From Microbacterium sp. SORGH_AS_1204 (GTDB taxonomy: Bacteria; Actinomycetota; Actinomycetes; Actinomycetales; Microbacteriaceae): a stretch of DNA of 64,000 nucleotides. Below are positions 1-64,000 of this stretch, piece by piece. The notes below the pieces were generated by a model. The model was not told the DNA's origin. It ran no database searches and was given only the letters and a program-made list of their open reading frames with translations. Location: positions 3,472,001-3,536,000 of the forward strand of contig NZ_JAUTBD010000001.1 of assembly GCF_030818935.1 (NCBI RefSeq), in the 5' to 3' direction. Both the position numbers and the translations under genes were made by a program. The stretch's first letter is position 1. Each line of letters starts with the position of its first letter.

Positions 1-1302
<1,302 letters not shown>

Positions 1303-1316
1303 CGCACACGTTCGAC

Positions 1317-1349
1317 GAGAGCCCGCGGCGCGCAGCGTCGCGGGCTCTC
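1317..1349 (+). terminator. Hairpin terminator after argG
   Basis: A perfect 11 bp stem (GAGAGCCCGCG at 1317-1327, CGCGGGCTCTC at 1339-1349) lies 14 bases after the argG stop. No T-tract follows, which is usual for high-GC actinobacterial terminators. Confidence 0.7.
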
Positions 1350-1369
1350 GTGCGCTCGGTGTCGAAACT

Positions 1370-1603
1370 CCCCGCTGACTTCGGCCATATGTGCGCGAGG
1401 AGTCCGCCCCGACGTACTTTTCGCGCACGTCAGCGAGGAGAGGGTCGCGAGCGACCCGCCGCGACTCGCTCGGGGCCCGGACCCGCCGCGACGTCCTCGG
1501 CGCCCGGACCCGCCGCGACGTCCTCGGGGCCCGGGATCGGTGACTTCGGCCATATGCACGCCCCGAGCGCATCTTGGCGTTCATCTCGCCGAAGTCAGCG
1601 AGG
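1370..1603. repeat. Two copies of a stem-loop intergenic element
   Basis: Two related units lie between argG and the tetR-like gene. Copy A is about 1370-1439: CCCCGCTGAC pairs with GTCAGCGAGG, and GTGCGCGA (1391-1398) pairs with TCGCGCAC (1421-1428). Copy B is about 1540-1603: TGACTTCGGC (1541-1550) pairs with GCCGAAGTCA (1588-1597). Both begin with TGACTTCGGCCATATG and end with GTCAGCGAGG. They look like a dispersed palindromic (REP-like) element. No protein-coding gene is evident in 1303-1697. Confidence 0.65.
1475..1527. repeat. Two tandem copies of a 26 bp GC-rich repeat (27 bp period)
   Basis: GCCCGGACCCGCCGCGACGT followed by CCTCGG occurs at 1475-1500 and again at 1502-1527. The pair sits between the two stem-loop copies of the argG-tetR intergenic region. 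Confidence 0.8.
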
Positions 1604-1657
1604 GGGCGGCGGCCGAAGGTGAGGCGCGGCGACGGCGCGCGCGGGTCGTGCACCAAG

Positions 1658-1697
1658 TTGCACACACATGTGCAAGTTCGGCGTACACTGGTCCCCC
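1658..1697 (+). promoter_or_regulatory. Leaderless promoter with palindromic operator for the TetR cassette
   Basis: TTGCACA-N4-TGTGCAA (1658-1675) is a perfect 7+7 palindrome of the kind TetR-family dimers bind. Its left arm could serve as a -35 element. TACACT (1684-1689) is a good -10. It ends 8 bases before the GTG at 1698, so transcript and coding sequence would start almost together. The layout suggests autorepression by the adjacent regulator. Confidence 0.65.
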
Positions 1698-2303
1698 GTG
1701 AGCACCTCCACCCGCCGCGACGCCGTCGAGAACCGCGCCGGCATCCTGACCGCGGCCACCGCCGCCATCGGCCACGACCCGCGGGCGTCGATCGACACGA
1801 TCGCCCGCCGCGCCGGCCTCTCGCGCCGTGCCCTGTACGGCCACTTCGACGACCGCAACGCCATCGTCCGCGAGGTCATCGCCGCCGGCGCCGAGCGTTT
1901 CAACGCCATCGCCGCGGGCATCGACGACGCCGATTCGCGCGTCGCGCTGGCCCGCCTGGCATCCGAACTCTGGCGTGAAGCCGCGCACGTGCAGGCCGCC
2001 GCGGCCCTCGCGCTCGACGACGCCCATCTCGCCGAGACCTCGGCCGCCCTCGCGCCGCTGCGCCGCCGCATCGACCAGATCGTACGCCGCGGGCAGGAAG
2101 CGGGAGAGCTGCGCACCGACCTCCCCGCCCCCACGCTGTCGCGTCTGCTCGAAGAGACCGGCCGCACGGTCGTCGCGCGCGTCGACGCCGAGAGCGCGAC
2201 CGCACGCGCGATCGCCGTCTGCGCGGTGCTCGGCATCGCGGGGCTCTCGTGGACCGAGGCGCGCGCGCTGCTCGCCGAACACCCTGATCTGGAGGCGTCG
2301 TGA
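1698..2303 (+). CDS. TetR/AcrR-family transcriptional regulator
   Basis: A protein of 201 residues. The N-terminal three-helix DNA-binding domain (about residues 10-55) carries the TetR signature SIDTIARRAGLSRRALYGHF. The rest is an all-helical ligand-binding and dimerisation domain. The GTG at 1698 was preferred to the ATG at 1668, because 1668 lies inside the operator palindrome and a -10 hexamer sits 8 bases before 1698. The gene overlaps the next one by four bases (GTGA), so the regulator is the first gene of an operon with a degenerate ABC ATPase and a YhgE/Pip membrane protein. It probably represses that operon in response to an exported toxic compound. The ligand is unknown. Confidence 0.88.
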   Translation: MSTSTRRDAVENRAGILTAATAAIGHDPRASIDTIARRAGLSRRALYGHFDDRNAIVREVIAAGAERFNAIAAGIDDADSRVALARLASELWREAAHVQAAAALALDDAHLAETSAALAPLRRRIDQIVRRGQEAGELRTDLPAPTLSRLLEETGRTVVARVDAESATARAIAVCAVLGIAGLSWTEARALLAEHPDLEAS

Positions 2304-2896
2304 AGATCGTCGTCAACGCCGTCGCCAAGGGCCGCAGCGCCCTGCCCGAAACGTCGACGGCGTTCGAGACCGGACGCGCGAGCCTCGTCGTCGCGGAGAC
2401 CGAGCAGCGTCCCACGGTGCTGGGCCTCGTGGCATCCGGCCGCATGAAGACCGATCGCGGCACCGTCACCGTCGACGGACGGGTGGATGCCAGGACCCTG
2501 CGCCGCCGCATCGCCCTCGTCGACGCGCCCGTCGTGTCGGAACCCGAACCGAACGTCTCGGTCACCGGCGTCGTCGCCGAGGAGCTGATGTTCGCCGGTC
2601 ACGCGCCCACCCCGTTCGCCGCCGCCCGGTGGCTGGAGGGCGTCGGACTCGACGCGATCGCCGGCCTGCCCATCGGCAACATCGAGCCGTCGGCGCGCAT
2701 CCGGCTGCTGCTCGAGCTCGCGGCTCTGCGCGCCGACGTCGAGGGGCTCGTACTCGTCGCCCCCGACCGCCACGGCGGCGAACCGCTCGACTGGTGGCGG
2801 ATCGCCGAGGAGTTCGCCGAGCGCGGTTACGCCGTGCTGGTGATCGCCGGACACGCCTCACGCACCGCCATCGACGCCCGGGAGGTCGCGCGGTGA
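2300..2896 (+). CDS. Degenerate ABC-type ATPase-like protein of a YhgE/Pip cassette
   Basis: A protein of 198 residues starting at a GTG that overlaps the tetR stop, with GGAGG at 2291-2295 as ribosome binding site. The fold resembles a shortened ABC nucleotide-binding domain: VLGLVASGRMKTDRGTVTVD resembles the region after Walker A (the usual GLxGPNGAGKST...GxVxxDG), and ELAALRADVEGLVLVAPDR resembles the signature/Walker B stretch. The key residues are absent: there is no GKST, no LSGGQ and no clear DE pair. It is therefore unlikely to hydrolyse ATP as a normal transporter ATPase does. Its position between a TetR regulator and a YhgE/Pip permease, with overlaps at both ends, suggests a partner of that permease. 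Confidence 0.7.
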   Translation: MKIVVNAVAKGRSALPETSTAFETGRASLVVAETEQRPTVLGLVASGRMKTDRGTVTVDGRVDARTLRRRIALVDAPVVSEPEPNVSVTGVVAEELMFAGHAPTPFAAARWLEGVGLDAIAGLPIGNIEPSARIRLLLELAALRADVEGLVLVAPDRHGGEPLDWWRIAEEFAERGYAVLVIAGHASRTAIDAREVAR

Positions 2897-4830
2897 AGAT
2901 CCCGCAGATGATCACGGCGGAGCTGCGCCGCCTCACGTCCACGCGCATGTCGGTGATCGCCCTGATCGCCCTGCTCGCCGTGCCGATCCTGTACGGCGGC
3001 CTCTACCTCTGGGCCAACCAAGACCCCTACGGCAACCTCTCCAGCGTCCCCGTGGCGCTCGTCGTCGACGATCGGGGCGCCGAAGTCAACGGGCAGCAGC
3101 GCAACCTCGGCGACGAGGCGGCCGAGCAATTGCTCGACAGCGACACGTTCGAATGGCACCGCGTCTCGTCCGACCAGGCCGACGCGGGCCTGCAGGCGGG
3201 CGACTTCGACTTCATCGTGACCCTGCCCGCCGACTTCACGGATGCCGTGGCCTCGCTGTCGAGCGACAGCCCGCGCCAGGCCGACATCGAGCTGCGCACG
3301 AACGACGCGAACAACTACCTCGCCTCGACGATCGGCACGCAAGCGGTGGCGCGGATCCAGGCATCCGTCGCACAGAAGGTCATCGACGAAGCGGGGCTCA
3401 CCCTGCTCGACGCCCTGCACACGATCCGCCTGAAACTCGTGGATGCCGCTTCCGGGGCGACCCAGCTGGTCGACGGATTGGCGACGGCGAAGGACGGCTC
3501 CGCACAGCTCGCCGGCGGCTCGGCGACCCTCGCCGACGGCGCGTCGCAGCTGGCCGACGGCACCGCGCAGCTCTCGGCCGGTGCGGACCAGCTGCGCGAC
3601 GGCACCGCGCAGCTGCGCGACGGCTCCGCGCAGGTCGCCGCGGGTGCCCAACAGGTCGCCGGCGGCGTGGACCGCATCGACGCCGCGGCCGAGCGCGTCG
3701 GATCCGCGGCCGGCGATGCCGCCTCCCTGCTGCCCCAGGCGCGCGCCGACATCGCGCAGGCCCTGACCGACGCCGGCCTCGACCAGGCGCGCGTCGACGA
3801 GGTCCTCGCCCGGCTCGACCCGGTGGGCGACCGCCTCGCCTCCGCGAACCAGCGCGTGCAGGAAACCGTCACCCAGATCGATCAGCTCGACGCGGGTGCC
3901 CGGCAGGTCGCCGCGGGCAGCGCGAGCGTCGCGACCGGCGCGGCGAGCGCGGCCGACGGAGCCTCGGCCCTCGCCGACGGCGCGGGCACCGCGGCATCCG
4001 GCGCCGCGCAGCTGCGCGACGGCTCCGCGCAGCTGCGCGACGGCGCCGCACAGCTCGACGGCGGCATCGGCCAGCTCTCGACGGGGGCGACGCAGCTGCG
4101 CGACGGGCTCGCCGCGGGTGTCGAGCAGATCCCCGACTCCGACGATGCGACCCGGCAGGCCCAGGCCCAGGCGATCTCCGACCCGGTCACGGTCGGCACG
4201 AGCGCGGTGACGAAGGCGCAGAACTACGGCGCCGGTCTCGCCCCGTTCTTCGCCGCCCTGGCGGGCTGGATCGGCATCTACGCGCTGTTCCTCATCGTCA
4301 AGCCCGTCTCGAAGCGCGCGATCACGGCGCTGCGGTCTCCCGTGCGCGTGACGCTCGCGGGCTGGCTGACCCCGGCGGGACTCGGCGCCCTGCAGATGGT
4401 GGGCCTGTTCACGGTGCTCGCGATCGCTCTGCAGTTCTCTTTCGCGAATCCGGCGGCGGCTCTCGGCATCCTGGTCTTCGCCTCGGCGACGTACGCGGCG
4501 ATCGTGCTCGCGCTGAACGTCTGGCTCGGCTCCGTGGGGCAGTTCCTGGGGCTCGTCCTGATGGTGCTGCAGCTCGTCACCGCGGGCGGCACCTTCCCGT
4601 GGCAGACGCTTCCCGCGCCGCTGGCGGCGCTTCATCACGTGCTCCCGATGGGATACGTGGTGGACGCCATGCGACAGGTCATGTACGGCGGCGACGTCTC
4701 GCGCGTCGGGCCGGACCTGCTGGTGCTGGGCGCGTGGATGGTCGGCGGCGTGCTGGTGGCGGCGATCGGCGTGACGCGGATGACGCATCACCGCACGCTG
4801 AAGGACCTGCAGCCGAGCCTGATCGGCTGA
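2893..4830 (+). CDS. YhgE/Pip-family membrane protein (ABC-2 type)
   Basis: A protein of 645 residues. Translation probably starts at the GTG that overlaps the previous stop, since MKIPQMITAELRRLTSTRMS leads straight into the first membrane helix. The order is N-terminal helix (VIALIALLAVPILYGGLYLW), a long extracytoplasmic region, then about five helices at the C-terminus. The extracytoplasmic part is full of short repeats of the type LRDGTAQLRDGSAQ and LADGASQLADG (about residues 195-255 and 350-415), typical of the YhgE/Pip X-term domains and likely a coiled rod. The family includes the phage infection protein Pip and relatives linked to ABC-2 export and T7SS. Here it is the effector of the TetR-controlled operon. 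Confidence 0.85.
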   Translation: MKIPQMITAELRRLTSTRMSVIALIALLAVPILYGGLYLWANQDPYGNLSSVPVALVVDDRGAEVNGQQRNLGDEAAEQLLDSDTFEWHRVSSDQADAGLQAGDFDFIVTLPADFTDAVASLSSDSPRQADIELRTNDANNYLASTIGTQAVARIQASVAQKVIDEAGLTLLDALHTIRLKLVDAASGATQLVDGLATAKDGSAQLAGGSATLADGASQLADGTAQLSAGADQLRDGTAQLRDGSAQVAAGAQQVAGGVDRIDAAAERVGSAAGDAASLLPQARADIAQALTDAGLDQARVDEVLARLDPVGDRLASANQRVQETVTQIDQLDAGARQVAAGSASVATGAASAADGASALADGAGTAASGAAQLRDGSAQLRDGAAQLDGGIGQLSTGATQLRDGLAAGVEQIPDSDDATRQAQAQAISDPVTVGTSAVTKAQNYGAGLAPFFAALAGWIGIYALFLIVKPVSKRAITALRSPVRVTLAGWLTPAGLGALQMVGLFTVLAIALQFSFANPAAALGILVFASATYAAIVLALNVWLGSVGQFLGLVLMVLQLVTAGGTFPWQTLPAPLAALHHVLPMGYVVDAMRQVMYGGDVSRVGPDLLVLGAWMVGGVLVAAIGVTRMTHHRTLKDLQPSLIG

Positions 4831-4881
4831 CGCGGTCCCGGCGGCTCCGGCACGTTGCGGCGTGTCCGGCAGTCTCACCCG

Positions 4882-4905
4882 GGTCCCGAGCCTGTCGAAG
4901 GGACC
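4882..4905. repeat. REP-like palindrome (GGTCCC...GGGACC)
   Basis: GGTCCCGAGCCTGTCGAAG followed by GGACC forms an imperfect palindrome. Related copies occur at 7985-8006 and 8077-8101. It lies between the convergent YhgE/Pip and glycosyltransferase genes, where it may also serve as a terminator. Confidence 0.7.
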
Positions 4906-4937
4906 GCGCCCCGCAACCGCGCTCCCGGCCCCTCGGC

Positions 4938-6329
4938 TCAGGCCGCGGCCCGCGGCCGCGCCGGGCGGGCGACCACTTGGCCGAGAACACGCGCGAACTC
5001 CGAACCCACCTTTTCGGGGCTGAGCCGCCGGGCTTCCTCGCGGGCACGTCCGGCCACCTCGCTCCGCAGGGCGTCGTCGGTGAGAAGCTCCGTCAGGGCG
5101 GCCGCGACCCCCTCGACGTCGTCCCGCGGGATGAGGACTCCCCCCGTACCCACGTACTCCCGGGGGCCGTACCGCACGTCGAACGCGACGACGGGCAGGC
5201 CGCTCGTCAACGCCTCGCCGATGGCGAGGTTCTGCCCTTCGAACGCGCTCGTGGAGAGGAAGACCGCGGAGGTGCGCATGGCATCCCGGACGTGGTCGGA
5301 GAATCCGTGAAGGTGGACGCTCTCGGTCAGACCGCGCTCCTCGACGAGGGTATGCAGCACGTCGCGCAGCGGGCCGTCGCCGTAGACGTGCAGCTGCGCG
5401 TCGGGTACGCCCTCGAGCACCCGCGGCCACGCCGAGATCGCGGCGTCCACGCGCTTCTGCGCGACGAGCCGGTTCACCATCAGCACCTCCCGCGCTCCTC
5501 GCCTCAGACGACCGAGGTCGGGATCGGCAGTCGGCGTCGGCGGGACCGGCGCGGGCAGGATCGGCGTGGGCAGGGCGGTGAAACCCTCGTGCCCGCCGAA
5601 GCGCGCGGCCACGTCGCTCATCTGCGATGCGGTGGGCCAGATCACGGCATCGAAGCGGTCGAGCAGCGCGAGCCATCTGCGCCACCCGTCATCGCGCACG
5701 GCCGACCCGGGCTCGTACGGCGGCGCGAGATGCGAGTTGTGGACGGTGTGGACGATGCGCAGGTTCGGATCCGCCCAGTCGGCGATCACCTCGCCGAGCT
5801 GCTTCGACTCGCAGATGAAAACGACGCATCGCTGCTCGTCGCCGGCGCGCGAACGCAATTGCGCCACCACACGGGTCAGCCACGCCCGCCACAGCTCGCT
5901 GAATCCGGCAACCGTTCGAGGACCCTGCTCTCCCGGCACGACGACGGGCGCTGTCGTCAGATACCAACCGGGGTCGCCGCTGATCACGGGAAGCGAGACG
6001 ACCTCGCGTCCCTCGGCGTCTCGGATCACTCGGTACGCGGCGTCAGGGTCGGGCCGGCCCTCCCGCGCCTGCTCGTAGAGCCACGACGAGTCGTCGCGGA
6101 GCTCCGCGAAGAGGTTGCGCGTGTCGTACCCCGCGCGCGCATCGTCCCGTGACACCTCGGCGTGGCCGTCGTCAGCGGCGACGTCGAACGTCAGCAGCAG
6201 GGGACGCGCGACTCCGATCGAACGGAGAAGGCGGAGACGGGCGGCGACCGCCACGGCGTACCCGCCGTCACGGTCGGGGGCCAGACGGCTGGTGAGCACG
6301 ACGAAGTCAGCGTCGGGGGGCACAGACAT
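4938..6329 (-). CDS. GT4-family glycosyltransferase
   Basis: A protein of 463 residues with a GT-B fold. The C-terminal half has the GT4 donor-site pattern EGQNLAIGEALTSGLPVVAF (an E-x7-E element) after VNRLVAQKRVDAAISAWPRV and VYGDGPLRDVLHTLVEERGL. The long N-terminal half (HTVHNSHLAPPYEPGSAV) resembles poly(glycerol-phosphate) alpha-glucosyltransferases of the TagE/GtfA type. This suggests transfer of a sugar to a cell-wall polymer or surface protein; the acceptor is unknown. The start at 6329 was chosen because AGAGGA lies 6 bases upstream and conserved sequence begins there. The gene is monocistronic and convergent with the YhgE/Pip gene. Confidence 0.85.
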   Translation of the reverse strand: MSVPPDADFVVLTSRLAPDRDGGYAVAVAARLRLLRSIGVARPLLLTFDVAADDGHAEVSRDDARAGYDTRNLFAELRDDSSWLYEQAREGRPDPDAAYRVIRDAEGREVVSLPVISGDPGWYLTTAPVVVPGEQGPRTVAGFSELWRAWLTRVVAQLRSRAGDEQRCVVFICESKQLGEVIADWADPNLRIVHTVHNSHLAPPYEPGSAVRDDGWRRWLALLDRFDAVIWPTASQMSDVAARFGGHEGFTALPTPILPAPVPPTPTADPDLGRLRRGAREVLMVNRLVAQKRVDAAISAWPRVLEGVPDAQLHVYGDGPLRDVLHTLVEERGLTESVHLHGFSDHVRDAMRTSAVFLSTSAFEGQNLAIGEALTSGLPVVAFDVRYGPREYVGTGGVLIPRDDVEGVAAALTELLTDDALRSEVAGRAREEARRLSPEKVGSEFARVLGQVVARPARPRAAA

Positions 6330-6508
6330 GGGGGGTCCTCTGGGGGGCACAGGTGGCCGCACACTAGGCGCGTCTCGGCGCGCTGCCCAGGGCATTGCTC
6401 ACGGGCGGCTTTCGTGCTGGGGGCGCCTCGACTAGACGGCGTTCGGGGCGGGGGGAGAACTGGCCGCCCCGCCGTTCCCACCGGCAGGGCGTTCCTGTCG
6501 AACGGGGA

Positions 6509-6539
6509 ACGGCCGTCTCCTCGGGTGAGAGCCGGCCGT
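6509..6539 (-). terminator. Hairpin downstream of the DUF3500 gene
   Basis: ACGGCCGTCTC (6509-6519) pairs with GAGAGCCGGCCGT (6527-6539) with one small bulge, 16 bases past the stop codon of the minus-strand gene at 6556. The rest of 6330-6555 shows no gene. Confidence 0.55.
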
Positions 6540-6555
6540 CCGTTCGGTGAGGCGG

Positions 6556-7827
6556 TCAGGCGCCGGGGGCTGCGCCGCCGGGGCCGCCGCCCATGCCGTA
6601 GGCGGCTTGCTGGGTGACGCTGTTGGCGTAGTCGCTGGTGGGGTCGCGGTAGATGGTGTGCACGTGTCCCCAGCCGGAGGTGGTGACGCCGTCGACGTCG
6701 GCGCCGGCGGAGCCCTGCTGGGCTTGGAAGGCGATGTAGACGTTGGGTCCGGAGATGGAGAAGTTGATGCCGTTGCCGGTGGTCATGTCGTAGACCGTTT
6801 CGCCCGACCAGGCGATGACGGTCGTGTCGAGGGTGGCTTCGATCTTCGCGAGGGCGTCGGCGGTGGTCTGCGCGTCTGCCATGCCGGCCCAGTTGGCGAT
6901 GAGGTTCAGCAGCAGCTGCTTCTGCTCGTCGGTGAGGTCGGCGCCGGTCAGACCCGACCCTGTGGGGTAGTCGCAGGTGTCGCCGGGGGCGCACATGGTG
7001 ACATCGCCCGAGGTGAGGGTGGCCTGCTGCTCGGCGGTGAGGCTGTCGAAGAACGCGAAGGCGTCACTGTAGATGTACTGGAACGACTGGATCTCGGTGC
7101 CGGAGTCGTCGGTGAAGTCGGCCGGCTGCATACCGAGGTGGGTGGGGGCGAAGGTGATGGCATCCGTGGAGCCGTCGAGGGTGGCGTTGATGCCGAGGTG
7201 GTGCCCGCCGAACTGCACCTCGAACGCGGTGGTGTCGGAGGGGTCGCCGAAGAAGGCGATGTAGTACTGCCCCAGCACGTCGGCGTCGGTGGAGCTGGAG
7301 TACTCCGACAGATACGAGTCGCCGGCCATGATGTTGCTGACGGTCTCGTACGCCTCGTCGCTGAGCAGCGACTCGAGCACCTTCAGCGCGGCGGTCTTCT
7401 GCTCCTCGGTGAGGTCGGCGAGGTTCAGGCCCGCACGCTCGACGAACGTGATCGGGAAGTTCGACCACGAGGTGGTCTTCGTCTCGTCGTCATAGGCGTA
7501 CAGCACCGCGTCGCGCTGCTCATCGCTGAGGGTCGCGAGAAACGCCTCGGCCGCGGCGGTGGTGTCGGCGATCGTCTCCGCCGTCGTGGTGGCCGACGTG
7601 CCGTCGCTATCGGTGGTCGTCGTCGTGGTGGCGGCGGACGCCGAGGCGGAGACCGAGGTCGTCGGGGTCGCGGTGCTCGTGGCCTCGACCGTCGTCGCGC
7701 ATCCCGTGAGAACGATCGACATCAGGGCCACGCCTGCGGCCAGCGTGGTGAGGGGGCGAGCGCGACGGACGGAGGAATCAGCGGCGGGGCGGCGAAAGCG
7801 TGAGAGGTAGTTCGTGTGCATGTCCAT
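6556..7827 (-). CDS. DUF3500 family lipoprotein
   Basis: A secreted lipoprotein of about 423 residues. A basic N-terminus and hydrophobic stretch end in the lipobox LTGC, followed by a Ser/Thr-rich linker. The body (LATLSDEQRDAVLYAYDDE, FGGHHLGIN, SGPNVYIAFQAQQG, HVHTIYRDPTSDY) matches DUF3500, a conserved envelope protein family of unknown biochemical role. The conserved GGHH and HVHT histidines could bind a metal; that is inference. The start is uncertain: ATGs at 7827 and 7821 are both possible and neither has a good ribosome binding site. The gene stands alone between a terminator hairpin and a repeat-rich intergenic stretch. Confidence 0.85.
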   Translation of the reverse strand: MDMHTNYLSRFRRPAADSSVRRARPLTTLAAGVALMSIVLTGCATTVEATSTATPTTSVSASASAATTTTTTDSDGTSATTTAETIADTTAAAEAFLATLSDEQRDAVLYAYDDETKTTSWSNFPITFVERAGLNLADLTEEQKTAALKVLESLLSDEAYETVSNIMAGDSYLSEYSSSTDADVLGQYYIAFFGDPSDTTAFEVQFGGHHLGINATLDGSTDAITFAPTHLGMQPADFTDDSGTEIQSFQYIYSDAFAFFDSLTAEQQATLTSGDVTMCAPGDTCDYPTGSGLTGADLTDEQKQLLLNLIANWAGMADAQTTADALAKIEATLDTTVIAWSGETVYDMTTGNGINFSISGPNVYIAFQAQQGSAGADVDGVTTSGWGHVHTIYRDPTSDYANSVTQQAAYGMGGGPGGAAPGA

Positions 7828-7984
7828 GATGGTGGCGGCGTCGCCCAAACGCGCCCCTCATCGAACCTTGGGCGTTCCTATGAGCGCAGGAGACGCTTTC
7901 ATCCATCGAGTGTCGGCGGCCGTGCGGCCCGGTGGCTTCGACAGTCTCAGCCACCTCCGCACGAGACCGTCTGAGGTTTGCAGG

Positions 7985-8101
7985 CCCCTGAGCTTGTCGA
8001 AGGGACGGGGAGCCGCACGACGCGTGGAGCCGCTCGAAGGTCCCCCAGCCTCTTGAAAGTCCCCCAGCCCACCAGAGGTCCCTGAGCCCGTCGAAGGGAC
8101 C
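7985..8101. repeat. REP-like palindromes in a 330 bp non-coding gap
   Basis: Two further copies of the element seen at 4882: CCCCTGAGCTTGTCGAAGGG (from 7985) and a full palindrome GGTCCC...GGGACC at 8077-8101. Degenerate pieces such as CCCCCAGCC lie between. The gap 7828-8157 holds no credible gene. Confidence 0.65.
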
Positions 8102-8157
8102 GGGAGCATCCGGGTCCGACGACTTCAGCCGCTCACCCGAGGCCGCGGCCTCCCCCG

Positions 8158-9597
8158 TCACGCCGGCAGTCGCACCTCGAACACCGTCCGCCCCGGCTCG
8201 CTCTCGACCGCGATCGTGCCGTGGTGCGCCTCGGTGATCGCCTGCGCGATCGAGAGTCCGAGGCCGGTGCTCCCGGCATCCCGGTTGCGCGCGTCGTCGG
8301 CGCGGACGAAGCGGTCGAAGAGCCGGTCGGCGACACCCGGGTCGATGCCGGGGCCGGTGTCGGCCACGCGCAGCACCGCCTCGCTCCCCTCGCGCGCGAG
8401 CGACAGCGTCACCGTCGTCCCTGCCGGGGTGTGCGTCTGCGCGTTTCGCAGCAGGTTCGCCACGACCTGCCGCAGCCGGTTCTCGTCACCGGTCACCGAG
8501 ATGAGGTCGTCGGTGACATCGAGGCGCCACTCGTGCGTCGCATCCGCCGCCTGCGCGTCGCTCACGGCGTCGACGGCGAGCAGCGTCAGCTCGACCTCGT
8601 CGCGGCGCAGCGGCTGACCGGCATCCAACCGTGCCAGCAGCAGCAGGTCGTCGACGAGGGATGCCATGCGCTGCGCCTCCGACTCGATCCGGTCGAACGA
8701 GCGGGCCTGGGTGGGCGTCATCGGCGCATCTTCGCCGAGGGAGAGCTGCGCGTAGCCGCGGATGCTCGCCAGCGGCGTCCGCAGCTCGTGACTGGCATCC
8801 GCGATGAAGCGCCGCAGTTGCTCCTCGCTCTGGTGCCGCGCGGCGAGGGAGGACTGCACGTGTCCGAGCAGGTCGTTCAGCGACGAGCCCACCCGGCCCA
8901 CCTCGGTCGCGGGGTCGGTGTCGGCGGGTCCGACCCGGTCGGGGATGTCCACGCTGCCCGCGCTGAGCGAGAGGGTCGCCACGCGCTGCGCGACCCCCGC
9001 CACCCGGTCGAGCGGGCGCAGGCTGCGTCGCACGAAGAGCGACAGGCCCAGCACCGCGATCAGCAACGTCACGGCCGACACGGCGACGAGGATGACCGTC
9101 AACGCCGAGGTGGTGGCGGTGACGTCGGACTGCGAGCCGCCGACGACGACGGTGGTCCCGTCGTCGACGGCCGCAGCCACGCGGAAGGCGCCGAGATCGC
9201 CGCCGAGATCGACCGTGGTGGGCGTACGGTCGGTGGATACCGCGCGCAGAGTCGCGATCTGCTCGTCGCTGAGCGCGACCGGGGTTCCGTCGGCCCGCGT
9301 GTAGCCCGCGCGCTCGACGGTGCCGTCGCCGCCGATCACCGCTTGCAGGGTCCCGATGCGTTGCGCCGGTCGGTCGTCATCCGCCCCCGCCGGGCGCGAG
9401 CCCCCGGCGGGTGGCGCGAAGCCGTCGCGATCGACCGCGAACGACAATCCCTCGCTCACCTGCTGGTCGAGACGGTCGAGGGTGAAGGACCGCAGCGCCA
9501 CGATCGTCGCCAGACTCATCGCGACGAAGGCCAGGGCGACCAGCACACTCGTGCCGACGACCAGCGTGCGCCGCAGCGTCCAGCGGGCGCGCGTCAT
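8158..9597 (-). CDS. Sensor histidine kinase
   Basis: A 479-residue membrane kinase. It has an N-terminal helix (about 11-35), an extracytoplasmic sensor region, a second helix (about 165-188), a HAMP-like linker, the H-box FIADASHELRTPLASIRGYA with the phospho-acceptor at His270, then the ATPase with the N-box (NLLRNAQTH), DTGPGI and GLGLSI. The ATG at 9597 overlaps the stop of the upstream response regulator (ATGA), so the two are co-translated. The pair diverges from a MacB-like permease/ATPase pair, the usual layout for sensing an antimicrobial or envelope stress and inducing a transporter. The stimulus is unknown. Confidence 0.93.
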   Translation of the reverse strand: MTRARWTLRRTLVVGTSVLVALAFVAMSLATIVALRSFTLDRLDQQVSEGLSFAVDRDGFAPPAGGSRPAGADDDRPAQRIGTLQAVIGGDGTVERAGYTRADGTPVALSDEQIATLRAVSTDRTPTTVDLGGDLGAFRVAAAVDDGTTVVVGGSQSDVTATTSALTVILVAVSAVTLLIAVLGLSLFVRRSLRPLDRVAGVAQRVATLSLSAGSVDIPDRVGPADTDPATEVGRVGSSLNDLLGHVQSSLAARHQSEEQLRRFIADASHELRTPLASIRGYAQLSLGEDAPMTPTQARSFDRIESEAQRMASLVDDLLLLARLDAGQPLRRDEVELTLLAVDAVSDAQAADATHEWRLDVTDDLISVTGDENRLRQVVANLLRNAQTHTPAGTTVTLSLAREGSEAVLRVADTGPGIDPGVADRLFDRFVRADDARNRDAGSTGLGLSIAQAITEAHHGTIAVESEPGRTVFEVRLPA

Positions 9598-10328
9598 GAC
9601 GCCTTGATCGTGTAGCCGACCCCGCGCACCGTGTGGATCAGGGGCTCGCCGAGCGTGTCGATCTTCTTGCGAAGGTACGAGATGTAGATCTCGACGACGC
9701 TGCCGTTGCCACCGAAGTCGTAGCTCCACACCTGATCGAGGATCTGCGCCTTGCTCAGCACGCGGCGGGGGTTCTGCATCAGGTAGCGCAGCAGCTCGAA
9801 CTCCTTGGCGGTCAGTTTGATCGGGATGCCGCCGCGCTCGACCTCGTACGACTCCTCGTCGAGCGACAAGTCGCCGACACGCAGCCGCGGATCGGCGTCA
9901 GCGACCGCTGCGACGTGTCGGCGGGCCATGCCGCGCAATCGCACGATGACCTCCTCGAGATTGAAAGGCTTGGTGACGTAGTCGTCGGCCCCCGCGGAGA
10001 TGCCCGCGATGCGATCCTCCACGGCATCCTTCGCCGTCAGGAACAGCACCGGCGCGTCGTTGCCGGCCGCACGGATGCGGGTCAACAGCTCCATCCCGTC
10101 GAGCCCGGGCATCATGATGTCGAGCACGAGCAGGTCGGGTGCGAACTCGCGGATGACGTTCAGCGCCTCCTGACCGTTCGCGGCGGTCCGGGCCTCCCAT
10201 CCTTCGTTCTGCAGTGCCATGCGCAGCAGGTCGCTGAGGTTCGCCTCGTCGTCGACGACGACCGCGCGGATCGGTGAGCCGTCGGGGCGGGTGAGCGGGG
10301 CGGGGCGGGAGGTCACGAGAGCCAGCAT
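9594..10328 (-). CDS. OmpR/PhoB-family response regulator
   Basis: A 244-residue two-domain regulator. In the receiver domain the phospho-acceptor is Asp70 (LLVLDIMMPG), the acidic pair is DD (VVVDDE, about 25-27), the switch Thr lies in FLTAK (Thr98) and the conserved Lys is Lys120 (VTKPF). The C-terminal winged helix (about 150-242) ends IHTVRGVGYTIKAS. It is cotranscribed with the histidine kinase that follows. It is likely to bind the 122 bp region shared with the divergent transporter operon. Confidence 0.95.
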   Translation of the reverse strand: MLALVTSRPAPLTRPDGSPIRAVVVDDEANLSDLLRMALQNEGWEARTAANGQEALNVIREFAPDLLVLDIMMPGLDGMELLTRIRAAGNDAPVLFLTAKDAVEDRIAGISAGADDYVTKPFNLEEVIVRLRGMARRHVAAVADADPRLRVGDLSLDEESYEVERGGIPIKLTAKEFELLRYLMQNPRRVLSKAQILDQVWSYDFGGNGSVVEIYISYLRKKIDTLGEPLIHTVRGVGYTIKAS

Positions 10329-10450
10329 GCACGCTCCCCGCCGCCCGCGTCACGCGACATACGTGCTTCATAGGAACCGTGAGGGAGCGGTGAGGGTGCC
10401 GTTCCTACCGTCTCCTCAGACGGCCGCACCCCGCGTCCGGAAGGAGAAGT

Positions 10451-11914
10451 ATGTACGGCACCTACCTGCGGCGCGAACTCGCCGGCCGCACGAAACAGAC
10501 CGTGATCGTTGCGGTCGGCCTCGCGATCGCCATCGCCCTCGTCATCGTCGTCAACGCCCTCTCGGCGGGTGTGCGCGACGCGCAGTCGCAGGCGCTGTCG
10601 TCGGTCTACGGCGTCGGCACCGACCTCACCGTGACCGGCGCGCAGACCGAGCCCGGTCAGGGCGGCGGGCCGCGCTTCGATTTCGGCGCCGATGACGGAG
10701 CGACCAGCGACGGCACCACGACCCTCAGCCAGTCGCGGCTGATGACCGACATGCGACGCGGCACGCTCGACGCCTCGACGGTGTCGACCGTGAGCGGACT
10801 CGACGGCGTCTCGGCCGCCACCGGCGCACTGTCGCTGACCAACACCACGTTCTCCGGGCAGTTGCCCGACCGCAGTGCCGGTCAGGGCCAGGTCCCGCAG
10901 ATGGGTGAGCCCCCCGCGGGCGGCGGTCCCGACGGCGACGGCGGCAGCGCCTTCGGCATCGACTCGTTCAGCGTGCTGGGCATCGACCCCGCGGCATCCG
11001 TCGGTCCCCTCTCCTCCGTCACGGTGACCGAGGGCCGCGCCCTCGACGCGTCCGACACCGGCGCGAACGTCGCCGTCGTCGACGCCACGTACGCCGCGAG
11101 CGCGCAACTCGCCGTCGGCGGAACGCTCGACGTGGCCGGCACGGCCCTGCAGATCGTCGGCATCGTCGCCTCCGCCTCGGCCGAGGCCGACACCGCCGCG
11201 AATGTGTACCTGCCGCTCGACGTCGCGCAGACGCTCGCCGGTGTCGGCGATGTCGTCTCGACCGTGTACGTGCAGGCGACGTCGGCGGATGCCATCGACG
11301 CGGTGCAGAGCGAGATCACCGCCGCGCTGCCCGACGCCACCGTCAGCTCGCAGTCGGAGCTCGCCGCGACCGTCTCGGGGTCGCTGTCGAGCGCGTCGTC
11401 GATGATCTCCAACCTGGGCACCTGGCTGTCGATCGTGGTCCTGCTGGTCGCTCTGGCCCTCGCCGTCCTCTTCACGATCTCCGGCGTCGCCCGCCGCACG
11501 CGGGAATTCGGCACCCTCAAGGCCATCGGCTGGTCGAACGGCCGCATCGTGCGTCAGGTGGCGGGCGAGTCGCTCGCGCAGGGTCTGCTCGGCGGTGTCG
11601 CGGGGTTGATCCTGGGGCTCGGCGGCATCCTGCTGGTCAACGTGATCTCGCCCACCATCTCGGTGTCGTCGGCGACCTCGGCCGGCCCCGGTGGTCAGGG
11701 TGGAGGACCCGGCGGTTTCGGGCAGGGCGGCCCCGGCGGCTTCGGCCAAGCGGCGTCTCAGGCCACCGAGATCGTGCTCAGCGCGCCCGTCACCCCCGTG
11801 GTCGTGGTGGCCGCGGTCGGCATCGCCGTCCTCGGCGGTGTGCTCTCCGGCGCCTTCGGAGGATGGCGCGCCGCCCGCCTCAGCCCCGCCGCCGCCCTCC
11901 GCTCCGTCGCCTGA
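10451..11914 (+). CDS. MacB/FtsX-type ABC transporter permease
   Basis: 487 residues: an N-terminal membrane anchor (TVIVAVGLAIAIALVIVVNA), a large extracytoplasmic MacB-like periplasmic core domain, then three C-terminal helices of the FtsX fold (motif REFGTLKAIGWSNGRIVRQV between the first two). A glycine-rich insert (GGFGQGGPGGFGQ) lies just before the last helix. AAGGAG precedes the ATG by six bases. The ATPase gene follows 25 bases downstream. MacB-type complexes are usually mechanotransmitters for export or sensing rather than importers. The divergent kinase/regulator probably controls it. Confidence 0.9.
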   Translation: MYGTYLRRELAGRTKQTVIVAVGLAIAIALVIVVNALSAGVRDAQSQALSSVYGVGTDLTVTGAQTEPGQGGGPRFDFGADDGATSDGTTTLSQSRLMTDMRRGTLDASTVSTVSGLDGVSAATGALSLTNTTFSGQLPDRSAGQGQVPQMGEPPAGGGPDGDGGSAFGIDSFSVLGIDPAASVGPLSSVTVTEGRALDASDTGANVAVVDATYAASAQLAVGGTLDVAGTALQIVGIVASASAEADTAANVYLPLDVAQTLAGVGDVVSTVYVQATSADAIDAVQSEITAALPDATVSSQSELAATVSGSLSSASSMISNLGTWLSIVVLLVALALAVLFTISGVARRTREFGTLKAIGWSNGRIVRQVAGESLAQGLLGGVAGLILGLGGILLVNVISPTISVSSATSAGPGGQGGGPGGFGQGGPGGFGQAASQATEIVLSAPVTPVVVVAAVGIAVLGGVLSGAFGGWRAARLSPAAALRSVA

Positions 11915-11939
11915 CCGGCACCCCTTCGAAGGAGACATC

Positions 11940-12647
11940 ATGACTCTCACCGCCCCCACCCTCACCACCACCGCCTACCGTCTGCAGGGCGTGACCCGCA
12001 CCTACCGCCAGCGCGAGCGCATGGTGCAGGCCCTGGCCGGCATCGACCTCGACATCGCCGCGGGCGACTTCGTCACCGTCCAGGGACCGACCGGCGGCGG
12101 CAAGTCGACGCTGCTGCAGATGCTCGGCGCCCTCGACCGCCCCACGAGCGGGTCGGTCATGCTCGGCGACGTCGACATCGCCGCGGCCTCGAACGCCGAT
12201 CTGTCACGCGTGCGGGCCGAGCAGATCGGCTTCGTCTTCCAGGGCTTCAACCTCATCCCCACTCTGACCGCCGCCGAGAACGTCGACATGGGCCTCGAGC
12301 CGCTCGGTCTCGACCGGGCCGAGCGTCGTCGGCGGGTGACCGAGTCGCTCGCGCGGGTCGGCCTCGACGACCGCGCCGACCACCGGCCCGGCGAGCTGTC
12401 GGGCGGCCAGCAGCAGCGCGTCGCAATCGCGCGCGCCGTCGCGAAGCAACCGCGGGTGTTGCTCGCCGACGAGCCGACCGGAAACCTCGACGAGCGCATG
12501 CGCGACGAGATCCTCGACGTGCTCGGGCAGCTGAACGCCGAGGGACTCACGCTGGTCGTGGTCACGCACGATTCGGCGGTGGCCCGCCGTGCCCGTCGGC
12601 GCCTGCGCCTGGCGAAGGGCGTGGTCGCCGACATCACCCGCGGCTGA
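11940..12647 (+). CDS. ABC transporter ATP-binding protein (LolD/MacB type)
   Basis: 235 residues with a complete nucleotide-binding domain: Walker [10 protein letters not shown] (49-57), Q-loop in FVFQGFNL, signature [14 protein letters not shown], Walker [13 protein letters not shown] and the switch His in VVTHD. The start at 11940 has GAAGGAG just upstream. The frame is also open for 83 codons before this, but those overlap the permease and do not resemble protein. It powers the preceding permease and ends the operon just before a block of tandem repeats. Confidence 0.94.
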
Positions 12648-12661
12648 CGCTCCGGCGCTCT

Positions 12662-13111
12662 CGTGACGAGCGGAGGGCTTGGGGCCAAGGGAGGATGAAC
12701 CCCCGGCATCCGGTCCTCCCATCCCCCCATCCCCTCCGCTCATCACGCCGCCCGCCCGCCGAACCCACCTCGTGACGAGCGGAGGGCTAGGGGCCAAGGG
12801 AGGACAAACCCCCGGCATCCCGCCCTCCCTTCCCCCCATCCCCTCCGCTCATCACGCCCGCCGCCCCAAACCGGCCGAACCCACCCCGCGACCAGCGGAG
12901 GACCAAGGACCAAGGGAGGACAAACCCCCGGCATCCCGCCCTCCCTTCCCCCCATCCCCTCCGCTCATCACGCCCGCCGCCCCAAACCGGCCGAACCCAC
13001 CCCGCGACCAGCGGAGGACCAAGGGCCAAGGGAGGACAGACCCCCGGCATCCCGCCCTCCCTTCCGCCCATCCCCTCCGCTCGTCACGTCCCCCGCCCGC
13101 CGAACCCACCT
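12662..13111. repeat. Four tandem 109-116 bp repeats, each with inverted termini
   Basis: Units at 12662-12770, 12771-12886, 12887-13002 and 13003-13111 are closely similar. Units 2 and 3 are 116 bp; units 1 and 4 lack about 7 bp near the end. Each contains CCAAGGGAGGA, CCCCCGGCATCC and CATCCCCTCCGCTC. In unit 1 GTGACGAGCGGAGG (12663-12676) is the inverted match of CCTCCGCTCATCAC (about 12733-12746), so each unit can fold into a long stem. Reading frames cross the block on both strands but encode only repeat-derived, compositionally odd peptides. The gap 12648-13251 has no gene. Confidence 0.9.
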
Positions 13112-13251
13112 CGCGCCGAGCCAAGCGAGGGGCCGAGCAGCGCCCAGCCCCACCGCCCCACGCGTCAAGCCCCTCCGCCCCTCGCGTCAAGACCCGACGG
13201 GCCCACGGCATCCGCGCTCTACAGTCGAATTACGCCGACCGAGGGGATGCC

Positions 13252-13794
13252 ATGGCCGCCCGCAACACGCGACTGATGCGCTGCATGCCCGACGACCTCT
13301 TCGCGGTGCTGTCCGACGGCTGGCTGTACCCGGTGTGGGTGGTCGGGGCGGCGCGCATGCGCGACGTCGACCCGGAGTGGCCGCGCGAAGGCACGCGGAT
13401 CCATCACTCCCTCGGCGTCTGGCCCGTCATGATCCACGACGAGACCGAGATCGTCGAGTGGGATCCCCCGCGTCGTCTGCGCCTACGGCCGCAGGCCGGC
13501 ATCCTCGGTCGGGGGGTCATCCGCATCGACGCATACCCGCACCCGTTGGGTACGGCGGTGACGATCGTCGAGGAGCCGGTGTCGGGCGCCGCCGCGCTTC
13601 TGCCCGGGCTGCTGTGGAGGCCCCTGCTCGTCCTGCGCAACCACGAGTGCTTGAATCGCCTGGCGTTCCTCGCCGAGGGCCGCCGCGAAGAGCGAGAGGC
13701 TCGCGAGCTCGATCACCGCACCGAGACGCCCGATCCGCGCGAAGGCACGGCGTCACCGCAGGCTCGCGCCGATGTGCGCGAGTCCGACGTCTGA
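13252..13794 (+). CDS. SRPBCC-fold (polyketide cyclase/START-like) protein
   Basis: 180 residues; the core of about 145 matches the SRPBCC pattern (VLSDGWLYPVWVVGAARMRD, WDPPRRLRLRPQ, GTAVTIVEEPVSG), a helix-grip pocket that binds small hydrophobic ligands. The C-terminal 35 residues are charged and low in complexity. The ATG at 13252 begins the conserved part; upstream in-frame codons belong to the tandem repeats. A TACAGT -10 candidate is at 13220-13225. The gene is convergent with the mrp operon. The ligand is unknown. Confidence 0.82.
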   Translation: MAARNTRLMRCMPDDLFAVLSDGWLYPVWVVGAARMRDVDPEWPREGTRIHHSLGVWPVMIHDETEIVEWDPPRRLRLRPQAGILGRGVIRIDAYPHPLGTAVTIVEEPVSGAAALLPGLLWRPLLVLRNHECLNRLAFLAEGRREEREARELDHRTETPDPREGTASPQARADVRESDV

Positions 13795-13827
13795 CGCTCG
13801 AAACCGCCCGGTCGGGCCGGTGAGAGG

Positions 13828-14208
13828 TCACCGCTCGGGACGCGTCTCGCTCCCCGTCGACCCGGGCTGCTCCGTGCTGTGGCGCAGCTCGTCGACGTAG
13901 AGGTTCGCCTCATCCGTCGTGCGGTTGCGGTAGGCGGCACGCCCGACCATGTGGGCGGCGAGCGGCGCGGTCGCGAACTGGATGAGCACGATCGGGATGC
14001 CGAAGGCCAGCGCCTCCCATGACCGCAGCGACAGCTCGACGGCGATGACGATCAGCAGCACGCCCAGCACCTGCGGCTTGGTCGCCGCGTGCAGCCGCGT
14101 GGGTACATCGCGCCAGCGCAGCAGCCCGATGGTCGCGGTCAGACACAGCACCGCGCCGATGAGCACGAGCACGAGCGCCACGGCGTCGAGAACGGCCTCG
14201 ATCGTCAT
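13828..14208 (-). CDS. mrpG: Na+/H+ antiporter subunit G
   Basis: 126 residues with three membrane helices and the MnhG/MrpG signature LLRWRDVPTRLHAATKPQVL. It is the last gene of the six-gene operon and its ATG overlaps the mrpF stop (ATGA). The hydrophilic C-terminus (about 35 residues) is longer than in many relatives. MrpG is a small accessory subunit needed for assembly and function of the Mrp complex in the cytoplasmic membrane. Confidence 0.93.
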   Translation of the reverse strand: MTIEAVLDAVALVLVLIGAVLCLTATIGLLRWRDVPTRLHAATKPQVLGVLLIVIAVELSLRSWEALAFGIPIVLIQFATAPLAAHMVGRAAYRNRTTDEANLYVDELRHSTEQPGSTGSETRPER

Positions 14209-14474
14209 CGCGGGTTCTCCTTCCGGGCGACGAAGCGGGCGACGGCTATCGAGCCGAACACGCCGATGGCGGCGATCACCAGCATCGCGGGCAGGGAGCG
14301 CGTGTGCTGGTTGATCACCATGTCGGCCCCGAGGATGCAGACGACCTCGGTCAGCAGCACGTCGGCGGCGACGGCGCGGTCGAGGATCGACGGTCCGATG
14401 ACCAGGCGGATCAGCGCGAGCACCGCGGCGGCGGCGAAGACGACGAGGATCACGGCGACGAGAACGGTGGTCAT
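14205..14474 (-). CDS. mrpF: Na+/H+ antiporter subunit F
   Basis: 89 residues and three helices. The family motif LIRLVIGPSILDRAVAADVL is followed by INQHTRSLPAMLVIAAIGVF. The start at 14474 overlaps the mrpE stop by four bases. In-frame codons farther upstream lie inside mrpE and were rejected. MrpF is a small membrane subunit of the Mrp antiporter. Confidence 0.93.
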   Translation of the reverse strand: MTTVLVAVILVVFAAAAVLALIRLVIGPSILDRAVAADVLLTEVVCILGADMVINQHTRSLPAMLVIAAIGVFGSIAVARFVARKENPR

Positions 14475-15079
14475 GGCGAGGCCCTCCGCCCTCGAGCGGT
14501 CGGGTCGGCGTGATGCGCCGAGCTGTCGGCGATGCGGGCGCGCAGCTCTTGCAGCTCTTCCTTCGACCCGACGGCGCGCGTGATGCGCGCCTCCCATCGC
14601 AGCACGACGCGGCGCTGGTGCTCGGCGTCTTCGTCACTGCGCACCCCGATGGTGTGCAGGAACAGCGTGCGGTTCTCGCGGTCGACGTCGACGATGAGCG
14701 AACCGGGGATGAGGGATGCCGTGACGGCGGTGTGCGCCATGATCACGTCGTCATCGACGCGCAGCGGCACCGCGATGATCGCCGCGCCCGGTTGGCGACG
14801 CAGGTCGAGCACCTGCCAGGCCACGATCAGCGAGCCCTTGACGACCGCGCCGAGGAAGGTGACGACGAAGACGAGGCCGTACCAGAGGTTGATGCGCCCC
14901 GACAGCTCCACGGGCGGCAGGCGGAACACGCGCGTGACGAAGATCGCCATGACGAGGCCCGTCACGACGGCGAGCCAGGTGAACTGACCCCACAGCAGCA
15001 TCCACAGGGCGACGAGCCACACCAGCAGAGGGAGCTGGTGAAGGAACAGGGTGATCTGCGACCGACGGGAGGGACTCAT
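14471..15079 (-). CDS. mrpE: Na+/H+ antiporter subunit E
   Basis: 202 residues. N-terminal helices (LPLLVWLVALWMLLWGQFTW, VTGLVMAIFVTRVF) are followed by the MnhE core with VVKGSLIVAWQVLDLRRQPG and SLIPGSLIVDVDRENRTLFL. The start at 15079 overlaps the mrpD stop (ATGA). The C-terminal 45 residues are charged and cytosolic. MrpE stabilises the complex and is needed for full antiport. Confidence 0.93.
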   Translation of the reverse strand: MSPSRRSQITLFLHQLPLLVWLVALWMLLWGQFTWLAVVTGLVMAIFVTRVFRLPPVELSGRINLWYGLVFVVTFLGAVVKGSLIVAWQVLDLRRQPGAAIIAVPLRVDDDVIMAHTAVTASLIPGSLIVDVDRENRTLFLHTIGVRSDEDAEHQRRVVLRWEARITRAVGSKEELQELRARIADSSAHHADPTARGRRASP

Positions 15080-16632
15080 CGCTGGCCCGCCTGTTCCTGC
15101 AGTTGCACGAGCGAGACGCCCTCGGCCACCCGCTCGCCGGCGCGCAGGCAGACGTCGAGCAACGGCCCGGCGAAGACGGTGAGCGACAGGGTCACCACGA
15201 CCATGCCCGCCGTGGCGACGGTCATGATCTTCGGAATCGTGCGCCGCTCGGTCGAGATCGCCGCGGCGGGGGCGTTGCCGAGGTACGCGATGCGTTCGGA
15301 GGTCTCGGCGGAGTCCTCGTCTTCGCGCCAGAACGAGAGGTTCCAGGCGCGCATGAGGGCGTACAGCGTGAGGATCGAGGTCACGATGCCGCCGACGATG
15401 AGCACCATCATCACGGGCGTGCCCACCTGCGCACCGGCGTCGAAGAGGGCGTACTTGCCGATGAAACCCGAGAACGGCGGGAGCCCTCCGAGGTTGATGG
15501 CCGGAAGGAAGTACAGCACCGCCAGCACGGGCGCCCCGCGCATGAGCCCCTTCACCTTGAGGATCGAGGTGCTGCCCGCGCGGCGCTCGATGAGGCCGAC
15601 CGCGAGGAACAGGGTCGTCTGCACGATGATGTGGTGGACGATGTAGTAGATCGTCGCGCCGATGGCGAGCGGGGTGTTGATCGCCAAGCCGAAGATCATG
15701 TAGCCGATGTGGCTCACGAGGGTGAACGACAGGATGCGCTTGAGCTCGGCCTGCGCGACCGCGCCCAGGATGCCGACGATCATCGTCGCCAGCGCGATCA
15801 TCATCAGCAGGAAGTTGAGGTCGTTGTTGTCGAACAACTGCGTCTCGGTGCGGATGATCGCGTAGACGCCGACCTTGGTGAGCAGACCCGCGAACACGGC
15901 CGTCACGGGAGCGGGGGCGGTCGGATAGGAGTCGGGCAGCCAGAACGACAGCGGGAACACCGCCGCTTTGATCGCGAAGGCGAGCAGCAGCATGATGTGC
16001 AGGATCGTCTGCGTGTCCTGCGGCAGCAGGGCCATGCGCTCGTTGATCTGCACCATGTTCACCGTGCCGAGGGCGCCGTAGACCATCGCGATCGCCGCGA
16101 GGAAGAGGATCGACGACACCAGCGACACGACGATGTAGACGACGCCGGTGCGGATGCGTGACTCGGTGCCGCCCAGGGTGATCAGCACGTAGGAGGCGAC
16201 CAGCAGGATCTCGAAGCCGACGTAGAGGTTGAACAGGTCGCCGGCGATGAAGGCGTTGAAGATGCCCGCGCCGAGGATCAGGTAGGCCGGATAGAAGATC
16301 GAGACCGGGGTATCTTCGTCGTTGTCGGCGGCACCCTGGCCGATCGAGAAGAGCAGGACCGCGAGCAGCACGATGCTGGTCACGACCACCAGCAGCGCCG
16401 CGAGCACGTCGACGTAGAGCACGATGCCGTAGGGGATGTCCCACGCGGCGATCGCCACCGCGATCGGACCACTCGTGTCGACCGTGACGAGCAGGATCGC
16501 GCCGAGCACGAGCACGGCCGCCAGGGAGGCGACCGACACGAAGACCTGCACCTTCTTGCGGCGACCGAACACGAGGTTGATCGCGGCGCCGATGAGGGGG
16601 ATGCCGACGAGCAGGGGAACCAGGGCGCTCAC
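15076..16632 (-). CDS. mrpD: Na+/H+ antiporter subunit D
   Basis: 518 residues with about 14 helices, homologous to the NuoM/NuoN proton-channel subunits of complex I. Diagnostic stretches are LFNLYVGFEILLVASYVLIT, FAIKAAVFPLSFWLPDSYPT (conserved Lys in a helix) and LLPAINLGGLPPFSGFIGKY-like sequence near the middle. GTG start at 16632 overlaps the mrpC stop. It forms one of the two ion-translocating modules of the complex. Confidence 0.95.
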   Translation of the reverse strand: MSALVPLLVGIPLIGAAINLVFGRRKKVQVFVSVASLAAVLVLGAILLVTVDTSGPIAVAIAAWDIPYGIVLYVDVLAALLVVVTSIVLLAVLLFSIGQGAADNDEDTPVSIFYPAYLILGAGIFNAFIAGDLFNLYVGFEILLVASYVLITLGGTESRIRTGVVYIVVSLVSSILFLAAIAMVYGALGTVNMVQINERMALLPQDTQTILHIMLLLAFAIKAAVFPLSFWLPDSYPTAPAPVTAVFAGLLTKVGVYAIIRTETQLFDNNDLNFLLMMIALATMIVGILGAVAQAELKRILSFTLVSHIGYMIFGLAINTPLAIGATIYYIVHHIIVQTTLFLAVGLIERRAGSTSILKVKGLMRGAPVLAVLYFLPAINLGGLPPFSGFIGKYALFDAGAQVGTPVMMVLIVGGIVTSILTLYALMRAWNLSFWREDEDSAETSERIAYLGNAPAAAISTERRTIPKIMTVATAGMVVVTLSLTVFAGPLLDVCLRAGERVAEGVSLVQLQEQAGQR

Positions 16633-17198
16633 GGGCGATCACCGTCCTCGGGGTCGCGGGGGCGGTCACCGTCGCGGCGCACGGCCACGCGGTCGACCGG
16701 AGCGTCGTCGACCAGCGACGACAGGTCGCCCTGGTGGAGCACGCGGATCGGGTTCGCGACGTCGCCGACGAAGTCGGTGGTGACGTCGTCGTCGTCGGAG
16801 CGCGACTCCTCGTCCATCGCGTCTTCGACCTCAACGGCCGTCCGCGTGCGCAGCGCCACGTCGTCGGCGTCGTCGACGACGGTGTCGGCCTGGCCCAACT
16901 GCCAGGAGCGGTAGATCAGGGCCAGCAGGAACGCCGAGATGCCGAAGGTGATGACGATCGCGGTGAGGGTCAGGGCCTGCGGCAGTGCGTCCGACATGTC
17001 GGCGGCATCCGTCTCGCCCCCGTCGTAGAACGGCGCGCGCCCGGGCGCACCCATCACGACGAGCAGCAGGAGGTTGGCCGCATTGCCGAGCAGCAGGAAG
17101 CCGATCAGCACACGGGTGAGGCTGCGCTCCAGCATGGCGTAGACACCGCACGCGAACAGCACGGCCATCACGATGATCAGTACGAGGGAGATGCTCAT
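16629..17198 (-). CDS. mrpC: Na+/H+ antiporter subunit C, with acidic C-terminal extension
   Basis: 189 residues. The first 110 are a NuoK-like three-helix subunit (VYAMLERSLTRVLIGFLLLG, ALTLTAIVITFGISAFLLAL). About 75 further residues form an acidic cytosolic tail (SRSDDDDVTTDFVGDVANPI) that is absent from compact MrpC proteins of about 115 residues. ATG start at 17198 overlaps the mrpA stop. The tail's function is unknown. Confidence 0.93.
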   Translation of the reverse strand: MSISLVLIIVMAVLFACGVYAMLERSLTRVLIGFLLLGNAANLLLLVVMGAPGRAPFYDGGETDAADMSDALPQALTLTAIVITFGISAFLLALIYRSWQLGQADTVVDDADDVALRTRTAVEVEDAMDEESRSDDDDVTTDFVGDVANPIRVLHQGDLSSLVDDAPVDRVAVRRDGDRPRDPEDGDRP

Positions 17199-20122
17199 GA
17201 GGGCACCACCTCCGCGTCTTCGGGCAGGTGCGACTGGCGGTCGACCTCGGCACCCAGGCTGCGCAGAACGTCGAGCACGAGGCCGATCACCACCAGGTAG
17301 ACGCCGATGTCGAAGATGGTGCTGGTCACGAACTCCCAGTGCCCTATGAGCGGCAGCTCACCCTCGAAGGTGAAGCTCTGCAGGGGCGCGAAGCCGAAGA
17401 GCATCGGTGCGAGGGCGCAGAGCACCGCGATCGCCATACCCGCGCCGAGCAGCCGGCCGGCATCGGTGGGGGCGGCGGCGCCGAGCTCCCAGCGCCCGCC
17501 GGCGATGTAGCGCATCACCAGGCCCATGCCGGCGACGAGGCCGCCCGCGAAGCCCCCGCCGGGCAGGTTGTGGCCGGCGAACAGCAGGTAGAGCGACACG
17601 ATCATGATCGTGTGGAAAAGCACGCGGATGACGATCTCGAGCAGGATCGACCGGTTCTCGGGCTGCACCTTCGCACCCGACACGAGCCACGCACGCGGGG
17701 CGCCGGTCTCGCCGACGCGCTGGGCGCGGACGCCCTCGTCGGTCTCGACCAGCGGACGGCGGCGACCGAGGCCGACGACGCTGCGGGCGGTGCCCGAACG
17801 GCGCGAGAGGTTGTCGCTGCGGTCGGTGATGAACACGAGCGATGCCACGCCCGTCGCGGCGAGCACGAGCACCGACAGCTCACCCATGGTGTCCCACCCG
17901 CGCAGGTCGACGAGCGCGACGTTGACGACGTTCTTGCCGTGGCCGATCTCGTACGCCAGCGGGGGCCACTCGAGCGAGATGGGGGCGTCTTGGCGCGCAC
18001 CGGTGGCGACGATGGCGACGAGGGCCATGGTCAGGCCGACTCCGGCGCCCAGGACGGCGCGCGCGAGAGGCGCGACCGACTCGTTCTGCTCGCCCATACG
18101 GGCGGGCAGGCGCCGTAGCACCAGGGCGAACACCACGAGGGTCACGGTCTCGATGAGCACCTGGGTCAGTGCCAGGTCGGGGGCGCCGCTCGTGGCGAAC
18201 AGCACGACCATGCCGAGGCCGGTCACCGACACGAGCGCGACGCCGGTGTAACGCTTGCGCGCCCGCACGGCGAGAATGCCGGCCGCGATCATGATCGGTG
18301 CCGAGATCAGCTGCGCCGGCGACTGCCACGCGTCGAGCTGCGCGCGCCACTCCGACGACGCCAGCAGCGCCGTGCCTTCGGCGACGACGAGCACCACGAA
18401 GATCGTGCCGACGTAGAACGGCAGCGAGCCTCGCTGGAAGCGCGCGGTGATCCACTCCGACGAATGGTCGATCGACCGCAGCGAGAGGTTGTACGCGTCG
18501 TTCGCGGTGAACGGCAGCAGACGACGGCGCTTGTGCAGTTGCGTCTTGCGCACCACCCAGAACACCCCGGCGCCGAGGGCGAGAGTGCCCAGCGAGATGA
18601 ACAGCGCGGGCTCGAGGCCGTGCCAGAGCGCCAGGTGGTACGGGTAGTCGGGCGCGGGCACACCGGGGGTCGCCTCGGGCAGACCGTCGGCGTAGGGGGC
18701 GAGCCAGTGGTCGACGATCGGCGAGAGGAATCCGAGCGCGAGCGAGGCGGCCGCGAGCAGCACTGGAGCCGAGAGGAAGCCGATCGGCGGGTCGGGCCAG
18801 TCGGTGGTCTCGACGCCGCGCTTCGTCGCGTACGCACCCCACAGGAACCGGATGCCGTACGCCGCCGTGAGAGCGGAGCCGAGCACGACACCCACCAGCG
18901 CGACGATCCCCCACCCGACGCCGGCCTCGGCTTCGTGCAGGAGCGCGGTGAGTGCGGTCTCTTTCGCGACGAAGCCCAGGGTCGGGATGACGCCGGCCAT
19001 CGAGGCGATCGCGATGACGGATGCCGTGGCCATCACGGGAGCCTGACGCCCGAGGCCCGAGAGCTGGCCGATGTCGCGCGTGTTGAGCTGGCGGTCGATG
19101 ACGCCGACGACGAGGAACAGGCACGACTTGAACAGCGCGTGACTGAGCAGCAGGGCGACGCCGGCGAGAGCGGCATCCCGCGTTCCGTAGCCGAGCATGA
19201 CCGTCAGGAAGCCGAGCTGGCTGACGGTGCCGAAGGCGAGGATGCGCTTGAGGTCGCGTTCGCGCAGCGCCTGGAACCCGCCGAGCAGCATCGTGAACAC
19301 ACCGAGGGCGATGAGGGTCGGACGCCAGAACGGCGTCTCGGCGAAGCCCGGGGCGAGTCGCGCGATGAGGTAGATGCCGGCCTTGACCATGGCCGCGGCG
19401 TGCAGATAGGCGCTGACGGGGGTCGGCGCCGCCATGGCGCCGGGGAGCCAGAAGTGGAACGGGAAGATCGCCGACTTGCTGAGCGCGCCGACGAGCAGCA
19501 GCAGCACGGCGATGTCGACGACGGTGCCGGTGGGCGGGGCCGCCAGGATCGCCGAGAGGCTCGAGGTGCCGGCCTGCACGACGATGAGCACGACGCCGAT
19601 CAGCATGACCAGTCCGCCGAGGGTGGTGACGAGCAGCGCCTGGAGCGCCGCGCGACGGCTGGCCGAGCGGGCGTGGTAGTACCCGATCAGCAGGTACGAC
19701 AGCACGCTCGTGACTTCCCACAGCATGATCAGAACGACGACGTCGTCGGTGAGCACGAGCCCGTACATCGCTCCGGCGAATGCCAGCAGTACGGCCGAGA
19801 ACTGACCCACGCCTTGGGTCTTGCCCCGGAAGTACCAGCGGCAGTACAGCATGACGAGCGCACCGACACCCGTGACGACGAGCGTCAGCAGCCAGCCGAG
19901 CACGTCCATGCGCATCGACAGCGAGACGCCGATCGCCGGGATCCAGCGGTATTCCTCGAAAGGAATGTCATCCGAGAACACGGCAGGGGCGAGCACGACG
20001 GCGTGGGCGAAGGCCAGCGCCGGAAGCACCGCGGCGACGTAGAACGCCCTGGCGCCGATGCGGGAGACCAGCCACGGCAGAAGGATGGGAAGGGCCGCGA
20101 ACGCGCCGAGGAACATCAACAT
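17195..20122 (-). CDS. mrpA: Na+/H+ antiporter subunit A (fused A and B)
   Basis: 975 residues, first gene of the operon. The N-terminal part is NuoL-like (DDVVVLIMLWEVTSVLSYLL, SKSAIFPFHFWLPGAMAAPT). The middle carries the MrpA-specific region with VTGLGMVVLFATSGAPDLAL. The last ~150 residues are an MrpB domain (AGHNLPGGGFAGGLVAGMGL), as usual in actinobacteria, which explains the absence of a separate mrpB. GAGGAGG precedes the ATG. The complex exchanges cytosolic Na+ for H+ and supports pH and salt tolerance. Confidence 0.95.
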   Translation of the reverse strand: MLMFLGAFAALPILLPWLVSRIGARAFYVAAVLPALAFAHAVVLAPAVFSDDIPFEEYRWIPAIGVSLSMRMDVLGWLLTLVVTGVGALVMLYCRWYFRGKTQGVGQFSAVLLAFAGAMYGLVLTDDVVVLIMLWEVTSVLSYLLIGYYHARSASRRAALQALLVTTLGGLVMLIGVVLIVVQAGTSSLSAILAAPPTGTVVDIAVLLLLVGALSKSAIFPFHFWLPGAMAAPTPVSAYLHAAAMVKAGIYLIARLAPGFAETPFWRPTLIALGVFTMLLGGFQALRERDLKRILAFGTVSQLGFLTVMLGYGTRDAALAGVALLLSHALFKSCLFLVVGVIDRQLNTRDIGQLSGLGRQAPVMATASVIAIASMAGVIPTLGFVAKETALTALLHEAEAGVGWGIVALVGVVLGSALTAAYGIRFLWGAYATKRGVETTDWPDPPIGFLSAPVLLAAASLALGFLSPIVDHWLAPYADGLPEATPGVPAPDYPYHLALWHGLEPALFISLGTLALGAGVFWVVRKTQLHKRRRLLPFTANDAYNLSLRSIDHSSEWITARFQRGSLPFYVGTIFVVLVVAEGTALLASSEWRAQLDAWQSPAQLISAPIMIAAGILAVRARKRYTGVALVSVTGLGMVVLFATSGAPDLALTQVLIETVTLVVFALVLRRLPARMGEQNESVAPLARAVLGAGVGLTMALVAIVATGARQDAPISLEWPPLAYEIGHGKNVVNVALVDLRGWDTMGELSVLVLAATGVASLVFITDRSDNLSRRSGTARSVVGLGRRRPLVETDEGVRAQRVGETGAPRAWLVSGAKVQPENRSILLEIVIRVLFHTIMIVSLYLLFAGHNLPGGGFAGGLVAGMGLVMRYIAGGRWELGAAAPTDAGRLLGAGMAIAVLCALAPMLFGFAPLQSFTFEGELPLIGHWEFVTSTIFDIGVYLVVIGLVLDVLRSLGAEVDRQSHLPEDAEVVPS

Positions 20123-20179
20123 GCGCGGGCCTCCTCGGGGTCGACGGGCGGATGCCCGGGCTCTCGGGGTGTCGGACCT

Positions 20180-20185
20180 ATTCTA
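20180..20185 (-). promoter_or_regulatory. Probable -10 element of the mrp operon
   Basis: On the minus strand TAGAAT lies about 58 bases before the mrpA start, the best -10 match in the gap 20123-20218. No convincing -35 is seen. Confidence 0.4.
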
Positions 20186-20218
20186 TGCGGCGCATGAGAG
20201 CCTTCGTGACGACGAATC

Positions 20219-21262
20219 TCATGTGGTACGCGGCGGCGCCGTGGTCGTCCCCTCGCGGAACGAGCACTCGAGGTCGAGGCCGGAGGGCGTGGCATCCTCG
20301 AGCATCGCTGCGACCGCCTCGCCCGCCGCCCGACCCTTGGCGGTGGCCGGCTGCACGAGCGTCGTGAGCACGTGAGGGGCCAGGCCGTCGACCACGACTC
20401 CGTCGAAACCGGTGACGCTGACGTCGTGCGGCACCCGCAGCCCCGCCTCCTCGGCCGCGCGGATGACGCCGGCGGCCAGCAGGTCGCTCTGGGCGATGAC
20501 GGCGGTGGGTCGACGCTCGGCGAAGATCGTGCGCCCGGCGATCGCACCCTCGTCGATCGAGCTGGTCGCCGCGGCGAGCGCGGGAGCGTCGGGGAACACC
20601 GCTCTGGCTCCCCGCAACCGGTCGGCGGTGACGTCGACGCCGATGACGGCGTCGTCGGCGATCCAGCCGCGCCGCCGCTCGGCGTCGATGGGAAGCGTGA
20701 CGACGACGACGTCGCGGTGCCCGAGGGCTGCGAGATGGCTCGCGGCGGCGCGCTGGGCGTCGACGTTGTCGAGCAGCACGCGCGGGATGTCCTCGCCCGC
20801 GTCGCCCTCGACGACGACGACCGGGATGCCGCGACCACGCACGACCGCGAGCGAGTCCCGCATGCGCGGGCTGCAGCCGATGAGCACGGCGGCGTCGATG
20901 GGCGCCGTGTGCAGCGAGGGTTCGCTCACGGTGACGCCGTCGTCGCGCAGCAGCAACAGAGCCGCACCGAGCCGTGAGACGCCGTCGGCGAGACCGTCCA
21001 TCATGTGCGTCGTGACCGGGTCGAGGAAGGCCGTGCCCAGATGCTGGTCGAAGACGACGCCGACGATGCCGGAGCGCCCCCGGCGCAGTGACGCCGCGCG
21101 CGGGTCGGGTCCGGTGTAGCCGAGGGCCTCGGCTGCGGCGAGCACGCGCGCACGGGTCGCCTCGGAAGTGGGCGTCTTGCCACTGAACACCACCGATGCT
21201 GTCGACGGCGAGACGCCGGCCTCACGGGCGACGTCGCTGATGGTCGCGCGACGGGAACTCAC
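20219..21262 (-). CDS. LacI-family transcriptional regulator
   Basis: 347 residues. The N-terminal helix-turn-helix (ATISDVAREAGVSPSTASVV, about 6-25) has a hinge helix (ARVLAAAEALGY). It is followed by a periplasmic-binding-protein-like sugar domain (IVGVVFDQHLG, AVIAQSDLLAAGVIRAAEEA, VSVTGFDGV). GTG start at 21262. It diverges from an MFS transporter, and two perfect 12 bp palindromes lie between the two starts. It therefore probably represses the transporter and itself until an unknown inducer, likely a sugar or derivative, binds. Confidence 0.92.
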   Translation of the reverse strand: MSSRRATISDVAREAGVSPSTASVVFSGKTPTSEATRARVLAAAEALGYTGPDPRAASLRRGRSGIVGVVFDQHLGTAFLDPVTTHMMDGLADGVSRLGAALLLLRDDGVTVSEPSLHTAPIDAAVLIGCSPRMRDSLAVVRGRGIPVVVVEGDAGEDIPRVLLDNVDAQRAAASHLAALGHRDVVVVTLPIDAERRRGWIADDAVIGVDVTADRLRGARAVFPDAPALAAATSSIDEGAIAGRTIFAERRPTAVIAQSDLLAAGVIRAAEEAGLRVPHDVSVTGFDGVVVDGLAPHVLTTLVQPATAKGRAAGEAVAAMLEDATPSGLDLECSFREGTTTAPPRTT

Positions 21263-21294
21263 GGGGTGATGCTACCCGCGGGGAGCGTGGATGC

Positions 21295-21333
21295 CGAATC
21301 GATTCGATCAGGGTCGAATCGATTCGGTACAGT
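21295..21333 (+). promoter_or_regulatory. Twin LacI-type operators and leaderless promoter
   Basis: CGAATCGATTCG occurs twice (21295-21306 and 21315-21326), centre-to-centre 20 bp, so both face the same side of the helix. TACAGT (21328-21333) follows directly as a -10 and ends six bases before the MFS start codon at 21340. Binding would occlude the promoter. Confidence 0.8.
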
Positions 21334-21339
21334 GTGACC

Positions 21340-22578
21340 ATGCACACCACGCTGACCCGGTCCCAGCTCGTCCGCTGGCACGTCGCCATCTGCGCGATCT
21401 TCCTCGCGAGCGGCCTCAGCATTTCGACCTGGGCCTCCCGCGTGCCCGCCATCCGCGAGTCCCTCGGCATCGAGAACTCCGGCGTCGGGCTGCTGCTGCT
21501 GGGCATGGGAGTGGCATCCATCATCGGTCTGTCCATCGCACCGGCCGTCATGGCCCGCATCGGGGCGCGCGCGGGCATGCTCGCCGCACTCGTCCTCGTG
21601 GGGATCGGCTTGGCCATCATCGGCCTCGGCGCCGACTCCCTGCAGCTCTTCGGCGTCGCGCTCGTGGGTCTGGCCCTGTTCGGCTTCGGCAACGGCACCG
21701 TCGACGTGATGATGAACGTCGAAGGCGCCGCGCTCGAGAAGGCCACCGGTCGCACGATCATGCCACTGCTGCATGCGTTCTTCAGCTTCGGCACCGTCAT
21801 CGGGGCCGGTCTCGGCTTCCTCGCCGTCAGCATGGGCATCCCGGTCATCGCGCACTGCGTCGCCATGGGCATCGTGATCGTCGTCGTCGCCTTCGTGTCG
21901 GTGGCGAACGTGCCACGCGCCGAGGTGGCGATGGACGCCCCCGCTGCCGAAGAGCGCGCGCACTGGCGCGAACGCCTCGCCGTCTCGCTGCAGGCGTGGC
22001 GCGAGCCGCGTACGTACACGCTCGGCGTGATCATGCTGGGCATGGCCTTCGCCGAGGGCAGTGCCAACGACTGGCTGCCCTCGGCCGTCGTCTACGGGCA
22101 CGGTGCTCCCGAAGAGGCGGGCCCCGCCGTGCTCGCGGTGTTCTCCGTCGCCATGACCGCGGGTCGCATCGTCGGCGGTCCTGTCGTCGACCGGTTCGGG
22201 CGCGTGCTCGTGCTGCGCGTGCTCGCCGGCACGGCGGCTGCCGGCCTGCTGCTGTTCATCCTCGCCCCCTTCGGTCCGCTCGTCTTCATCGGCGCGGCGC
22301 TATGGGGCCTCGGCGCCTCGCTCGGCTTCCCGATCGGCATGTCGGCGGCTGCCGACGACCCCGCGAAGGCCGCCTCGCGCGTGGCCGCCGCGGCCACCAT
22401 CGGCTACGTGGCGTTCCTCTGCGGCCCGCCGATCCTCGGCTGGATCGGCGACCACATCGGCCTGCTCGAGACGCTGCTGATCGTGGTCGGGCTGATCGTG
22501 GCATCCGGTCTCTTCTCGGGTGCCGCCAAGCCCCTCGCGGTGACCGAAGCCACCAAGGAGCCCGCGCGGCGCGAGTGA
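21340..22578 (+). CDS. MFS transporter (YbjJ-like)
   Basis: 412 residues and about 12 helices. Conserved positions include SGLSISTWASRVPAIRESLG in helix 1, ALFGFGNGTVDVMMNVEGAA, HAFFSFGTVIGAGLGFL and the second-half loop AGRIVGGPVVDRFGR. The pattern fits the YbjJ/fucose-permease-like branch of the major facilitator superfamily. The start at 21340 is favoured over the GTG at 21334 because the -10 ends at 21333, giving a leaderless message. Regulation by the divergent LacI protein is likely. The substrate is unknown. Confidence 0.88.
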   Translation: MHTTLTRSQLVRWHVAICAIFLASGLSISTWASRVPAIRESLGIENSGVGLLLLGMGVASIIGLSIAPAVMARIGARAGMLAALVLVGIGLAIIGLGADSLQLFGVALVGLALFGFGNGTVDVMMNVEGAALEKATGRTIMPLLHAFFSFGTVIGAGLGFLAVSMGIPVIAHCVAMGIVIVVVAFVSVANVPRAEVAMDAPAAEERAHWRERLAVSLQAWREPRTYTLGVIMLGMAFAEGSANDWLPSAVVYGHGAPEEAGPAVLAVFSVAMTAGRIVGGPVVDRFGRVLVLRVLAGTAAAGLLLFILAPFGPLVFIGAALWGLGASLGFPIGMSAAADDPAKAASRVAAAATIGYVAFLCGPPILGWIGDHIGLLETLLIVVGLIVASGLFSGAAKPLAVTEATKEPARRE

Positions 22579-22719
22579 ATTCGGCCCACGCCGGAACCGG
22601 CACGGCGCATCGAGACGCCTTCCCGCATCCCGTGATCGACAGCCTCGAGAGCGGTGGATCATCCACAGATCGCTGCGCAACCCCTCGTTGACCCCGCGTC
22701 CGTGCTTATCGTTGCGTGT

Positions 22720-23082
22720 ATGGGCGGGCAGTACTCGATCGACGTGGCGGGGTTCATCTCGACCACAGACGGCGTGGCGACGGAACTCGAGGTTCTCGGT
22801 GAAGCGGTGACCGGGGCTGGCTCCGACCTCGACCGTTTGGCAGATCTCGTCGCCGTCGAAAGAGGCCTCGGTTCCGCGCTGCGCAGCGCGACCGCAGACC
22901 GTTCGCAGAATGGCCCGGGCGCGGTTCAGCACGGCGGCGCTGTCGTGACGGCGGCCGGTCGTGTCGCTCTCGCGTACGTGCAGGCTGACGATGACATGGC
23001 CACGTCCACCTCACAGGCCGATGCCGCGGCGACCGCCCCGGGTGCACCAGGCGCAAGTCGATATGGGGCGGTGGTGCGGTGA
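22720..23082 (+). CDS. Small WXG100-like protein paired with a hydrolase
   Basis: 120 residues, mostly helical and rich in Ala, Gly and Ser (YSIDVAGFISTTDGVATELE, AVTGAGSDLDRLADLVAVE). It resembles the small helical proteins encoded before WXG/LXG-like secreted effectors in actinobacteria, but has no clear WxG motif. The start at 22720 is supported by TATCGT seven bases upstream. It overlaps the next gene by four bases (GTGA). It is likely a partner or chaperone of the downstream hydrolase; no family is recognised with certainty. Confidence 0.65.
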   Translation: MGGQYSIDVAGFISTTDGVATELEVLGEAVTGAGSDLDRLADLVAVERGLGSALRSATADRSQNGPGAVQHGGAVVTAAGRVALAYVQADDDMATSTSQADAAATAPGAPGASRYGAVVR

Positions 23083-24878
23083 CGCTCGTGTCTCCCTCCG
23101 ACGTTCCCGCGGTGGCGATCGACCCCGTTGCGCTCTCGTCGGTCGCGGCCTCCCTCCATCGGTACGCCGACTCCGTCTCCGACTCGTCCGAGCGCCTGAC
23201 GACGAGATGGAGCACGCTCCATCTGCATTACCAGGCTCCCGAGGTCGGGGAATTGCTCTCCCGCATGTCCGTCGTGCCCCGAGCGGTCGATGATTTCGCC
23301 GCAACCATGAAGCGTGTCGCGACGATCATGGCTCAGCTCGCCGACCACCTCGCGCTGGCCCGTGAGCAAGAGAAGTCCCTGCGCGACGAGATCGACACCT
23401 TCCGCGACGCCGTCCGCCGGTTCCGGGCGTCCTCAGACGTCCCTGAGTGGGGGAACACCGGCGACACGTGGGGACCCGGGCAGTTCATCCGCAATCAGAC
23501 GCTTCTCAGCGAATGCCTCGCGGTGCGCACGCTGCGCGACACCGCGATCGAAGAAGCGCGCGGCGACCTGGCCTCCATCGGTCGGCCCGATCTGCTCCTG
23601 CCGCCCACAGAGTCCGTGGATACGCCCACGCCATCCATCTCCGCATGGGCGGCGGAGTACGACGCGGTGGCGGACGACGTCGGTTTCGCGATCCTCGAGA
23701 AGCTCAGCGCCGGAACCGCTGACGACGCTCGCGCGCTGCTCGCGCTGCACGATGATTGGCGCCGTCTGTTCCTGGAGAACGCACCGGATGCCGCGGCGGT
23801 CAGCACGTGGTGGACCCAACGGCTGACCACGAACCCTCGGGCGCTCGACGCTCTGGTGTTCGGCGCATCGCTGGTCATAGGTTCGCTGGGCGGTGTCCCC
23901 CCGGCGAGCCGCGTCGCCGCGAACGCGGTGAACGCGAAGATGCGCCTTCCCGTGATCGATGCCGAGATCCGGCGACTCGATGAGGCCGGTCGAGGCGGCG
24001 AGATGGCTGCCGCCGCCGCCGAGCGTAAGGCCACGCTCGAACGCCTCCGTAAGCAACGCGACTACCTCCAGCGCGCCGCCGACGGCGATGTCCAGCTCTA
24101 CCTGTACGAGCCCGACTCGCACAGCATCATCGAGATGATCGGAACCCTCGACGACACGACGACCGACGTGATCACCTACGTACCCGGCACGTTCACGAGC
24201 GTGCACAGTTTCTACGGTGACGAGGTGCAGCAGGTGGGGCGCTGGCTGCAGACCAACGATTCTCGAGTGACCACGTTCGTCTGGAAAGAGGGGCCGTTCC
24301 CCGGTGAAGATGCGGACGGCGGTCAGGCGAACCTGGGGCGCATTCTCGAAGCGAACGACGAGCCGGCCGCACGGGCATCAGGCCGTCTCATAGCCGATTT
24401 TCAGCGCGAGCTTCTCTGCGCGTCACCCCAGGCCGCATCCGCCCAGCAGGACGCCATGGGTCACTCGTGGGGACTCGCGGCGGTCACTTCCTCCGAGGTA
24501 GCCGGTGCGAGATACTCGCAGGTGCACTCACTGGCCGGAGCGGGGATGCCGTCAGGGTGGACGCCCAACGCCGACACTCGGTACTTCCACTGGGGTTACA
24601 CCGACGCGCTCTCAATCGCGCAGGGAACTGGTGTCGTATGGGACGGACACATCCCCACTCGAGATTCGTCTTTCTCCTCGCACCTCTACAGCCGAGAAGG
24701 CGACTTCCCGCTCTATCTGCCTTCTGGAATCGGCTCGGATGCCACCGTCTTCTCGGCCCAACCTCCCCCCTCCATCCCCCTGACGACTCGCCCGCTCGAG
24801 AATCACAACCTGATCGCAAGCCAAGACGCGGAGAACCAATCCGCGCTCGAAGACATCTATCGCGAGGTTCGCAAATGA
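23079..24878 (+). CDS. WXG-like N-terminal domain fused to an alpha/beta hydrolase (DUF1023-like)
   Basis: 599 residues. The first ~120 are helical and WXG/ESX-like (TRWSTLHLHYQAPEVGELLS). A linker of about 200 residues follows. The C-terminal ~250 residues fit an alpha/beta hydrolase: YLYEPDSHSIIEMIGTLDDT, VITYVPGTFTSV, the nucleophile elbow AMGHSWGLAAV (Ser in GHSWG) and HWGYTDALSIAQGTG. Actinobacterial proteins with this layout are usually T7SS-linked esterases or effectors. It overlaps both neighbours by four bases, forming a three-gene operon with a small helical protein and a lipoprotein. Confidence 0.75.
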   Translation: MTLVSPSDVPAVAIDPVALSSVAASLHRYADSVSDSSERLTTRWSTLHLHYQAPEVGELLSRMSVVPRAVDDFAATMKRVATIMAQLADHLALAREQEKSLRDEIDTFRDAVRRFRASSDVPEWGNTGDTWGPGQFIRNQTLLSECLAVRTLRDTAIEEARGDLASIGRPDLLLPPTESVDTPTPSISAWAAEYDAVADDVGFAILEKLSAGTADDARALLALHDDWRRLFLENAPDAAAVSTWWTQRLTTNPRALDALVFGASLVIGSLGGVPPASRVAANAVNAKMRLPVIDAEIRRLDEAGRGGEMAAAAAERKATLERLRKQRDYLQRAADGDVQLYLYEPDSHSIIEMIGTLDDTTTDVITYVPGTFTSVHSFYGDEVQQVGRWLQTNDSRVTTFVWKEGPFPGEDADGGQANLGRILEANDEPAARASGRLIADFQRELLCASPQAASAQQDAMGHSWGLAAVTSSEVAGARYSQVHSLAGAGMPSGWTPNADTRYFHWGYTDALSIAQGTGVVWDGHIPTRDSSFSSHLYSREGDFPLYLPSGIGSDATVFSAQPPPSIPLTTRPLENHNLIASQDAENQSALEDIYREVRK

Positions 24879-25390
24879 CCCGCCCGCCTCTCGCCACACT
24901 CCTGATGGCAGCCGTCCTCGCCCTGACGCTGACGGGCTGCGGCACCCATGACGAAGGATCCGATGTGAACCAGTCCCTCACGGTTGAAGAAGCGAAGGCA
25001 ATTGCACAGAGCATCGAGACGGAGCTCGCGGCTTTCATCCCCCCGGATATCGTGGCGTCTGTGGACCAGCGCCCCTCCGGCGTCCTGCTGCGGTGCCATG
25101 CCGAGGGGGCATACCAGTGGACGGGCGCGACGACGGTTCGCATCGCGCCGGGCAAGCGCGTCGATGCGGAAGCACTGACGTCCGAGATCGTCGCCGCCTA
25201 CGACGGGAGGGATTCATTCGTCGCAGCCGTCGAGCAGACTTCGGACGGCGAACCAAGAGCCCACATCGTCGGGCCGGACAGCGCGGGGTATTTGGTTTCC
25301 GAAGACCCGGACCGTGCCGGCGTCCGCATTGCATCCTTTTCTCCATGCTTCGAACTGCCGGAGGGGTTGTCGCCGGGCGGCTCGTATTGA
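24875..25390 (+). CDS. Lipoprotein of the hydrolase operon
   Basis: 171 residues. The signal peptide (MTRPPLATLLMAAVLALTL) ends in the lipobox LTGC; the mature part has two further cysteines (LLRCHAEG, SFSPCFEL) that could form a disulfide. No recognised domain. The ATG overlaps the stop of the hydrolase gene. By position it could be an immunity or accessory protein for the hydrolase; that is inference from context. Confidence 0.78.
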   Translation: MTRPPLATLLMAAVLALTLTGCGTHDEGSDVNQSLTVEEAKAIAQSIETELAAFIPPDIVASVDQRPSGVLLRCHAEGAYQWTGATTVRIAPGKRVDAEALTSEIVAAYDGRDSFVAAVEQTSDGEPRAHIVGPDSAGYLVSEDPDRAGVRIASFSPCFELPEGLSPGGSY

Positions 25391-25494
25391 CAGTCCGACC
25401 GCGCATCGTGACTCGACCTGCTCGTTGACCCCGGCCGATTCGAGCACTCCGGGCAACGGCACCGACCCGCCGCGACTCCTGGGACAATGGGTCG

Positions 25495-26193
25495 GTGCGT
25501 CTCGTCATCGCCCGTTGCTCCGTCGACTACACCGGCCGCCTCAACGCGCATCTGCCCCTCGCCACCCGCTTGCTCGTGCACAAAGGTGACGGCAGCCTGT
25601 TGGTGCACTCCGACGGCGGCTCGTACAAGCCCCTGAACTGGATGAGCCCGCCGTGCTCGCTCACCCTCGAGCAGCCCGACGAGGTCGACGTCGAAGACGG
25701 CGTGATCGAGCGCTGGCGCGTCACGCACGCGAAGACGGGTGACGCGCTGCTGGTGCGCATCCACGAGATCATCCACGACACCGCGCACGACCTGGGCGTC
25801 GACCCCGGTCTCATCAAAGACGGCGTCGAGGCCGATCTCCAGCGCCTGCTCGCGGAGCAGGTCTCCGTCGTGGGCGAGAACCTCACGCTCGTACGCCGCG
25901 AGTACCCCACCGCCATCGGTCCGGTCGACCTGCTGCTGCGCAACGACGACGGCACGGGCACCGTCGCGATCGAAGTCAAGCGCCGCGGAGACATCGACGG
26001 CGTCGAGCAGCTGACGCGCTACCTCGAGCTGCTCAACCGCGACCCCCTGCTCGCCCCGGTCACCGGCGTCTACGCCGCGCAGGAGATCAAGCCGCAGGCG
26101 CGCGTGCTGGCCACCGACCGCGGCATCCGCTGCCTCACGCTCGACTACGACGAGATGAAGGGCGTGCAATCCGGCGCTCCCCGCCTGTTCTGA
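25495..26193 (+). CDS. nucS: Mismatch-specific endonuclease NucS (EndoMS)
   Basis: 232 residues. NucS cuts both strands at mismatches and replaces MutSL repair in actinobacteria and some archaea. The N-terminal DNA-binding domain begins [16 protein letters not shown]. The RecB-like nuclease domain has Asp145 (GPVDLLL) and Glu160-x-Lys162 (AIEVKRR). The C-terminal RLF fits the known sliding-clamp binding end. The GTG start has a -10 (GACAAT, 25483-25488) six bases upstream, so the message is probably leaderless. It stands alone here. Confidence 0.96.
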
Positions 26194-26309
26194 TCGATAC
26201 ATGCTCGGCTCTGGGACATCCCGGTCAGCGGGTGACTTCCGGTAAGGATGCTGCGCCTTCGGCGCGGAATCGAACGACCAGTTCGATGACGCCACCGAAG
26301 GAGGCGCAC

Positions 26310-26420
26310 ATGTCACCCCCGTCGTTCGCTCCCGCATCCCGCATCCCGCAGTTCGTCGCCGCCGCCGGTGCGGCGCTCGCCCTCGTCGTGGGCGGGCTTC
26401 TCGCCCCACCGCCCCGGTAG
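26310..26420 (+). CDS. Possible 36-residue membrane peptide
   Basis: A short frame with a strong ribosome binding site (GAAGGAGG five bases before the ATG). It encodes one hydrophobic helix (FVAAAGAALALVVGGLLA) and stops at TAG, which is also the first three bases of the -10 of the next gene. No family is recognised. It may be a real small membrane protein or a leader upstream of the phosphatase gene. Confidence 0.4.
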   Translation: MSPPSFAPASRIPQFVAAAGAALALVVGGLLAPPPR

Positions 26421-26429
26421 CGTGGACGC

Positions 26430-27131
26430 ATGCCCGAACGCTCTCCCTTCTCGTGCGTCCTGTGGGACGTCGACGGAACCCTCGTCGACGCGTCCGAGGG
26501 GATCCTCCGCCGCCTGACGACCACGCTGAACCACTTCGGGCGCACGCCGCCGACGCGCGGCGAGCTGTCGCGCTGGATCGGTCCGCCCATGTTCGAGTCG
26601 TTCCAGGTGAATGTCGGGATGACCGCCGAGCAGGCCGTCGAGGCCGTGGCGTTCTATCGCGGACTCAACAAGAGCGAGGGCTACACCGTCAGCGCGAGGC
26701 TGTATCCCGGCGTCGGCGAGCTGGTGCACGAACTGCACGCGGCCGGCGTGCCGCAGTCGACCGCGAGCTCGAAGCCGGAGGTGCAGGTCGTCGCCCTCAT
26801 GGACCACTTCGACCTCGCACCCGCCCTCGAGGCGACGGTCGGCGCGTCCCTCGACGAGCGCACCCTGAGCTCCAAGGCCGACATCGTGCGCGAAGCGCTG
26901 CGTCGGCTCGAAGCCGCCGGCGCCGACACCTCGCGTCCCGTGCTGATCGGGGATCGGCACCACGATGTCGAGGGCGGTCAGGATGCCGGGGTCCCGGTGA
27001 TCTTCGTGCGCTGGGGCTTCAGTTGGCCGCACGAGGCCGAGGGCGCCCAAGCCGCGGTCGACGACATCGACCAGCTGCGCGCCCTGCTGCTCGTCGACGA
27101 CTCCTCCGCGCACGCCACCGCCGGTGCCTGA
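26430..27131 (+). CDS. HAD-family hydrolase (phosphoglycolate phosphatase-like)
   Basis: 233 residues with all four HAD motifs: WDVDGTLVD (I, nucleophile Asp), a Ser/Thr loop at QSTASSKPE (II), the conserved Lys in SSKADIV (III) and VLIGDRHHDVEGGQDAGVP (IV). The cap is helical, as in Gph and related phosphatases. TAGCGT (26418-26423) ends six bases before the ATG, so it is probably leaderless. It overlaps the next gene by eight bases. The substrate is unproven. Confidence 0.9.
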   Translation: MPERSPFSCVLWDVDGTLVDASEGILRRLTTTLNHFGRTPPTRGELSRWIGPPMFESFQVNVGMTAEQAVEAVAFYRGLNKSEGYTVSARLYPGVGELVHELHAAGVPQSTASSKPEVQVVALMDHFDLAPALEATVGASLDERTLSSKADIVREALRRLEAAGADTSRPVLIGDRHHDVEGGQDAGVPVIFVRWGFSWPHEAEGAQAAVDDIDQLRALLLVDDSSAHATAGA

Positions 27132-28344
27132 TCTGGGGTGGGTGGTGCCGGCGGCGATCGCCCTGGCGACCGCCGCCCTCGTGTCGCTGATCGTCGTCGT
27201 CGCGGTGCGCGCGCAGCGCCGTTCGCCGCGGGCTCGCGCGGCCGCCGAGCAGGCGGTGTCGGATGCCGCCGACACCCTGCTCGCGCTCGATGATGCGGTT
27301 CGCGACCTCGATCTGGCCTTCGAAGCCGCCGACGCGGACGAAGCGACCGACGTCCCGATCGCTCTTCGGAGAGCGCGAGCGACGGCGCACCGGGCACGCG
27401 ATCGCGGATTTGGGGATGTGCTGGCCCTGGAGGACGACAGCGGAGTGGCCGCCCGCCGTCGAACGGAGGCGGCGCGCGTCCAGCAGGCGCTCGAGCTCCA
27501 GCGCGAGAGTGTCGTCTCGACTCAGTCGCAGCTGACCGACTGGGTCGCCGTCCATCGCACGCCTCAGCGGCTTCTCGCCGCCGCCCGCGCGCGACGTGAC
27601 GACCTGGTAACGGCATCCGGCGACCCCGAACCGCTTATCGCCGCCCTGCGCGCGCGTTTCGACGACGCGGACTGGGCCGATGCCGCCACGGCTGCGAGCG
27701 CCGCGACCGACGCCCTCGCCGAGGCCGACACGGCCCTCGACCGAGCGGCTGCGGACCCCACCGCCGACCACCTGCTCCGGGTGACCGCGGCCGTGAACCG
27801 GGCGGCGCGTCACCTGCGCGCCGTCGAGGATGATCACCGGGTCGCGCTGCAGGCCGCCGACAACGCCGACGCCGAGCTGGCGGCGGCGCGTAGCGAGGTC
27901 GAACAGGCCCTCGACGTGGCGACCTCCCGACCCGCTGCAGGTCGCCCCGACGCGGCGGAGCGCCTACGGGTCGCCGCCGATGCTCTCGACGCCGCCGCCA
28001 CCTCCGCGTCGCGCCGACCGCGCGCGGCGATCGCCGTCGTCGCGACGGTGCGCGAAGAACGCGACCAGCTGCTCGACGAGGCCGTCAGCGTGCGACAGCG
28101 TCTGGAGGCGGCACGCGCAGCCCTTCCGGGCACCCTGGCCTGCGCGCGCGCCGCCCTCGCCGCTGCTGACGCACGCGATGCGCCGCGCGACGAGGTCCGG
28201 CTCGCCGCTTCCGATGGTGAGAGTCGCATCGCCCTACTGCTCCGTCTCGAGCGCGCACGTCGTCACCTCGCCGAGGCCCGCGCCGCGACCGACGCTGCGG
28301 CGGCCCTGGCGGCGGCTCGGGCGGCGTGGGCCGCCGTGCGCTGA
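27124..28344 (+). CDS. Single-pass membrane protein with long coiled-coil region
   Basis: 406 residues. One N-terminal helix (VVPAAIALATAALVSLIVVV) is followed by about 370 residues of Ala/Arg/Asp/Glu-rich helix. Heptad-like runs (LQRESVVSTQSQLTDWVAVH; RLEAARAALPGTLACARAAL) suggest a cytosolic coiled coil. GTG start overlaps the end of the HAD gene. No specific family is recognised. It may be a structural or scaffold protein; no catalytic motif is visible. Confidence 0.75.
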   Translation: MPDLGWVVPAAIALATAALVSLIVVVAVRAQRRSPRARAAAEQAVSDAADTLLALDDAVRDLDLAFEAADADEATDVPIALRRARATAHRARDRGFGDVLALEDDSGVAARRRTEAARVQQALELQRESVVSTQSQLTDWVAVHRTPQRLLAAARARRDDLVTASGDPEPLIAALRARFDDADWADAATAASAATDALAEADTALDRAAADPTADHLLRVTAAVNRAARHLRAVEDDHRVALQAADNADAELAAARSEVEQALDVATSRPAAGRPDAAERLRVAADALDAAATSASRRPRAAIAVVATVREERDQLLDEAVSVRQRLEAARAALPGTLACARAALAAADARDAPRDEVRLAASDGESRIALLLRLERARRHLAEARAATDAAAALAAARAAWAAVR

Positions 28345-28501
28345 GGTCGCTCGCCGAGACGGTGGCTTCGGACCTGCTTCACCGCGACGAGGCGGATCTC
28401 ACCCGTACGGGCGCCGCACTCACGCGAGCGTTCCTCCCGCACGCGACGATCCGGCGATTCGCCGCGGCGGACGTGGTTCTCGTGCGGCAGGAGATAGGAA
28501 A

Positions 28502-28534
28502 CACCCCGGTCGACTTGCTACGTCAGCCGGGGTG
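28502..28534 (-). terminator. Terminator of the cold-shock gene
   Basis: CACCCCGG (28502-28509) pairs with CCGGGGTG (28527-28534). Read on the minus strand the hairpin is followed by TTTCC. It lies 22 bases past the csp stop. Confidence 0.65.
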
Positions 28535-28556
28535 GATCCGAAGAAATCGGAAGGCC

Positions 28557-28763
28557 TCAGAGCGGGCGTATGTTCTCCGCCTGCAGGCCCTTCGGGCCCT
28601 GGGCGACCTCGAACTCGACGCGCTGGTTCTCTTCGAGCGAGCGGTAGCCGCCCGACTGGATGGCGCTGTAGTGGGCGAAGACGTCCTGCCCGCCGTCATC
28701 CGGGGCGATGAAGCCGAAGCCCTTCTCCGAGTTGAACCACTTGACCGTGCCCTGCGTGCTCAT
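28557..28763 (-). CDS. Cold-shock protein (CspA family)
   Basis: 68 residues, one cold-shock domain. RNP1 is GFGFIAP and RNP2 is VFAHYSAI; the N-terminus [17 protein letters not shown] is canonical. It binds single-stranded RNA and DNA and acts as an RNA chaperone. Its start faces a 318 bp gap shared with the divergent GntR gene, and a TATTAC -10 candidate about 60 bases upstream would leave a structured leader, as is usual in this family. Confidence 0.97.
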
Positions 28764-29081
28764 CGTTCTGCCGTTTCACGCTCGAGCCGACACCGAGCGC
28801 GCCGGACTGTGCCCCCACGGTAATAGCCGGATTCATCGCGCGCACGGCACCGTGACACAAACGTTGCGCGAGACGAATCGCGATCGAGGCCCCTGAAGCC
28901 CATACGACGCCCGGGCTGAGCGAGGCTCGAAGCCCGGGCGTCGACGGATCCCCCCGGATATGTCACGCGAGGCGTGACGAGATGACAATACCGGCGTCGG
29001 GGCGCGCGCGCGACACGAAAACGAAGAATCTCGGAGGTGCATCGATGTTCTGTGCTATCCGCACGTCGTAAAATCCGGCTG
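28764..29081. other. Divergent intergenic region (csp leader, orphan hairpin, GntR promoter)
   Basis: No protein gene is visible. It holds the presumed csp promoter and leader, a perfect 13 bp stem hairpin at 28905-28943, and the -10 TAAAAT (29069-29074) seven bases before the gntR start codon. Confidence 0.6.
28905..28943. repeat. Perfect 13 bp stem hairpin between divergent genes
   Basis: CGACGCCCGGGCT (28905-28917) pairs with AGCCCGGGCGTCG (28931-28943). The loop contains GAGC-GAG-GCTC and can extend the stem. It resembles a terminator, yet no gene ends nearby on either strand. Confidence 0.7.
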
Positions 29082-29690
29082 ATGGATGGTCGCCGCCGCG
29101 CCTCGGCTCTTGTCGACGAGGCTTATCGCTCCCTCGGCGAGGCCATCGTCGACGGCCGCTTGCGGGCCGGCGATCGCCTGCGCGACGTCGAACTCGCCGA
29201 TCTCATGGGCATCTCCCGAACGCCGGTGCGCGAAGCACTCCAGAAGCTGGAGCGAATCGGGCTCGTCGAGGTCGCGGCGAACAGGTACACGCGGGTCTCG
29301 GCGCTCTCGGACCGAGCCCGCACCGACATGCGCGAATACGCCGCCCACACGATCGCGGGTGCCCTGCGCGTGGCGGTCCCCCGCTGTACCGACGACGAGA
29401 TCGCCACCCTGCTCGACCTCGTCGACCGCATGCGTGACGCGGACTCCTCGCGCGCCTACGTCAGCGCCGTCCTCGCGTTCTACGCTCACGCGGCGGCCAG
29501 TTCGCGCAATGTCGTCTTCGGTCGGGCACTGGAGCAGACCGACCTGGTGCTCAGACGCAACCTCGACGGGTGGGAGAGCATCGCCGACGAGACCCGCGAA
29601 ACGCTCTTCCGGCATCTCCGTGCCCAGATCGCGGCGCGTGATACCAATGGCGCCACGTGGACCTTCCTCGCCCTGCATGGTTTCGCGTGA
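29082..29690 (+). CDS. GntR-family regulator (FadR-like)
   Basis: 202 residues. The N-terminal winged helix (about 10-70) has the GntR signature DVELADLMGISRTPVREALQ followed by KLERIGLVEVAANRYTRVS. The C-terminal part is an FCD-like helical effector domain. TAAAAT (29069-29074) ends seven bases before the ATG at 29082, so this start and a leaderless transcript are preferred to the ATG at 29037. No obvious target operon is adjacent. The ligand is unknown. Confidence 0.88.
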   Translation: MDGRRRASALVDEAYRSLGEAIVDGRLRAGDRLRDVELADLMGISRTPVREALQKLERIGLVEVAANRYTRVSALSDRARTDMREYAAHTIAGALRVAVPRCTDDEIATLLDLVDRMRDADSSRAYVSAVLAFYAHAAASSRNVVFGRALEQTDLVLRRNLDGWESIADETRETLFRHLRAQIAARDTNGATWTFLALHGFA

Positions 29691-29738
29691 CCGCACAAGT
29701 CCGGCGAGCGCCCGGCCGCGCGCCGCTAGCGTGACGGC

Positions 29739-30167
29739 ATGCCCCACATCGAGCTGCGCGACCTGCACGACGACGACCGGGATACGGCCTTCTCGGCCGC
29801 CCGCGCGAGTGGATCGGCCTGGCCCCGCGCCGCGTTCGACGATCGCCCCTCATTCGACGCCTGGGCAGCGCGTGCCGACGTGGTCGCGCAAGCGATCGTC
29901 GAGGATGCCGCCGTGGTCGGCGTCGCCGCCGCGATGGACGTGGAGGGCGACCGCGAGATCCTGCTCGCCGTCTCGCCGAACGCCGACGCGGATGCGCCGA
30001 CCGAGGCCCTGCGCCTGCTGACCGCACGCGAGGCGGAGCGACCGCTGTACGCCTGCGTGGCCGCGAGCGATCACCCAGCGCACGACGTGCTCGCCCGCAT
30101 CGGGTTCGTCGAGCACGCACGCGACGGCGCCGACGTGGTCTACGTGCTGCCTCCGACGCTGGAGTGA
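29739..30167 (+). CDS. GNAT-like acetyltransferase domain protein
   Basis: 142 residues. The C-terminal half follows the GNAT pattern: VVGVAAAMDVEGDREILLAV for strands 4-5, YACVAASDHPAHDVLARIGF for the helix-strand near the CoA site, and a final strand. The acetyl-CoA loop (Q/RxxGxG/A) is not well preserved, so activity is uncertain. TAGCGT at 29727-29732 ends six bases before the ATG (leaderless). The next gene is convergent. Confidence 0.6.
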   Translation: MPHIELRDLHDDDRDTAFSAARASGSAWPRAAFDDRPSFDAWAARADVVAQAIVEDAAVVGVAAAMDVEGDREILLAVSPNADADAPTEALRLLTAREAERPLYACVAASDHPAHDVLARIGFVEHARDGADVVYVLPPTLE

Positions 30168-30180
30168 CCGTCACCACACG

Positions 30181-31056
30181 TCAGGCCAGCCGCTTCGCCG
30201 CCTTCCTCACCTTCTTCAGCGCCTTCGGCACACGTCGGATGTGCTCCTCCGCGCGCTCGTCAGCACGTGCCGCGACGGCATCGTACGGACCGGTGTCCTC
30301 CTGAGCGGTGAAAGCTCGACGGTGCATCTCTCGGGCGCGCTCTGCGAGCAGTACGTCGTCGCGGTGCTCGCCGAGGAGCTTGTGAACCCTTTTAGCGGCT
30401 CGACCGAGGCGCCGGGCGTCGGTACCGAACACGTCCGCGTCGGCACGGTCGACGGCCTCGGCGAAATACCGCAGACGGCGGGCGGCCTTTCGCACGTCGT
30501 GCAGGCGTTCCAACGAGCCGTCGTTGCGCCGCGCGGCGCGTGCGACACGGTCAGCCTCTCGAAGCAGCAGGCGACGGAACACCTTCTTCGCCTTGGCGTC
30601 GTCGTGATCGACTTCGAGGCGCAGTCCTGCTTCACGCAGGGCCTGCGTCCGGGCACGCGCTGCCTCCGAGTCGTGCGCCTCCACGATACGTTCGTGCAGG
30701 TGGCGGTATGCCGCCCGTTCGTCGCCCACGAGACGCCGACGGGCATCGGCATCGTCGGCGCCGCATTCCGCGAGAGTGCTCTCGGCACGATCCGCCCGCA
30801 CCTCGGCGTCGCGCGCGTCACCGAGAAGGTGACCCCAGTCCTTCATCGCCGCGCGCAGGGCACGGGTCTCGGACGACGGGGCGATACGGCGCAGCACGGC
30901 GAGCGCGCTTCCAAGTCGCCGGACGGCCATGCGGTGCTGGTGCAGGCCGTCGGGCTCGTCGGCAAGGGCGGCTGCCTCGCTGGACTCGACGTCGGCCGAG
31001 GCGGTCTGGACGATCCGACGGGCGAGCGTCTGTGCGGAGAGGGTGTCACGTGACAT
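30181..31056 (-). CDS. CHAD-domain protein
   Basis: 291 residues, one CHAD domain (conserved histidine alpha-helical domain). The two conserved basic helices are clear: LHQHRMAVRRLGSALAVLRR (N-terminal half) and LHDVRKAARRLRYFAEAVDR (C-terminal half). These histidine/arginine surfaces are known to bind inorganic polyphosphate. There is no fused CYTH domain and no polyphosphate enzyme nearby. It ends in a Lys/Arg-rich tail (RVPKALKKVRKAAKRLA). Confidence 0.9.
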   Translation of the reverse strand: MSRDTLSAQTLARRIVQTASADVESSEAAALADEPDGLHQHRMAVRRLGSALAVLRRIAPSSETRALRAAMKDWGHLLGDARDAEVRADRAESTLAECGADDADARRRLVGDERAAYRHLHERIVEAHDSEAARARTQALREAGLRLEVDHDDAKAKKVFRRLLLREADRVARAARRNDGSLERLHDVRKAARRLRYFAEAVDRADADVFGTDARRLGRAAKRVHKLLGEHRDDVLLAERAREMHRRAFTAQEDTGPYDAVAARADERAEEHIRRVPKALKKVRKAAKRLA

Positions 31057-31116
31057 CCGCCCACGGTAGGAGATCGGATGCCATCAGGGGCCCGGGTTGA
31101 CGGTCGCAGAAACGCC

Positions 31117-31155
31117 GAAAGGCCCGGGGCGCGGTCCCACCGCCCCGGGCCTTTC
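31117..31155 (-). terminator. Strong terminator after the GlsB/YeaQ gene
   Basis: A perfect 15 bp stem, GAAAGGCCCGGGGCG (31117-31131) with CGCCCCGGGCCTTTC (31141-31155), and a 9-base loop. It lies 11 bases past the stop of the minus-strand gene. Confidence 0.9.
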
Positions 31156-31166
31156 ACAGATGGTCG

Positions 31167-31436
31167 TCAGCGTGCGGCGCCGCGGCGGCCGACGATGAAG
31201 CCGTAGATCAGAAGGACGATGATCGAACCGCCGATGGCGAGGAGCCACGTCTGAATGGAGAAGAAGTCCTCGAGAGGCGCGTTGAAGAGAACCGAGCCGA
31301 GGAACCCGCCCAGCAGCGCACCCACGACACCGAGCAGGAGCGTGATGAGCCAACCGCCGCCCTGCTTACCGGGGAGGATCAGCTTGGCGATGGCGCCGGC
31401 GATGAGGCCGAGGAGAAGAAATCCGAAGAATCCCAT
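31167..31436 (-). CDS. GlsB/YeaQ/YmgE family stress-response membrane protein
   Basis: 89 residues with three helices and family glycines: FLLLGLIAGAIAKLILPGKQ, GGGWLITLLLGVVGALLGGF, WLLAIGGSIIVLLIYGFIVG. The start at 31436 has AAAGGA seven bases upstream, and in-frame codons farther upstream do not look like protein. These small proteins are induced by general stress; their mechanism is unknown. Confidence 0.93.
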   Translation of the reverse strand: MGFFGFLLLGLIAGAIAKLILPGKQGGGWLITLLLGVVGALLGGFLGSVLFNAPLEDFFSIQTWLLAIGGSIIVLLIYGFIVGRRGAAR

Positions 31437-31696
31437 TGTTGTTCCTTTCGCGAGTGTGAACCGATGCCCGCTCGAGGCGAGGCGCTCGTTGCATCCAGCT
31501 TCCTCCCAGAAAGCACATCTCGGAGGTGGGTTGCGTACGGCCTCGATTTCTGTCTGAGGCACGCGTGACTCGCTCCACTACGCGTTGAGTCGCCGGTTCG
31601 CCGACCGGCGAGCGGACCGTCCCGGGCCCGAGAGGTCGATTCCTGCGTATGTTCTGGAATTCGTCAAGGTCCCGGTGAGATATCGAAAATGCTCGC

Positions 31697-31702
31697 TATA
31701 AT
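31697..31702 (+). promoter_or_regulatory. -10 element of lsr2
   Basis: A perfect TATAAT 37 bases before the lsr2 start codon, in a locally AT-rich stretch. No obvious -35. GGGAGGGGAG ahead of the ATG at 31740 is a good ribosome binding site. Confidence 0.65.
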
Positions 31703-31739
31703 CGTCCGCGTGTGGGGGCACAAATGGGAGGGGAGTGCG

Positions 31740-32087
31740 ATGGCACTCGAGCAAGTTTTTCGGCGTCTCGATGACTTGGACGGATCGGAACTCGATCTGG
31801 ATTCCACCCCGGTGTCGTTCGCCCTCGAGGGAGTCCAATACTCCATCGATCTGACGCGGACGAACGCCGACAAACTCCGTGAGGCTTTGGCTCCGTTCAT
31901 CGCCGCGGCGCGCACGGAGGGCTTGGAACAGGCCCGTCATCTGACGCGGTCGCAACGCACGATGAAGCGGCGTGCGATCCGCGAATGGGCACGCGAGAAC
32001 AACCTCGAGGTGTCCGATCGTGGTCGCATCAGCGACGCCGTCCTCGACGCGTACGCGTCGCAGGGTGCGCATCGCACGCGCTCCTGA
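31740..32087 (+). CDS. lsr2: Lsr2-family nucleoid-associated protein
   Basis: 115 residues. The N-terminal oligomerisation domain reads LDDLDGSELDLDSTPVSFAL and VQYSIDLTRTNADKLREALA. The C-terminal DNA-binding domain has IREWARENNLEVSDRGRISD, with the AT-hook-like RGR that enters the minor groove of AT-rich DNA. Lsr2 silences horizontally acquired, AT-rich genes. Its position next to the island that begins about 32,411 may be chance, but the island's low-GC genes (45,360-46,900) are the kind of target it silences. Confidence 0.93.
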   Translation: MALEQVFRRLDDLDGSELDLDSTPVSFALEGVQYSIDLTRTNADKLREALAPFIAAARTEGLEQARHLTRSQRTMKRRAIREWARENNLEVSDRGRISDAVLDAYASQGAHRTRS

Positions 32088-32166
32088 GCAACCCGAACGT
32101 CGATTCCCCCGGATCGTCTGGACACGTGGTCCACTCGGAGCCTCCTCGGAGGAGATCGCGGACGGA

Positions 32167-32193
32167 GCCGCCCACGCGCTGAGCGTGGGCGGC
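32167..32193 (+). terminator. Terminator of lsr2
   Basis: GCCGCCCACGC (32167-32177) pairs perfectly with GCGTGGGCGGC (32183-32193) around a 5-base loop, 79 bases after the lsr2 stop. Confidence 0.75.
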
Positions 32194-32373
32194 CGTCCCG
32201 AACCGGCCGGCTTGCACGTCGTCTTCGTCCCGTCGCGCGCCTCGCCGCGGGATGCGAAGGCCCGGCTCCCGGCGTGCTCACCAGGACGTTCGCGCTGTCC
32301 GCGGCACGCGAAGCTTCCGGCGGCGTGGGCCCCACCCCGCACGGGTTCGAAGCCCTCCCGCTCCCGCAGACAA

Positions 32374-32410
32374 CGAAGAAGGCCCCGGGATGAACCCGGG
32401 GCCTTCTTCG
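32374..32410. terminator. Strong bidirectional terminator
   Basis: CGAAGAAGGCCCCGGG (32374-32389) pairs perfectly with CCCGGGGCCTTCTTCG (32395-32410), 16 bp stem with a 5-base loop, followed by TTCTG. It separates the chromosomal genes from the accessory region. Confidence 0.85.
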
Positions 32411-32414
32411 TTCT

Positions 32415-32822
32415 GTGCGCCTCCTGCGCTCCTACTGCAATCGAGAGCGCCAGACCGCCCATCTGGCAAAACTACGCGCGCAGGCAGTCACAGGGCGCGT
32501 CTCGAGAGATCGATCGTCCATTCCGGCATGCACCCCAGCACCGAAGCGGCTCAGCGCAGAGGCGAACGCTGCCATCATCGCTGACTACGCGGCAAAGATG
32601 CCAGTTCGGGCTATCGCTCGGAAGCACGGCGTCAACGAGGGCACGGTGCACCACCGCCTCAAGCGAGCAGGCGTCACGAAACGTCCGTATGCGATTCAAC
32701 CGAACACGATTGAAGAAATACTGCGGCTTCATGCCAAGGGACGTACGAACGTCGCAATCGCCCACTCGGTCGGCGTTTCGGAGTCGTCGGTCCACAACGT
32801 GCTGAAGAAGCACGCTTCGTAG
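32415..32822 (+). CDS. Small protein with two resolvase-type helix-turn-helix motifs
   Basis: 135 residues from a GTG; the start is uncertain. Two HTH segments resemble the Hin/resolvase C-terminal type: PVRAIARKHGVNEGTVHHRL (about 62-81) and TNVAIAHSVGVSESSVHNVL (about 109-128). No catalytic serine recombinase domain precedes them. It may be a stand-alone regulator or the remnant of a recombinase. It is the first gene of the accessory region. Confidence 0.6.
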   Translation: MRLLRSYCNRERQTAHLAKLRAQAVTGRVSRDRSSIPACTPAPKRLSAEANAAIIADYAAKMPVRAIARKHGVNEGTVHHRLKRAGVTKRPYAIQPNTIEEILRLHAKGRTNVAIAHSVGVSESSVHNVLKKHAS

Positions 32823-32895
32823 CTGCAGGGGCTTGCGGAGCTCACAGCGCAAGCCCGGGCGGCGTTCGGCGCGTCGCCAGACGATGATAAGGGGC

Positions 32896-33945
32896 ATGGA
32901 CCAGGCACCACATACCACCGTCATCGCCTGTGACGAGTCTGGTTCCGAGGGCGACAATCTGCTCGACGCTCTCGATCCAGTCTTCGTGCTGGCGAGCACC
33001 AATCTAAGCCTCGGCGACGCGGAGGCATTCATGGATCGACTCCGACGCGACATGCCGACCCAAGCGCCAGAGTTCAAGTCGAAGATCGCACTACGCGAGA
33101 GACACAGACCAGCGCTCCTCAGTGCCCTCGAGACCCTGAGTGACGCCGGGAATATCCACCTGGTGGACAAGACCTACTTTGTGACCGCGAAGCTCGTTGA
33201 CGTTCTGCTCGGAGGCGACTTGGTCGATGTCGGCCTGCATGGCCGCGCACGCGCCGACCACCTTGCAAACAACGCTGCAGCGGCGATCGGCCCTCAGACA
33301 TGGGTCAACCTGCTCAGATCGTTTGCGACGCTTCTACGGGGCCACCGACGCACGGGGAGGGAACGGCCCGCGCCTGACACGTTCTTCGCTGCCCTACGAG
33401 ATGCACGCACGAGTTGCCAGGACGGAACGACCGGCAGGATGCTTCATCGCATGTGGGCTCGACGTGACATCGTCAGCGAACTGGCCGCCGCACCCACCTC
33501 AGCAATGAGAGAGATCGACCCGATGTGGCCCTCATTGGTGGCGGTCGCCCAGGCGTGGACGATCCGCCTCGACGATGTGCCGCTTGAGTTCGTGGCCGAC
33601 GATTACGGCAGTATCGGCCCGGACTCCGTTGGCGAACTTATATCGGCTGCCGCACGCCCGTTCCCGGTACATGGGTTTTGGCATCCCGGAGCAGAGTTAC
33701 GTGGCGTCAATTTCGTCGACTCGCGAAGTGACGCACGCGTACAGGTCGCCGACATAATCGCCGGCGTCGGCGGAGCGATCTCAAGACTGGCGTTCGCCGG
33801 AGTGCTTGACGACCCGCTGCAAGTACACGCCCATCCGCTCCTAGACGCGAATGTGATGTGCGCTACCGGCTCGCCCATCGACGCGCTATCCGAACGCCGA
33901 GAATCCCCGTACTTGGAACAGTACCTACGCCGGAGGAGACGCTAG
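32896..33945 (+). CDS. DUF3800 family protein
   Basis: 349 residues. The N-terminal strand IACDESGSEG and the C-terminal DSRSDARVQVADIIAGVGGA carry the acidic residues of the RNase H-like DUF3800 fold. The family is common in defence islands and mobile elements, and its substrate is not established. The ATG at 32896 has AAGGGG just upstream and begins the conserved part. Confidence 0.75.
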   Translation: MDQAPHTTVIACDESGSEGDNLLDALDPVFVLASTNLSLGDAEAFMDRLRRDMPTQAPEFKSKIALRERHRPALLSALETLSDAGNIHLVDKTYFVTAKLVDVLLGGDLVDVGLHGRARADHLANNAAAAIGPQTWVNLLRSFATLLRGHRRTGRERPAPDTFFAALRDARTSCQDGTTGRMLHRMWARRDIVSELAAAPTSAMREIDPMWPSLVAVAQAWTIRLDDVPLEFVADDYGSIGPDSVGELISAAARPFPVHGFWHPGAELRGVNFVDSRSDARVQVADIIAGVGGAISRLAFAGVLDDPLQVHAHPLLDANVMCATGSPIDALSERRESPYLEQYLRRRRR

Positions 33946-34043
33946 TGAAAGTCACGACTCACGGCGGAAATCCCAGAGGCACAACGAAAATTCCGCTGTC
34001 ACGCGAGCATCGCCGCGGATGCTCGGGCGGTCTCCAAGCTGAC

Positions 34044-34250
34044 CTATTCGTCGACTTCAACGATCGCGTACTCGGGATCTTCCTCGCCGTCTTGCGGGTA
34101 GTCACCGGGGTTAGAAAGGTGGAGCACTTCAGCGCCGGTGCGGAAGTTGTTGAGCTGGTCGGCAGCGTAGGCCTCAGCTTGGGCCTCCGTTTCAAAGATG
34201 GCGTCCTCGTCATCGAAGCCGTCGTCAGCCCATTGAACCTTAAAGCCCAC
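34044..34250 (-). CDS. Small acidic hypothetical protein
   Basis: 68 residues, strongly acidic (YPQDGEEDPEYAIVEVDE at the end). GTG start with GGAGGG four bases upstream. FETEAQAEAYAADQLNN resembles short proteins with a modified residue-frequency pattern common in mobile elements; no family is recognised. Confidence 0.55.
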   Translation of the reverse strand: MGFKVQWADDGFDDEDAIFETEAQAEAYAADQLNNFRTGAEVLHLSNPGDYPQDGEEDPEYAIVEVDE

Positions 34251-34572
34251 GATGCCCTCCAGTCCTCACGCGCTGCCCTCTCCAGGTGAATGTAAGGCCG
34301 CAGGACGGGCCACCGCAACTGGCTGCCTTCCACACACGCTAAGCGGATCATGCTGCGAATGCACCTTGTTCACTCCGGATCCGACACGCCGGTGAGCCCA
34401 ACCTGACAGGCACCATGATCTGCGCTGTGGACGGCTCGACATCGGAGCCGACCAAAGAGCGCAGGTGCGTCCGCGTGGCCTTTCGCACGAGCCTAGTCTC
34501 GTAGCTTGGACAGCACGATGGTCCCTGCTACTGCAGCGACGGCTCGCCAATCGCCAGAAAACCAGCGCTCGG
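34251..34572. other. 322 bp without a recognisable gene
   Basis: Frames on both strands are short, lack ribosome binding sites and look like noise. No clear hairpin or repeat was seen. Confidence 0.5.
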
Positions 34573-34887
34573 CTACAGCCGGTCGATCCAGGTGTCCTCG
34601 TCGCGGTCCGCCCAGGAGTTGCCCGTGTTTGCATGGTGCGCGCGAGACGCGTGCCCCCTCAGCATGTGGATGAGTACGTTCGCCTTGTCTGCCCCAAGCT
34701 GCGTGACTGAGGAGATCTGCACGCCGGTGAGCTCAGCCACCATGTCGAACTGTGCACGAGCGGTCCCCACGCCGATCTTCGCGAAGAGGTCGCGGATCGT
34801 CTCGCGCTGAATGGGGGTCATCGGAGCCGGCGTTGCTGTATCGCTCTGGCGCGCCGGGTCATGAAGGTCAAACAGTCCGTCTCCCAT
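34573..34887 (-). CDS. Hypothetical protein with helical C-terminal domain
   Basis: 104 residues starting MGDGLFDLHDPARQ. The body, MTPIQRETIRDLFAKIGVGT followed by FDMVAELTGVQISSVTQLGA, resembles short helical domains found at the ends of phage recombination and mobile-element proteins, but no confident family can be given. It diverges from the PGN_0703-like nuclease gene with only 90 bases between their starts. Confidence 0.55.
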   Translation of the reverse strand: MGDGLFDLHDPARQSDTATPAPMTPIQRETIRDLFAKIGVGTARAQFDMVAELTGVQISSVTQLGADKANVLIHMLRGHASRAHHANTGNSWADRDEDTWIDRL

Positions 34888-34977
34888 ACATCCATCCTGC
34901 CCCGCATCCCGCGAGGTGACTGACGCCGCCCTTCCGTCACTGGACGTTCGGCCAGGACCGCGATGTAGCGTGGAAGG

Positions 34978-35961
34978 ATGCGTGAGACCACCCCGCGCGC
35001 CCCGGTCTCGTTGAGCGCTCTCGGGGATCAGCCTCGGTTGTCGGAACCGAAGCACGCCCGCCGCGCCCGCTTCCATCAGTCCTGGTACCGAGTAGTCCAG
35101 CTTGGTGTTCGTGGCTGGGGAACGACCCCTAAGGGACGACCCCTTGGCAGCATCCTGCCGCCTGCAGCTGCTGCAGCCGGCAGGAACTTCACCTCACCCG
35201 AGGCCGAGGCGATGTTCGTGAAGCGTCGGAACCTGGGCTGGGGTGTTGATCCCGTCCGGATGACCAGCCACATGACCTCAAGCCAAACGCTGCTCATGAA
35301 CCTCCTCGGACCGCTGGCCGACGATCCAGACTGGCTGCTCGAAGTCCTCCGCGTCGTGCTTGCACGGCCCAACCTGACTGAGGTGCTCGACGTCGCGGTT
35401 GAGTTCGCCCCGCCAAAGCGCAGTCATTACCTCGGCGACATGACACGGGTTGATGCCTTCGTAAAGCTTGCAGTGGAGGGTGGCATCGAGGGCCTCGTCC
35501 TGGAACTCAAGTACGCGGACAGGTTCAGCAGTCGAAGGCTGCCAGTGTCGGAGAGTCCTCGGTATCGCGACCTTGCCGAATCCACGAGCCTATGGAGATC
35601 TCCCGGCCACACCTTCTCCGACGGATCGGCAAATCAACTTGTGCGCTGCCACGCGCTCGGCGCGCGCACCCTGCAGGTTGATCTTGGAGCAACCGTACCG
35701 GTCACGCTCATGCTCGTGCACCATCCGCTCGACTTGAGCGCTGGCCCTGTCTTTGATGCGTACCGTCGCCAGCTCGCCGATCCGAAGCTCGCGACGCGGA
35801 TTGACCTTGAGCTCTTCCTCCAGACTGCGCTCGTCTCAGCTCCCAGCATCGGGCAGGCTCGAGGTATCCAGACGCTTCAACTCCGCTACGTCAGACACGA
35901 AGAGAGCGAACCTCTCTGGCACGAGCTCCTCGCGGCAACTCAACCAGCCAGGCGGAGGTGA
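34978..35961 (+). CDS. PGN_0703-like putative restriction endonuclease (PD-(D/E)XK)
   Basis: 327 residues. The order fits this family: ARRARFHQSWYR near the N-terminus, NFTSPEAEAMF, the characteristic MTSSQTLLMNLLGPL (100-113), then a PD-(D/E)XK core with Glu142 (VEFAP), Asp159 (GDMTRVDAF) and Glu176-x-Lys178 (LVLELKYAD). TAGCGT (34966-34971) ends six bases before the ATG (leaderless). Its last 22 bases overlap the end of the convergent DUF2357 nuclease gene. By context it belongs to, or borrows from, the restriction-modification cluster to its right. Confidence 0.7.
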   Translation: MRETTPRAPVSLSALGDQPRLSEPKHARRARFHQSWYRVVQLGVRGWGTTPKGRPLGSILPPAAAAAGRNFTSPEAEAMFVKRRNLGWGVDPVRMTSHMTSSQTLLMNLLGPLADDPDWLLEVLRVVLARPNLTEVLDVAVEFAPPKRSHYLGDMTRVDAFVKLAVEGGIEGLVLELKYADRFSSRRLPVSESPRYRDLAESTSLWRSPGHTFSDGSANQLVRCHALGARTLQVDLGATVPVTLMLVHHPLDLSAGPVFDAYRRQLADPKLATRIDLELFLQTALVSAPSIGQARGIQTLQLRYVRHEESEPLWHELLAATQPARRR

Positions 35962-37688
35962 CGGCCTCGGTCGTCTAGGACGGTCAACCCAAGCGACTTG
36001 AAGAGACTCGTCAGCCAGGCGCGGAGGTCCCCGTCATTGCCAGGCAGAAGGGGAAGCGCCCCGATGCCAACCTCGTCGGCGGAATCGCGCAGCTTGTAGT
36101 CCGTCGCTGGTGTCGGCCATGGAAACAGCGCCACGCCGGCCACGACTGGACGGATGGGCTCGTTCCGATCGTCGAGCACCTGGATGGCATCACGGTAACG
36201 GTGGAGCTGATTGACCGCGTCGACTGGTGCGCCCGCCGCGCCGAACTGCTTGATGTACTCGGTCGACCCATCGATGCGGTACTTGGCGTCGAGCACGATC
36301 ATGACGTCCACACCACCCGACGCCACGATGCGAAGCACGATGTCCGGCTTTTGGATGCCAGTCGGGACGTCGAACGCAGGGTTGTAGGCAAGCGCCGCCT
36401 GTACGAACTTGCCGGGGAGCTTCACCGAGCGCGAGAGCCCCTTGCGGAGTGTGAAGCGCAGGCCCGCACTGTCCGTCGGGATCAGCTCAGAGAAGTCCAC
36501 CTCGGTGCCAAGTAGTTCGGCCGTCACTTGGGCCACCTTGAGGAAGCACCACGTTTCATACAGATCGTTGAGGTCTGACGTTGAGTACTGGTCAGTGCCG
36601 TCGTCACCGGCCAGCGCAGCGCTGAGTACGGAGAGGACGCGGTACGACTGGCTGTACCCGATCGCGCTCTGAAGCTGCAGCGACGTCGCTGACGCAGGAA
36701 CGTCGATAGTGGCGGATGAGATGACCGGCGAGAGCAAGAACTGCCCAACGAGTTCCTTGAGCTCGCCGATCTCCGAAAGTTCCGCGTCGAGACGTGGTGG
36801 CCGCTTACCACTCCGCTCTACCGAGCGTTGCACCCGCGCCGCCTGCTCGGATTCGAGCTCAAGCAGTCGAGCATGGACGAACCTGAGTCGAGACCGGATC
36901 CAGCGATGCTCAAACGTATCGAGCGACTCAAAGGTGCGGGACACCTGAATCTGGGAGCGCACCGGACCAATACCCGGAACCTCTTGGAAGTTACCGAAGC
37001 CGAGTCCGCGCACTACCGCGCGCGTGGCGCCCGCACTGGGGGCACGAACTCGGTGCACGGGCGTGGCCGCGTCTTCGCGCACCAGCGTCCGCCGTGCCGA
37101 TGAGTTGATGTGCTGGATCGCCGCGTTTAGCGCGCCGAGGTGAATGCGCAGTAGGGTCAGCCATTCGATACCCGAGCCGGTCACATCGCGATTCGCCTTC
37201 GCCTGCCGATAGGTACCGCGCAGGTACTCGAGGATGAGTGTGCGGCGCACCGCTGCAACGCCCTCGAGCAGCTCCTCATAGTCCTCGACGTAGTCGATCT
37301 TCGAGGGAAACACCTCAGCCTCGATGACGAGTGTCTCTTCACCGGCGCGGAATGAAAAGTCGGTGCGCCCGACCTGCCCCCGGAAGCGCACTGTGAGTGC
37401 CAGCAGGTTTGCCTCTGCGACGGTGATGCGCTGAACGATGAGCGTTGGGTCACGAAACATGCTCACCGGCTGCACGCCGGGAAGCTTGCTACGGATGATG
37501 AGCTCGTAGTTGCGCTCCTCGAAGAGCACCGGCGTGGCCGCCGTCTCGACCGGAGAGCCGTTCAGAGTCGCCGCGAAGTGCGGCTCAACGTTCTGGTCTT
37601 CACGAGACTTGAGCGCAGCCGGAAACTCCGCCGACCCGTTGATCTCGACGGCCAGCGCGTCGGTTTCGAAGCGGGCAAGCTGGGCCAT
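35940..37688 (-). CDS. DUF2357 / McrC-like PD-(D/E)XK nuclease subunit
   Basis: 582 residues. The N-terminal 430 form a DUF2357-type region (beta-rich start, then helical; FEHRWIRSRLRFVHARLLEL). The C-terminal nuclease has Asp449 (KPDIVLRI), Asp467-Ala-Lys469 (VLDAKYRID) and the helix NQLHRYRDAIQVL, as in McrC and LlaJI R2. It starts five bases after the AAA ATPase stop, so they are co-translated. It probably acts as the cleavage subunit for the McrB-like motor. The start at 37688 was chosen for spacing; the ribosome binding site is weak. Confidence 0.8.
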   Translation of the reverse strand: MAQLARFETDALAVEINGSAEFPAALKSREDQNVEPHFAATLNGSPVETAATPVLFEERNYELIIRSKLPGVQPVSMFRDPTLIVQRITVAEANLLALTVRFRGQVGRTDFSFRAGEETLVIEAEVFPSKIDYVEDYEELLEGVAAVRRTLILEYLRGTYRQAKANRDVTGSGIEWLTLLRIHLGALNAAIQHINSSARRTLVREDAATPVHRVRAPSAGATRAVVRGLGFGNFQEVPGIGPVRSQIQVSRTFESLDTFEHRWIRSRLRFVHARLLELESEQAARVQRSVERSGKRPPRLDAELSEIGELKELVGQFLLSPVISSATIDVPASATSLQLQSAIGYSQSYRVLSVLSAALAGDDGTDQYSTSDLNDLYETWCFLKVAQVTAELLGTEVDFSELIPTDSAGLRFTLRKGLSRSVKLPGKFVQAALAYNPAFDVPTGIQKPDIVLRIVASGGVDVMIVLDAKYRIDGSTEYIKQFGAAGAPVDAVNQLHRYRDAIQVLDDRNEPIRPVVAGVALFPWPTPATDYKLRDSADEVGIGALPLLPGNDGDLRAWLTSLFKSLGLTVLDDRGRHLRLAG

Positions 37689-37693
37689 GACGA

Positions 37694-38875
37694 CTATGTC
37701 CAGTAGTTGGTGAAGCCCGTTTCGACGAGCCTGCGTTGCATGAGGTCGATGCGCTGGGCGGACACAGGGAAGGCCGAGGCGGCGCCACCGCTGGGCTGCG
37801 CCCACTCGCCGAGCTGCTTCAGCAGATTCGAGATAGTCGGTCCGGATCCCTGGATTCGTGGCAGTACTTTCATCGAGATCGCCAGGTCCAGCGGGTCGAT
37901 CTGGCCGCCCTCCATCGACTCGAACTGGTCGGGCTGCTGCTCGGCCGCCAGGACAAACATCGCAATCTCGTCGCGCACTCGGTAGCCAAAATGCAGCTGC
38001 GCGGGCTGGAGCAGATCGTTGAGCTCCGTGAGCGTCTCGATGACCCGGACGACACTCGGATCACCGCTGCGCGGATGGCCAGCAAGCGTCGCGCCCTCTC
38101 GACGCCACGCGTCCGCATGCCACTGCTGGGGTGCCGCCACCGCGCCGCCACCCCCAATCAGGCTCAGGTCAACATCCGAGAACTCGATGACGAAGGCTCG
38201 GTCGAGAACCTTCCGAGAGAACCCAAAGGTGGTCTCGTCCATGTTGACCGAGCCCACGATGGCAAGGTTGCTCGGGATGACGACCTTCCCCCACTCGTCA
38301 CCAGCGTCCTGCTTGAGAGGCGTTGCGGGTTCGTCGTCGAGCAGCACGCCGGCTTCCTCGATGCGGGACAACACCTCAGCGAAGTAGTACTCGGGACGAG
38401 CGATGTTCATCTCGTCGAGCAGGAAGAAATACTGCTTGTCCAGGTTCTCGGCTGCCTCGCGCGCGAACTGCAGGAGATGGCCCGGCTCGAAATCGCTCTT
38501 CAGGTTCTTGTACCCAAGGAGCTCACTGCTGTCGTTCCAGTCGGGACGCACCGGGACGGTCGTCGCGACGGCGCCCGTTGCATCGGCGACCAGACGCGGG
38601 AGTGCGCTCTTGCCGGTGCCCGAGACGCCGGCGAGGATGACGAACGGCTTAGTGCGAATTGCCGTGATGTACGACGCGACCTGCCACGGTGTGAAGTGGA
38701 AGCCACGCGCTTCGATATAGTCGAGCACCGCCTGGATGTCGACGGTGTCCATCACAGAGGCGACCGCGCCGGCCGGCTGGTTTACCGGCGCAGCCGCCGC
38801 CAGTGCTGCAGGCGTAGGGGCCGCAGGAAGGTAGTCGTTGACGTCGGCCACGTCGGACACAAGCGAGAGAGGCAT
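37694..38875 (-). CDS. McrB-like AAA+ (GTPase-type) motor
   Basis: 393 residues. Walker A is GVSGTGKS (83-90), Walker B FFLLDEMN (about 150-157) and the sensor/MxxD-like element GSVNMDETTFGFSRKVLDRA (208-227) contains the arginine finger region. This is the McrB/dynein-related AAA_5 subgroup, in which members use GTP or ATP to drive translocation with a McrC-type nuclease. The N-terminal 60 residues are too short for a full McrB-type DNA-binding domain, so target recognition may lie in the adjacent 206-residue protein. It sits between that gene and the nuclease gene. Confidence 0.85.
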   Translation of the reverse strand: MPLSLVSDVADVNDYLPAAPTPAALAAAAPVNQPAGAVASVMDTVDIQAVLDYIEARGFHFTPWQVASYITAIRTKPFVILAGVSGTGKSALPRLVADATGAVATTVPVRPDWNDSSELLGYKNLKSDFEPGHLLQFAREAAENLDKQYFFLLDEMNIARPEYYFAEVLSRIEEAGVLLDDEPATPLKQDAGDEWGKVVIPSNLAIVGSVNMDETTFGFSRKVLDRAFVIEFSDVDLSLIGGGGAVAAPQQWHADAWRREGATLAGHPRSGDPSVVRVIETLTELNDLLQPAQLHFGYRVRDEIAMFVLAAEQQPDQFESMEGGQIDPLDLAISMKVLPRIQGSGPTISNLLKQLGEWAQPSGGAASAFPVSAQRIDLMQRRLVETGFTNYWT

Positions 38876-38901
38876 CCTGAGCAGTTCCGATTCGTTTATG
38901 T

Positions 38902-39522
38902 CTAGATGAGCGATGAGTCGAAGAGGGCCGACTGCTCGACGTCAGTGAGTCCGTTTTCAGTTCGCAGCGTACCGACTAGGTCCGACAGTTCCACCTGCTC
39001 GGTGAACCCGAGTGTTTCGAGATCCCGCTCCCTCAACCACCAGACGGCGGTATCCGCAAGACGCGGCTTGCTGTTTCGATCAGGGTCGGTCGACGTGGCC
39101 TGCAGGAATGAACGCTCGAGATCTGGCGCCGAGCTTGGCGAGTAAACGAACGTCATCGGACGCACGTCAGGCAGACGCTTGAACGGTGGCGAACTCATGG
39201 AGCCGCCCCAACGCCCGACGGTGTCGGACGCCCCGTTCGACGGGAAGTCGCCGCTGCGGAACCCGCCATCTTGAGCGCGCACAGTCCCGAACGGGTTGAA
39301 GAAGGCTTGCGGCTGGTCGGCGGGGCGAACCTGTGCCCATTCCCGGATCGCCTGCTGGAAGAGGGGCTGCGTCTTCCCCGTCGCAACCTGAGCAGATGCA
39401 CCACCCGACAGCTCGAGCGCTCGGCGAAAGATCAAATACTCCAAGAGGCGCGTCTGCGCGCGCGATGCACGCAAGCGATCAACAGCGTGCCTTATGAGGT
39501 CGGGTGCCAAGTACAGCGCCAC
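38902..39522 (-). CDS. Unknown protein of the restriction cluster (possible specificity subunit)
   Basis: 206 residues. It begins with a helical segment (YLAPDLIRHAVDRLRASRAQ), then FFNPFGTVRAQDGGFRSGDF and SNGASDTVGRW, a stretch reminiscent of specificity modules fused to McrB-like ATPases. GTG start shares one base with the methyltransferase stop (TAGTG), and the ATPase follows 26 bases later. No catalytic motif is seen. A split-off DNA-recognition subunit is an inference from size and position. Confidence 0.6.
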   Translation of the reverse strand: MALYLAPDLIRHAVDRLRASRAQTRLLEYLIFRRALELSGGASAQVATGKTQPLFQQAIREWAQVRPADQPQAFFNPFGTVRAQDGGFRSGDFPSNGASDTVGRWGGSMSSPPFKRLPDVRPMTFVYSPSSAPDLERSFLQATSTDPDRNSKPRLADTAVWWLRERDLETLGFTEQVELSDLVGTLRTENGLTDVEQSALFDSSLI

Positions 39523-40520
39523 TAAGCCTCCTCGTCGTCACGGTCCTTAATGGCCTTCAGCCTATCGGCCGCGATATCGCAGTACTCCTCGCTGATGTCG
39601 ATACCGATCGACCGGAAGCCATGCCGCCGCGCGAAGGCCATTGTCGTTCCCGACCCATTGAACGGGTCGAGAACGACGCCGCCTGGCGGAGTCGTCGCCA
39701 AGATCGGCGTGCGCACCAAGTCTTCGGAGAACGTTGCTTTGTGGAAGGACTTCCCGCGTGCGGTGTTCGTGATCCAAGTATCGAGCGGCGGAAGGATGCT
39801 GCCCGACGGCATCTTTCGTCCCACTGGGTGCCGGTCGTAGTAGTACCAACGGTTCTTCGTCAGGTGGAAGACATACTCGTGGGACATCGACGATCGATCG
39901 CGCACCTGATCAGGGATCGGATTGGGCTTCACCCAGACGTTGTCGTTGCGAACCAGCCAGCCGTCATCCTGCAGGGCGATTGCGAGGCGGTGCGGAATGA
40001 GCAGAAGCTGTTTCGGTCGCGCCCACAGACCGTCCCCTGGACGATCCTGTGGGCGAAGCCCAAATCGCCGCGCGCCCTGCTTGATCTCGCCGCTCTTGTG
40101 GGCGCCCTTGCCGCTCCAGTAGGTGTCGCCGATGTTGACCCACAGGGAGCCTGTGTCCTTGAGCACCCGCCGACAGAGGTCGAATACTTCGACCAGCCCG
40201 TCAATGAACTGGCGCGGGTGGGCCTCAAGACCCATCTGCCCCTCTTCGCCGTAGTCGCGCTGCCCGTAGTACGGCGGCGACGTCACGATCGAGTCAACCT
40301 GGATACCCGAGTCGATGAGACGTTGAAGCTCGCCAATGACATCGCCCTTAAAGATCATCGAGCGGTCGTCAGCGTAGTAGGCCGTCTCGGGGAGCTCCCC
40401 CTCCGTGAAGAAGGTCTGAGGGGTCGCAACCGGATTGAGCGCCTGGTTCGCAGGGGTTTGCTTGAGCCGTCCACCCTCGACGGATGACCTGCTCGGCGGG
40501 AGCGGGATGATCTTCGCCAT
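39522..40520 (-). CDS. Beta-class DNA N4-cytosine/N6-adenine methyltransferase
   Basis: 332 residues. The catalytic motif IV TSPPY (80-84, within VTSPPYYGQRDYG) precedes motif I DPFNGSGTT (285-293) followed by SIGIDIS, the beta-class order. SPPY is commoner in N4-cytosine enzymes, but N6-adenine cannot be excluded. It would protect host DNA from the McrBC-like machinery encoded downstream on the same strand. Two ATGs (40529, 40520) are possible. It heads a four-gene operon. Confidence 0.9.
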   Translation of the reverse strand: MAKIIPLPPSRSSVEGGRLKQTPANQALNPVATPQTFFTEGELPETAYYADDRSMIFKGDVIGELQRLIDSGIQVDSIVTSPPYYGQRDYGEEGQMGLEAHPRQFIDGLVEVFDLCRRVLKDTGSLWVNIGDTYWSGKGAHKSGEIKQGARRFGLRPQDRPGDGLWARPKQLLLIPHRLAIALQDDGWLVRNDNVWVKPNPIPDQVRDRSSMSHEYVFHLTKNRWYYYDRHPVGRKMPSGSILPPLDTWITNTARGKSFHKATFSEDLVRTPILATTPPGGVVLDPFNGSGTTMAFARRHGFRSIGIDISEEYCDIAADRLKAIKDRDDEEA

Positions 40521-40680
40521 GTGCTGCATCAACCACAGTCTCCATCTTCGCTTGGGTGGATGGCGCCAGGCGCGCCCTTGAACGGCTCGCCAGCCGCAAG
40601 CGAGCACATTACGGCCAACCTCCGACGTTCACCTAACCGAGCCCTCACGGGGGCGCGGGCGGCCATGCCATGCTGGGCAT

Positions 40681-41283
40681 ATGGCCGGATCCAACCCCGG
40701 AACAGCCTCCTGGGACGATGTCTTTGGTGACCTCGACGTGCGAACGCTCGATCATGACCAGCGCCTCGATCTGATTAACGACCGAATCGTTGCCGCCCTC
40801 GAGGGCAAGACCTGGGCGGCGAAATCAGCCGGCGAAGAGGGTGAGCTGGCGTGGGACGCCGCCATACGAACATTCCTTGACGGCATCTGGGTCGCATGCA
40901 TCTTCTCGTGCCATGTCGTATGTGAGCGCGAGGTTGCCGGCGTCATCTCAAACTCTGTCAGTCGCATAGGCGGGGAGGTCCCGAAGAACTGGGAGACGTT
41001 CGGGCTCGGGAAGTTGCTCGACGAGACGACGAAGCACGATCTTCTACCAAGGTGGCTGATCGACGACATACGTCAGGTGGCGAACGCGCGGAAGCCATAC
41101 GGGCATTGGCGCTCAGCGATTCACGAGGAGTCGATGATGCAGCGCGTGCGCGCCGAGTCTGAGCGAACCGGCAATCTCAGTCGTTCAAACCTCGCCGAAC
41201 GATTGATCGTCCGCGATGCGACCCATGCCATGCTCACCACGATCAGGCTCTACTTCGGCAGCTACGGCCTCGGCGGCCCCTGA
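40681..41283 (+). CDS. Hypothetical protein, mostly helical
   Basis: 200 residues. WDAAIRTFLDGIWVACIFSC and RDATHAMLTTIRLYFGSYGL are amphipathic helices, giving a HEPN-like appearance; the R-x4-6-H of HEPN RNases is not seen, so this is not assigned. CATGCT (40669-40674) ends six bases before the ATG. It diverges from the methyltransferase operon, and its 3' end overlaps the HNH gene by 22 bases. Confidence 0.6.
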   Translation: MAGSNPGTASWDDVFGDLDVRTLDHDQRLDLINDRIVAALEGKTWAAKSAGEEGELAWDAAIRTFLDGIWVACIFSCHVVCEREVAGVISNSVSRIGGEVPKNWETFGLGKLLDETTKHDLLPRWLIDDIRQVANARKPYGHWRSAIHEESMMQRVRAESERTGNLSRSNLAERLIVRDATHAMLTTIRLYFGSYGLGGP

Positions 41284-41729
41284 CCGACTGATGAGTTCGT
41301 GCTGATTGACCGAGCCGCGCGTGTCAAGGCTTCATTCTCGGGCCCACGCTGCATCCGTCCCGGTCTTCGGCCCTTCGTAGGGAGAGCCCGTCGCCGTGCT
41401 TCTTTCGTCGCAGCCCACAAGCCGCCGCGGCTCTTCCAGAAGAGTTCACGTGAGAGCTGATGCACGAACGAGTGGCAGTCTGGGCAGACGGAAACGAGAT
41501 CCATTAGGCGTTCGGCACCGAGGTTCTTGTATGTCCGATGGTGCAGGTGCATACCGGGGACGCGCGGTCGGTCGCAGACGTAGCAGTCGCTGGGTAACCC
41601 AGATGACCAGTAGCGGTCGCGAGTGGCGCGCCACTCGGCAGACTGGATGTACTGCCGGTACTGGCTTGGCCCGTACTTCGCACGGCCGGCTGCAGACATG
41701 CTCACGAGCATGACATGGGTATTCGACAT
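41262..41729 (-). CDS. HNH endonuclease
   Basis: 155 residues. A compact beta-beta-alpha-metal HNH motif with paired cysteines: CYVCDRPRVPGMHLHHRTYK, then LVSVCPDCHSFVHQL. HH and the last H are the likely catalytic and metal ligands; the CxxC pairs bind a structural zinc. The family includes homing, phage packaging and restriction nucleases. It is next to a controller-like XRE protein, which would fit a restriction context. The start may be 41729 or 41699. Confidence 0.82.
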   Translation of the reverse strand: MSNTHVMLVSMSAAGRAKYGPSQYRQYIQSAEWRATRDRYWSSGLPSDCYVCDRPRVPGMHLHHRTYKNLGAERLMDLVSVCPDCHSFVHQLSRELFWKSRGGLWAATKEARRRALPTKGRRPGRMQRGPENEALTRAARSISTNSSVGQGPPRP

Positions 41730-41752
41730 CGCGACCGCTCTAGGATCTGAGC

Positions 41753-41926
41753 ATGGCGTGCAGCAAGTGCGGATTCAACGATCACAACAGTAGGACCTGC
41801 GACGGCCCTCACTGGGCGTGCCCAACCTGCGGCAAGCCGACCGCAAACATGAATGACTACGCCGAACGCCACGACGGCTCTTACTGTTCACCGTTCACCT
41901 CGGCAGGATGCTACGCCTTGGGCTGA
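41753..41926 (+). CDS. 57-residue Cys-rich zinc-ribbon-like protein
   Basis: Begins MACSKCGFNDHNSRTC and continues with HWACPTCGKPTANM, giving paired CxxC motifs and further His/Cys residues (YCSPFTSAGC). A -10 TAGGAT (41741-41746) ends exactly six bases before the ATG, the leaderless pattern of this genome. It diverges from the HNH gene with only 23 bases between starts. Possibly a small DNA/RNA-binding or regulatory zinc protein; no family is recognised. Confidence 0.6.
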   Translation: MACSKCGFNDHNSRTCDGPHWACPTCGKPTANMNDYAERHDGSYCSPFTSAGCYALG

Positions 41927-42135
41927 GAACCAGTCCCGGTTCAGTCCGCGTCGGCATGCGTGTGCAACTTCGCTGGATGTCATTGCATCACCTCCCGCAC
42001 AAGCGTCCTGCAGCCAGGCAAACCAGCTGCGGTTCGACACACCCCGCGCGACGTGGGCGTGCACGATAAGACGACAGCCGGTTGGCCCGTCGCCTTAGCC
42101 GGGACGAGCTTCGGTCCAACCCACACCGATCTCGA

Positions 42136-42363
42136 TCAGTGCTTACGCAACAATTCCAGAGCATCGATCTCGATGCTCACGGCGATCCGCTCGACCGACT
42201 TCAGGGTTAGGTTCCGCTCGCCGCGCTCGACCCCACCCATGTAAGTGCGGTGGACACCAAGGACATCAGCGAAAGCCTCCTGGCTGAGGCCACGTTCTTC
42301 ACGGTAGCGGCGGAGGTTGCGACCCAGCGTCTTCTGTAGGTCGCCTTCCATGCCTCCTAGCAT
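42136..42363 (-). CDS. XRE-family HTH protein, similar to restriction controller (C) proteins
   Basis: 75 residues, one helix-turn-helix domain: LRRYREERGLSQEAFADVLG, then VHRTYMGGVERGERNLTLKS. The HRTYMGGVERGERN segment is the pattern of C proteins that time expression of restriction enzymes and of close XRE relatives. Starts at 42363 and 42351 are both possible. The nearest candidate target is the HNH gene on the same strand. Confidence 0.82.
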   Translation of the reverse strand: MLGGMEGDLQKTLGRNLRRYREERGLSQEAFADVLGVHRTYMGGVERGERNLTLKSVERIAVSIEIDALELLRKH

Positions 42364-42448
42364 GAAATTCTGCTACTTGAAGGTCTACATACTTATGAGT
42401 AGCATGCGAGCAGCGGCCCGCCCGGGGCCGCCAAACGAGGAGGACTTC

Positions 42449-42547
42449 ATGAGCGGTGGCGACGGGTTCATTCTGGGGACGACGAAGCGGCGCTCGCGTC
42501 TGCGGGCCGTGCTGACGTCGCTGAAGGCGCGGCTGGCAGCTCGCTGA
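42449..42547 (+). CDS. Possible 32-residue basic peptide
   Basis: GAGGAGG lies five bases before the ATG. The peptide ends TKRRSRLRAVLTSLKARLAA and is strongly basic. Its 3' part overlaps the end of the convergent gene at 42468, which lowers confidence. Confidence 0.3.
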   Translation: MSGGDGFILGTTKRRSRLRAVLTSLKARLAAR

Positions 42548-43634
42548 GCAACGTCCAGACGAACGTCACCTCTGCCTGTGGCAGAACCCAGCCCGGGACA
42601 TCCATCGAGATCTCCCGGGCTTCTGCTTCGTTCGGGAGGCGCGCCAGCCGCGGACGACGAGAGCTTGAAATCAGATCAGTGACACGCATCGACGCGATGT
42701 CCGTGTCGGTGTAGTCGAGCGAGAGCGTCAGGCCTTTGGCGGGCTGAGCGAGCGTGATGTGGAGCATGTGGCCGCTGCGGGGCGTGATGGTGCGATAGAC
42801 GTGGCGAACTCGGACAGGTCGCGCATCTCTCACAAGTTCGTCGCCGAGGCGGACGCTGTACGTCTGGCTGCTCTTCCTGGCCGTGCGGCGAATTGGGAGC
42901 TCCTCGCCATCGACGCTGTACTGCAGCAACTCGAACGCTCCACGGTCGGCAGCCTCGAAACCGGGGCGCGGGGTCATGAACCAGGTCGACGTCGACGGAA
43001 CATCGGACAGAAGCTCGTGGAACTCGTCTCTATCCGACGTGCAGGCAAAGCGGGCGATCGGGCTACTCGGAACGACGGTGTACTCCCACGTGACGGTTAC
43101 GACGAACCGAGGGGCACCTAGGGTGCTCCTCTCATCTATAGATGAGAGCCGAATCCGGACGTCGACGTCGTGCCAGCGCTCTGGTGCGCGTATGACGTTG
43201 TCGACGAGATCGGTGTAGATCTCTCGAGCGAACCGGTGATCACCAAGACGCAGGCCGAGGGCGTTGGCGGCGAGGTCATCGAGAAGTTCCGGTGTCGCAA
43301 CCCGGGCCAGGTCTTCGTTCTCGACGGCGAATCCCCTCACGACCGCATCGCGGAAGTCTGGGGCAGACTCCTTCAGAAGACGGCGGATGCGGGCGTCCTC
43401 GCGTCGTTCACGGTCTCGCCCGTCGAAGTAGTCCCATGCGATGCCCAGAAGACCAGCGCCGACGAGGATGCCGCCGAGTTCCCCGAGCGGCCAGAAGGAG
43501 AGCCACTCCCAACCCGGAGCACCCGAGATTGCGCGTGCGAGCGTGAGGAGCGCAACTCCGATCCCGAAGGAAACGAGACCTACGATGGTGGCCTTCAGAC
43601 GAAGAACTTGATTGTCATTTTCGTCGCGCTGCAT
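42468..43634 (-). CDS. Membrane-anchored protein of unknown function
   Basis: 388 residues. Two N-terminal helices (TIVGLVSFGIGVALLTLARA; LGELGGILVGAGLLGIAWDY) are followed by a long cytosolic region with no recognised motif (RDAVVRGFAVENEDLARVAT; WEYTVVPSSPIARFACTSDR). The layout resembles membrane-anchored effector or sensor proteins in defence islands, but nothing diagnostic is seen. Single gene. Confidence 0.7.
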   Translation of the reverse strand: MQRDENDNQVLRLKATIVGLVSFGIGVALLTLARAISGAPGWEWLSFWPLGELGGILVGAGLLGIAWDYFDGRDRERREDARIRRLLKESAPDFRDAVVRGFAVENEDLARVATPELLDDLAANALGLRLGDHRFAREIYTDLVDNVIRAPERWHDVDVRIRLSSIDERSTLGAPRFVVTVTWEYTVVPSSPIARFACTSDRDEFHELLSDVPSTSTWFMTPRPGFEAADRGAFELLQYSVDGEELPIRRTARKSSQTYSVRLGDELVRDARPVRVRHVYRTITPRSGHMLHITLAQPAKGLTLSLDYTDTDIASMRVTDLISSSRRPRLARLPNEAEAREISMDVPGWVLPQAEVTFVWTLLSELPAAPSATSARPADASAASSSPE

Positions 43635-43715
43635 TTATGTGTCGAATTATGAAGCATCACGCCTAGTTTGTGAAGTGCAGAATGGATCGTTCTCAGCCGC
43701 CCTGCGCTTTAGGAT

Positions 43716-44033
43716 CTATCCAATTCGATCAAGCAGCGCAGTGAGAGATCGTTGCAGTCGTCGCGCACTCTCGAGTGAGATCTCAATCCGTTGGCGCTGT
43801 AGTTCCTCCTCCACGACGGCGATCCAGGTCTCGTCGTCACCGACGTACTGGTAGGCGAAAACTACTACCTCCGTTGCTTCGACCGAACGGAGAAGTGCAC
43901 CGCCCCGCGGGAACGTTCGGCTCATCGCGACAACAGGCACGGATTCCAGTGGGGCTTCATGAATCTGGTCGGCGCCAATGTCGGTGAGGTGCTCGCGGTC
44001 GCACCAGGAGGGACACTCGCTCAAGGTGTTCAT
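43716..44033 (-). CDS. Small protein with CPxWC...H motif (DUF6907-like)
   Basis: 105 residues starting MNTLSECPSWCDREHLTDIG. The CPSWC-x3-H motif is shared by many small actinobacterial proteins (DUF6907-like). The start at 44033 has AGGAGA eight bases upstream. C-terminal half is helical (ISLESARRLQRSLTALLDRI). Role unknown. Confidence 0.65.
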   Translation of the reverse strand: MNTLSECPSWCDREHLTDIGADQIHEAPLESVPVVAMSRTFPRGGALLRSVEATEVVVFAYQYVGDDETWIAVVEEELQRQRIEISLESARRLQRSLTALLDRIG

Positions 44034-44201
44034 CTGGGTCGTCTCCTGCCTACGGGCCACACGGTGTGGCGCGTAGCACCACGACTACTCGCCAGGTGGT
44101 TGCTGCATCCATTCACCCGCCCGAACGCACGGCGAACTCAGCGGAAGCTAGCTTCGCGCGCATTGAACTCGTGACCTCCACCCCATCGGGTGACTCAGGC
44201 G

Positions 44202-44846
44202 TCAGAGCCCGAGGCCCGGGTGCCGATCGGGCAGTGACAGGTCTTCGATCTCGACCCGCTCAAGCTGGTCCGTGACCGCGGTCCGCCGAACGACCCACTC
44301 GTGCTCGCCGGTCGAGTAGTTGAAGTACCCGAGCAGATCCCTCGGGTCGAAGCGCGCGGTGTAGACCGCGGAGTCCAGACCGGCGCTGAGATTGCGGCGA
44401 TGGAACCAGAGCGCGATCCGTAGGTCGTCGGTCCACGACATACCTTGGGCGAAGCCATCAGCAGCAGCGCGATACGCAGTCACTGCATGGTCGGGCCTCG
44501 TTGCCTGCTGACCGTCGACGACGAAGCCGACGCGGTCGAAGATTTGCTCCCACTTGTCCGGCGAGAGATAGGCCGTCGGCCACTCGCAGCCCGTCCAGGC
44601 ATCGTTCAGCCCGACTGCAATTTCGACGGGATCGGTCATGACGCCAGCGGCGACAGCTTCCCACAGCGCGGCAGGGAGACTGTTCCTGCCGATGGGCATG
44701 TCAAGGTCGCGGTGGAGCGCAACCTTGGCCCACATCGAAGCGACGCGCCCTGGCTCGATCGGCTGATTCCGCTGCAAATCAAAGAAGAACCATGAAGCTG
44801 TGGGCGCGGCATTGTCGTGAGGTGAAGGTATTGACGGATGTTTCAC
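44202..44846 (-). CDS. Putative R-S-E type ADP-ribosyltransferase-like protein
   Basis: 214 residues from a GTG. The C-terminal ~95 residues show the order expected of the R-S-E ART fold: Arg126 in VTAYRAAAD, Ser137-Trp-Thr139 in GMSWTDDLRIALWF (like the STS motif followed by an A-x-F helix), and Glu181-His-Glu183 in STGEHEWVV (like ExE). These would bind NAD+ and position an ADP-ribose transfer. The N-terminal half (LWEAVAAGVMTDPVEIAVGL) is unassigned. There is no evident antitoxin beside it. The assignment rests on motif order only. Confidence 0.5.
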   Translation of the reverse strand: MKHPSIPSPHDNAAPTASWFFFDLQRNQPIEPGRVASMWAKVALHRDLDMPIGRNSLPAALWEAVAAGVMTDPVEIAVGLNDAWTGCEWPTAYLSPDKWEQIFDRVGFVVDGQQATRPDHAVTAYRAAADGFAQGMSWTDDLRIALWFHRRNLSAGLDSAVYTARFDPRDLLGYFNYSTGEHEWVVRRTAVTDQLERVEIEDLSLPDRHPGLGL

Positions 44847-45050
44847 ACTGCCCTGAGTATGCGCCAGTGCTCCCAGGCGGTGAAGACGTAGAAGTTACAA
44901 CAGATTGGTCAGAAGGTCGGGTCGCGGGTCGAAACCGGACGTCGGCGAGGCAGTCACAGATGAAGGATGGGCAACCGCCCAGGGAGAACGCAGAATGGCG
45001 CTCGATCCCCGGGGCGGCTGCCACTTTGTCGAACGAACTGTGCAGTCCGT

Positions 45051-45359
45051 TCAGGGGCGACTCCGTCTGGGGGTCGGAGTGGCCGAACCGAAGATTGCCT
45101 CGATTGCGCTCTGCTTGGTCTGTGCTTCGCGTTCGATCTCAGCCCTAACCGTCTCGGCGCGTTGGAGTACCTTGGGGTCGGACTTGCTGGTCTCCACCCA
45201 GGCTTCGAGGCCCAGGCGGATTTCTTCGGTGACTGTGCGGTCGTTGAGCTGCGCGATAACTTCCAGCTGCGCTCGCAGACCATCGGTGATCCGCACGCTG
45301 AGCGGACGGATCGAGCCGAGCGCCGTCGCCGGCGTCTCAGCGGGGTTGTTCTCACTCAT
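45051..45359 (-). CDS. Ribbon-helix-helix protein
   Basis: 102 residues. RPLSVRITDGLRAQLEVIAQ and NDRTVTEEIRLGLEAWVETS form a strand-helix-helix of the Arc/MetJ type, as in plasmid relaxosome and antitoxin proteins. GAGGAGG lies six bases before the ATG. The C-terminal tail is charged. Probably a DNA-binding regulator or relaxosome accessory protein of the mobile element; no toxin partner is evident. Confidence 0.75.
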   Translation of the reverse strand: MSENNPAETPATALGSIRPLSVRITDGLRAQLEVIAQLNDRTVTEEIRLGLEAWVETSKSDPKVLQRAETVRAEIEREAQTKQSAIEAIFGSATPTPRRSRP

Positions 45360-45688
45360 CGTGAGCCTCCTCATCGGGAGCGGCCGACGAACCTGGATGG
45401 TTCATCTTGGAGACCGCATGCCGAGGAGGAGCAAGGCTGATTATGGAGCAACAAAGCGAACTTTCAATATTCTGTTCACCAGTGTTGTGATAGCTACGAT
45501 AAAGAGGGGATCCAGCCGCTCTTTGTAAGATACAACAAAGTTCCTCGCTCATCTTGATATCATCCGAAACTCTCAATTCACGGAAGAACAGGAAGATTCA
45601 GCTGTGGCAAGGTCAGAAGGGATGCTGATTCGAGGGCGTCTATAATCGATACTTCGAGCGAAAGTTATCCAAAATATAGATTGCAAAG
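45360..45688. other. AT-rich non-coding gap of 329 bp
   Basis: Clearly lower in GC than the surroundings (runs such as CTTTCAATATTCTGTTCACC). It would contain the promoters of the divergent RHH gene and the gene at 45689. No RNA or repeat was recognised. Confidence 0.5.
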
Positions 45689-46399
45689 ATGCAGACGATT
45701 GTCTATCCTAAATGCAGGATGATTGAAGAATATTCGAAACGCTTTGTCGATGCATTGGCGCAAGAGGTTGACTCGATCAATCGTCGCAGCTCCAATGTCC
45801 TCGCCGAGCTCCAGACAGATCCGAAACCGCCCTCCAAAGGAGGAGAACTCGCCGTGCAATGGTGGCGGGTGTCTCTGACGAGTACTGATCCGGTATGCCC
45901 TTTCAGCGCTTCCATCGGCGAGTGGTTTAAGTCGCTCGATTACGTACTGCTCGACCTTTTTCTCCCCGATGATGTGATGTGGTCACAGTTCGCTGTGGCA
46001 ATCCCAACCGCGACACCGAACGAGTCGGGCATTCTCAACACCGTAATCGAAACAATTGAAGCCGTTTTGAAGGGCGTACTCGGTATAGCTACCTGCGACG
46101 ACAATGTCACGGCAGCATTGTGCTTACGGCAACAGGGCGTGTATTCTTTCTACCCACTCGGCGATTATAGCCAAGATGGAATCGTAAAGACTTCGTATTT
46201 CATCAATTCATTGGATTCGAACGCCTCTATCGCTCCGCCGCTAGGAGTGCTCGACGACTCGAGTCGAAACCTGCGTAGCGTCCCATCTGCTGAGCTTCGT
46301 TTGAGCAGCAGTGCGCGAGAAGTCGAGCTTGGTCAGCCAGTGCGTCTGCCTGGGGAGTCAGGAATCCTTCTGTGTGATATTTCGTCACAGGTTGGGTGA
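45689..46399 (+). CDS. Hypothetical protein, atypical low GC
   Basis: 236 residues with codon use unlike the rest of the window (many A/T third positions), pointing to recent transfer from a lower-GC donor. The N-terminus RMIEEYSKRFVDALAQEVDS is helical; FLPDDVMWSQFAVAIPTATP and LCLRQQGVYSFYPLGDYSQD look like a globular domain. The start could be 45689 or 45719. No family recognised. Confidence 0.6.
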   Translation: MQTIVYPKCRMIEEYSKRFVDALAQEVDSINRRSSNVLAELQTDPKPPSKGGELAVQWWRVSLTSTDPVCPFSASIGEWFKSLDYVLLDLFLPDDVMWSQFAVAIPTATPNESGILNTVIETIEAVLKGVLGIATCDDNVTAALCLRQQGVYSFYPLGDYSQDGIVKTSYFINSLDSNASIAPPLGVLDDSSRNLRSVPSAELRLSSSAREVELGQPVRLPGESGILLCDISSQVG

Positions 46400-46401
46400 G
46401 C

Positions 46402-46848
46402 TTAGTACTTTGAGTATTTTGTGGGCCAGCCACCGCGTCGGACGGCCCGTCCCACTACAGCTCTGTCCATCCGTACGTTCTCGACCGAGTGGTAAATCTT
46501 CTTTTCACCGCTCGGGCCACCCTCAGCGCTATGCTCATACGGGCGATTTCCACTGGCCAAGCGCCATTTCTTCTCGTCTACGCCTTTTGTGAAGAGTTTA
46601 TCGAACTTCCGCGGAAGTCCTGGCTTGAGCGTGTAGACGTCTTTCGTGAATTTTTTATCCATCGCAGGAGACACTTCCCGCCTGACTAGCCGGCCGTTCT
46701 TGAACACATCGGAAATCTTTGCACCCTGTTTACTGATACTGAGGCGCGGGGCAGATTTTGCGCTTCGACGAGCCGTCTCACGGTTTGCCTGATCAATCTT
46801 TGCAAGTACAGACTTGAGTTGCTTTACGCTTCTATCGCGGCGACTCAT
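46402..46848 (-). CDS. Very basic hypothetical protein, last gene of the envelope operon
   Basis: 148 residues, rich in Lys and Arg (VKQLKSVLAKIDQANRETAR; KFTKDVYTLKPGLPRKFDKL). No signal peptide or helix in the membrane. Its start overlaps the end of the preceding membrane-protein gene by 17 bases. The charge suggests nucleic acid or membrane-surface binding. It could be the cytosolic effector of the operon; inference only. Confidence 0.6.
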   Translation of the reverse strand: MSRRDRSVKQLKSVLAKIDQANRETARRSAKSAPRLSISKQGAKISDVFKNGRLVRREVSPAMDKKFTKDVYTLKPGLPRKFDKLFTKGVDEKKWRLASGNRPYEHSAEGGPSGEKKIYHSVENVRMDRAVVGRAVRRGGWPTKYSKY

Positions 46849-47953
46849 GGTCATCCTCCGATAGTTGGGCCGGAGCGACCGCATAGATCGATACGTCATC
46901 GTGGAAAACGCCAAGCGGCACCTTCGTCTTCAATAGATCGTCGATCTTGATCTCCCATTCGCCATCCTCCGAACCCTCCCCCTGTGGTGTGTCGCTGTCG
47001 GTATCTATCCCGAGGTCAGCGGCCGTAACCTTTGCTATCTGGCGTTGGTGCGCGAACCCTGCCCGCGTTTTCCGGATGAAACTGTCATAACTGGCGATGA
47101 TGTTCTCAAGCTCGACTCCTCGCTTCCGGGCACGCCGCTCAGCGCTCCGCTCTCGTCGCCCAGGCTTCTGAACGAGGCGAAAAAGTGGATCGTGGATATA
47201 GATCTCTACCGCGACGATCACTATCGGAATGATTCCCGTCATCATTACGGCGGGGAGGTCCCCTGTGGTGGCGTCGAGTCGTACCCAAATCGCAAGTCCC
47301 ACCAGTGCGATGAAGATCGATCCGGAGAGGGTGAGGGCGAGTCCACTGGCCCGCGTGTAGGGAAGAGTCCGCGATTCGCCACGAACGGTGTACTGTGGCC
47401 GCTTGGTCGGAATGTCGTCTTGCAGGTCCTTAACGAGAGAATGCTGCGACGTCGCGACAATGATGGCCTTGATCTGGCGGGCGAGAATAATTCCCGCGAC
47501 GAACACCACGAGTCCGAGCAGTCCCCCTAGCCACCATTGGATGGAGAACTCGGCCAGGTCGTCGACCACCGCATACGCTTGAGCGAAGACGTAGAAGTCG
47601 AGACCCGCCAGCAGCCCGAAGATCACCACCTGTGCGAGCCAATGGAGGTGGGCGTGGGGATAACGCTCCTGGGCGTTGAGGGCTCTCCATGCTTCCGCGA
47701 AGGCGATTCGGGGTTCGTGGGCCTTGTTCTTCTCCTCTCGACGGTCACGCCGCCGCTTGTATCGGAGGAGCGCGTCCTGATAACGCGTGTAGGCGTTTCG
47801 GATCGCACCTTCGCCGTTGCTCTTTGCTTGGAAGAGCGCAGCGCGCTCTTCCGCGTCGAGGATGGCGAGGCGGTCGCCTCCGGTTGCACCTCTTGTATCG
47901 ATGTCCCCATATGTGAAGACTCGAGAAGAGACATCTTTGCGTCGTGATGCCAT
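46832..47953 (-). CDS. Four-helix membrane protein of the envelope operon
   Basis: 373 residues. A charged, coiled cytosolic N-terminus (YKRRRDRREEKNKAHEPRIA) precedes two helical pairs (about 107-129, 141-159, 204-224, 234-253). A long basic and then acidic cytosolic tail (GRRERSAERRARKRGVELEN) follows. No transporter or enzyme family is recognised. The start at 47953 has GGGAG about ten bases upstream. It is the fourth gene of a five-gene operon. Confidence 0.68.
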   Translation of the reverse strand: MASRRKDVSSRVFTYGDIDTRGATGGDRLAILDAEERAALFQAKSNGEGAIRNAYTRYQDALLRYKRRRDRREEKNKAHEPRIAFAEAWRALNAQERYPHAHLHWLAQVVIFGLLAGLDFYVFAQAYAVVDDLAEFSIQWWLGGLLGLVVFVAGIILARQIKAIIVATSQHSLVKDLQDDIPTKRPQYTVRGESRTLPYTRASGLALTLSGSIFIALVGLAIWVRLDATTGDLPAVMMTGIIPIVIVAVEIYIHDPLFRLVQKPGRRERSAERRARKRGVELENIIASYDSFIRKTRAGFAHQRQIAKVTAADLGIDTDSDTPQGEGSEDGEWEIKIDDLLKTKVPLGVFHDDVSIYAVAPAQLSEDDHESPR

Positions 47954-47973
47954 GTAGATCAACTCCCGGGAAT

Positions 47974-48465
47974 TTAATCGATGGGGCGACTGTAGGTTCC
48001 TGCGAGAACCACAAGGCCCGCGAGAACGGCGACGAGGAAGGTTGCGACGATCCCTGTGATGGTCTCGTCGAGCTGGATAAAAATGACGATAATGGCGACT
48101 TGCGCGAGCGTGCCAAGAATCGCGCCGACGATTGCGAATCGGAATCGGAAGCTGATGGTGGTGGGCGGCACCAAGGCGTCCCACCCCTCTTCACGGGCTG
48201 TTGTGTCGGTTCGCGCCAATCGGCTCAGCTTGTATGCCTGGCGTTTCCTCACGTCTCGCAGTCGATATGTGTTGCCTGCGATGAATGAGGCGACCGCGAT
48301 GATCAGCGCTGCGATGGCTTGGAGCAAGAATACGTTGAAGTCCGGTACGGAGGCGTAGATCCAGATCAGAAGGAGCGCGTAGGCGGCGAGACTTCCCGAG
48401 ATGACGATGGATGAGCGAGGGAGAACTCGCGAGAAGTGATCGGTGTCGCTATTTTGAAGTTTCAT
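47974..48465 (-). CDS. Small four-helix membrane protein of the envelope operon
   Basis: 163 residues with helices at about 19-39, 46-66, 109-131 and 136-157 and a basic cytosolic loop (RLRDVRKRQAYKLSRLARTD). It lies 11 bases from the lipoprotein gene before it and 20 from the gene after it. No family recognised. The two-plus-two helix layout mirrors the larger protein that follows and suggests they form one complex. Confidence 0.65.
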   Translation of the reverse strand: MKLQNSDTDHFSRVLPRSSIVISGSLAAYALLLIWIYASVPDFNVFLLQAIAALIIAVASFIAGNTYRLRDVRKRQAYKLSRLARTDTTAREEGWDALVPPTTISFRFRFAIVGAILGTLAQVAIIVIFIQLDETITGIVATFLVAVLAGLVVLAGTYSRPID

Positions 48466-48476
48466 CCGTTTGCCCC

Positions 48477-49271
48477 TTATTTGACGCCGAAGACGCTGAG
48501 AAGTAGTTGCTTCTTCAGGTAGTCGGCAAATCGTTGTTGTTCTCGGTCGTGCGACCCCGTAGCTGCCCCGTCGATCTCGACGCCAGCGTTCGGAACGGGG
48601 CGGATGAAACCTTGGTCGAGGCAGCGTTGGACGACCGCAGCGGCATTGCTTTCGGAAGGGTCTACCGTTGATACGTCGAGACAATCTGTTCCGTCCGATG
48701 ATGTCCCGAGCAGTGGCGACCACACGATAAAGAAGCTTGAGTCACCGGGGGCGGTATCGCTGGCGAGTGTGAATGCGTAGTTGAGAAGACGCTGTACGCT
48801 CCCGTATCGACCAATCTGTGCAGAGGATATAGCTTCCCGAAGACTTTGGACCAGCTCCGAGATCTTCTCGTCCTTGTCCTTCCTTTCACGCGTGGGATTG
48901 ACGCGCTTGATCGTTAGGAGGTCGGTTCCATCGAGCCCATCTGGCGTCACCAGCGGCGTGCCTTCTCCACCGTCGAGCGTGACCTCAAGGTACGCCCCAC
49001 TGTCGACCGCGCACTCAATGAACGGCTGTACGCGCGCCAAGATCTGGTCTTGGTTCTCGGGCGCGTTGCTCGTGAGTTCGATCAAGACGTTGTAGTGAGC
49101 GTCTTCATGCTGAGGCGCGGGGCTCTCGTCGGTACTAGTCGTGTGCAACTCGGGACACGCAACGGCTGCTGCTTCTTCATCTGGTGCCCCCGCAGTGGAA
49201 GCGGTCGCCGAGCAGCTTGACATCACCAGAGCGGATGCCAATGCCACCGAGGAGAGAAGAGCTCGTTTCAT
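48477..49271 (-). CDS. Lipoprotein with possible vWA-like fold
   Basis: 264 residues. The signal peptide ends with the lipobox LVMSSC (Cys20). The mature protein has a strand-helix alternation (YNVLIELTSNAPENQDQILA, GAYLEVTLDGGEG, FFIVWSPLL) compatible with a vWA or Rossmann-like sensor domain, but no MIDAS motif can be shown. It ends 11 bases before the small membrane-protein gene. Outer-face location is expected. Confidence 0.68.
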   Translation of the reverse strand: MKRALLSSVALASALVMSSCSATASTAGAPDEEAAAVACPELHTTSTDESPAPQHEDAHYNVLIELTSNAPENQDQILARVQPFIECAVDSGAYLEVTLDGGEGTPLVTPDGLDGTDLLTIKRVNPTRERKDKDEKISELVQSLREAISSAQIGRYGSVQRLLNYAFTLASDTAPGDSSFFIVWSPLLGTSSDGTDCLDVSTVDPSESNAAAVVQRCLDQGFIRPVPNAGVEIDGAATGSHDREQQRFADYLKKQLLLSVFGVK

Positions 49272-49286
49272 GTGGACTCCTTCGAT

Positions 49287-49835
49287 TCAACCCACGGTGA
49301 TACGGACGACACGGCGGAGCGGGTCGGCGACGCCGTCCCTCGCGGCGACTCCGCCTACCTCGTCTCTCGTTCCATGCCCTTCAGGGGCAGCGAAGCGCTC
49401 TGCCGACACGTGACCCTCATCTATGAGCCATGCCTGAACCGTCGCTGCCCGGGCCTTTGACAGCTCGTCATTCTCGGGGCTATCACCTCCGACCCCGTCT
49501 GCGAATCCGTCGACCTTGATGGTCCCGGTTGACGTCTGCAGATGGTCTGTGAGGCCGAGGAGGATTGTGGTGCCCTCCTCCGTGAGTGCGGCTTCGCCGG
49601 TTTTGAAGGACACGTCGCCGTCAATGACTGCGCTGTTGCCTACCCACTTGTTCAGATCATCCAGCTGGTCGGGCGCGGGGCTACCGAGATCTCGACTCGA
49701 TACAGGAAGAGTCACGGGGTCCGCCGTGCAGGAACACAGGAGGCTCGCAGTCACGACAACTACAGCGACGATCCACACGCGAGCCCGCAGCGAACGGATC
49801 GACTTAGCGCCGGTACCGCAATCCTGAGCTGTCAC
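49287..49835 (-). CDS. OmpA-domain lipoprotein, first gene of the envelope operon
   Basis: 182 residues. A single N-terminal helix (VWIVAVVVVTASLL) leads to a lipobox-like CSC (Cys36). The C-terminal OmpA domain reads FADGVGGDSPENDELSKARA, with the Asp and Arg that bind diaminopimelate in peptidoglycan in known members. GTG start; TAGTCT on the minus strand ends six bases upstream (leaderless). It probably links the complex to the cell wall. Confidence 0.75.
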   Translation of the reverse strand: MTAQDCGTGAKSIRSLRARVWIVAVVVVTASLLCSCTADPVTLPVSSRDLGSPAPDQLDDLNKWVGNSAVIDGDVSFKTGEAALTEEGTTILLGLTDHLQTSTGTIKVDGFADGVGGDSPENDELSKARAATVQAWLIDEGHVSAERFAAPEGHGTRDEVGGVAARDGVADPLRRVVRITVG

Positions 49836-49841
49836 ATGCTG

Positions 49842-49869
49842 AGACTAGCGACTTGCAACTTGCAGTCGC
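49842..49869. promoter_or_regulatory. Promoter and operator-like inverted repeat between the envelope operon and TetR gene
   Basis: The -10 of the minus-strand operon is at 49842-49847 (TAGTCT read on that strand). Directly beside it GCGACTTGCAA (49848-49858) and TTGCAGTCGC (49860-49869) form an imperfect inverted repeat of about ten matched pairs. A TetR-type dimer bound here would block the operon promoter. Confidence 0.55.
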
Positions 49870-49953
49870 AAATGTCATCTGTCTCGGTGAGGTGTCGCGC
49901 AAGACGCGTGTCCCATGACGGCCCAAAGCTCCTGGGGCGAGAGGATGGTGTTC

Positions 49954-50757
49954 ATGCCGGACGACGCCGACGAGGACATTTGGGGCGCTGCCGCTCGGGC
50001 ACCGAGGCTCTCAAGTGATGAGTCTCGGCGCCGCGTGATGATCACGGCTGTGAAGATGCTCGAGCGCACCGGACTCACCGTCAGCTTGGAGCACCTCAAC
50101 CTTGAGAAGTTGATACGTGCTGCGGAGGTCCCACGAAGCGCCTTCTACAGACTTTGGCCAGCGAAGGATCGGTTCTTCGCGGATCTACTGGTCGAACTTG
50201 CCACTGCGTCGGAAGCGAACGACGCGATGTTCTACCCCGGGACTCAGGACGTGGCATACGGAGTTATCGACAAGTATCAGCACCTTCTCGGAACTACCGA
50301 GGGTCGTGTTGCCGTGCTGCGTGAGGTGGCACGCGTGGCAACGCGCGTCAACTTCGAGCACTTCAGCGAGTCGGTGTCCTGGCGAAGCCACGTCACGCTT
50401 GTCGCAACGGCGAGCAGCCTCGCGGACACCGAACACCGAGACCGAGTCGCTGCCGCACTGCAGGAGACGGAGCGTCGTTTCATCGAGCGGACCGCCGAGT
50501 TTTACGGCACCGCACTGGCCGGTCTCGGGTTCTCGTTCTATCCGGGTGCGTCGGCGGAGCTGCTGGCAGGCCTGGGGGCTGCTGTCGTTGAAGGTCTGGC
50601 CCAGCGGCGTCTCGTAAACCCCGACTTGGTGGACACGATGATCATGAAGCCCGGCATCGACGGCGAGCTTGTCGAATGGCACCCCGCGGCGCTGGGGTTC
50701 TGGGGCATCCTGGAGGGTCTCGTGGACGTGGAAACGCGTCGGGACTCAGATAGTTGA
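49954..50757 (+). CDS. TetR-family transcriptional regulator
   Basis: 267 residues. The N-terminal DNA-binding domain contains RRRVMITAVKMLERTGLTVS and RAAEVPRSAFYRLWPAKDRF. The long helical C-terminus would bind a ligand. The ATG at 49954 follows GAGAGG by nine bases; 49915 is an alternative. It diverges from the five-gene envelope operon and converges on the ThiF/acyltransferase operon, so it could serve either. The operator-like repeat is on the envelope-operon side. Confidence 0.85.
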   Translation: MPDDADEDIWGAAARAPRLSSDESRRRVMITAVKMLERTGLTVSLEHLNLEKLIRAAEVPRSAFYRLWPAKDRFFADLLVELATASEANDAMFYPGTQDVAYGVIDKYQHLLGTTEGRVAVLREVARVATRVNFEHFSESVSWRSHVTLVATASSLADTEHRDRVAAALQETERRFIERTAEFYGTALAGLGFSFYPGASAELLAGLGAAVVEGLAQRRLVNPDLVDTMIMKPGIDGELVEWHPAALGFWGILEGLVDVETRRDSDS

Positions 50758-50770
50758 GCCCCGACGCGTT
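50733..50770. terminator. Bidirectional terminator between convergent TetR and ThiF genes
   Basis: AACGCGTCGGG (50733-50743) pairs perfectly with CCCGACGCGTT (50760-50770); inside it CTCA pairs with TGAG across a small mismatch. The stem includes the end of the tetR coding region and its stop. Confidence 0.8.
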
Positions 50771-50788
50771 CGTCCCGGTACCTCCCGT

Positions 50789-51730
50789 TCAGTGTGCGGC
50801 GGTCGGAACTTCCTCGGCGTACGAGGCACGCGGGTTCCAGCCCAGAAGTGACCGACTCGCTAGGACGGCCGCACGCACCCAATGGTGCGCCCTCGCATAG
50901 CGCATTCGCCCCGATGCCAAGGTCATCGGGTCGCTGTAAGCCCAGTGCGGCGCGAACACCGGCGACCGACGTCGATTTCCATCACGCCGAGTCAAGTGCA
51001 ACAGCGCTTCCGTCGCACCGAGACTGACCGCCGCCTTGACGCCCTGCACGACCGACGGGAGCGGCGCACCGGCCACCGTAGCCCGGAATGTGGCGAGGTC
51101 TCCATATGAGGGGACGTAGGGCACGCAGCGACTCAGATCCGCGGTCCGGGTCGCCGCCTCTTCCAAGGTGATATCGGGCGGCAGGCCCATCACCCGCTCG
51201 AAGGTGTAGCGGCTGCTGGGCGCGAACGACGTGGCGATCGCACCGAAGCCGATGTTCATCACGAGAAGGTTGGGAACGCGATGACGGCGTGCGGCGCGAG
51301 CGAGCGCCGTCCCCACGTGCAGGTAGTGCAGCTCGGACTCATCCAACACGAGGTCGGCACCGGCAACGAACTCGTCGGCGTTGTCGACGGTGACACCGTC
51401 AGGGTAAGTGACGACCCGCGTTTCCGGGCGGATCTTGTTGATGGTCTCGCGTAGCGCTTCAACCTTGAGTCGTCCGTACGTGTCGCTGTTGGCCCAGGCG
51501 ACACGATTGGAGTTCTCGGGCACGAAGGTCTCCGGGTCCGCGATCCGGATCTCCTTCGGGCCCGCCATCATGACCAGAGCCACGGCGAGATCGAAGCCGT
51601 CCCCGCCGGCGCCCGCGATGGCGATGGTGGAATCCTGGAGAAGCTGCTGCTCGCTCCGCCGCCAGAAGCCGAGGTTTCGTCGGAACTCCGGCGGTACGGG
51701 AATCTGCTGCGCGGCCTGTTCGCGGGTCAC
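50789..51730 (-). CDS. ThiF/E1-like adenylyltransferase
   Basis: 313 residues. The nucleotide-binding loop is GAGGDG (40-45) in STIAIAGAGGDGFDLAVALV, followed by the acidic strand IRIADPETFVPENSNRVAWA and the Lys-containing helix GRLKVEALRETINKIRP, as in ThiF/MoeB/E1 enzymes that adenylate a C-terminus or carboxylate. The paired zinc cysteines and the catalytic cysteine of ubiquitin-type E1s are not seen. GTG start overlaps the acyltransferase stop (GTGA), so both are made together. Its likely job is to activate a carboxyl group in a small-molecule or protein-modification pathway with that partner. Confidence 0.78.
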   Translation of the reverse strand: MTREQAAQQIPVPPEFRRNLGFWRRSEQQLLQDSTIAIAGAGGDGFDLAVALVMMAGPKEIRIADPETFVPENSNRVAWANSDTYGRLKVEALRETINKIRPETRVVTYPDGVTVDNADEFVAGADLVLDESELHYLHVGTALARAARRHRVPNLLVMNIGFGAIATSFAPSSRYTFERVMGLPPDITLEEAATRTADLSRCVPYVPSYGDLATFRATVAGAPLPSVVQGVKAAVSLGATEALLHLTRRDGNRRRSPVFAPHWAYSDPMTLASGRMRYARAHHWVRAAVLASRSLLGWNPRASYAEEVPTAAH

Positions 51731-52449
51731 TGCTCGACCTCGCCCCAGAACCGCACGGCACCTTCCGAGACATCCAACGCGTCGATTTCAGCGAGCCCGC
51801 CAAGGTTGGCCGCCGACGCGATCGGGTCCAGCTTGATGGCGAGGTTGACGCCCTGGTACTCCTCGAGCCAGATCGGTTCCGCCACGCGGGAGACGCCGAT
51901 GCCGGCCATGCCGAGCAGACGCTCAAGCGGGCGTTCGACAATGGCGTAGACGTGATCTTCCACACCGATCCGGCGAACGTGTGCGATGGACGAACGCCAC
52001 AGCTCCTGAAGGGCCCGCATCTGGTGCTGCGGGTCGTCGAGGCGTCCGATGTAACGCGAGATCTCCGCACACCCAGCGGGCAGGTTCAGCCCGTACAGAG
52101 CGTCGGCGGGGAGCGGACGGTTGTCGGAGTGGAGGCGTTCGATCACGCGCACGCATGCCACCGCTACCGGCAGCGGGTACCGGTTCTCCAGCACCACCGT
52201 GCCGTCCGCGCGCTCATCATCGTCGTCAATGTCGACCTTGTACGTCAGCGCTTCCAGGTCCAGCATCTCGGTCTGCACAGCGTAGACGCCGGTTCGGAGG
52301 TCGAGATATGACGAGAAGATCGGGTTCGCGTGCAAGCCATATCCGAGCTCGACCGCCGCGAATCGGCTACCGGGACTGGCGTCGAACACGTTGGTTCGCA
52401 CGGAAGGGGTAATGTCCGCGTTGCGGACCCTTGTCTTTCGGGTGGCCAT
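51727..52449 (-). CDS. FeeM/LuxI-like N-acyltransferase (GNAT fold)
   Basis: 240 residues. The order fits N-acyl amino acid or acyl-homoserine-lactone synthases: an N-terminal SSYLDLRTGVYAVQTEMLDL helix region, an acidic strand-loop (DIDDDDERADGTVVL), strand 4 PVAVACVRVIERL, then CAEISRYIG and a long helix LQELWRSSIAHVRRIGVEDH, ending with a YQGVNLAIKLDP strand. GAAAGGA precedes the ATG. It heads the two-gene operon with the ThiF-like enzyme. The acyl donor and acceptor are unknown. Confidence 0.62.
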   Translation of the reverse strand: MATRKTRVRNADITPSVRTNVFDASPGSRFAAVELGYGLHANPIFSSYLDLRTGVYAVQTEMLDLEALTYKVDIDDDDERADGTVVLENRYPLPVAVACVRVIERLHSDNRPLPADALYGLNLPAGCAEISRYIGRLDDPQHQMRALQELWRSSIAHVRRIGVEDHVYAIVERPLERLLGMAGIGVSRVAEPIWLEEYQGVNLAIKLDPIASAANLGGLAEIDALDVSEGAVRFWGEVEQ

Positions 52450-52578
52450 GGCCAGGTTCCTTTCATCGAGGTAGCTCGACGCTAGGAACTGGTCAGGTCG
52501 GTGCCTGAAAGTGGGAACGAACTTGGAAGTCGCAGCGACTCGGCGCCCGTGGCAGGCCGCTACGTTGGGCGAATCGTG

Positions 52579-53550
52579 TCAGAGAGCCCAACGCCAGGCG
52601 AAGCCGTTGAAGAGGCCGCCATGCACATCGCGCAGGGTGAGACGAGCGATTCCGTGCTCGTCCAACTGCACCTCATTGTACTCATTGGCAGCGTGAGGAC
52701 GGGCATACGGACTTGCGCCCACGAACTTCCAGATGCTCGCCGGGCGTTCACCTCTGAATCCAACGCTGATTGTCAGCAGGAGTGATCTCGCGTGCAGCGC
52801 GCGGCTGCCGAGCGTGATGGGATCTGGCTCTTCACCTTGTCCGGGTGGCACAAGCCGAAACATCACGTCGTATCGCTCTCGATCCTGCATTGGGACGAGC
52901 TCTGTGCGGGACGCGTTGAGGTGCCAGAAGTGGTCATTCCACCCGGCGCCCTCAACTCGTCGAGTGTTCACCTTGAATTCTCCAGTCTTGCTAGGCTGCA
53001 CCACTCCGGGATAAGAACGACCAATCGTGACAAAATCAAGTTCACCCGCCATATTGGCAAAGCGGTGATGCTCGAAGGTCTCTTTCCATCGTCGATTCTC
53101 CACGACGATGAGTATGCTCACCTCTTCGTAGATGATGCCCCCGTGCATCTCCGGCACATCCACCACGATTGGCGCTTGAGCGTATCGACCTGCGACGAGG
53201 CGCGAGTGAAGCTGCTTCAGCGCCGCGGCCTCTCGAGTGCGGACCGTGTCGCCCTTTCTCTGAATCTTGTCGCCGTGTATGAGTCGGCGTTGCATTAGTT
53301 CCGGAACATTTCGTGTTTCAGGAGAGAGGGCGAAAGAATCGAGCAGAACCTCCGACTGATCATCAGCAAGACTGTAGATCGCGGAGATGAAGCGATGCTG
53401 GAGGCGCTCGAAGCTGTCCTCCAAAGATCTGCGTAGCAATTCATCGACGATACCGGCTAGAGCGAGTCGACTTTGCGTGAATCCCTCTCTCTTTGTAAGC
53501 CAAACAAGTTGCTTGTGGAGAGTCGCAACATCATCTTCATCAAGCCGCAC
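52579..53550 (-). CDS. Hypothetical protein
   Basis: 323 residues. GTG start at 53550 chosen because GGAGG lies six bases upstream. The N-terminal half is helical (LHKQLVWLTKREGFTQSRLA; LRRSLEDSFERLQHRFISAI); the C-terminal half is richer in strands (VSILIVVENRRWKETFEHHR; LLTISVGFRGERPASIWKFV). No motif is recognised. It is 129 bases upstream of the acyltransferase operon on the same strand, but with room for a promoter between. Confidence 0.6.
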   Translation of the reverse strand: MRLDEDDVATLHKQLVWLTKREGFTQSRLALAGIVDELLRRSLEDSFERLQHRFISAIYSLADDQSEVLLDSFALSPETRNVPELMQRRLIHGDKIQRKGDTVRTREAAALKQLHSRLVAGRYAQAPIVVDVPEMHGGIIYEEVSILIVVENRRWKETFEHHRFANMAGELDFVTIGRSYPGVVQPSKTGEFKVNTRRVEGAGWNDHFWHLNASRTELVPMQDRERYDVMFRLVPPGQGEEPDPITLGSRALHARSLLLTISVGFRGERPASIWKFVGASPYARPHAANEYNEVQLDEHGIARLTLRDVHGGLFNGFAWRWAL

Positions 53551-53939
53551 TATCCGCCTCCAGTCATGTAAAAAGGCCCTAATACCGCACAGTAGCAGCC
53601 GTGCAGAAGTGCATGTTCGCTGACCTGGGTTACATATAGGCGGCTGTCCGTCGCTATTCAGGCTCTTACGTAAGCGCATCCACGCAGATCGACCCTCCCG
53701 CAGCGGAAGACAGACTCAGGTTGCAACAGGAACCATCAGTTTCCCTACTCATCTGGTTGGCGAGTGGCGCGACCCTCGACTCACGAGGCGGTTGGAGGTC
53801 GAGTAGCCACCTGGTCGGCGAGCGGAGGGCACGCGCTGTCGCATTCATTCTCAGGCAGGTCTGACCGCCGACACGGGCGTGCCCGCCGCAACGCTCGGAC
53901 AGGTCCGGGCTCCTGTCGGGCTGTGGTGGGCCGAGTCAG
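53551..53939. other. 389 bp without a gene, between the accessory cluster and mobile-element module
   Basis: Only short noisy frames. The sequence CTGGTTGGCGAGTGG near 53753 recurs with changes (CTGGTCGGCGAGCGG) near 53810. This could be an old junction between two insertions; no att site or tRNA is visible. Confidence 0.45.
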
Positions 53940-54791
53940 TCAGGCCTCACTTTCCCACCCTGCCAGCCGCAGCAACACCTCCGCGTTAAACTCCGCATCG
54001 CCGTGCTTGATTCGCTGGCCGTAGCGGTCGACGTACGCGCGCGCGAGCACCTTCACGTTCTCGACTTCCTTGGCTCGCCTGTCCGTCGCCCGAGCGAGCT
54101 TCTGCTCGCTCAGAGCGGGGTCGGTTGGGTCATACGGCCAGTGCCGGAGCCGTTCGACGCGAAGAACCTCAGCGCGGAGCACATAGACGTGCGCCCACAG
54201 TCGAGACAGAAGCTCTTCGTGTTCGGCGGCCTCCTTACTCGATACATCGCCGACGCGAATGATCGGGGTATCACCGCTCGCTTCGAGCGGTGGCGGCGTG
54301 GCCCGGTCTCTCGGGATGTAGTTCTGCGAGTCCCTGTGTAGTTGCCAGGCCACCGCGGTGACGATCTCGGGTTCGATGCGTTTGCGAAAATGCTCTGCCT
54401 CGCGGTCGATGACGGTCGCCGCCGCGAGTCTGCGGTTCGTCAGATTCTGGCCTCGCATGCCGGGGGCGAGACCGAACAGGATCCTGGCAGCGGGTCCGAG
54501 CTGATCGTCCGGATAGTGAACGAGGAGACGGGCGAGAAGGTCGTCGAGTGCCTTTACTCGGTTGAGCCTGTCAGAGGGATCGATGCTTCGCGCGACCACG
54601 CCGCGAAGTCCAAGCAACGCATCGTCTGCGAATGAGGGCTGAACGGGAAGCCCGGTGCTGACGATGGGCCGGAGCGCCTTCGCGAGGTCGTCGACGGGCG
54701 GCGGCGAGTCGTGGGTGATCACCTGGCCTCCAATCGATCCCAGCGTGATCTGAGGGTAGCCAGAAAGCGCCCAAGTTCTGTCCTCTCCCAT
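53940..54791 (-). CDS. Conserved-looking hypothetical protein
   Basis: 283 residues, helical throughout (DRLNRVKALDDLLARLLVHY; RLWAHVYVLRAEVLRVERLR). The N-terminus TWALSGYPQITLGSIGGQVI is less helical. The start at 54791 has GAGAG six bases before it. It diverges from the mobile-element operon starting at 54865. No family recognised. Confidence 0.65.
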   Translation of the reverse strand: MGEDRTWALSGYPQITLGSIGGQVITHDSPPPVDDLAKALRPIVSTGLPVQPSFADDALLGLRGVVARSIDPSDRLNRVKALDDLLARLLVHYPDDQLGPAARILFGLAPGMRGQNLTNRRLAAATVIDREAEHFRKRIEPEIVTAVAWQLHRDSQNYIPRDRATPPPLEASGDTPIIRVGDVSSKEAAEHEELLSRLWAHVYVLRAEVLRVERLRHWPYDPTDPALSEQKLARATDRRAKEVENVKVLARAYVDRYGQRIKHGDAEFNAEVLLRLAGWESEA

Positions 54792-54864
54792 GCCCATCTC
54801 TCGTCAGGAGACTCCTACCCGTGACGCGACAGCGGGTCGCGAAACCTGAGTAGAGAGGCTGAAT

Positions 54865-55170
54865 ATGACGAACACTGAACTGCTCCCGACGGGGAGTTCC
54901 TTGGGTTCGCGGGGGCTCAGCGGGCTGTCGCTGGGCATCCAGCGGCAGACGCGTCGTGAGGTCGAGCGGGTGCAGTCCCGCGCGATCATCGCGAAGCTGA
55001 CCGAGGACGGACGGGCGTTCATCACGCACACCGCGCTGGAGCACGTCGGCGCGCTGGCCGCGCTCGAGCAGCACCTGATCACCGTTGCGCCGCTCGGCGA
55101 GGCGCGCTACCGGGAGATCGTCGACAGCTACACCCTCGGCGCGTCGGCGGCGATCCGTCGGTGGTCATGA
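54865..55170 (+). CDS. Small ICE-type hypothetical protein
   Basis: 101 residues. A charged helical centre (GIQRQTRREVERVQSRAIIA) is followed by FITHTALEHVGALAALEQHL. GAGAGG precedes the ATG. Proteins like this commonly sit at the start of actinobacterial conjugative-element operons with replication-relaxation and VirB4-like genes, as here. Function unknown. Confidence 0.65.
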   Translation: MTNTELLPTGSSLGSRGLSGLSLGIQRQTRREVERVQSRAIIAKLTEDGRAFITHTALEHVGALAALEQHLITVAPLGEARYREIVDSYTLGASAAIRRWS

Positions 55171-55171
55171 G

Positions 55172-55450
55172 ATGGCGGTCCTCGGGCTGCTGGCGCTGCC
55201 GTTCATACTCGCCGGATGGGTCATTTACGGAGTGTGCACCGCGGGTGAGTGGGCGATGAAGTATTTCCTGGACCGCCGCGAGCGCAGGCGCGCTGCTATC
55301 GAAGCGGAACTCGACCGGAAGCAAGCCGAGCTTCGCGGCGCCATTCTCCAACTGGCCGATGCCCTCGGCGTGGAAGCACACGAAGCGCGCAAGGCGCTCA
55401 TCCGCGAGTCGTATCGCGCATCGGGCGCGGTGCCGACGCGTCCCGAATAG
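55172..55450 (+). CDS. Small membrane protein with coiled tail
   Basis: 92 residues: one N-terminal helix (AVLGLLALPFILAGWVIYGV), then a charged helix (DRRERRRAAIEAELDRKQAE). It starts one base after the previous stop, so translational coupling is likely. Probably a membrane component or partner of the element's transfer apparatus. Confidence 0.65.
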   Translation: MAVLGLLALPFILAGWVIYGVCTAGEWAMKYFLDRRERRRAAIEAELDRKQAELRGAILQLADALGVEAHEARKALIRESYRASGAVPTRPE

Positions 55451-55613
55451 CTCGCCTGGTGGCGGGGAGGCTCCGGTAGCCGCCCCGCCACCACCCTGTC
55501 GTTGTGGTTTTCGCAACGGCCCCGATCGGACGATTGATCGCTCCGCGCGCATAGCGCATAACCAGTTGTGGTCACGCGCGACTAACGCGTGCGGCAGAGA
55601 GGAGTTACTTCAC

Positions 55614-56234
55614 ATGATCACCAATTCACGCGACGTGCCGGCCACCTTCCAGCCCGTCAAGAAGCACAAGGTCTGCTACGCCGACCCGCCGTGGCCGCAC
55701 GCCCAGCAGGGGGCACGCGGCGCCGGTCGCCACTACGACCTCATGACCACCGAGGACATCGTCCGGATGCCGATCGCCGACTTCATGGCGGAGGACTCGA
55801 CGCTGCTCCTGTGGACAACCAACGCGGCGCTCCCGGACGCGCTCCGCGTTATGAGCGCATGGGGGTTCACCTACAAGACGAACGCCGTCTGGGACAAGTA
55901 CTACATGGGCCTCGGCAACTACTTCCGCGGCAGCCACGAGATTCTCCTACACGGTGTCCGAGGCAAAGCCCCGTTCAAGTTCCACGGGCAGCGCTCGACG
56001 CTGCTGTTCCCCCGCCAAGATCACTCGCGGAAGCCCGAGGAGATGATCCCGCTCATCGAGCGCGTCCTCGACGGCCCCTACCTCGAACTGTTCGCGCGGC
56101 AGAGACCCAACAGCCTCAAAGACTGGTCGGTATGGGGGAATGAGATCGACTCCGACATCATCATCCCGGGCTACCCCGTCCCGTCCGACTTCACGTCGAG
56201 CACCTCGACTTCCACAGGAGCGGGTGATGACTGA
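55614..56234 (+). CDS. MT-A70-family adenine-N6 methyltransferase
   Basis: 206 residues. The catalytic DPPW is in CYADPPWPHAQQGARG, followed by YDLMTTEDI, LLLWTTNAALPDALRVMSAW and the AdoMet-binding end LELFARQRPN. MT-A70 enzymes of mobile elements and phages methylate adenine in DNA, protecting against host restriction. GAGGAG precedes the ATG. It overlaps the next gene by one base. Confidence 0.9.
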   Translation: MITNSRDVPATFQPVKKHKVCYADPPWPHAQQGARGAGRHYDLMTTEDIVRMPIADFMAEDSTLLLWTTNAALPDALRVMSAWGFTYKTNAVWDKYYMGLGNYFRGSHEILLHGVRGKAPFKFHGQRSTLLFPRQDHSRKPEEMIPLIERVLDGPYLELFARQRPNSLKDWSVWGNEIDSDIIIPGYPVPSDFTSSTSTSTGAGDD

Positions 56235-56431
56235 TGGGCGATGCTCCTCCCCCGATTGCCTCGCGGTTCTTCCGCGCCTGTCTACTCATCCTCGGTGGCG
56301 TCGTCGCCCTCTGGCTAGCGCTCGAACTCTTCGCACGGCTCTGGGGCTGGGTGCTGCTCGCAGCGGGGATCGTTCTGACGGCGTGGTGTCTGGTTACCGC
56401 TTACCGGTACTGGTGGGGACGGCGATTCTAG
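56234..56431 (+). CDS. Two-helix small membrane protein
   Basis: 65 residues with two helices (RFFRACLLILGGVVALWLAL; GWVLLAAGIVLTAWCLVTAY). The ATG shares its first base with the previous stop. Likely part of the element's membrane-associated transfer machinery; no family recognised. Confidence 0.6.
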   Translation: MGDAPPPIASRFFRACLLILGGVVALWLALELFARLWGWVLLAAGIVLTAWCLVTAYRYWWGRRF

Positions 56432-56486
56432 CCATGCCGATGATCCTTCTCGTGCCCTTCTCCGCCGGTCAGATCGGAGGCGCATC

Positions 56487-56723
56487 GTGACCAGTCAACG
56501 AAATCCACGCCGCTACCGGAAGACACAGGGGCGACGGGTGTGGGTGTTCTCCGAACTCAACCACGACCTGCGTCCCGAACAACTCGCGAAGATCCTGACC
56601 GCTGCGGGCCTCGAACAAGCCCGTCTCGAAGTTGAAGCCCGGGCACAGAGGGAGGGATCTCCCACGGGCGTTGACAACGCAGCGGTGCACAACGAGAACG
56701 AGAACGGAGACTCGGATGTCTGA
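56487..56723 (+). CDS. Small hypothetical protein before the ATPase gene
   Basis: 78 residues from a GTG (CGGAGG upstream). Basic N-terminus (TSQRNPRRYRKTQGRRVWVF), then ELNHDLRPEQLAKILTAAGL, acidic end. It overlaps the ATPase gene by eight bases. Common as a small partner in this type of element; function unknown. Confidence 0.6.
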   Translation: MTSQRNPRRYRKTQGRRVWVFSELNHDLRPEQLAKILTAAGLEQARLEVEARAQREGSPTGVDNAAVHNENENGDSDV

Positions 56724-58863
56724 CCTCGTCTTCACGCGACTCCACCTGCCACGCCCGATAGTCTCCGCGACGGTCGAGGAACTGCTCGCACGTCTCCTGA
56801 GCGCCGACGTACCTCGTCCCGTGACCTTCGAGGTGCATGCCGCTCCGGAAGGGATCGTCCACATACTGGGGTGTGCCACCACGACCGTCCCGCAGTTGAA
56901 GCGACTTCTCCGTGACCGTGTCGCTGGAATCGGCTTCGAAGCCGTCATCCGGCCAGACGTCGTTGCGGTCAGCCGTGTCGTCGCTCATCCGAACTCGGTT
57001 CCGCTCGAAAACGTGGATCCCGAGAACCTCGTGGCGAGCCTGTATCACGCGTTGGCTGCCCGCCGCGGCGACGAGCACCTGGCGGTCCAGGTCGTCCTCA
57101 ACCAAACACACGGTGCAGTTCCCGTTCCCTTCAGTGTGGCCGATCCCTTCCAGCGGTTCGGATCGATGCTGCTAGCAGGAGTTCGCCCTGCTGCGGGCGA
57201 CACCCGAAAGCGCATCGAGGAACACGTCTCAACACCAACGGTGATGACGACGCTGCGCATCGGCGCTACCGCCGAGTCGGCAAAACGCATCCGCGCGTTG
57301 GTCTGGGAAGTCTTCGGTGCGCTGCAAGTGCTGGAAAGCAGAGGTGTGCGGTTGACCTTGAACTACGACACCACCAGTCGCTGGCGTACTGGCACACCGC
57401 GTGCGGGACTTCGCCTGTCGACCCGGGAGCTTCTCCCGCTATTGGGCTGGCCGCTCGGCGACCGAGACTACGCGGGTGTTCCCGGCGTCCATCCTCGACG
57501 TCTGGCCGTGGCTGAGATCGTCAGCCGTACCGCCTCCGTCTTCGCGGTCGGGACTGCACCTGGGCCGGAACGCGTGATCGGGATCGACACGAAGAGTCGC
57601 CTTCAGCACATGGTGACCATCGGGCCAACCGGCTCAGGAAAATCCACGTTGCTGGAGCATCTCATCCTCTCGGATATCCGTGCGGGCCGGCCCTGCGTCG
57701 TCATCGAGCCGAAGAAGCAGCTGGTGGACTCCGTCCTCGACGCCCTGCGTCCGAAGGATGCCGAGAAGGTCGTCGTGCTCGACGCCTCTGACATGAGTAC
57801 GCCAGTCGGATTCAACCCACTCGATGTCGGCGATCGAGATCCCGACATCGTCGTCGACGGCATCGTCGCCGCGCTGGCGGCAACCTTCGGAGATGGGTGG
57901 GGACCGCGCACGGAGTACCTCATTCACGGCGCGCTTCTCTCCCTCGCGCGGGCGGGCGTGAAGCGAACCGAGCCGTACACCCTCATCGATCTCCCGAGGC
58001 TGTTGACCGACACCGCGTTCCGCAGACCAGTAATCGCCGCCGTCCAAGACGACCTGACGTTGGCCGCCTTCTGGGCAGAGTTCGAGGATCTTCGACCCGG
58101 TGCCCGGGCTGCGCAGATCGCCGCCCCACTCAACAAGCTCCGAAAGATCCTGATGCGCAAGCCGCTCGTCGCCGTTCTGGGGCAAGCGCGCCCGCGATTT
58201 CGGTTGCGTGACATCTTCCGGGAACGGATGAACGTCCTCGTGCCGCTCAACGAAGCGCTGGTCGGCAGTGGTGCATCCAGGCTGCTCGGCAGCCTCATCG
58301 TGGCCGAGATCTTCATGGCCACGATCGAACGCGCCACCGAGAAGAACCCGGAGAGACGCCCGGGATTCGTGTTCATTGACGAAGTCCAGAACTACCTCCA
58401 CTTGCCGACGTCGGTGGGTGAAGCGATGAGTGTCTTCCGCTCGTACGGCGTCGGTCTGACCGTTGCGCACCAGCACCGAGGGCAACTCCCTCCGAGCATG
58501 CGGCAAGACTTCGACGTCAACGCTCGCAGCAAGGTCGTGTTCAGCCTCGAGGCCGACGACGCCAGAGACCTCGCCCGTCAGGCACCCCACCTCACGGCTG
58601 AGGACTTCCAAGCGTTGCCGCAATACGAGATCTATGCGCGCCTCATCGCGGGCGGCATCCCGACCCCCTGGTGCTCTGCCCGCACTCTCGAACCGGCCGA
58701 ACGCGTCGGAAGACGCCGCGAGATTCGAGACCTCAGCCGCGCTCGCTACGGCTCACTGCATTCCGACGTCGTTCACACGCCCACCGTTGCCACGCCGCCG
58801 GCTGAAGGCTCAGAGCACGCGGCTTCAAGCCGTTCGTCACATCAGAAGGCGAGACGCTCATGA
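56716..58863 (+). CDS. HerA/VirB4-like type IV secretion ATPase
   Basis: 715 residues. After an N-terminal region of about 280 residues the motor domain has Walker A GPTGSGKST (about 303-311), VVLDASDMSTPVGFNPLDVG, and Walker B FVFIDEVQNYL (about 550-560), with the sensor region SMRQDFDVNARSKVVFSLEA. This is the DUF87/HerA-FtsK family used by conjugative elements to drive DNA or protein transfer. It is followed by genes for a small protein and a replication-relaxation protein. It probably powers DNA transfer of this element. Confidence 0.88.
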   Translation: MSDLVFTRLHLPRPIVSATVEELLARLLSADVPRPVTFEVHAAPEGIVHILGCATTTVPQLKRLLRDRVAGIGFEAVIRPDVVAVSRVVAHPNSVPLENVDPENLVASLYHALAARRGDEHLAVQVVLNQTHGAVPVPFSVADPFQRFGSMLLAGVRPAAGDTRKRIEEHVSTPTVMTTLRIGATAESAKRIRALVWEVFGALQVLESRGVRLTLNYDTTSRWRTGTPRAGLRLSTRELLPLLGWPLGDRDYAGVPGVHPRRLAVAEIVSRTASVFAVGTAPGPERVIGIDTKSRLQHMVTIGPTGSGKSTLLEHLILSDIRAGRPCVVIEPKKQLVDSVLDALRPKDAEKVVVLDASDMSTPVGFNPLDVGDRDPDIVVDGIVAALAATFGDGWGPRTEYLIHGALLSLARAGVKRTEPYTLIDLPRLLTDTAFRRPVIAAVQDDLTLAAFWAEFEDLRPGARAAQIAAPLNKLRKILMRKPLVAVLGQARPRFRLRDIFRERMNVLVPLNEALVGSGASRLLGSLIVAEIFMATIERATEKNPERRPGFVFIDEVQNYLHLPTSVGEAMSVFRSYGVGLTVAHQHRGQLPPSMRQDFDVNARSKVVFSLEADDARDLARQAPHLTAEDFQALPQYEIYARLIAGGIPTPWCSARTLEPAERVGRRREIRDLSRARYGSLHSDVVHTPTVATPPAEGSEHAASSRSSHQKARRS

Positions 58864-59051
58864 GCATTAGCGACACCGTGAAGGACACGGTCAAGTGTTC
58901 GGATCAGTGTTCCGGTCGACCTTCGTATCACGACGAACACCCACCTCCCCACCGGGCGTGGTTTCGGCGATTCCCGCCCATTTCAGGAGGGGACTCCCGC
59001 TGCGTTGCAGCGGACATGCCTCAGGGGTCGCGGCCAGGAGGCCAGCCATGA
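58860..59051 (+). CDS. Possible small protein coupled to the ATPase gene
   Basis: 63 residues; ATG overlaps the ATPase stop (ATGA). Cys- and Pro-rich (VKCSDQCSGRPSYHDEHPPP) and without a recognised family. Its end overlaps the start of the next gene. May be only a spacer frame. Confidence 0.35.
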   Translation: MSISDTVKDTVKCSDQCSGRPSYHDEHPPPHRAWFRRFPPISGGDSRCVAADMPQGSRPGGQP

Positions 59052-59869
59052 AGCCGACCACCGCCAGCACTCTCGATGGTCGCCTCACCGACCGCGACGT
59101 CAAGCTGCTGGAAGACGTCGAACGCTTCCGGCTGCTCACCACTCGGCAGCTGCAGCGACTCCACTTTCCGGCGAGTCCACTCGGACCGCATGTCACCGTC
59201 AGTAGCGCGACCCGAGGTACGACACGCGTACTCGGACGACTCGAGCACCTCGGAGCAATCTCTCGATTGGCCCGGCGTATCGGTGGCATCAAGCACGGCT
59301 CCGCGCTCACGATCTGGCAACTGGGTCCCGCTGGCGACCGCTACCTGCGGGCGAGGCGAGGCGACCCCACTCGTCGCCGTTTCGAGGAACCCGGGCTCGT
59401 CTTCGTCGACCACCAATTGGCTGTCGCCGATATGGCAGTGGCAGTGCTTGAGCAGGCTGAGGCCGGGCGATTCGACGTGCTGGAGCTCGAACCGGAACCC
59501 GCCTGTTGGCGCGCCTTTCCAGGTACTACCAACACGGCTCTCACGCTGAAGCCCGACCTGTTCGTCGTCACTGCCGACAAGAACACCGAGACACATTCGT
59601 TCGTCGAAGTCGACCGCGGCACCGAGCATCTGCCGGCAGTTCTTCGCAAGTGCCGTATCTATCAGCGCTATGCCGATACGGGGATCGAACAAGCGGAGCG
59701 GGGACTCTTCCCCGCGGTGGTCTGGATCGTGCCGGACGCGATCCGAGCGAGCAAGCTCCGCGCCGCCGTCACCGCCGACAAGGAACTGGAACCCGACCTG
59801 TTCTGGATACTCACCCCCGAGCAGGCACTTCGTCACCTCGCTCCGTACGGAGCGCCCATTATCACTTGA
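59048..59869 (+). CDS. Replication-relaxation family protein
   Basis: 273 residues. A winged-helix N-terminus (LLEDVERFRLLTTRQLQRLH) is followed by LEHLGAISRLARRIGGIKHG and the family core (VFVDHQLAVADMAVAVLEQA; LKPDLFVVTADKNTETHSFV). Members are encoded in actinobacterial plasmids and ICEs and are thought to act in DNA replication or nicking. AGGAGG lies six bases before the ATG at 59048. No classical relaxase gene is present, so this may fill part of that role. Confidence 0.88.
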   Translation: MKPTTASTLDGRLTDRDVKLLEDVERFRLLTTRQLQRLHFPASPLGPHVTVSSATRGTTRVLGRLEHLGAISRLARRIGGIKHGSALTIWQLGPAGDRYLRARRGDPTRRRFEEPGLVFVDHQLAVADMAVAVLEQAEAGRFDVLELEPEPACWRAFPGTTNTALTLKPDLFVVTADKNTETHSFVEVDRGTEHLPAVLRKCRIYQRYADTGIEQAERGLFPAVVWIVPDAIRASKLRAAVTADKELEPDLFWILTPEQALRHLAPYGAPIIT

Positions 59870-59886
59870 CCGAAAGGAGGAATCTC

Positions 59887-60189
59887 ATGCACTCACTCAC
59901 CAAGACACCAGTCATTACTGCGACGAACAGCTCACACCGAGCAGAGCAGCTCATCGAACTTGGACTCAGCCTGGATCCCGAGGCCCGTAGCGAAGCCGTC
60001 GCCAGACTCATCGCCGCGACCATCCACGACGGCAGCGACACTGCTCTCCACAGGTTCGCCGGAACGGGAGAACTACAGCATCAAAAAGCTCTCGAGGAAC
60101 TCACCGACGTGATCGTTCCGTTCGAGCAGGAGGGGTGGGTCGATGCTCTCGGTCGCCACATTCTGTATGCGAAAGCTGGCGGCTCGTGA
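59887..60189 (+). CDS. Small hypothetical protein
   Basis: 100 residues preceded by a perfect AAAGGAGG. Helical (HRAEQLIELGLSLDPEARSE; LIAATIHDGSDTALHRFAGT). Position between the replication-relaxation and recombinase genes suggests an excision or control factor, but nothing diagnostic is seen. The next gene overlaps its stop (GTGA). Confidence 0.65.
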   Translation: MHSLTKTPVITATNSSHRAEQLIELGLSLDPEARSEAVARLIAATIHDGSDTALHRFAGTGELQHQKALEELTDVIVPFEQEGWVDALGRHILYAKAGGS

Positions 60190-60356
60190 CCGGCGATGGG
60201 CAACGCCTCGCGCCGGCTATACGAGGTGAAAACTACATCGACCCGGCGACGGGGGCAGGATTCCCTGAACTGCCCGTCGAAGCGGCCGACGGACTGGACT
60301 TCCGCGGCCGAACGAGCGTTAATCCGGAGGATCTAACCGATGGAGGGCACTTATGA
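60186..60356 (+). CDS. Small hypothetical protein
   Basis: 56 residues from a GTG overlapping the previous stop, and its own stop overlaps the recombinase start. Contains YIDPATGAGFPELPVEAADG. No family recognised; the tight coupling on both sides supports it as a real gene. Confidence 0.5.
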   Translation: MTGDGQRLAPAIRGENYIDPATGAGFPELPVEAADGLDFRGRTSVNPEDLTDGGHL

Positions 60357-62110
60357 ACACGCAACCCGCGACCAACCAACGAGTATTCGAGGGCGCACCG
60401 CCACCGTTGCAGTCACCTGCTCCGATCGCCATGGACGACGAGATCGACTCACTCATCGAGGCGAACACGTTCGCCGCAGTCGACGCACCCCCGGGGACAC
60501 GCGCCGTCGTCTATGTGCGCGTTTCCAGCAAAGGTCAGCTGAACACTGACTACGACCCGGAAGGCATCTCCATCCCGGCGCAGCGCGCCGCCTGCACCCG
60601 TAAAGCAGACCAGCTGGGGCTGACCGTGATCGGCGAGTACGTCGAGCCTGGACGCTCGGCGACCGAGATGACCAAGCGGGTCGCGTTCCAGCAGATGCTC
60701 GAGCGGATCCGTCGTGAGCGGGACGTGGACTACGTCATCGTTCACAAACTGTCGCGCTTTGCCCGCAACCGTCTCGACGACGCGATCGTCATGGCCGACC
60801 TCAAGAAGCGTGGCGTTACGTTGATCTCCGCGACCGAGCAGATCGACAACACGCCCGAAGGCCAGCTGATGCACGGCATCCTGGCGACCTTCAATCAATA
60901 CCGGTCGGCGGCCGATGGGGCCGACATCGCCTACAAGATGGGGCAGAAAGCCAAGACAGGCGGCACGCTGGGGCGCGCGCCCATCGGCTACCTCAACACG
61001 CTGGACCGCGTCGACGGACGCGAGATCCGCTCCGTCGCCATCGATCCCGAACGCGCCCCGTTCGTCAAACTCGCATTCGAGCTGTACGCCTCAGGCACCT
61101 ACACCCTCGACGACATCACGACCGAGCTCGCCGACCGTGGGCTGAGGTCACGTCCCACCGCCACGCGCCCCGCCGCACCCATCGTCGTCTCGAAGGTGCA
61201 GCGCCTCCTGCGCGACCGTTACTACCTGGGCGAGATCGAGTACAAGGGTGAGACGTACGACGGACGACACGAACCGCTGATCGACCCCGAACTCTTCGAG
61301 AAAGTGCAGACGCTCCTCGACGCCCGGAACAAGTCCGGCGAACGGCGCATCAAGAACGACCACTACCTGAAGGGCACGATCTGGTGCGGACGCTGCCGAC
61401 TCGAAGACCACGTCATCAAGCGCATGATCCTTATGCGCGCCACCGGGCGAAACGGCGGCGAGTACGCCTACTTCTTCTGCCGCGGGGTCCAGGATCACAC
61501 CTGCGATGCACCCTACTCAAACGTCGAGCGAGTCGAGCGTGCTATCGAGGCGCACTACAAGACCATTCGACTCTCGGGCGAATTCATCGCCGCCGTGAAA
61601 GAGCGTCTGGAAGCGGCGATCGCGGACAAGGCCCGCGCCGAACAATTGCTCCGACAGCAGCTGGAGACCCAGCTCCGTCAACTCGCCGTGAAGGAAGAGA
61701 ACCTCATCGACCTGGCCGCCGACGGTGAGCTGCCGACCGCCCGGATCAAGGTCAAGCTGCATGAGATCGGCCGTACCCGCACCAAGCTGACGGCACAGCT
61801 CGACACGGTCGAACTCGACCTGTCGGGAGGCCTCGCGTACATCAACGCGCATCTCGAACTGCTCGCCGATCCGCAGGAGCTGTACCGCCGAGCCTCAGAC
61901 GAGATGCGCCGGCAACTGAACCAGGCGTTCTTCGGCCGGATCTACGTCGTCAACGACGAAGTCATCGGCGATGAGCTGACGTCGCCATTGGTCGAACTCT
62001 TGGCCGCTGAACGCGGCTGGACGGCCCTACAAGCCGGACAGAGCCTCGAAACGGCCATGGTTGGGGCGAAGGCCGAGGAGGCCCGTAGAAGGCTTATAGG
62101 CCAGAAATAG
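60353..62110 (+). CDS. Large serine recombinase, 3' end interrupted by an IS
   Basis: 585 residues as it stands. The resolvase domain has the catalytic serine in VVYVRVSSKGQ, ARNRLDD and FNQYRS motifs. The recombinase and zinc-ribbon domains follow (LRDRYYLGEIEYKGETYDGR; WCGRCR...FFCRGVQDHTC), then a coiled coil. The last six residues (RLIGQK) and the stop come from the IS left terminal repeat. The natural tail of 48 residues continues at 63339 beyond the IS, so the intact protein would be 627 residues. It catalyses integration and excision of the element; whether the truncated form works is unknown. Confidence 0.9.
   Translation: MNTQPATNQRVFEGAPPPLQSPAPIAMDDEIDSLIEANTFAAVDAPPGTRAVVYVRVSSKGQLNTDYDPEGISIPAQRAACTRKADQLGLTVIGEYVEPGRSATEMTKRVAFQQMLERIRRERDVDYVIVHKLSRFARNRLDDAIVMADLKKRGVTLISATEQIDNTPEGQLMHGILATFNQYRSAADGADIAYKMGQKAKTGGTLGRAPIGYLNTLDRVDGREIRSVAIDPERAPFVKLAFELYASGTYTLDDITTELADRGLRSRPTATRPAAPIVVSKVQRLLRDRYYLGEIEYKGETYDGRHEPLIDPELFEKVQTLLDARNKSGERRIKNDHYLKGTIWCGRCRLEDHVIKRMILMRATGRNGGEYAYFFCRGVQDHTCDAPYSNVERVERAIEAHYKTIRLSGEFIAAVKERLEAAIADKARAEQLLRQQLETQLRQLAVKEENLIDLAADGELPTARIKVKLHEIGRTRTKLTAQLDTVELDLSGGLAYINAHLELLADPQELYRRASDEMRRQLNQAFFGRIYVVNDEVIGDELTSPLVELLAAERGWTALQAGQSLETAMVGAKAEEARRRLIGQK
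62083..62090. repeat. Target-site duplication, left copy
   Basis: CCGTAGAA directly before the IS; the same 8 bases recur at 63331-63338 directly after it. Confidence 0.92.
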
Positions 62111-63330
62111 TGGATGGAACCTCGATCTAGCCGCGTGATTCCGCGGTGAAACGGGGATTGGTATGGTCCGCGACCCTTAGTCGTGGACCTTCCCTCGAAT
62201 CAGGGCTCGTGCGTGGTATGCGGGTCGAAGCTGGTGAAGAACGGCCGGCATCCCTCGGGGACGCAGCGGTGGCGGTGCCGGTCGTGCGGGTCCTCCAGCG
62301 TCCGTCGGCGGCCCGACGTCACCCGCCGCGAACAGTTGCACCGGTTCCTGACCTGGCTGATGGGCAAGGCCTCACAGGCCGAGCTCGCCGGCGCCCGCAG
62401 CGCCCGCTCCTTCCGGCGCGATACCGCCTGGTGCTGGGACCTCGAACCACGCCTGCCTGTTACAGGCGAAGTACACGAGGTGATCCTGGTCGATGGGATC
62501 TGGATCGAAACGTGGTGCCTGCTGATTGCCCTCACCACCACCAACACCGTCGTGGGATGGCAGTGGGCAGCCCGCGAATCCGCTGCTGCGTGGGGCGCGC
62601 TGTTCGAGAGCATCCCGGCGCCGACGGTGGTGGTCACCGACGGGGGTTCCGGAATCCGTTCCGCTCTCGCCCTACACTGGCCCGAAGCGGCCATCCAACG
62701 CTGCATCTTCCACCTCCAACTGAACGTCACCCGCGAACTGACAAGGAACCCGCGCCTACGCGCCGGCAAAGACCTGCGCCAAATCGCCCTCACCCTCAGC
62801 AGCATCCACACCGTCGACGACGCCATCACCTGGCGCCTCACGCTGGAAGCCTGGTGGAAGACCCACGGGCACCTCCTGCGCGAGCGCACCCTCTACGACA
62901 ACGGCCACTTCGGTTACACCCACAAACCGCTCCGCAAAGCCTGGGCGATCTTGCACCGCGTCGCCGAGAACGAACACTATGTTCACTTTCGTCCGCCATG
63001 ACGCCCCGCGCACCACCTCACGCCTCGAAGGACTCAACTCCCAGATCAGGCACCTGCTCCGCCATCACCGCGGCATGCCGATCCCGCATCAACGCCGCGC
63101 CGTCGAATGGTTCCTCCTGCTGCACGAAGTCCCCATCGACCACGCCCACACATACGCCCACGCCCCCGCAACACACACGCTGAAAGCCGACTCCACCGTC
63201 GAACTCCAGGACCCGACCCCAGTCCTCTACGACAAGGGCCTCGACGCCTCAGAAGGCCTCTGGCTCAGAACAGGATGGGCAGGACGAGGATGACACGCCC
63301 GACCCATCCACTATTTCTGGCCTATAAGCC
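62091..63330 (+). mobile_element. IS1249/IS256-like insertion sequence (1,240 bp)
   Basis: Bounded by perfect 27 bp inverted repeats (62091-62117 and 63304-63330; outer bases GGCTTATAGGCCAGAAATAG) and flanked by the 8 bp duplication CCGTAGAA. One transposase in two frames fills it. Eight-base duplications are typical of the IS256 family. It lies inside the 3' end of the serine recombinase gene in the same direction and supplies that gene's new stop codon in its left repeat. Confidence 0.92.
62183..63293 (+). CDS. IS1249-type transposase in two overlapping frames (frameshifted)
   Basis: Frame 1 covers 62183-63001 (272 residues): zinc ribbon CVVCGSKLVKNG...WRCRSCG, then a DDE core with LVDGIWIE (first Asp), VVVTDGGSGIRSAL (second Asp) and CIFHLQLNVTREL. 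The rest, VRHDAPRTTSRLEGLNSQIR to the end, is in the +1 frame (62979-63293) and contains the conserved glutamate region. The two frames join at TTT-C in CACTTTCGT (about 62987). This may be an inactivating one-base change or a +1 programmed shift. GTG start; it is uncertain. Confidence 0.85.
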
Positions 63331-63338
63331 CCGTAGAA
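63331..63338. repeat. Target-site duplication, right copy
   Basis: CCGTAGAA immediately after the right terminal repeat of the IS; matches 62083-62090. Confidence 0.92.
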
Positions 63339-63484
63339 GCCCGGAAACAGCCGAAAAGGCCACCCCGAAGGGTGACCTTTTCGTTGGAACCGTAGGAGAC
63401 CTGCTCACTGCCCTGCAAAGCCAGGGTGATTGCAGTAAGCCTCCTATGGTGCGCGAGGGGGGACTTGAACCCCCACGCCCGTGA
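63339..63484 (+). pseudogene. Displaced 3' end of the serine recombinase gene
   Basis: When the IS and one duplication are removed the recombinase frame runs AGA-A/GC-CCG and continues SPETAEKATPKGDLFVGTVG to EGGLEPPRP, then stops at 63482-63484 inside the tRNA gene. GGLEPPRP is the known read-out of the antisense 3' part of a tRNA-Leu and marks a gene formed by integration at a tRNA. Confidence 0.85.
63354..63381 (+). terminator. Hairpin with T-run at the end of the recombinase gene
   Basis: AAAAGGCCACCC (63354-63365) pairs with GGGTGACCTTTT (63370-63381) with one mismatch. The hairpin is inside the original recombinase tail, about 100 bases before its stop, so it would act before translation ended unless coupled to it. 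Confidence 0.6.
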
Positions 63485-63533
63485 AGGCACTGGCACCTGA
63501 AGCCAGCGCGTCTACCTATTCCGCCACTCGCGC
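63447..63533 (-). tRNA. tRNA-Leu (anticodon CAG)
   Basis: 87 nt including encoded CCA. Acceptor GCGCGAG/CTCGCGC; anticodon arm CTGGC-TTCAGGT-GCCAG gives anticodon CAG; a variable arm is present; T-arm GGGGGTTCAAGTCCCCC. It is complete. The neighbourhood (tRNA-Leu beside fhaA) matches that in other actinobacteria, so this marks the return to chromosome and the probable attachment site of the island. Confidence 0.96.
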
Positions 63534-63686
63534 ATGCGCGGCATCGGGATGCCACGCGACCAACTTTTCGAGAATATCACGGCTGCGGGCGCCTGACGAA
63601 ACGTGGCTGTCGGAGACGGCATCCATCACCTGCCCAGCCGTGCTGACTACGATGTGCCTACTGGTCTGCCTGCCCGAAGGAGTCTC

Positions 63687-64000
63687 GTGGGACTACTCGA
63701 CAGTTTCGAGAAAGGTCTCGAACGCGCCGTCAACGGTGCGTTCGCGAAGACCTTCCGCAGCGGCATCCAGCCGGTGGAGATCGCGTCCGCGCTGCGGAGC
63801 GAGCTCGACAAGAAGGCCGTGGTGGTCACGCGTGAGCGCATCCTCGCCCCGAACACGTTCGCGGTGCGGCTGTCACCCGCCGACGACGAGAAGATGAGTG
63901 CGCTCGGTTCGACCCTCGTCTCCGAGCTCGACGCCCTCGTCAAGAAGCACGCTCGCACCCAGGGCTACTCCTTCGCCGGTCCCGTCGCGATCTCGATCGA
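63687..64000 (+). CDS. fhaA: FhaA-like FHA-domain protein, 5' part (partial)
   Basis: 104 residues visible: GLLDSFEKGLERAVNGAFAK, SGIQPVEIASALRSELDKKA and LAPNTFAVRLSPADDEKMSA, the DUF3662 N-terminal domain of FhaA. The FHA domain lies beyond the window. FhaA is phosphorylated by PknA/PknB-type kinases and acts in peptidoglycan synthesis and division. GTG start with GAAGGAG six bases upstream; TACGAT (63648-63653) is a possible -10. Confidence 0.93.
   Translation, partial: MGLLDSFEKGLERAVNGAFAKTFRSGIQPVEIASALRSELDKKAVVVTRERILAPNTFAVRLSPADDEKMSALGSTLVSELDALVKKHARTQGYSFAGPVAISI

Follow-up and report, generated by a model that had tools for sequence, protein, structure and literature searches.

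A regulator-linked acyltransferase-ThiF gene pair of Microbacterium predicted to make cyclic N-acyl amino acid derivatives

In the actinobacterium Microbacterium sp. SORGH_AS_1204 we identified a pair of adjacent genes coding for a LuxI/FeeM-type N-acyltransferase (NAT) and an E1/ThiF-like adenylating enzyme (ThiF). By analogy with the pathways of homologous enzymes, we consider it fairly likely that NAT N-acylates an amino acid and that ThiF then drives an ATP-dependent cyclization, yielding a cyclic N-acyl amino acid derivative; that this derivative acts as a signal, as its genomic context suggests, we regard as an even call. What is new here is the regulator-linked, oxidase-free clade of acyltransferase-ThiF pairs in Microbacteriaceae and Saccharibacteria to which the two genes belong; the chemistry is known in outline. 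The pair lies in a 64,000-nucleotide stretch of the genome (the window), with the following features:

51727..52449, minus strand: NAT, LuxI/FeeM-type N-acyltransferase, 240 aa, ATG start (from the structural model and homologue alignment)
50789..51730, minus strand: ThiF, E1/ThiF-like protein, predicted adenylating cyclase, 313 aa, GTG start (from Pfam and the structural model)
49915..50757, plus strand: TetR-family regulator, convergent with ThiF (from sub-cut-off Pfam matches and linked homologues)
49853..49871, no strand assigned: candidate TetR operator, an imperfect inverted repeat (8-3-8) in the tetR promoter, low confidence

NAT is the upstream gene and ThiF the downstream one, and their reading frames overlap by GTGA on the minus strand, with the same ORF coordinates as those given in the first-pass annotation of this DNA. 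A mere 31 bp separate the ThiF stop codon from the convergent TetR gene, which that annotation had also recognized. Its statement that no thiamine, molybdopterin or sulfur-carrier gene is near holds for the 18 window proteins that were scanned with Pfam, and the same 18 include no PEP-CTERM gene. The genome is a single 3.7-Mb contig, in which ThiF is matched elsewhere by two weak sequences only (2.8e-7 and 7.3e-7). Third-position GC in the region of the pair is mostly 0.6-0.8, as against about 0.9 across the first 22 kb of the window. This low-GC3 region also holds genes for a T4SS coupling protein, a serine recombinase and a transposase, and a tRNA-Leu gene (at 63447) lies near its end; these features together suggest that the pair probably belongs to an integrative element, with which its sporadic distribution agrees. 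A search for plasmid carriage gave no match at 1e-20, and viral carriage was set aside, there being among the matches listed a single weak viral contig, with 35% identity over query residues 36-107.

Taken alone, the window NAT scores poorly against known families, which counts against our preferred explanation: it reaches E = 0.018 with Pfam Autoind_synth, below the cut-off, and E = 7e-5 with exosort_acyl (TIGR03694), where its 22.3 bits fall short of the curated cut-off of 111.95. TIGR03694 is matched by all 31 NAT homologues at E = 0.01 or better, and a profile of these 31 recovers BjaI (1.8e-8), TofI (1.9e-8), EsaI (3e-5), RpaI (4e-5) and LasI (0.002) from the PDB. With the AlphaFold model of NAT (pLDDT 93.8) as the Foldseek query, every one of the 12 top-ranking PDB chains is a synthase of acyl-homoserine lactones (AHLs). 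VIA-align Z values for this model are 18.7 with TofI, 18.2 with LasI, 17.9 with RpaI, 17.1 with BjaI, 16.1 with MesI and 15.1 with FeeM, against 14.9 or less for the generic GNATs among those listed; a second point against is that the AHL synthase EsaI (Z 14.6) does not rise above the level of some generic GNATs (14.9). As modeled, NAT is thus an acyltransferase of the LuxI-superfamily fold. The N-acyltransferase-like character first proposed for it is thereby upheld, and structure prediction, which was run on both proteins, returned an acyltransferase rather than a non-acyltransferase fold for the 240-residue one.

AHL synthases share a conserved set of residues comprising an Arg, two Asp, a further Arg and a Glu-x-Ser-Arg motif. 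In NAT, R52, Y56, D75, D78, R101, E129, S131 and R132 are invariant across the 31 homologues, and those belonging to this set align with their counterparts in BjaI and TofI. NAT thus has the fold and the charged positions of the LuxI-type synthases (TofI, LasI, BjaI, RpaI) and FeeM, but it departs from the former in the column occupied by Trp in BjaI and TofI, which in the printed alignments holds Met in the window protein and other residues in its homologues. The invariant Trp of AHL synthases belongs to the SAM-pocket region. As this Trp is not conserved, the amine substrate of NAT may be something other than SAM, and a role as a true AHL synthase was dropped as a candidate. Whereas the LuxI-type enzymes use SAM chemistry, the window NAT would instead work with an ATP-using partner.

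That partner, the 313-aa protein, passes the cut-off of the Pfam ThiF family (PF00899) with E = 3.3e-20. Across 32 sequences there is no variation in the glycine loop (G40, G42, G43, G45), D65, the N73xN75R76 motif or K89, in keeping with the glycine loop, NSNR motif and lysine by which the protein had at first been read as an adenylating enzyme; D130 and E131 are nearly invariant. No cysteine is invariant or nearly so in these 32 sequences, whereas a canonical ThiF, MoeB or E1 would have catalytic or zinc cysteines serving a sulfur carrier or a thioester. Since the adenylation residues are invariant and no cysteine is conserved, ThiF can probably adenylate, doing so without a conserved sulfur-transfer or thioester cysteine. 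The nearest structure to the ThiF model (pLDDT 90.8) is AclA of Tenacibaculum discolor (9egb; Foldseek 1.2e-14, Z 26.8), with 19% identity in the structural alignment, followed by ThiF (Z 25.0), MoeB (24.8), MccB (23.5) and PaaA (22.4). From its name and its PDB title, we take AclA to be the cyclase of the N-acyl-cyclolysine (ACL) system. This signaling system of Bacteroidota was reportedly described by Linares-Otoya et al. in 2025, with AclA structures 9egb-9egd in the PDB.

The pair recurs in other genomes. Among 249 genomes of the family NAT is present in 11, the source genome included, and in all 10 other family loci it is adjoined by a ThiF of 45-52% identity, the two genes overlapping by 1 or 4 nt in eight of these loci. 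A ThiF search of named genomes, which shares some genomes with the NAT search and hence is not independent of it, retained 80 of 148 relatives, namely 47 close (L025-L071) and 33 more distant loci (L072-L104). NAT lies directly upstream of ThiF in 47/47 close loci (in L048 the end of the contig truncates it, and one NAT of L026 is split over two frames). These loci comprise 33 from Actinomycetota, including Microbacterium sp. T32 (ThiF identity 89%), Leucobacter, Herbiconiux, Agreia, Cryobacterium, Rathayibacter and others, 12 from Saccharibacteria, one from Uhrbacteria and Acetobacterium dehalogenans with two sets. In six saccharibacterial loci (L060, L065, L066, L068, L069, L071) NAT and ThiF form one ORF of about 550 codons. 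Among the more distant loci, NAT lies within 4 kb of ThiF in 17 of 33. A scan of Patescibacteria gave a NAT match in nine of 379 genomes, with ThiF beside it in six of the nine (in reversed order in two) and absent within the short flanks in three. Recurrence and the six fusions argue that the pairing is more than chance and that the two proteins are functionally coupled. Neither of the two outcomes that the first-pass annotation had named as refuting its reading, a non-acyltransferase fold and a pair without recurrence, has thus come about. The family is nonetheless sparse, a point against our explanation: counting the source genome each time, it was found in 5/295 genomes of the genus and 2/386 of the order (profile A4 in both), 2/396 of the phylum (profile A2) and the above 11/249 of the family. 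In a focused tree the window and Microbacterium T32 sequences sit on a long branch, with the attendant risk of long-branch artifacts, among Saccharibacteria, Acetobacterium and Microbacteriaceae. The actinobacterial sequences of this tree require at least three label changes on well-supported branches, which suggests that the genes of the pair have likely been exchanged between phyla.

In actinobacteria the usual companion of the pair is a TetR gene. The window TetR matches Pfam TetR_C_6 (0.0024) and TetR_N (0.043) below both cut-offs; its homologues are divergently upstream of NAT in nine of the 10 loci of the first, NAT-found set, and the same profile finds a TetR in 30/33 actinobacterial loci of the second set, 29 of them divergent and one convergent (L025), L048 being cut by the contig end. 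It finds none in the 14 non-actinobacterial loci. Four other genomes of the genus with the pair have a convergent TetR behind ThiF, 73-87% identical to that of the window, and the arrangement is convergent in all five genus loci, window included. At one locus (L131) a flavodoxin-like gene lies between ThiF and the convergent TetR. From this linkage TetR is probably part of the same unit as NAT and ThiF. Its standing as a regulator dedicated to the pair is weakened by TetR paralogues unlinked to the pair in 8/10 other genomes searched, with identities to the window TetR of up to 43%, as against 28-34% for the linked divergent ones. The candidate operator is a weak 8-3-8 inverted repeat with one mismatch; a similar sequence lies upstream of tetR in L133 and, in part, in L132. 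Nine Herbiconiux loci have a palindrome of the type TTGGGAC-n5-GTCCCAA upstream of tetR; no such palindrome was found beside the window genes, and the idea of a common TetR operator was dropped.

Other sensors are also linked to the pair. In 18/33 actinobacterial loci a gene of a GGDEF-EAL cluster (domains confirmed for one member) lies beside TetR, and a crude scan of eight members shows several hydrophobic segments; in Agreia, response-regulator genes lie between TetR and this gene. A HATPase kinase is found at some other loci. All 13 candidate-phylum loci, 12 saccharibacterial and one from Uhrbacteria, have a histidine-kinase-cluster gene with a multi-TM N-terminus directly downstream of ThiF on the same strand, at a spacing of -29 to +83 nt, and CheY-cluster receivers (two proteins checked) are upstream in 11 of them. 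Two kinases were checked with Pfam, giving HisKA_7TM-GAF-HisKA-HATPase, with the 7TM domain slightly under cut-off, and HisKA-HATPase. As eight of these candidate-phylum genomes have 5 to 11 HisKA matches each, placement of the kinase by chance is unlikely, though the loci are related. The linkage of a synthase to a sensor or regulator that typifies a quorum-sensing unit is hence seen with TetR in 30/33 loci and with a membrane histidine kinase in 13/13. In Alkalimonas (L076) a more distant acyltransferase-ThiF pair has as neighbors PrsT and the kinase PrsK, whose N-terminus is multi-TM. A 390-aa neighbor belonging to the c8 cluster (L059) matched no Pfam family.

The combination of an N-acyltransferase with a ThiF-like cyclase has precedents. 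According to two papers on oxazolones, lauroyl-CoA is the donor with which TyzA acylates Tyr or Phe, and TyzB then closes the ring at the expense of ATP. In the Trz pathway it is Trp that TrzA acylates, and both cyclization and desaturation fall to TrzS, in which ThiF is fused to an oxidase; OxzAB takes the same route to oxazolones (PMC10404671, PMC12856293). Cyclization by TrzS requires Asp217 of its ThiF motif (PMC12856293), of which D130 of the window ThiF is probably the counterpart. Genes of these types are also described from stieleriacine loci (PMC12479983), and signaling by N-acyl-cyclolysines has been reported from Bacteroidota (PMC13419125). Accordingly, the suggestion of the first-pass annotation that the two genes form an undescribed system goes too far, as the general acyltransferase-ThiF chemistry is already known (PMC10404671, PMC12856293), and its expectation of a new product class finds no support beside the published oxazolones made by N-acyltransferase and ThiF (PMC10404671, PMC12856293) and N-acyl-cyclolysines (PMC13419125). 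The Oxz, Tyz and Trz pathways have in common with the window pair the adjacency of the two genes, but they include a flavin-dependent oxidase, fused or adjacent, of which none was found with the window clade. An oxidase-domain profile derived from five ThiF fusions, of which two were verified to be of the nitroreductase family, matched none of the 47 close loci, some on short contigs, and nothing in the window, whereas it matched 13/33 more distant loci, the five source loci included. In the ThiF tree, where the oxidase-linked ThiFs of L072-L104 stand in for OxzB, TyzB and TrzS, these ThiFs and the window clade form separate groups. With no oxidase found, we did not adopt an Oxz/Tyz/Trz-type pathway for the window pair. 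By the terms searched, the main texts of the same two papers mention no TetR or kinase partners and no oxidase-free clade, nor do Leucobacter, Microbacteri- or Saccharibacteria occur in them (PMC10404671, PMC12856293).

The ACL system shares with the window pair a stand-alone ThiF-like enzyme of the AclA fold, and its signaling role resembles the one proposed here. AclA homologues are present in 9/247 Bacteroidota genomes at 1e-15. The 10 AclA sequences form their own clade with support 1.0, apart from the window ThiF clade, in a tree whose deep branches and root are weak; AclA being the closest fold and yet a separate clade in sequence, the likeness does not decide between a lactam and an oxazolone. 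The NAT profile matched nothing in the flanks (about 1.5 kb) of eight of nine AclA loci and gave a 5e-4 match in the ninth; by eye, acyltransferase-like and regulator-like ORFs adjoin the AclA homologue of L116. A further relative is the TIGR03694 acyltransferase accompanied by a PRK08223-type ThiF, such an acyltransferase and a ThiF occurring together in Alkalimonas (L076); the window differs in the low score of its NAT and in having no PEP-CTERM gene among the 18 scanned proteins. Literature searches on ThiF with an autoinducer synthase, and on a PEP-CTERM acyltransferase with ThiF, gave nothing pertinent; nor, among the matches listed, did one on Saccharibacteria quorum sensing via histidine kinases, and one on Saccharibacteria as Leucobacter epibionts found nothing.

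We propose that NAT, with acyl-CoA or acyl-ACP as donor, would acylate the amine of an amino acid, and that ThiF, with ATP, would adenylate the carboxylate of the resulting N-acyl amino acid. AMP would then be expelled by a nucleophile within the molecule, either the oxygen of the amide or an amine or hydroxyl of the side chain, giving an oxazolone, lactam or lactone, the ring of which, with no flavin oxidase to act on it, should stay saturated. The result would be a diffusible molecule resembling AHLs, made with ATP in place of the sulfonium leaving group that SAM provides in LuxI. In actinobacteria the adjacent TetR most likely binds it, as the context suggests, and controls the pair; in Saccharibacteria the membrane histidine kinases would sense it. 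The NAT fold, the AclA-like ThiF, the constant pairing, the fusions, the linked regulators and the two-step logic of the homologous pathways all speak for this scheme.

The order of events could be otherwise, with ThiF acting first, adenylating a free acid and handing the acyl-AMP to NAT, with no thioester involved, to give an uncyclized N-acyl amine. The fusions agree with direct hand-over, and eight pair-bearing saccharibacterial genomes yielded neither an ACP (PF00550) nor CoaE (0/8 each, against 11/14 and 10/14 in controls; a ninth genome of the scan, from Bacteroidota, has a PF00550 match), which makes a thioester supply of their own doubtful and leaves room for an acyl-adenylate route or for scavenged CoA. 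Absence from draft genomes is, however, weak evidence, and TyzA and TrzA are described as using acyl-CoA, with TyzB and TrzS acting afterwards (PMC12856293, PMC10404671), so that we regard this order as quite unlikely. The proposed chemistry might instead serve a membrane or stress lipid rather than a signal, with TetR only tuning expression. Such a role has been considered for mycobacterial oxazolones, the function of which is called unresolved, and tryptazolones are stated to be more abundant inside cells (PMC12856293). The Pfam scan also saw no LuxR-type gene beside the window pair, as the first-pass annotation had remarked. Recurrent linkage to different types of sensors across phyla would nevertheless be unusual for a housekeeping lipid, and trzAS likewise adjoins c-di-GMP genes (PMC12856293); a lipid role thus appears somewhat unlikely.

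Finally, ThiF and MoeB are structurally close enough to the window ThiF (Z 25.0 and 24.8) to raise the prospect of a canonical sulfur-carrier or ubiquitin-like E1 that lies by chance next to a GNAT acetylating something unrelated. This we hold to be highly improbable: it would have to accommodate the constant pairing and the six fusions, and a NAT to which five AHL synthases (Z 16.1-18.7) are closer in fold than any generic GNAT listed. A canonical thiamine, molybdenum cofactor (Moco) or ubiquitin-like role was itself rejected for the lack of a conserved cysteine together with the constant NAT partner, and the chance juxtaposition appears largely refuted by the recurrence of the pair.

Saccharibacteria are known as epibionts of Actinobacteria. 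One could imagine an ATP-driven counterpart of LuxI common to Microbacteriaceae, where TetR would read its product, and Saccharibacteria, where membrane histidine kinases would and where some loci have the two synthase domains fused, with genes that moved between the phyla, cross-talk between host and epibiont, and PrsK-type kinases of PEP-CTERM bacteria as further receptors; we consider this picture speculative and on the whole unlikely. If it were true, the eight Saccharibacteria in which neither ACP nor CoaE turned up would draw on acyl donors of the host to make the signal, or would rely on direct acyl-adenylate hand-over. Acyltransferase-ThiF pathways are only now being recognized, and the main text of one of the oxazolone papers states the role of the mycobacterial ones to be unresolved (PMC12856293); since the present clade has linked regulators, it makes the signaling hypothesis directly testable. 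Its products may represent a language that actinobacteria have in common with Saccharibacteria and are, as a class, candidate ligands for the PrsK-type membrane kinases.

The stretch of the window from about 31500 to 63550, whose left edge is a guess, is probably an integrative element, as suggested by its lowered GC3 together with the following features:

56632-58863, T4SS coupling protein
60353-62110, serine recombinase
62183-63001, Mutator/MULE-type transposase
63447-63533, tRNA-Leu

A module resembling defence genes was also observed in the window (35940-40607), in which a DUF2357/PDDEXK_7 protein, a McrB-like AAA_5 protein, one further ORF that is unassigned and an N6_N4 DNA methylase are encoded in succession.

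In Acetobacterium dehalogenans (L026), several acyltransferase genes, one of them broken across two frames, and two ThiF genes lie side by side and are adjoined by FtsX/ABC exporter genes. In two Microbacterium genomes a 1313-1318-aa protein with a weak match to STAND/AAA ATPases is encoded directly 5' of the acyltransferase:

L026 8313-17657, acyltransferase and ThiF genes
L132 5259-9215, 1313-1318-aa protein
L134 3556-7497, 1313-1318-aa protein

Whole-genome searches of eight Saccharibacteria possessing the LuxI-like acyltransferase (L027, L030, L031, L062, L066, L067, L068 and L071) recovered neither ACP nor CoaE, which makes the acyl donor of this enzyme puzzling.

With respect to regulation, nine Herbiconiux loci (L041, L044, L047, L049, L050, L057, L059, L061 and L063) display a TTGGGAC-n5-GTCCCAA-type palindrome in the tetR-acyltransferase intergenic region, immediately 5' of tetR; it is likely to be an operator. 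A TTGGTAC..GTACCAA form was recognized by eye in locus L036. Unlinked paralogs of the TetR regulator are encoded by pair-carrying genomes:

L135 6722-7465
L136 6676-7407
L137 6724-7461

In Alkalimonas (L076), the acyltransferase-ThiF pair has two PEP-CTERM-system proteins, PrsK and PrsT, encoded next to it, and the kinase cluster of this locus is also found in L077 and L078. PrsK could be a receptor for the product of the pair.
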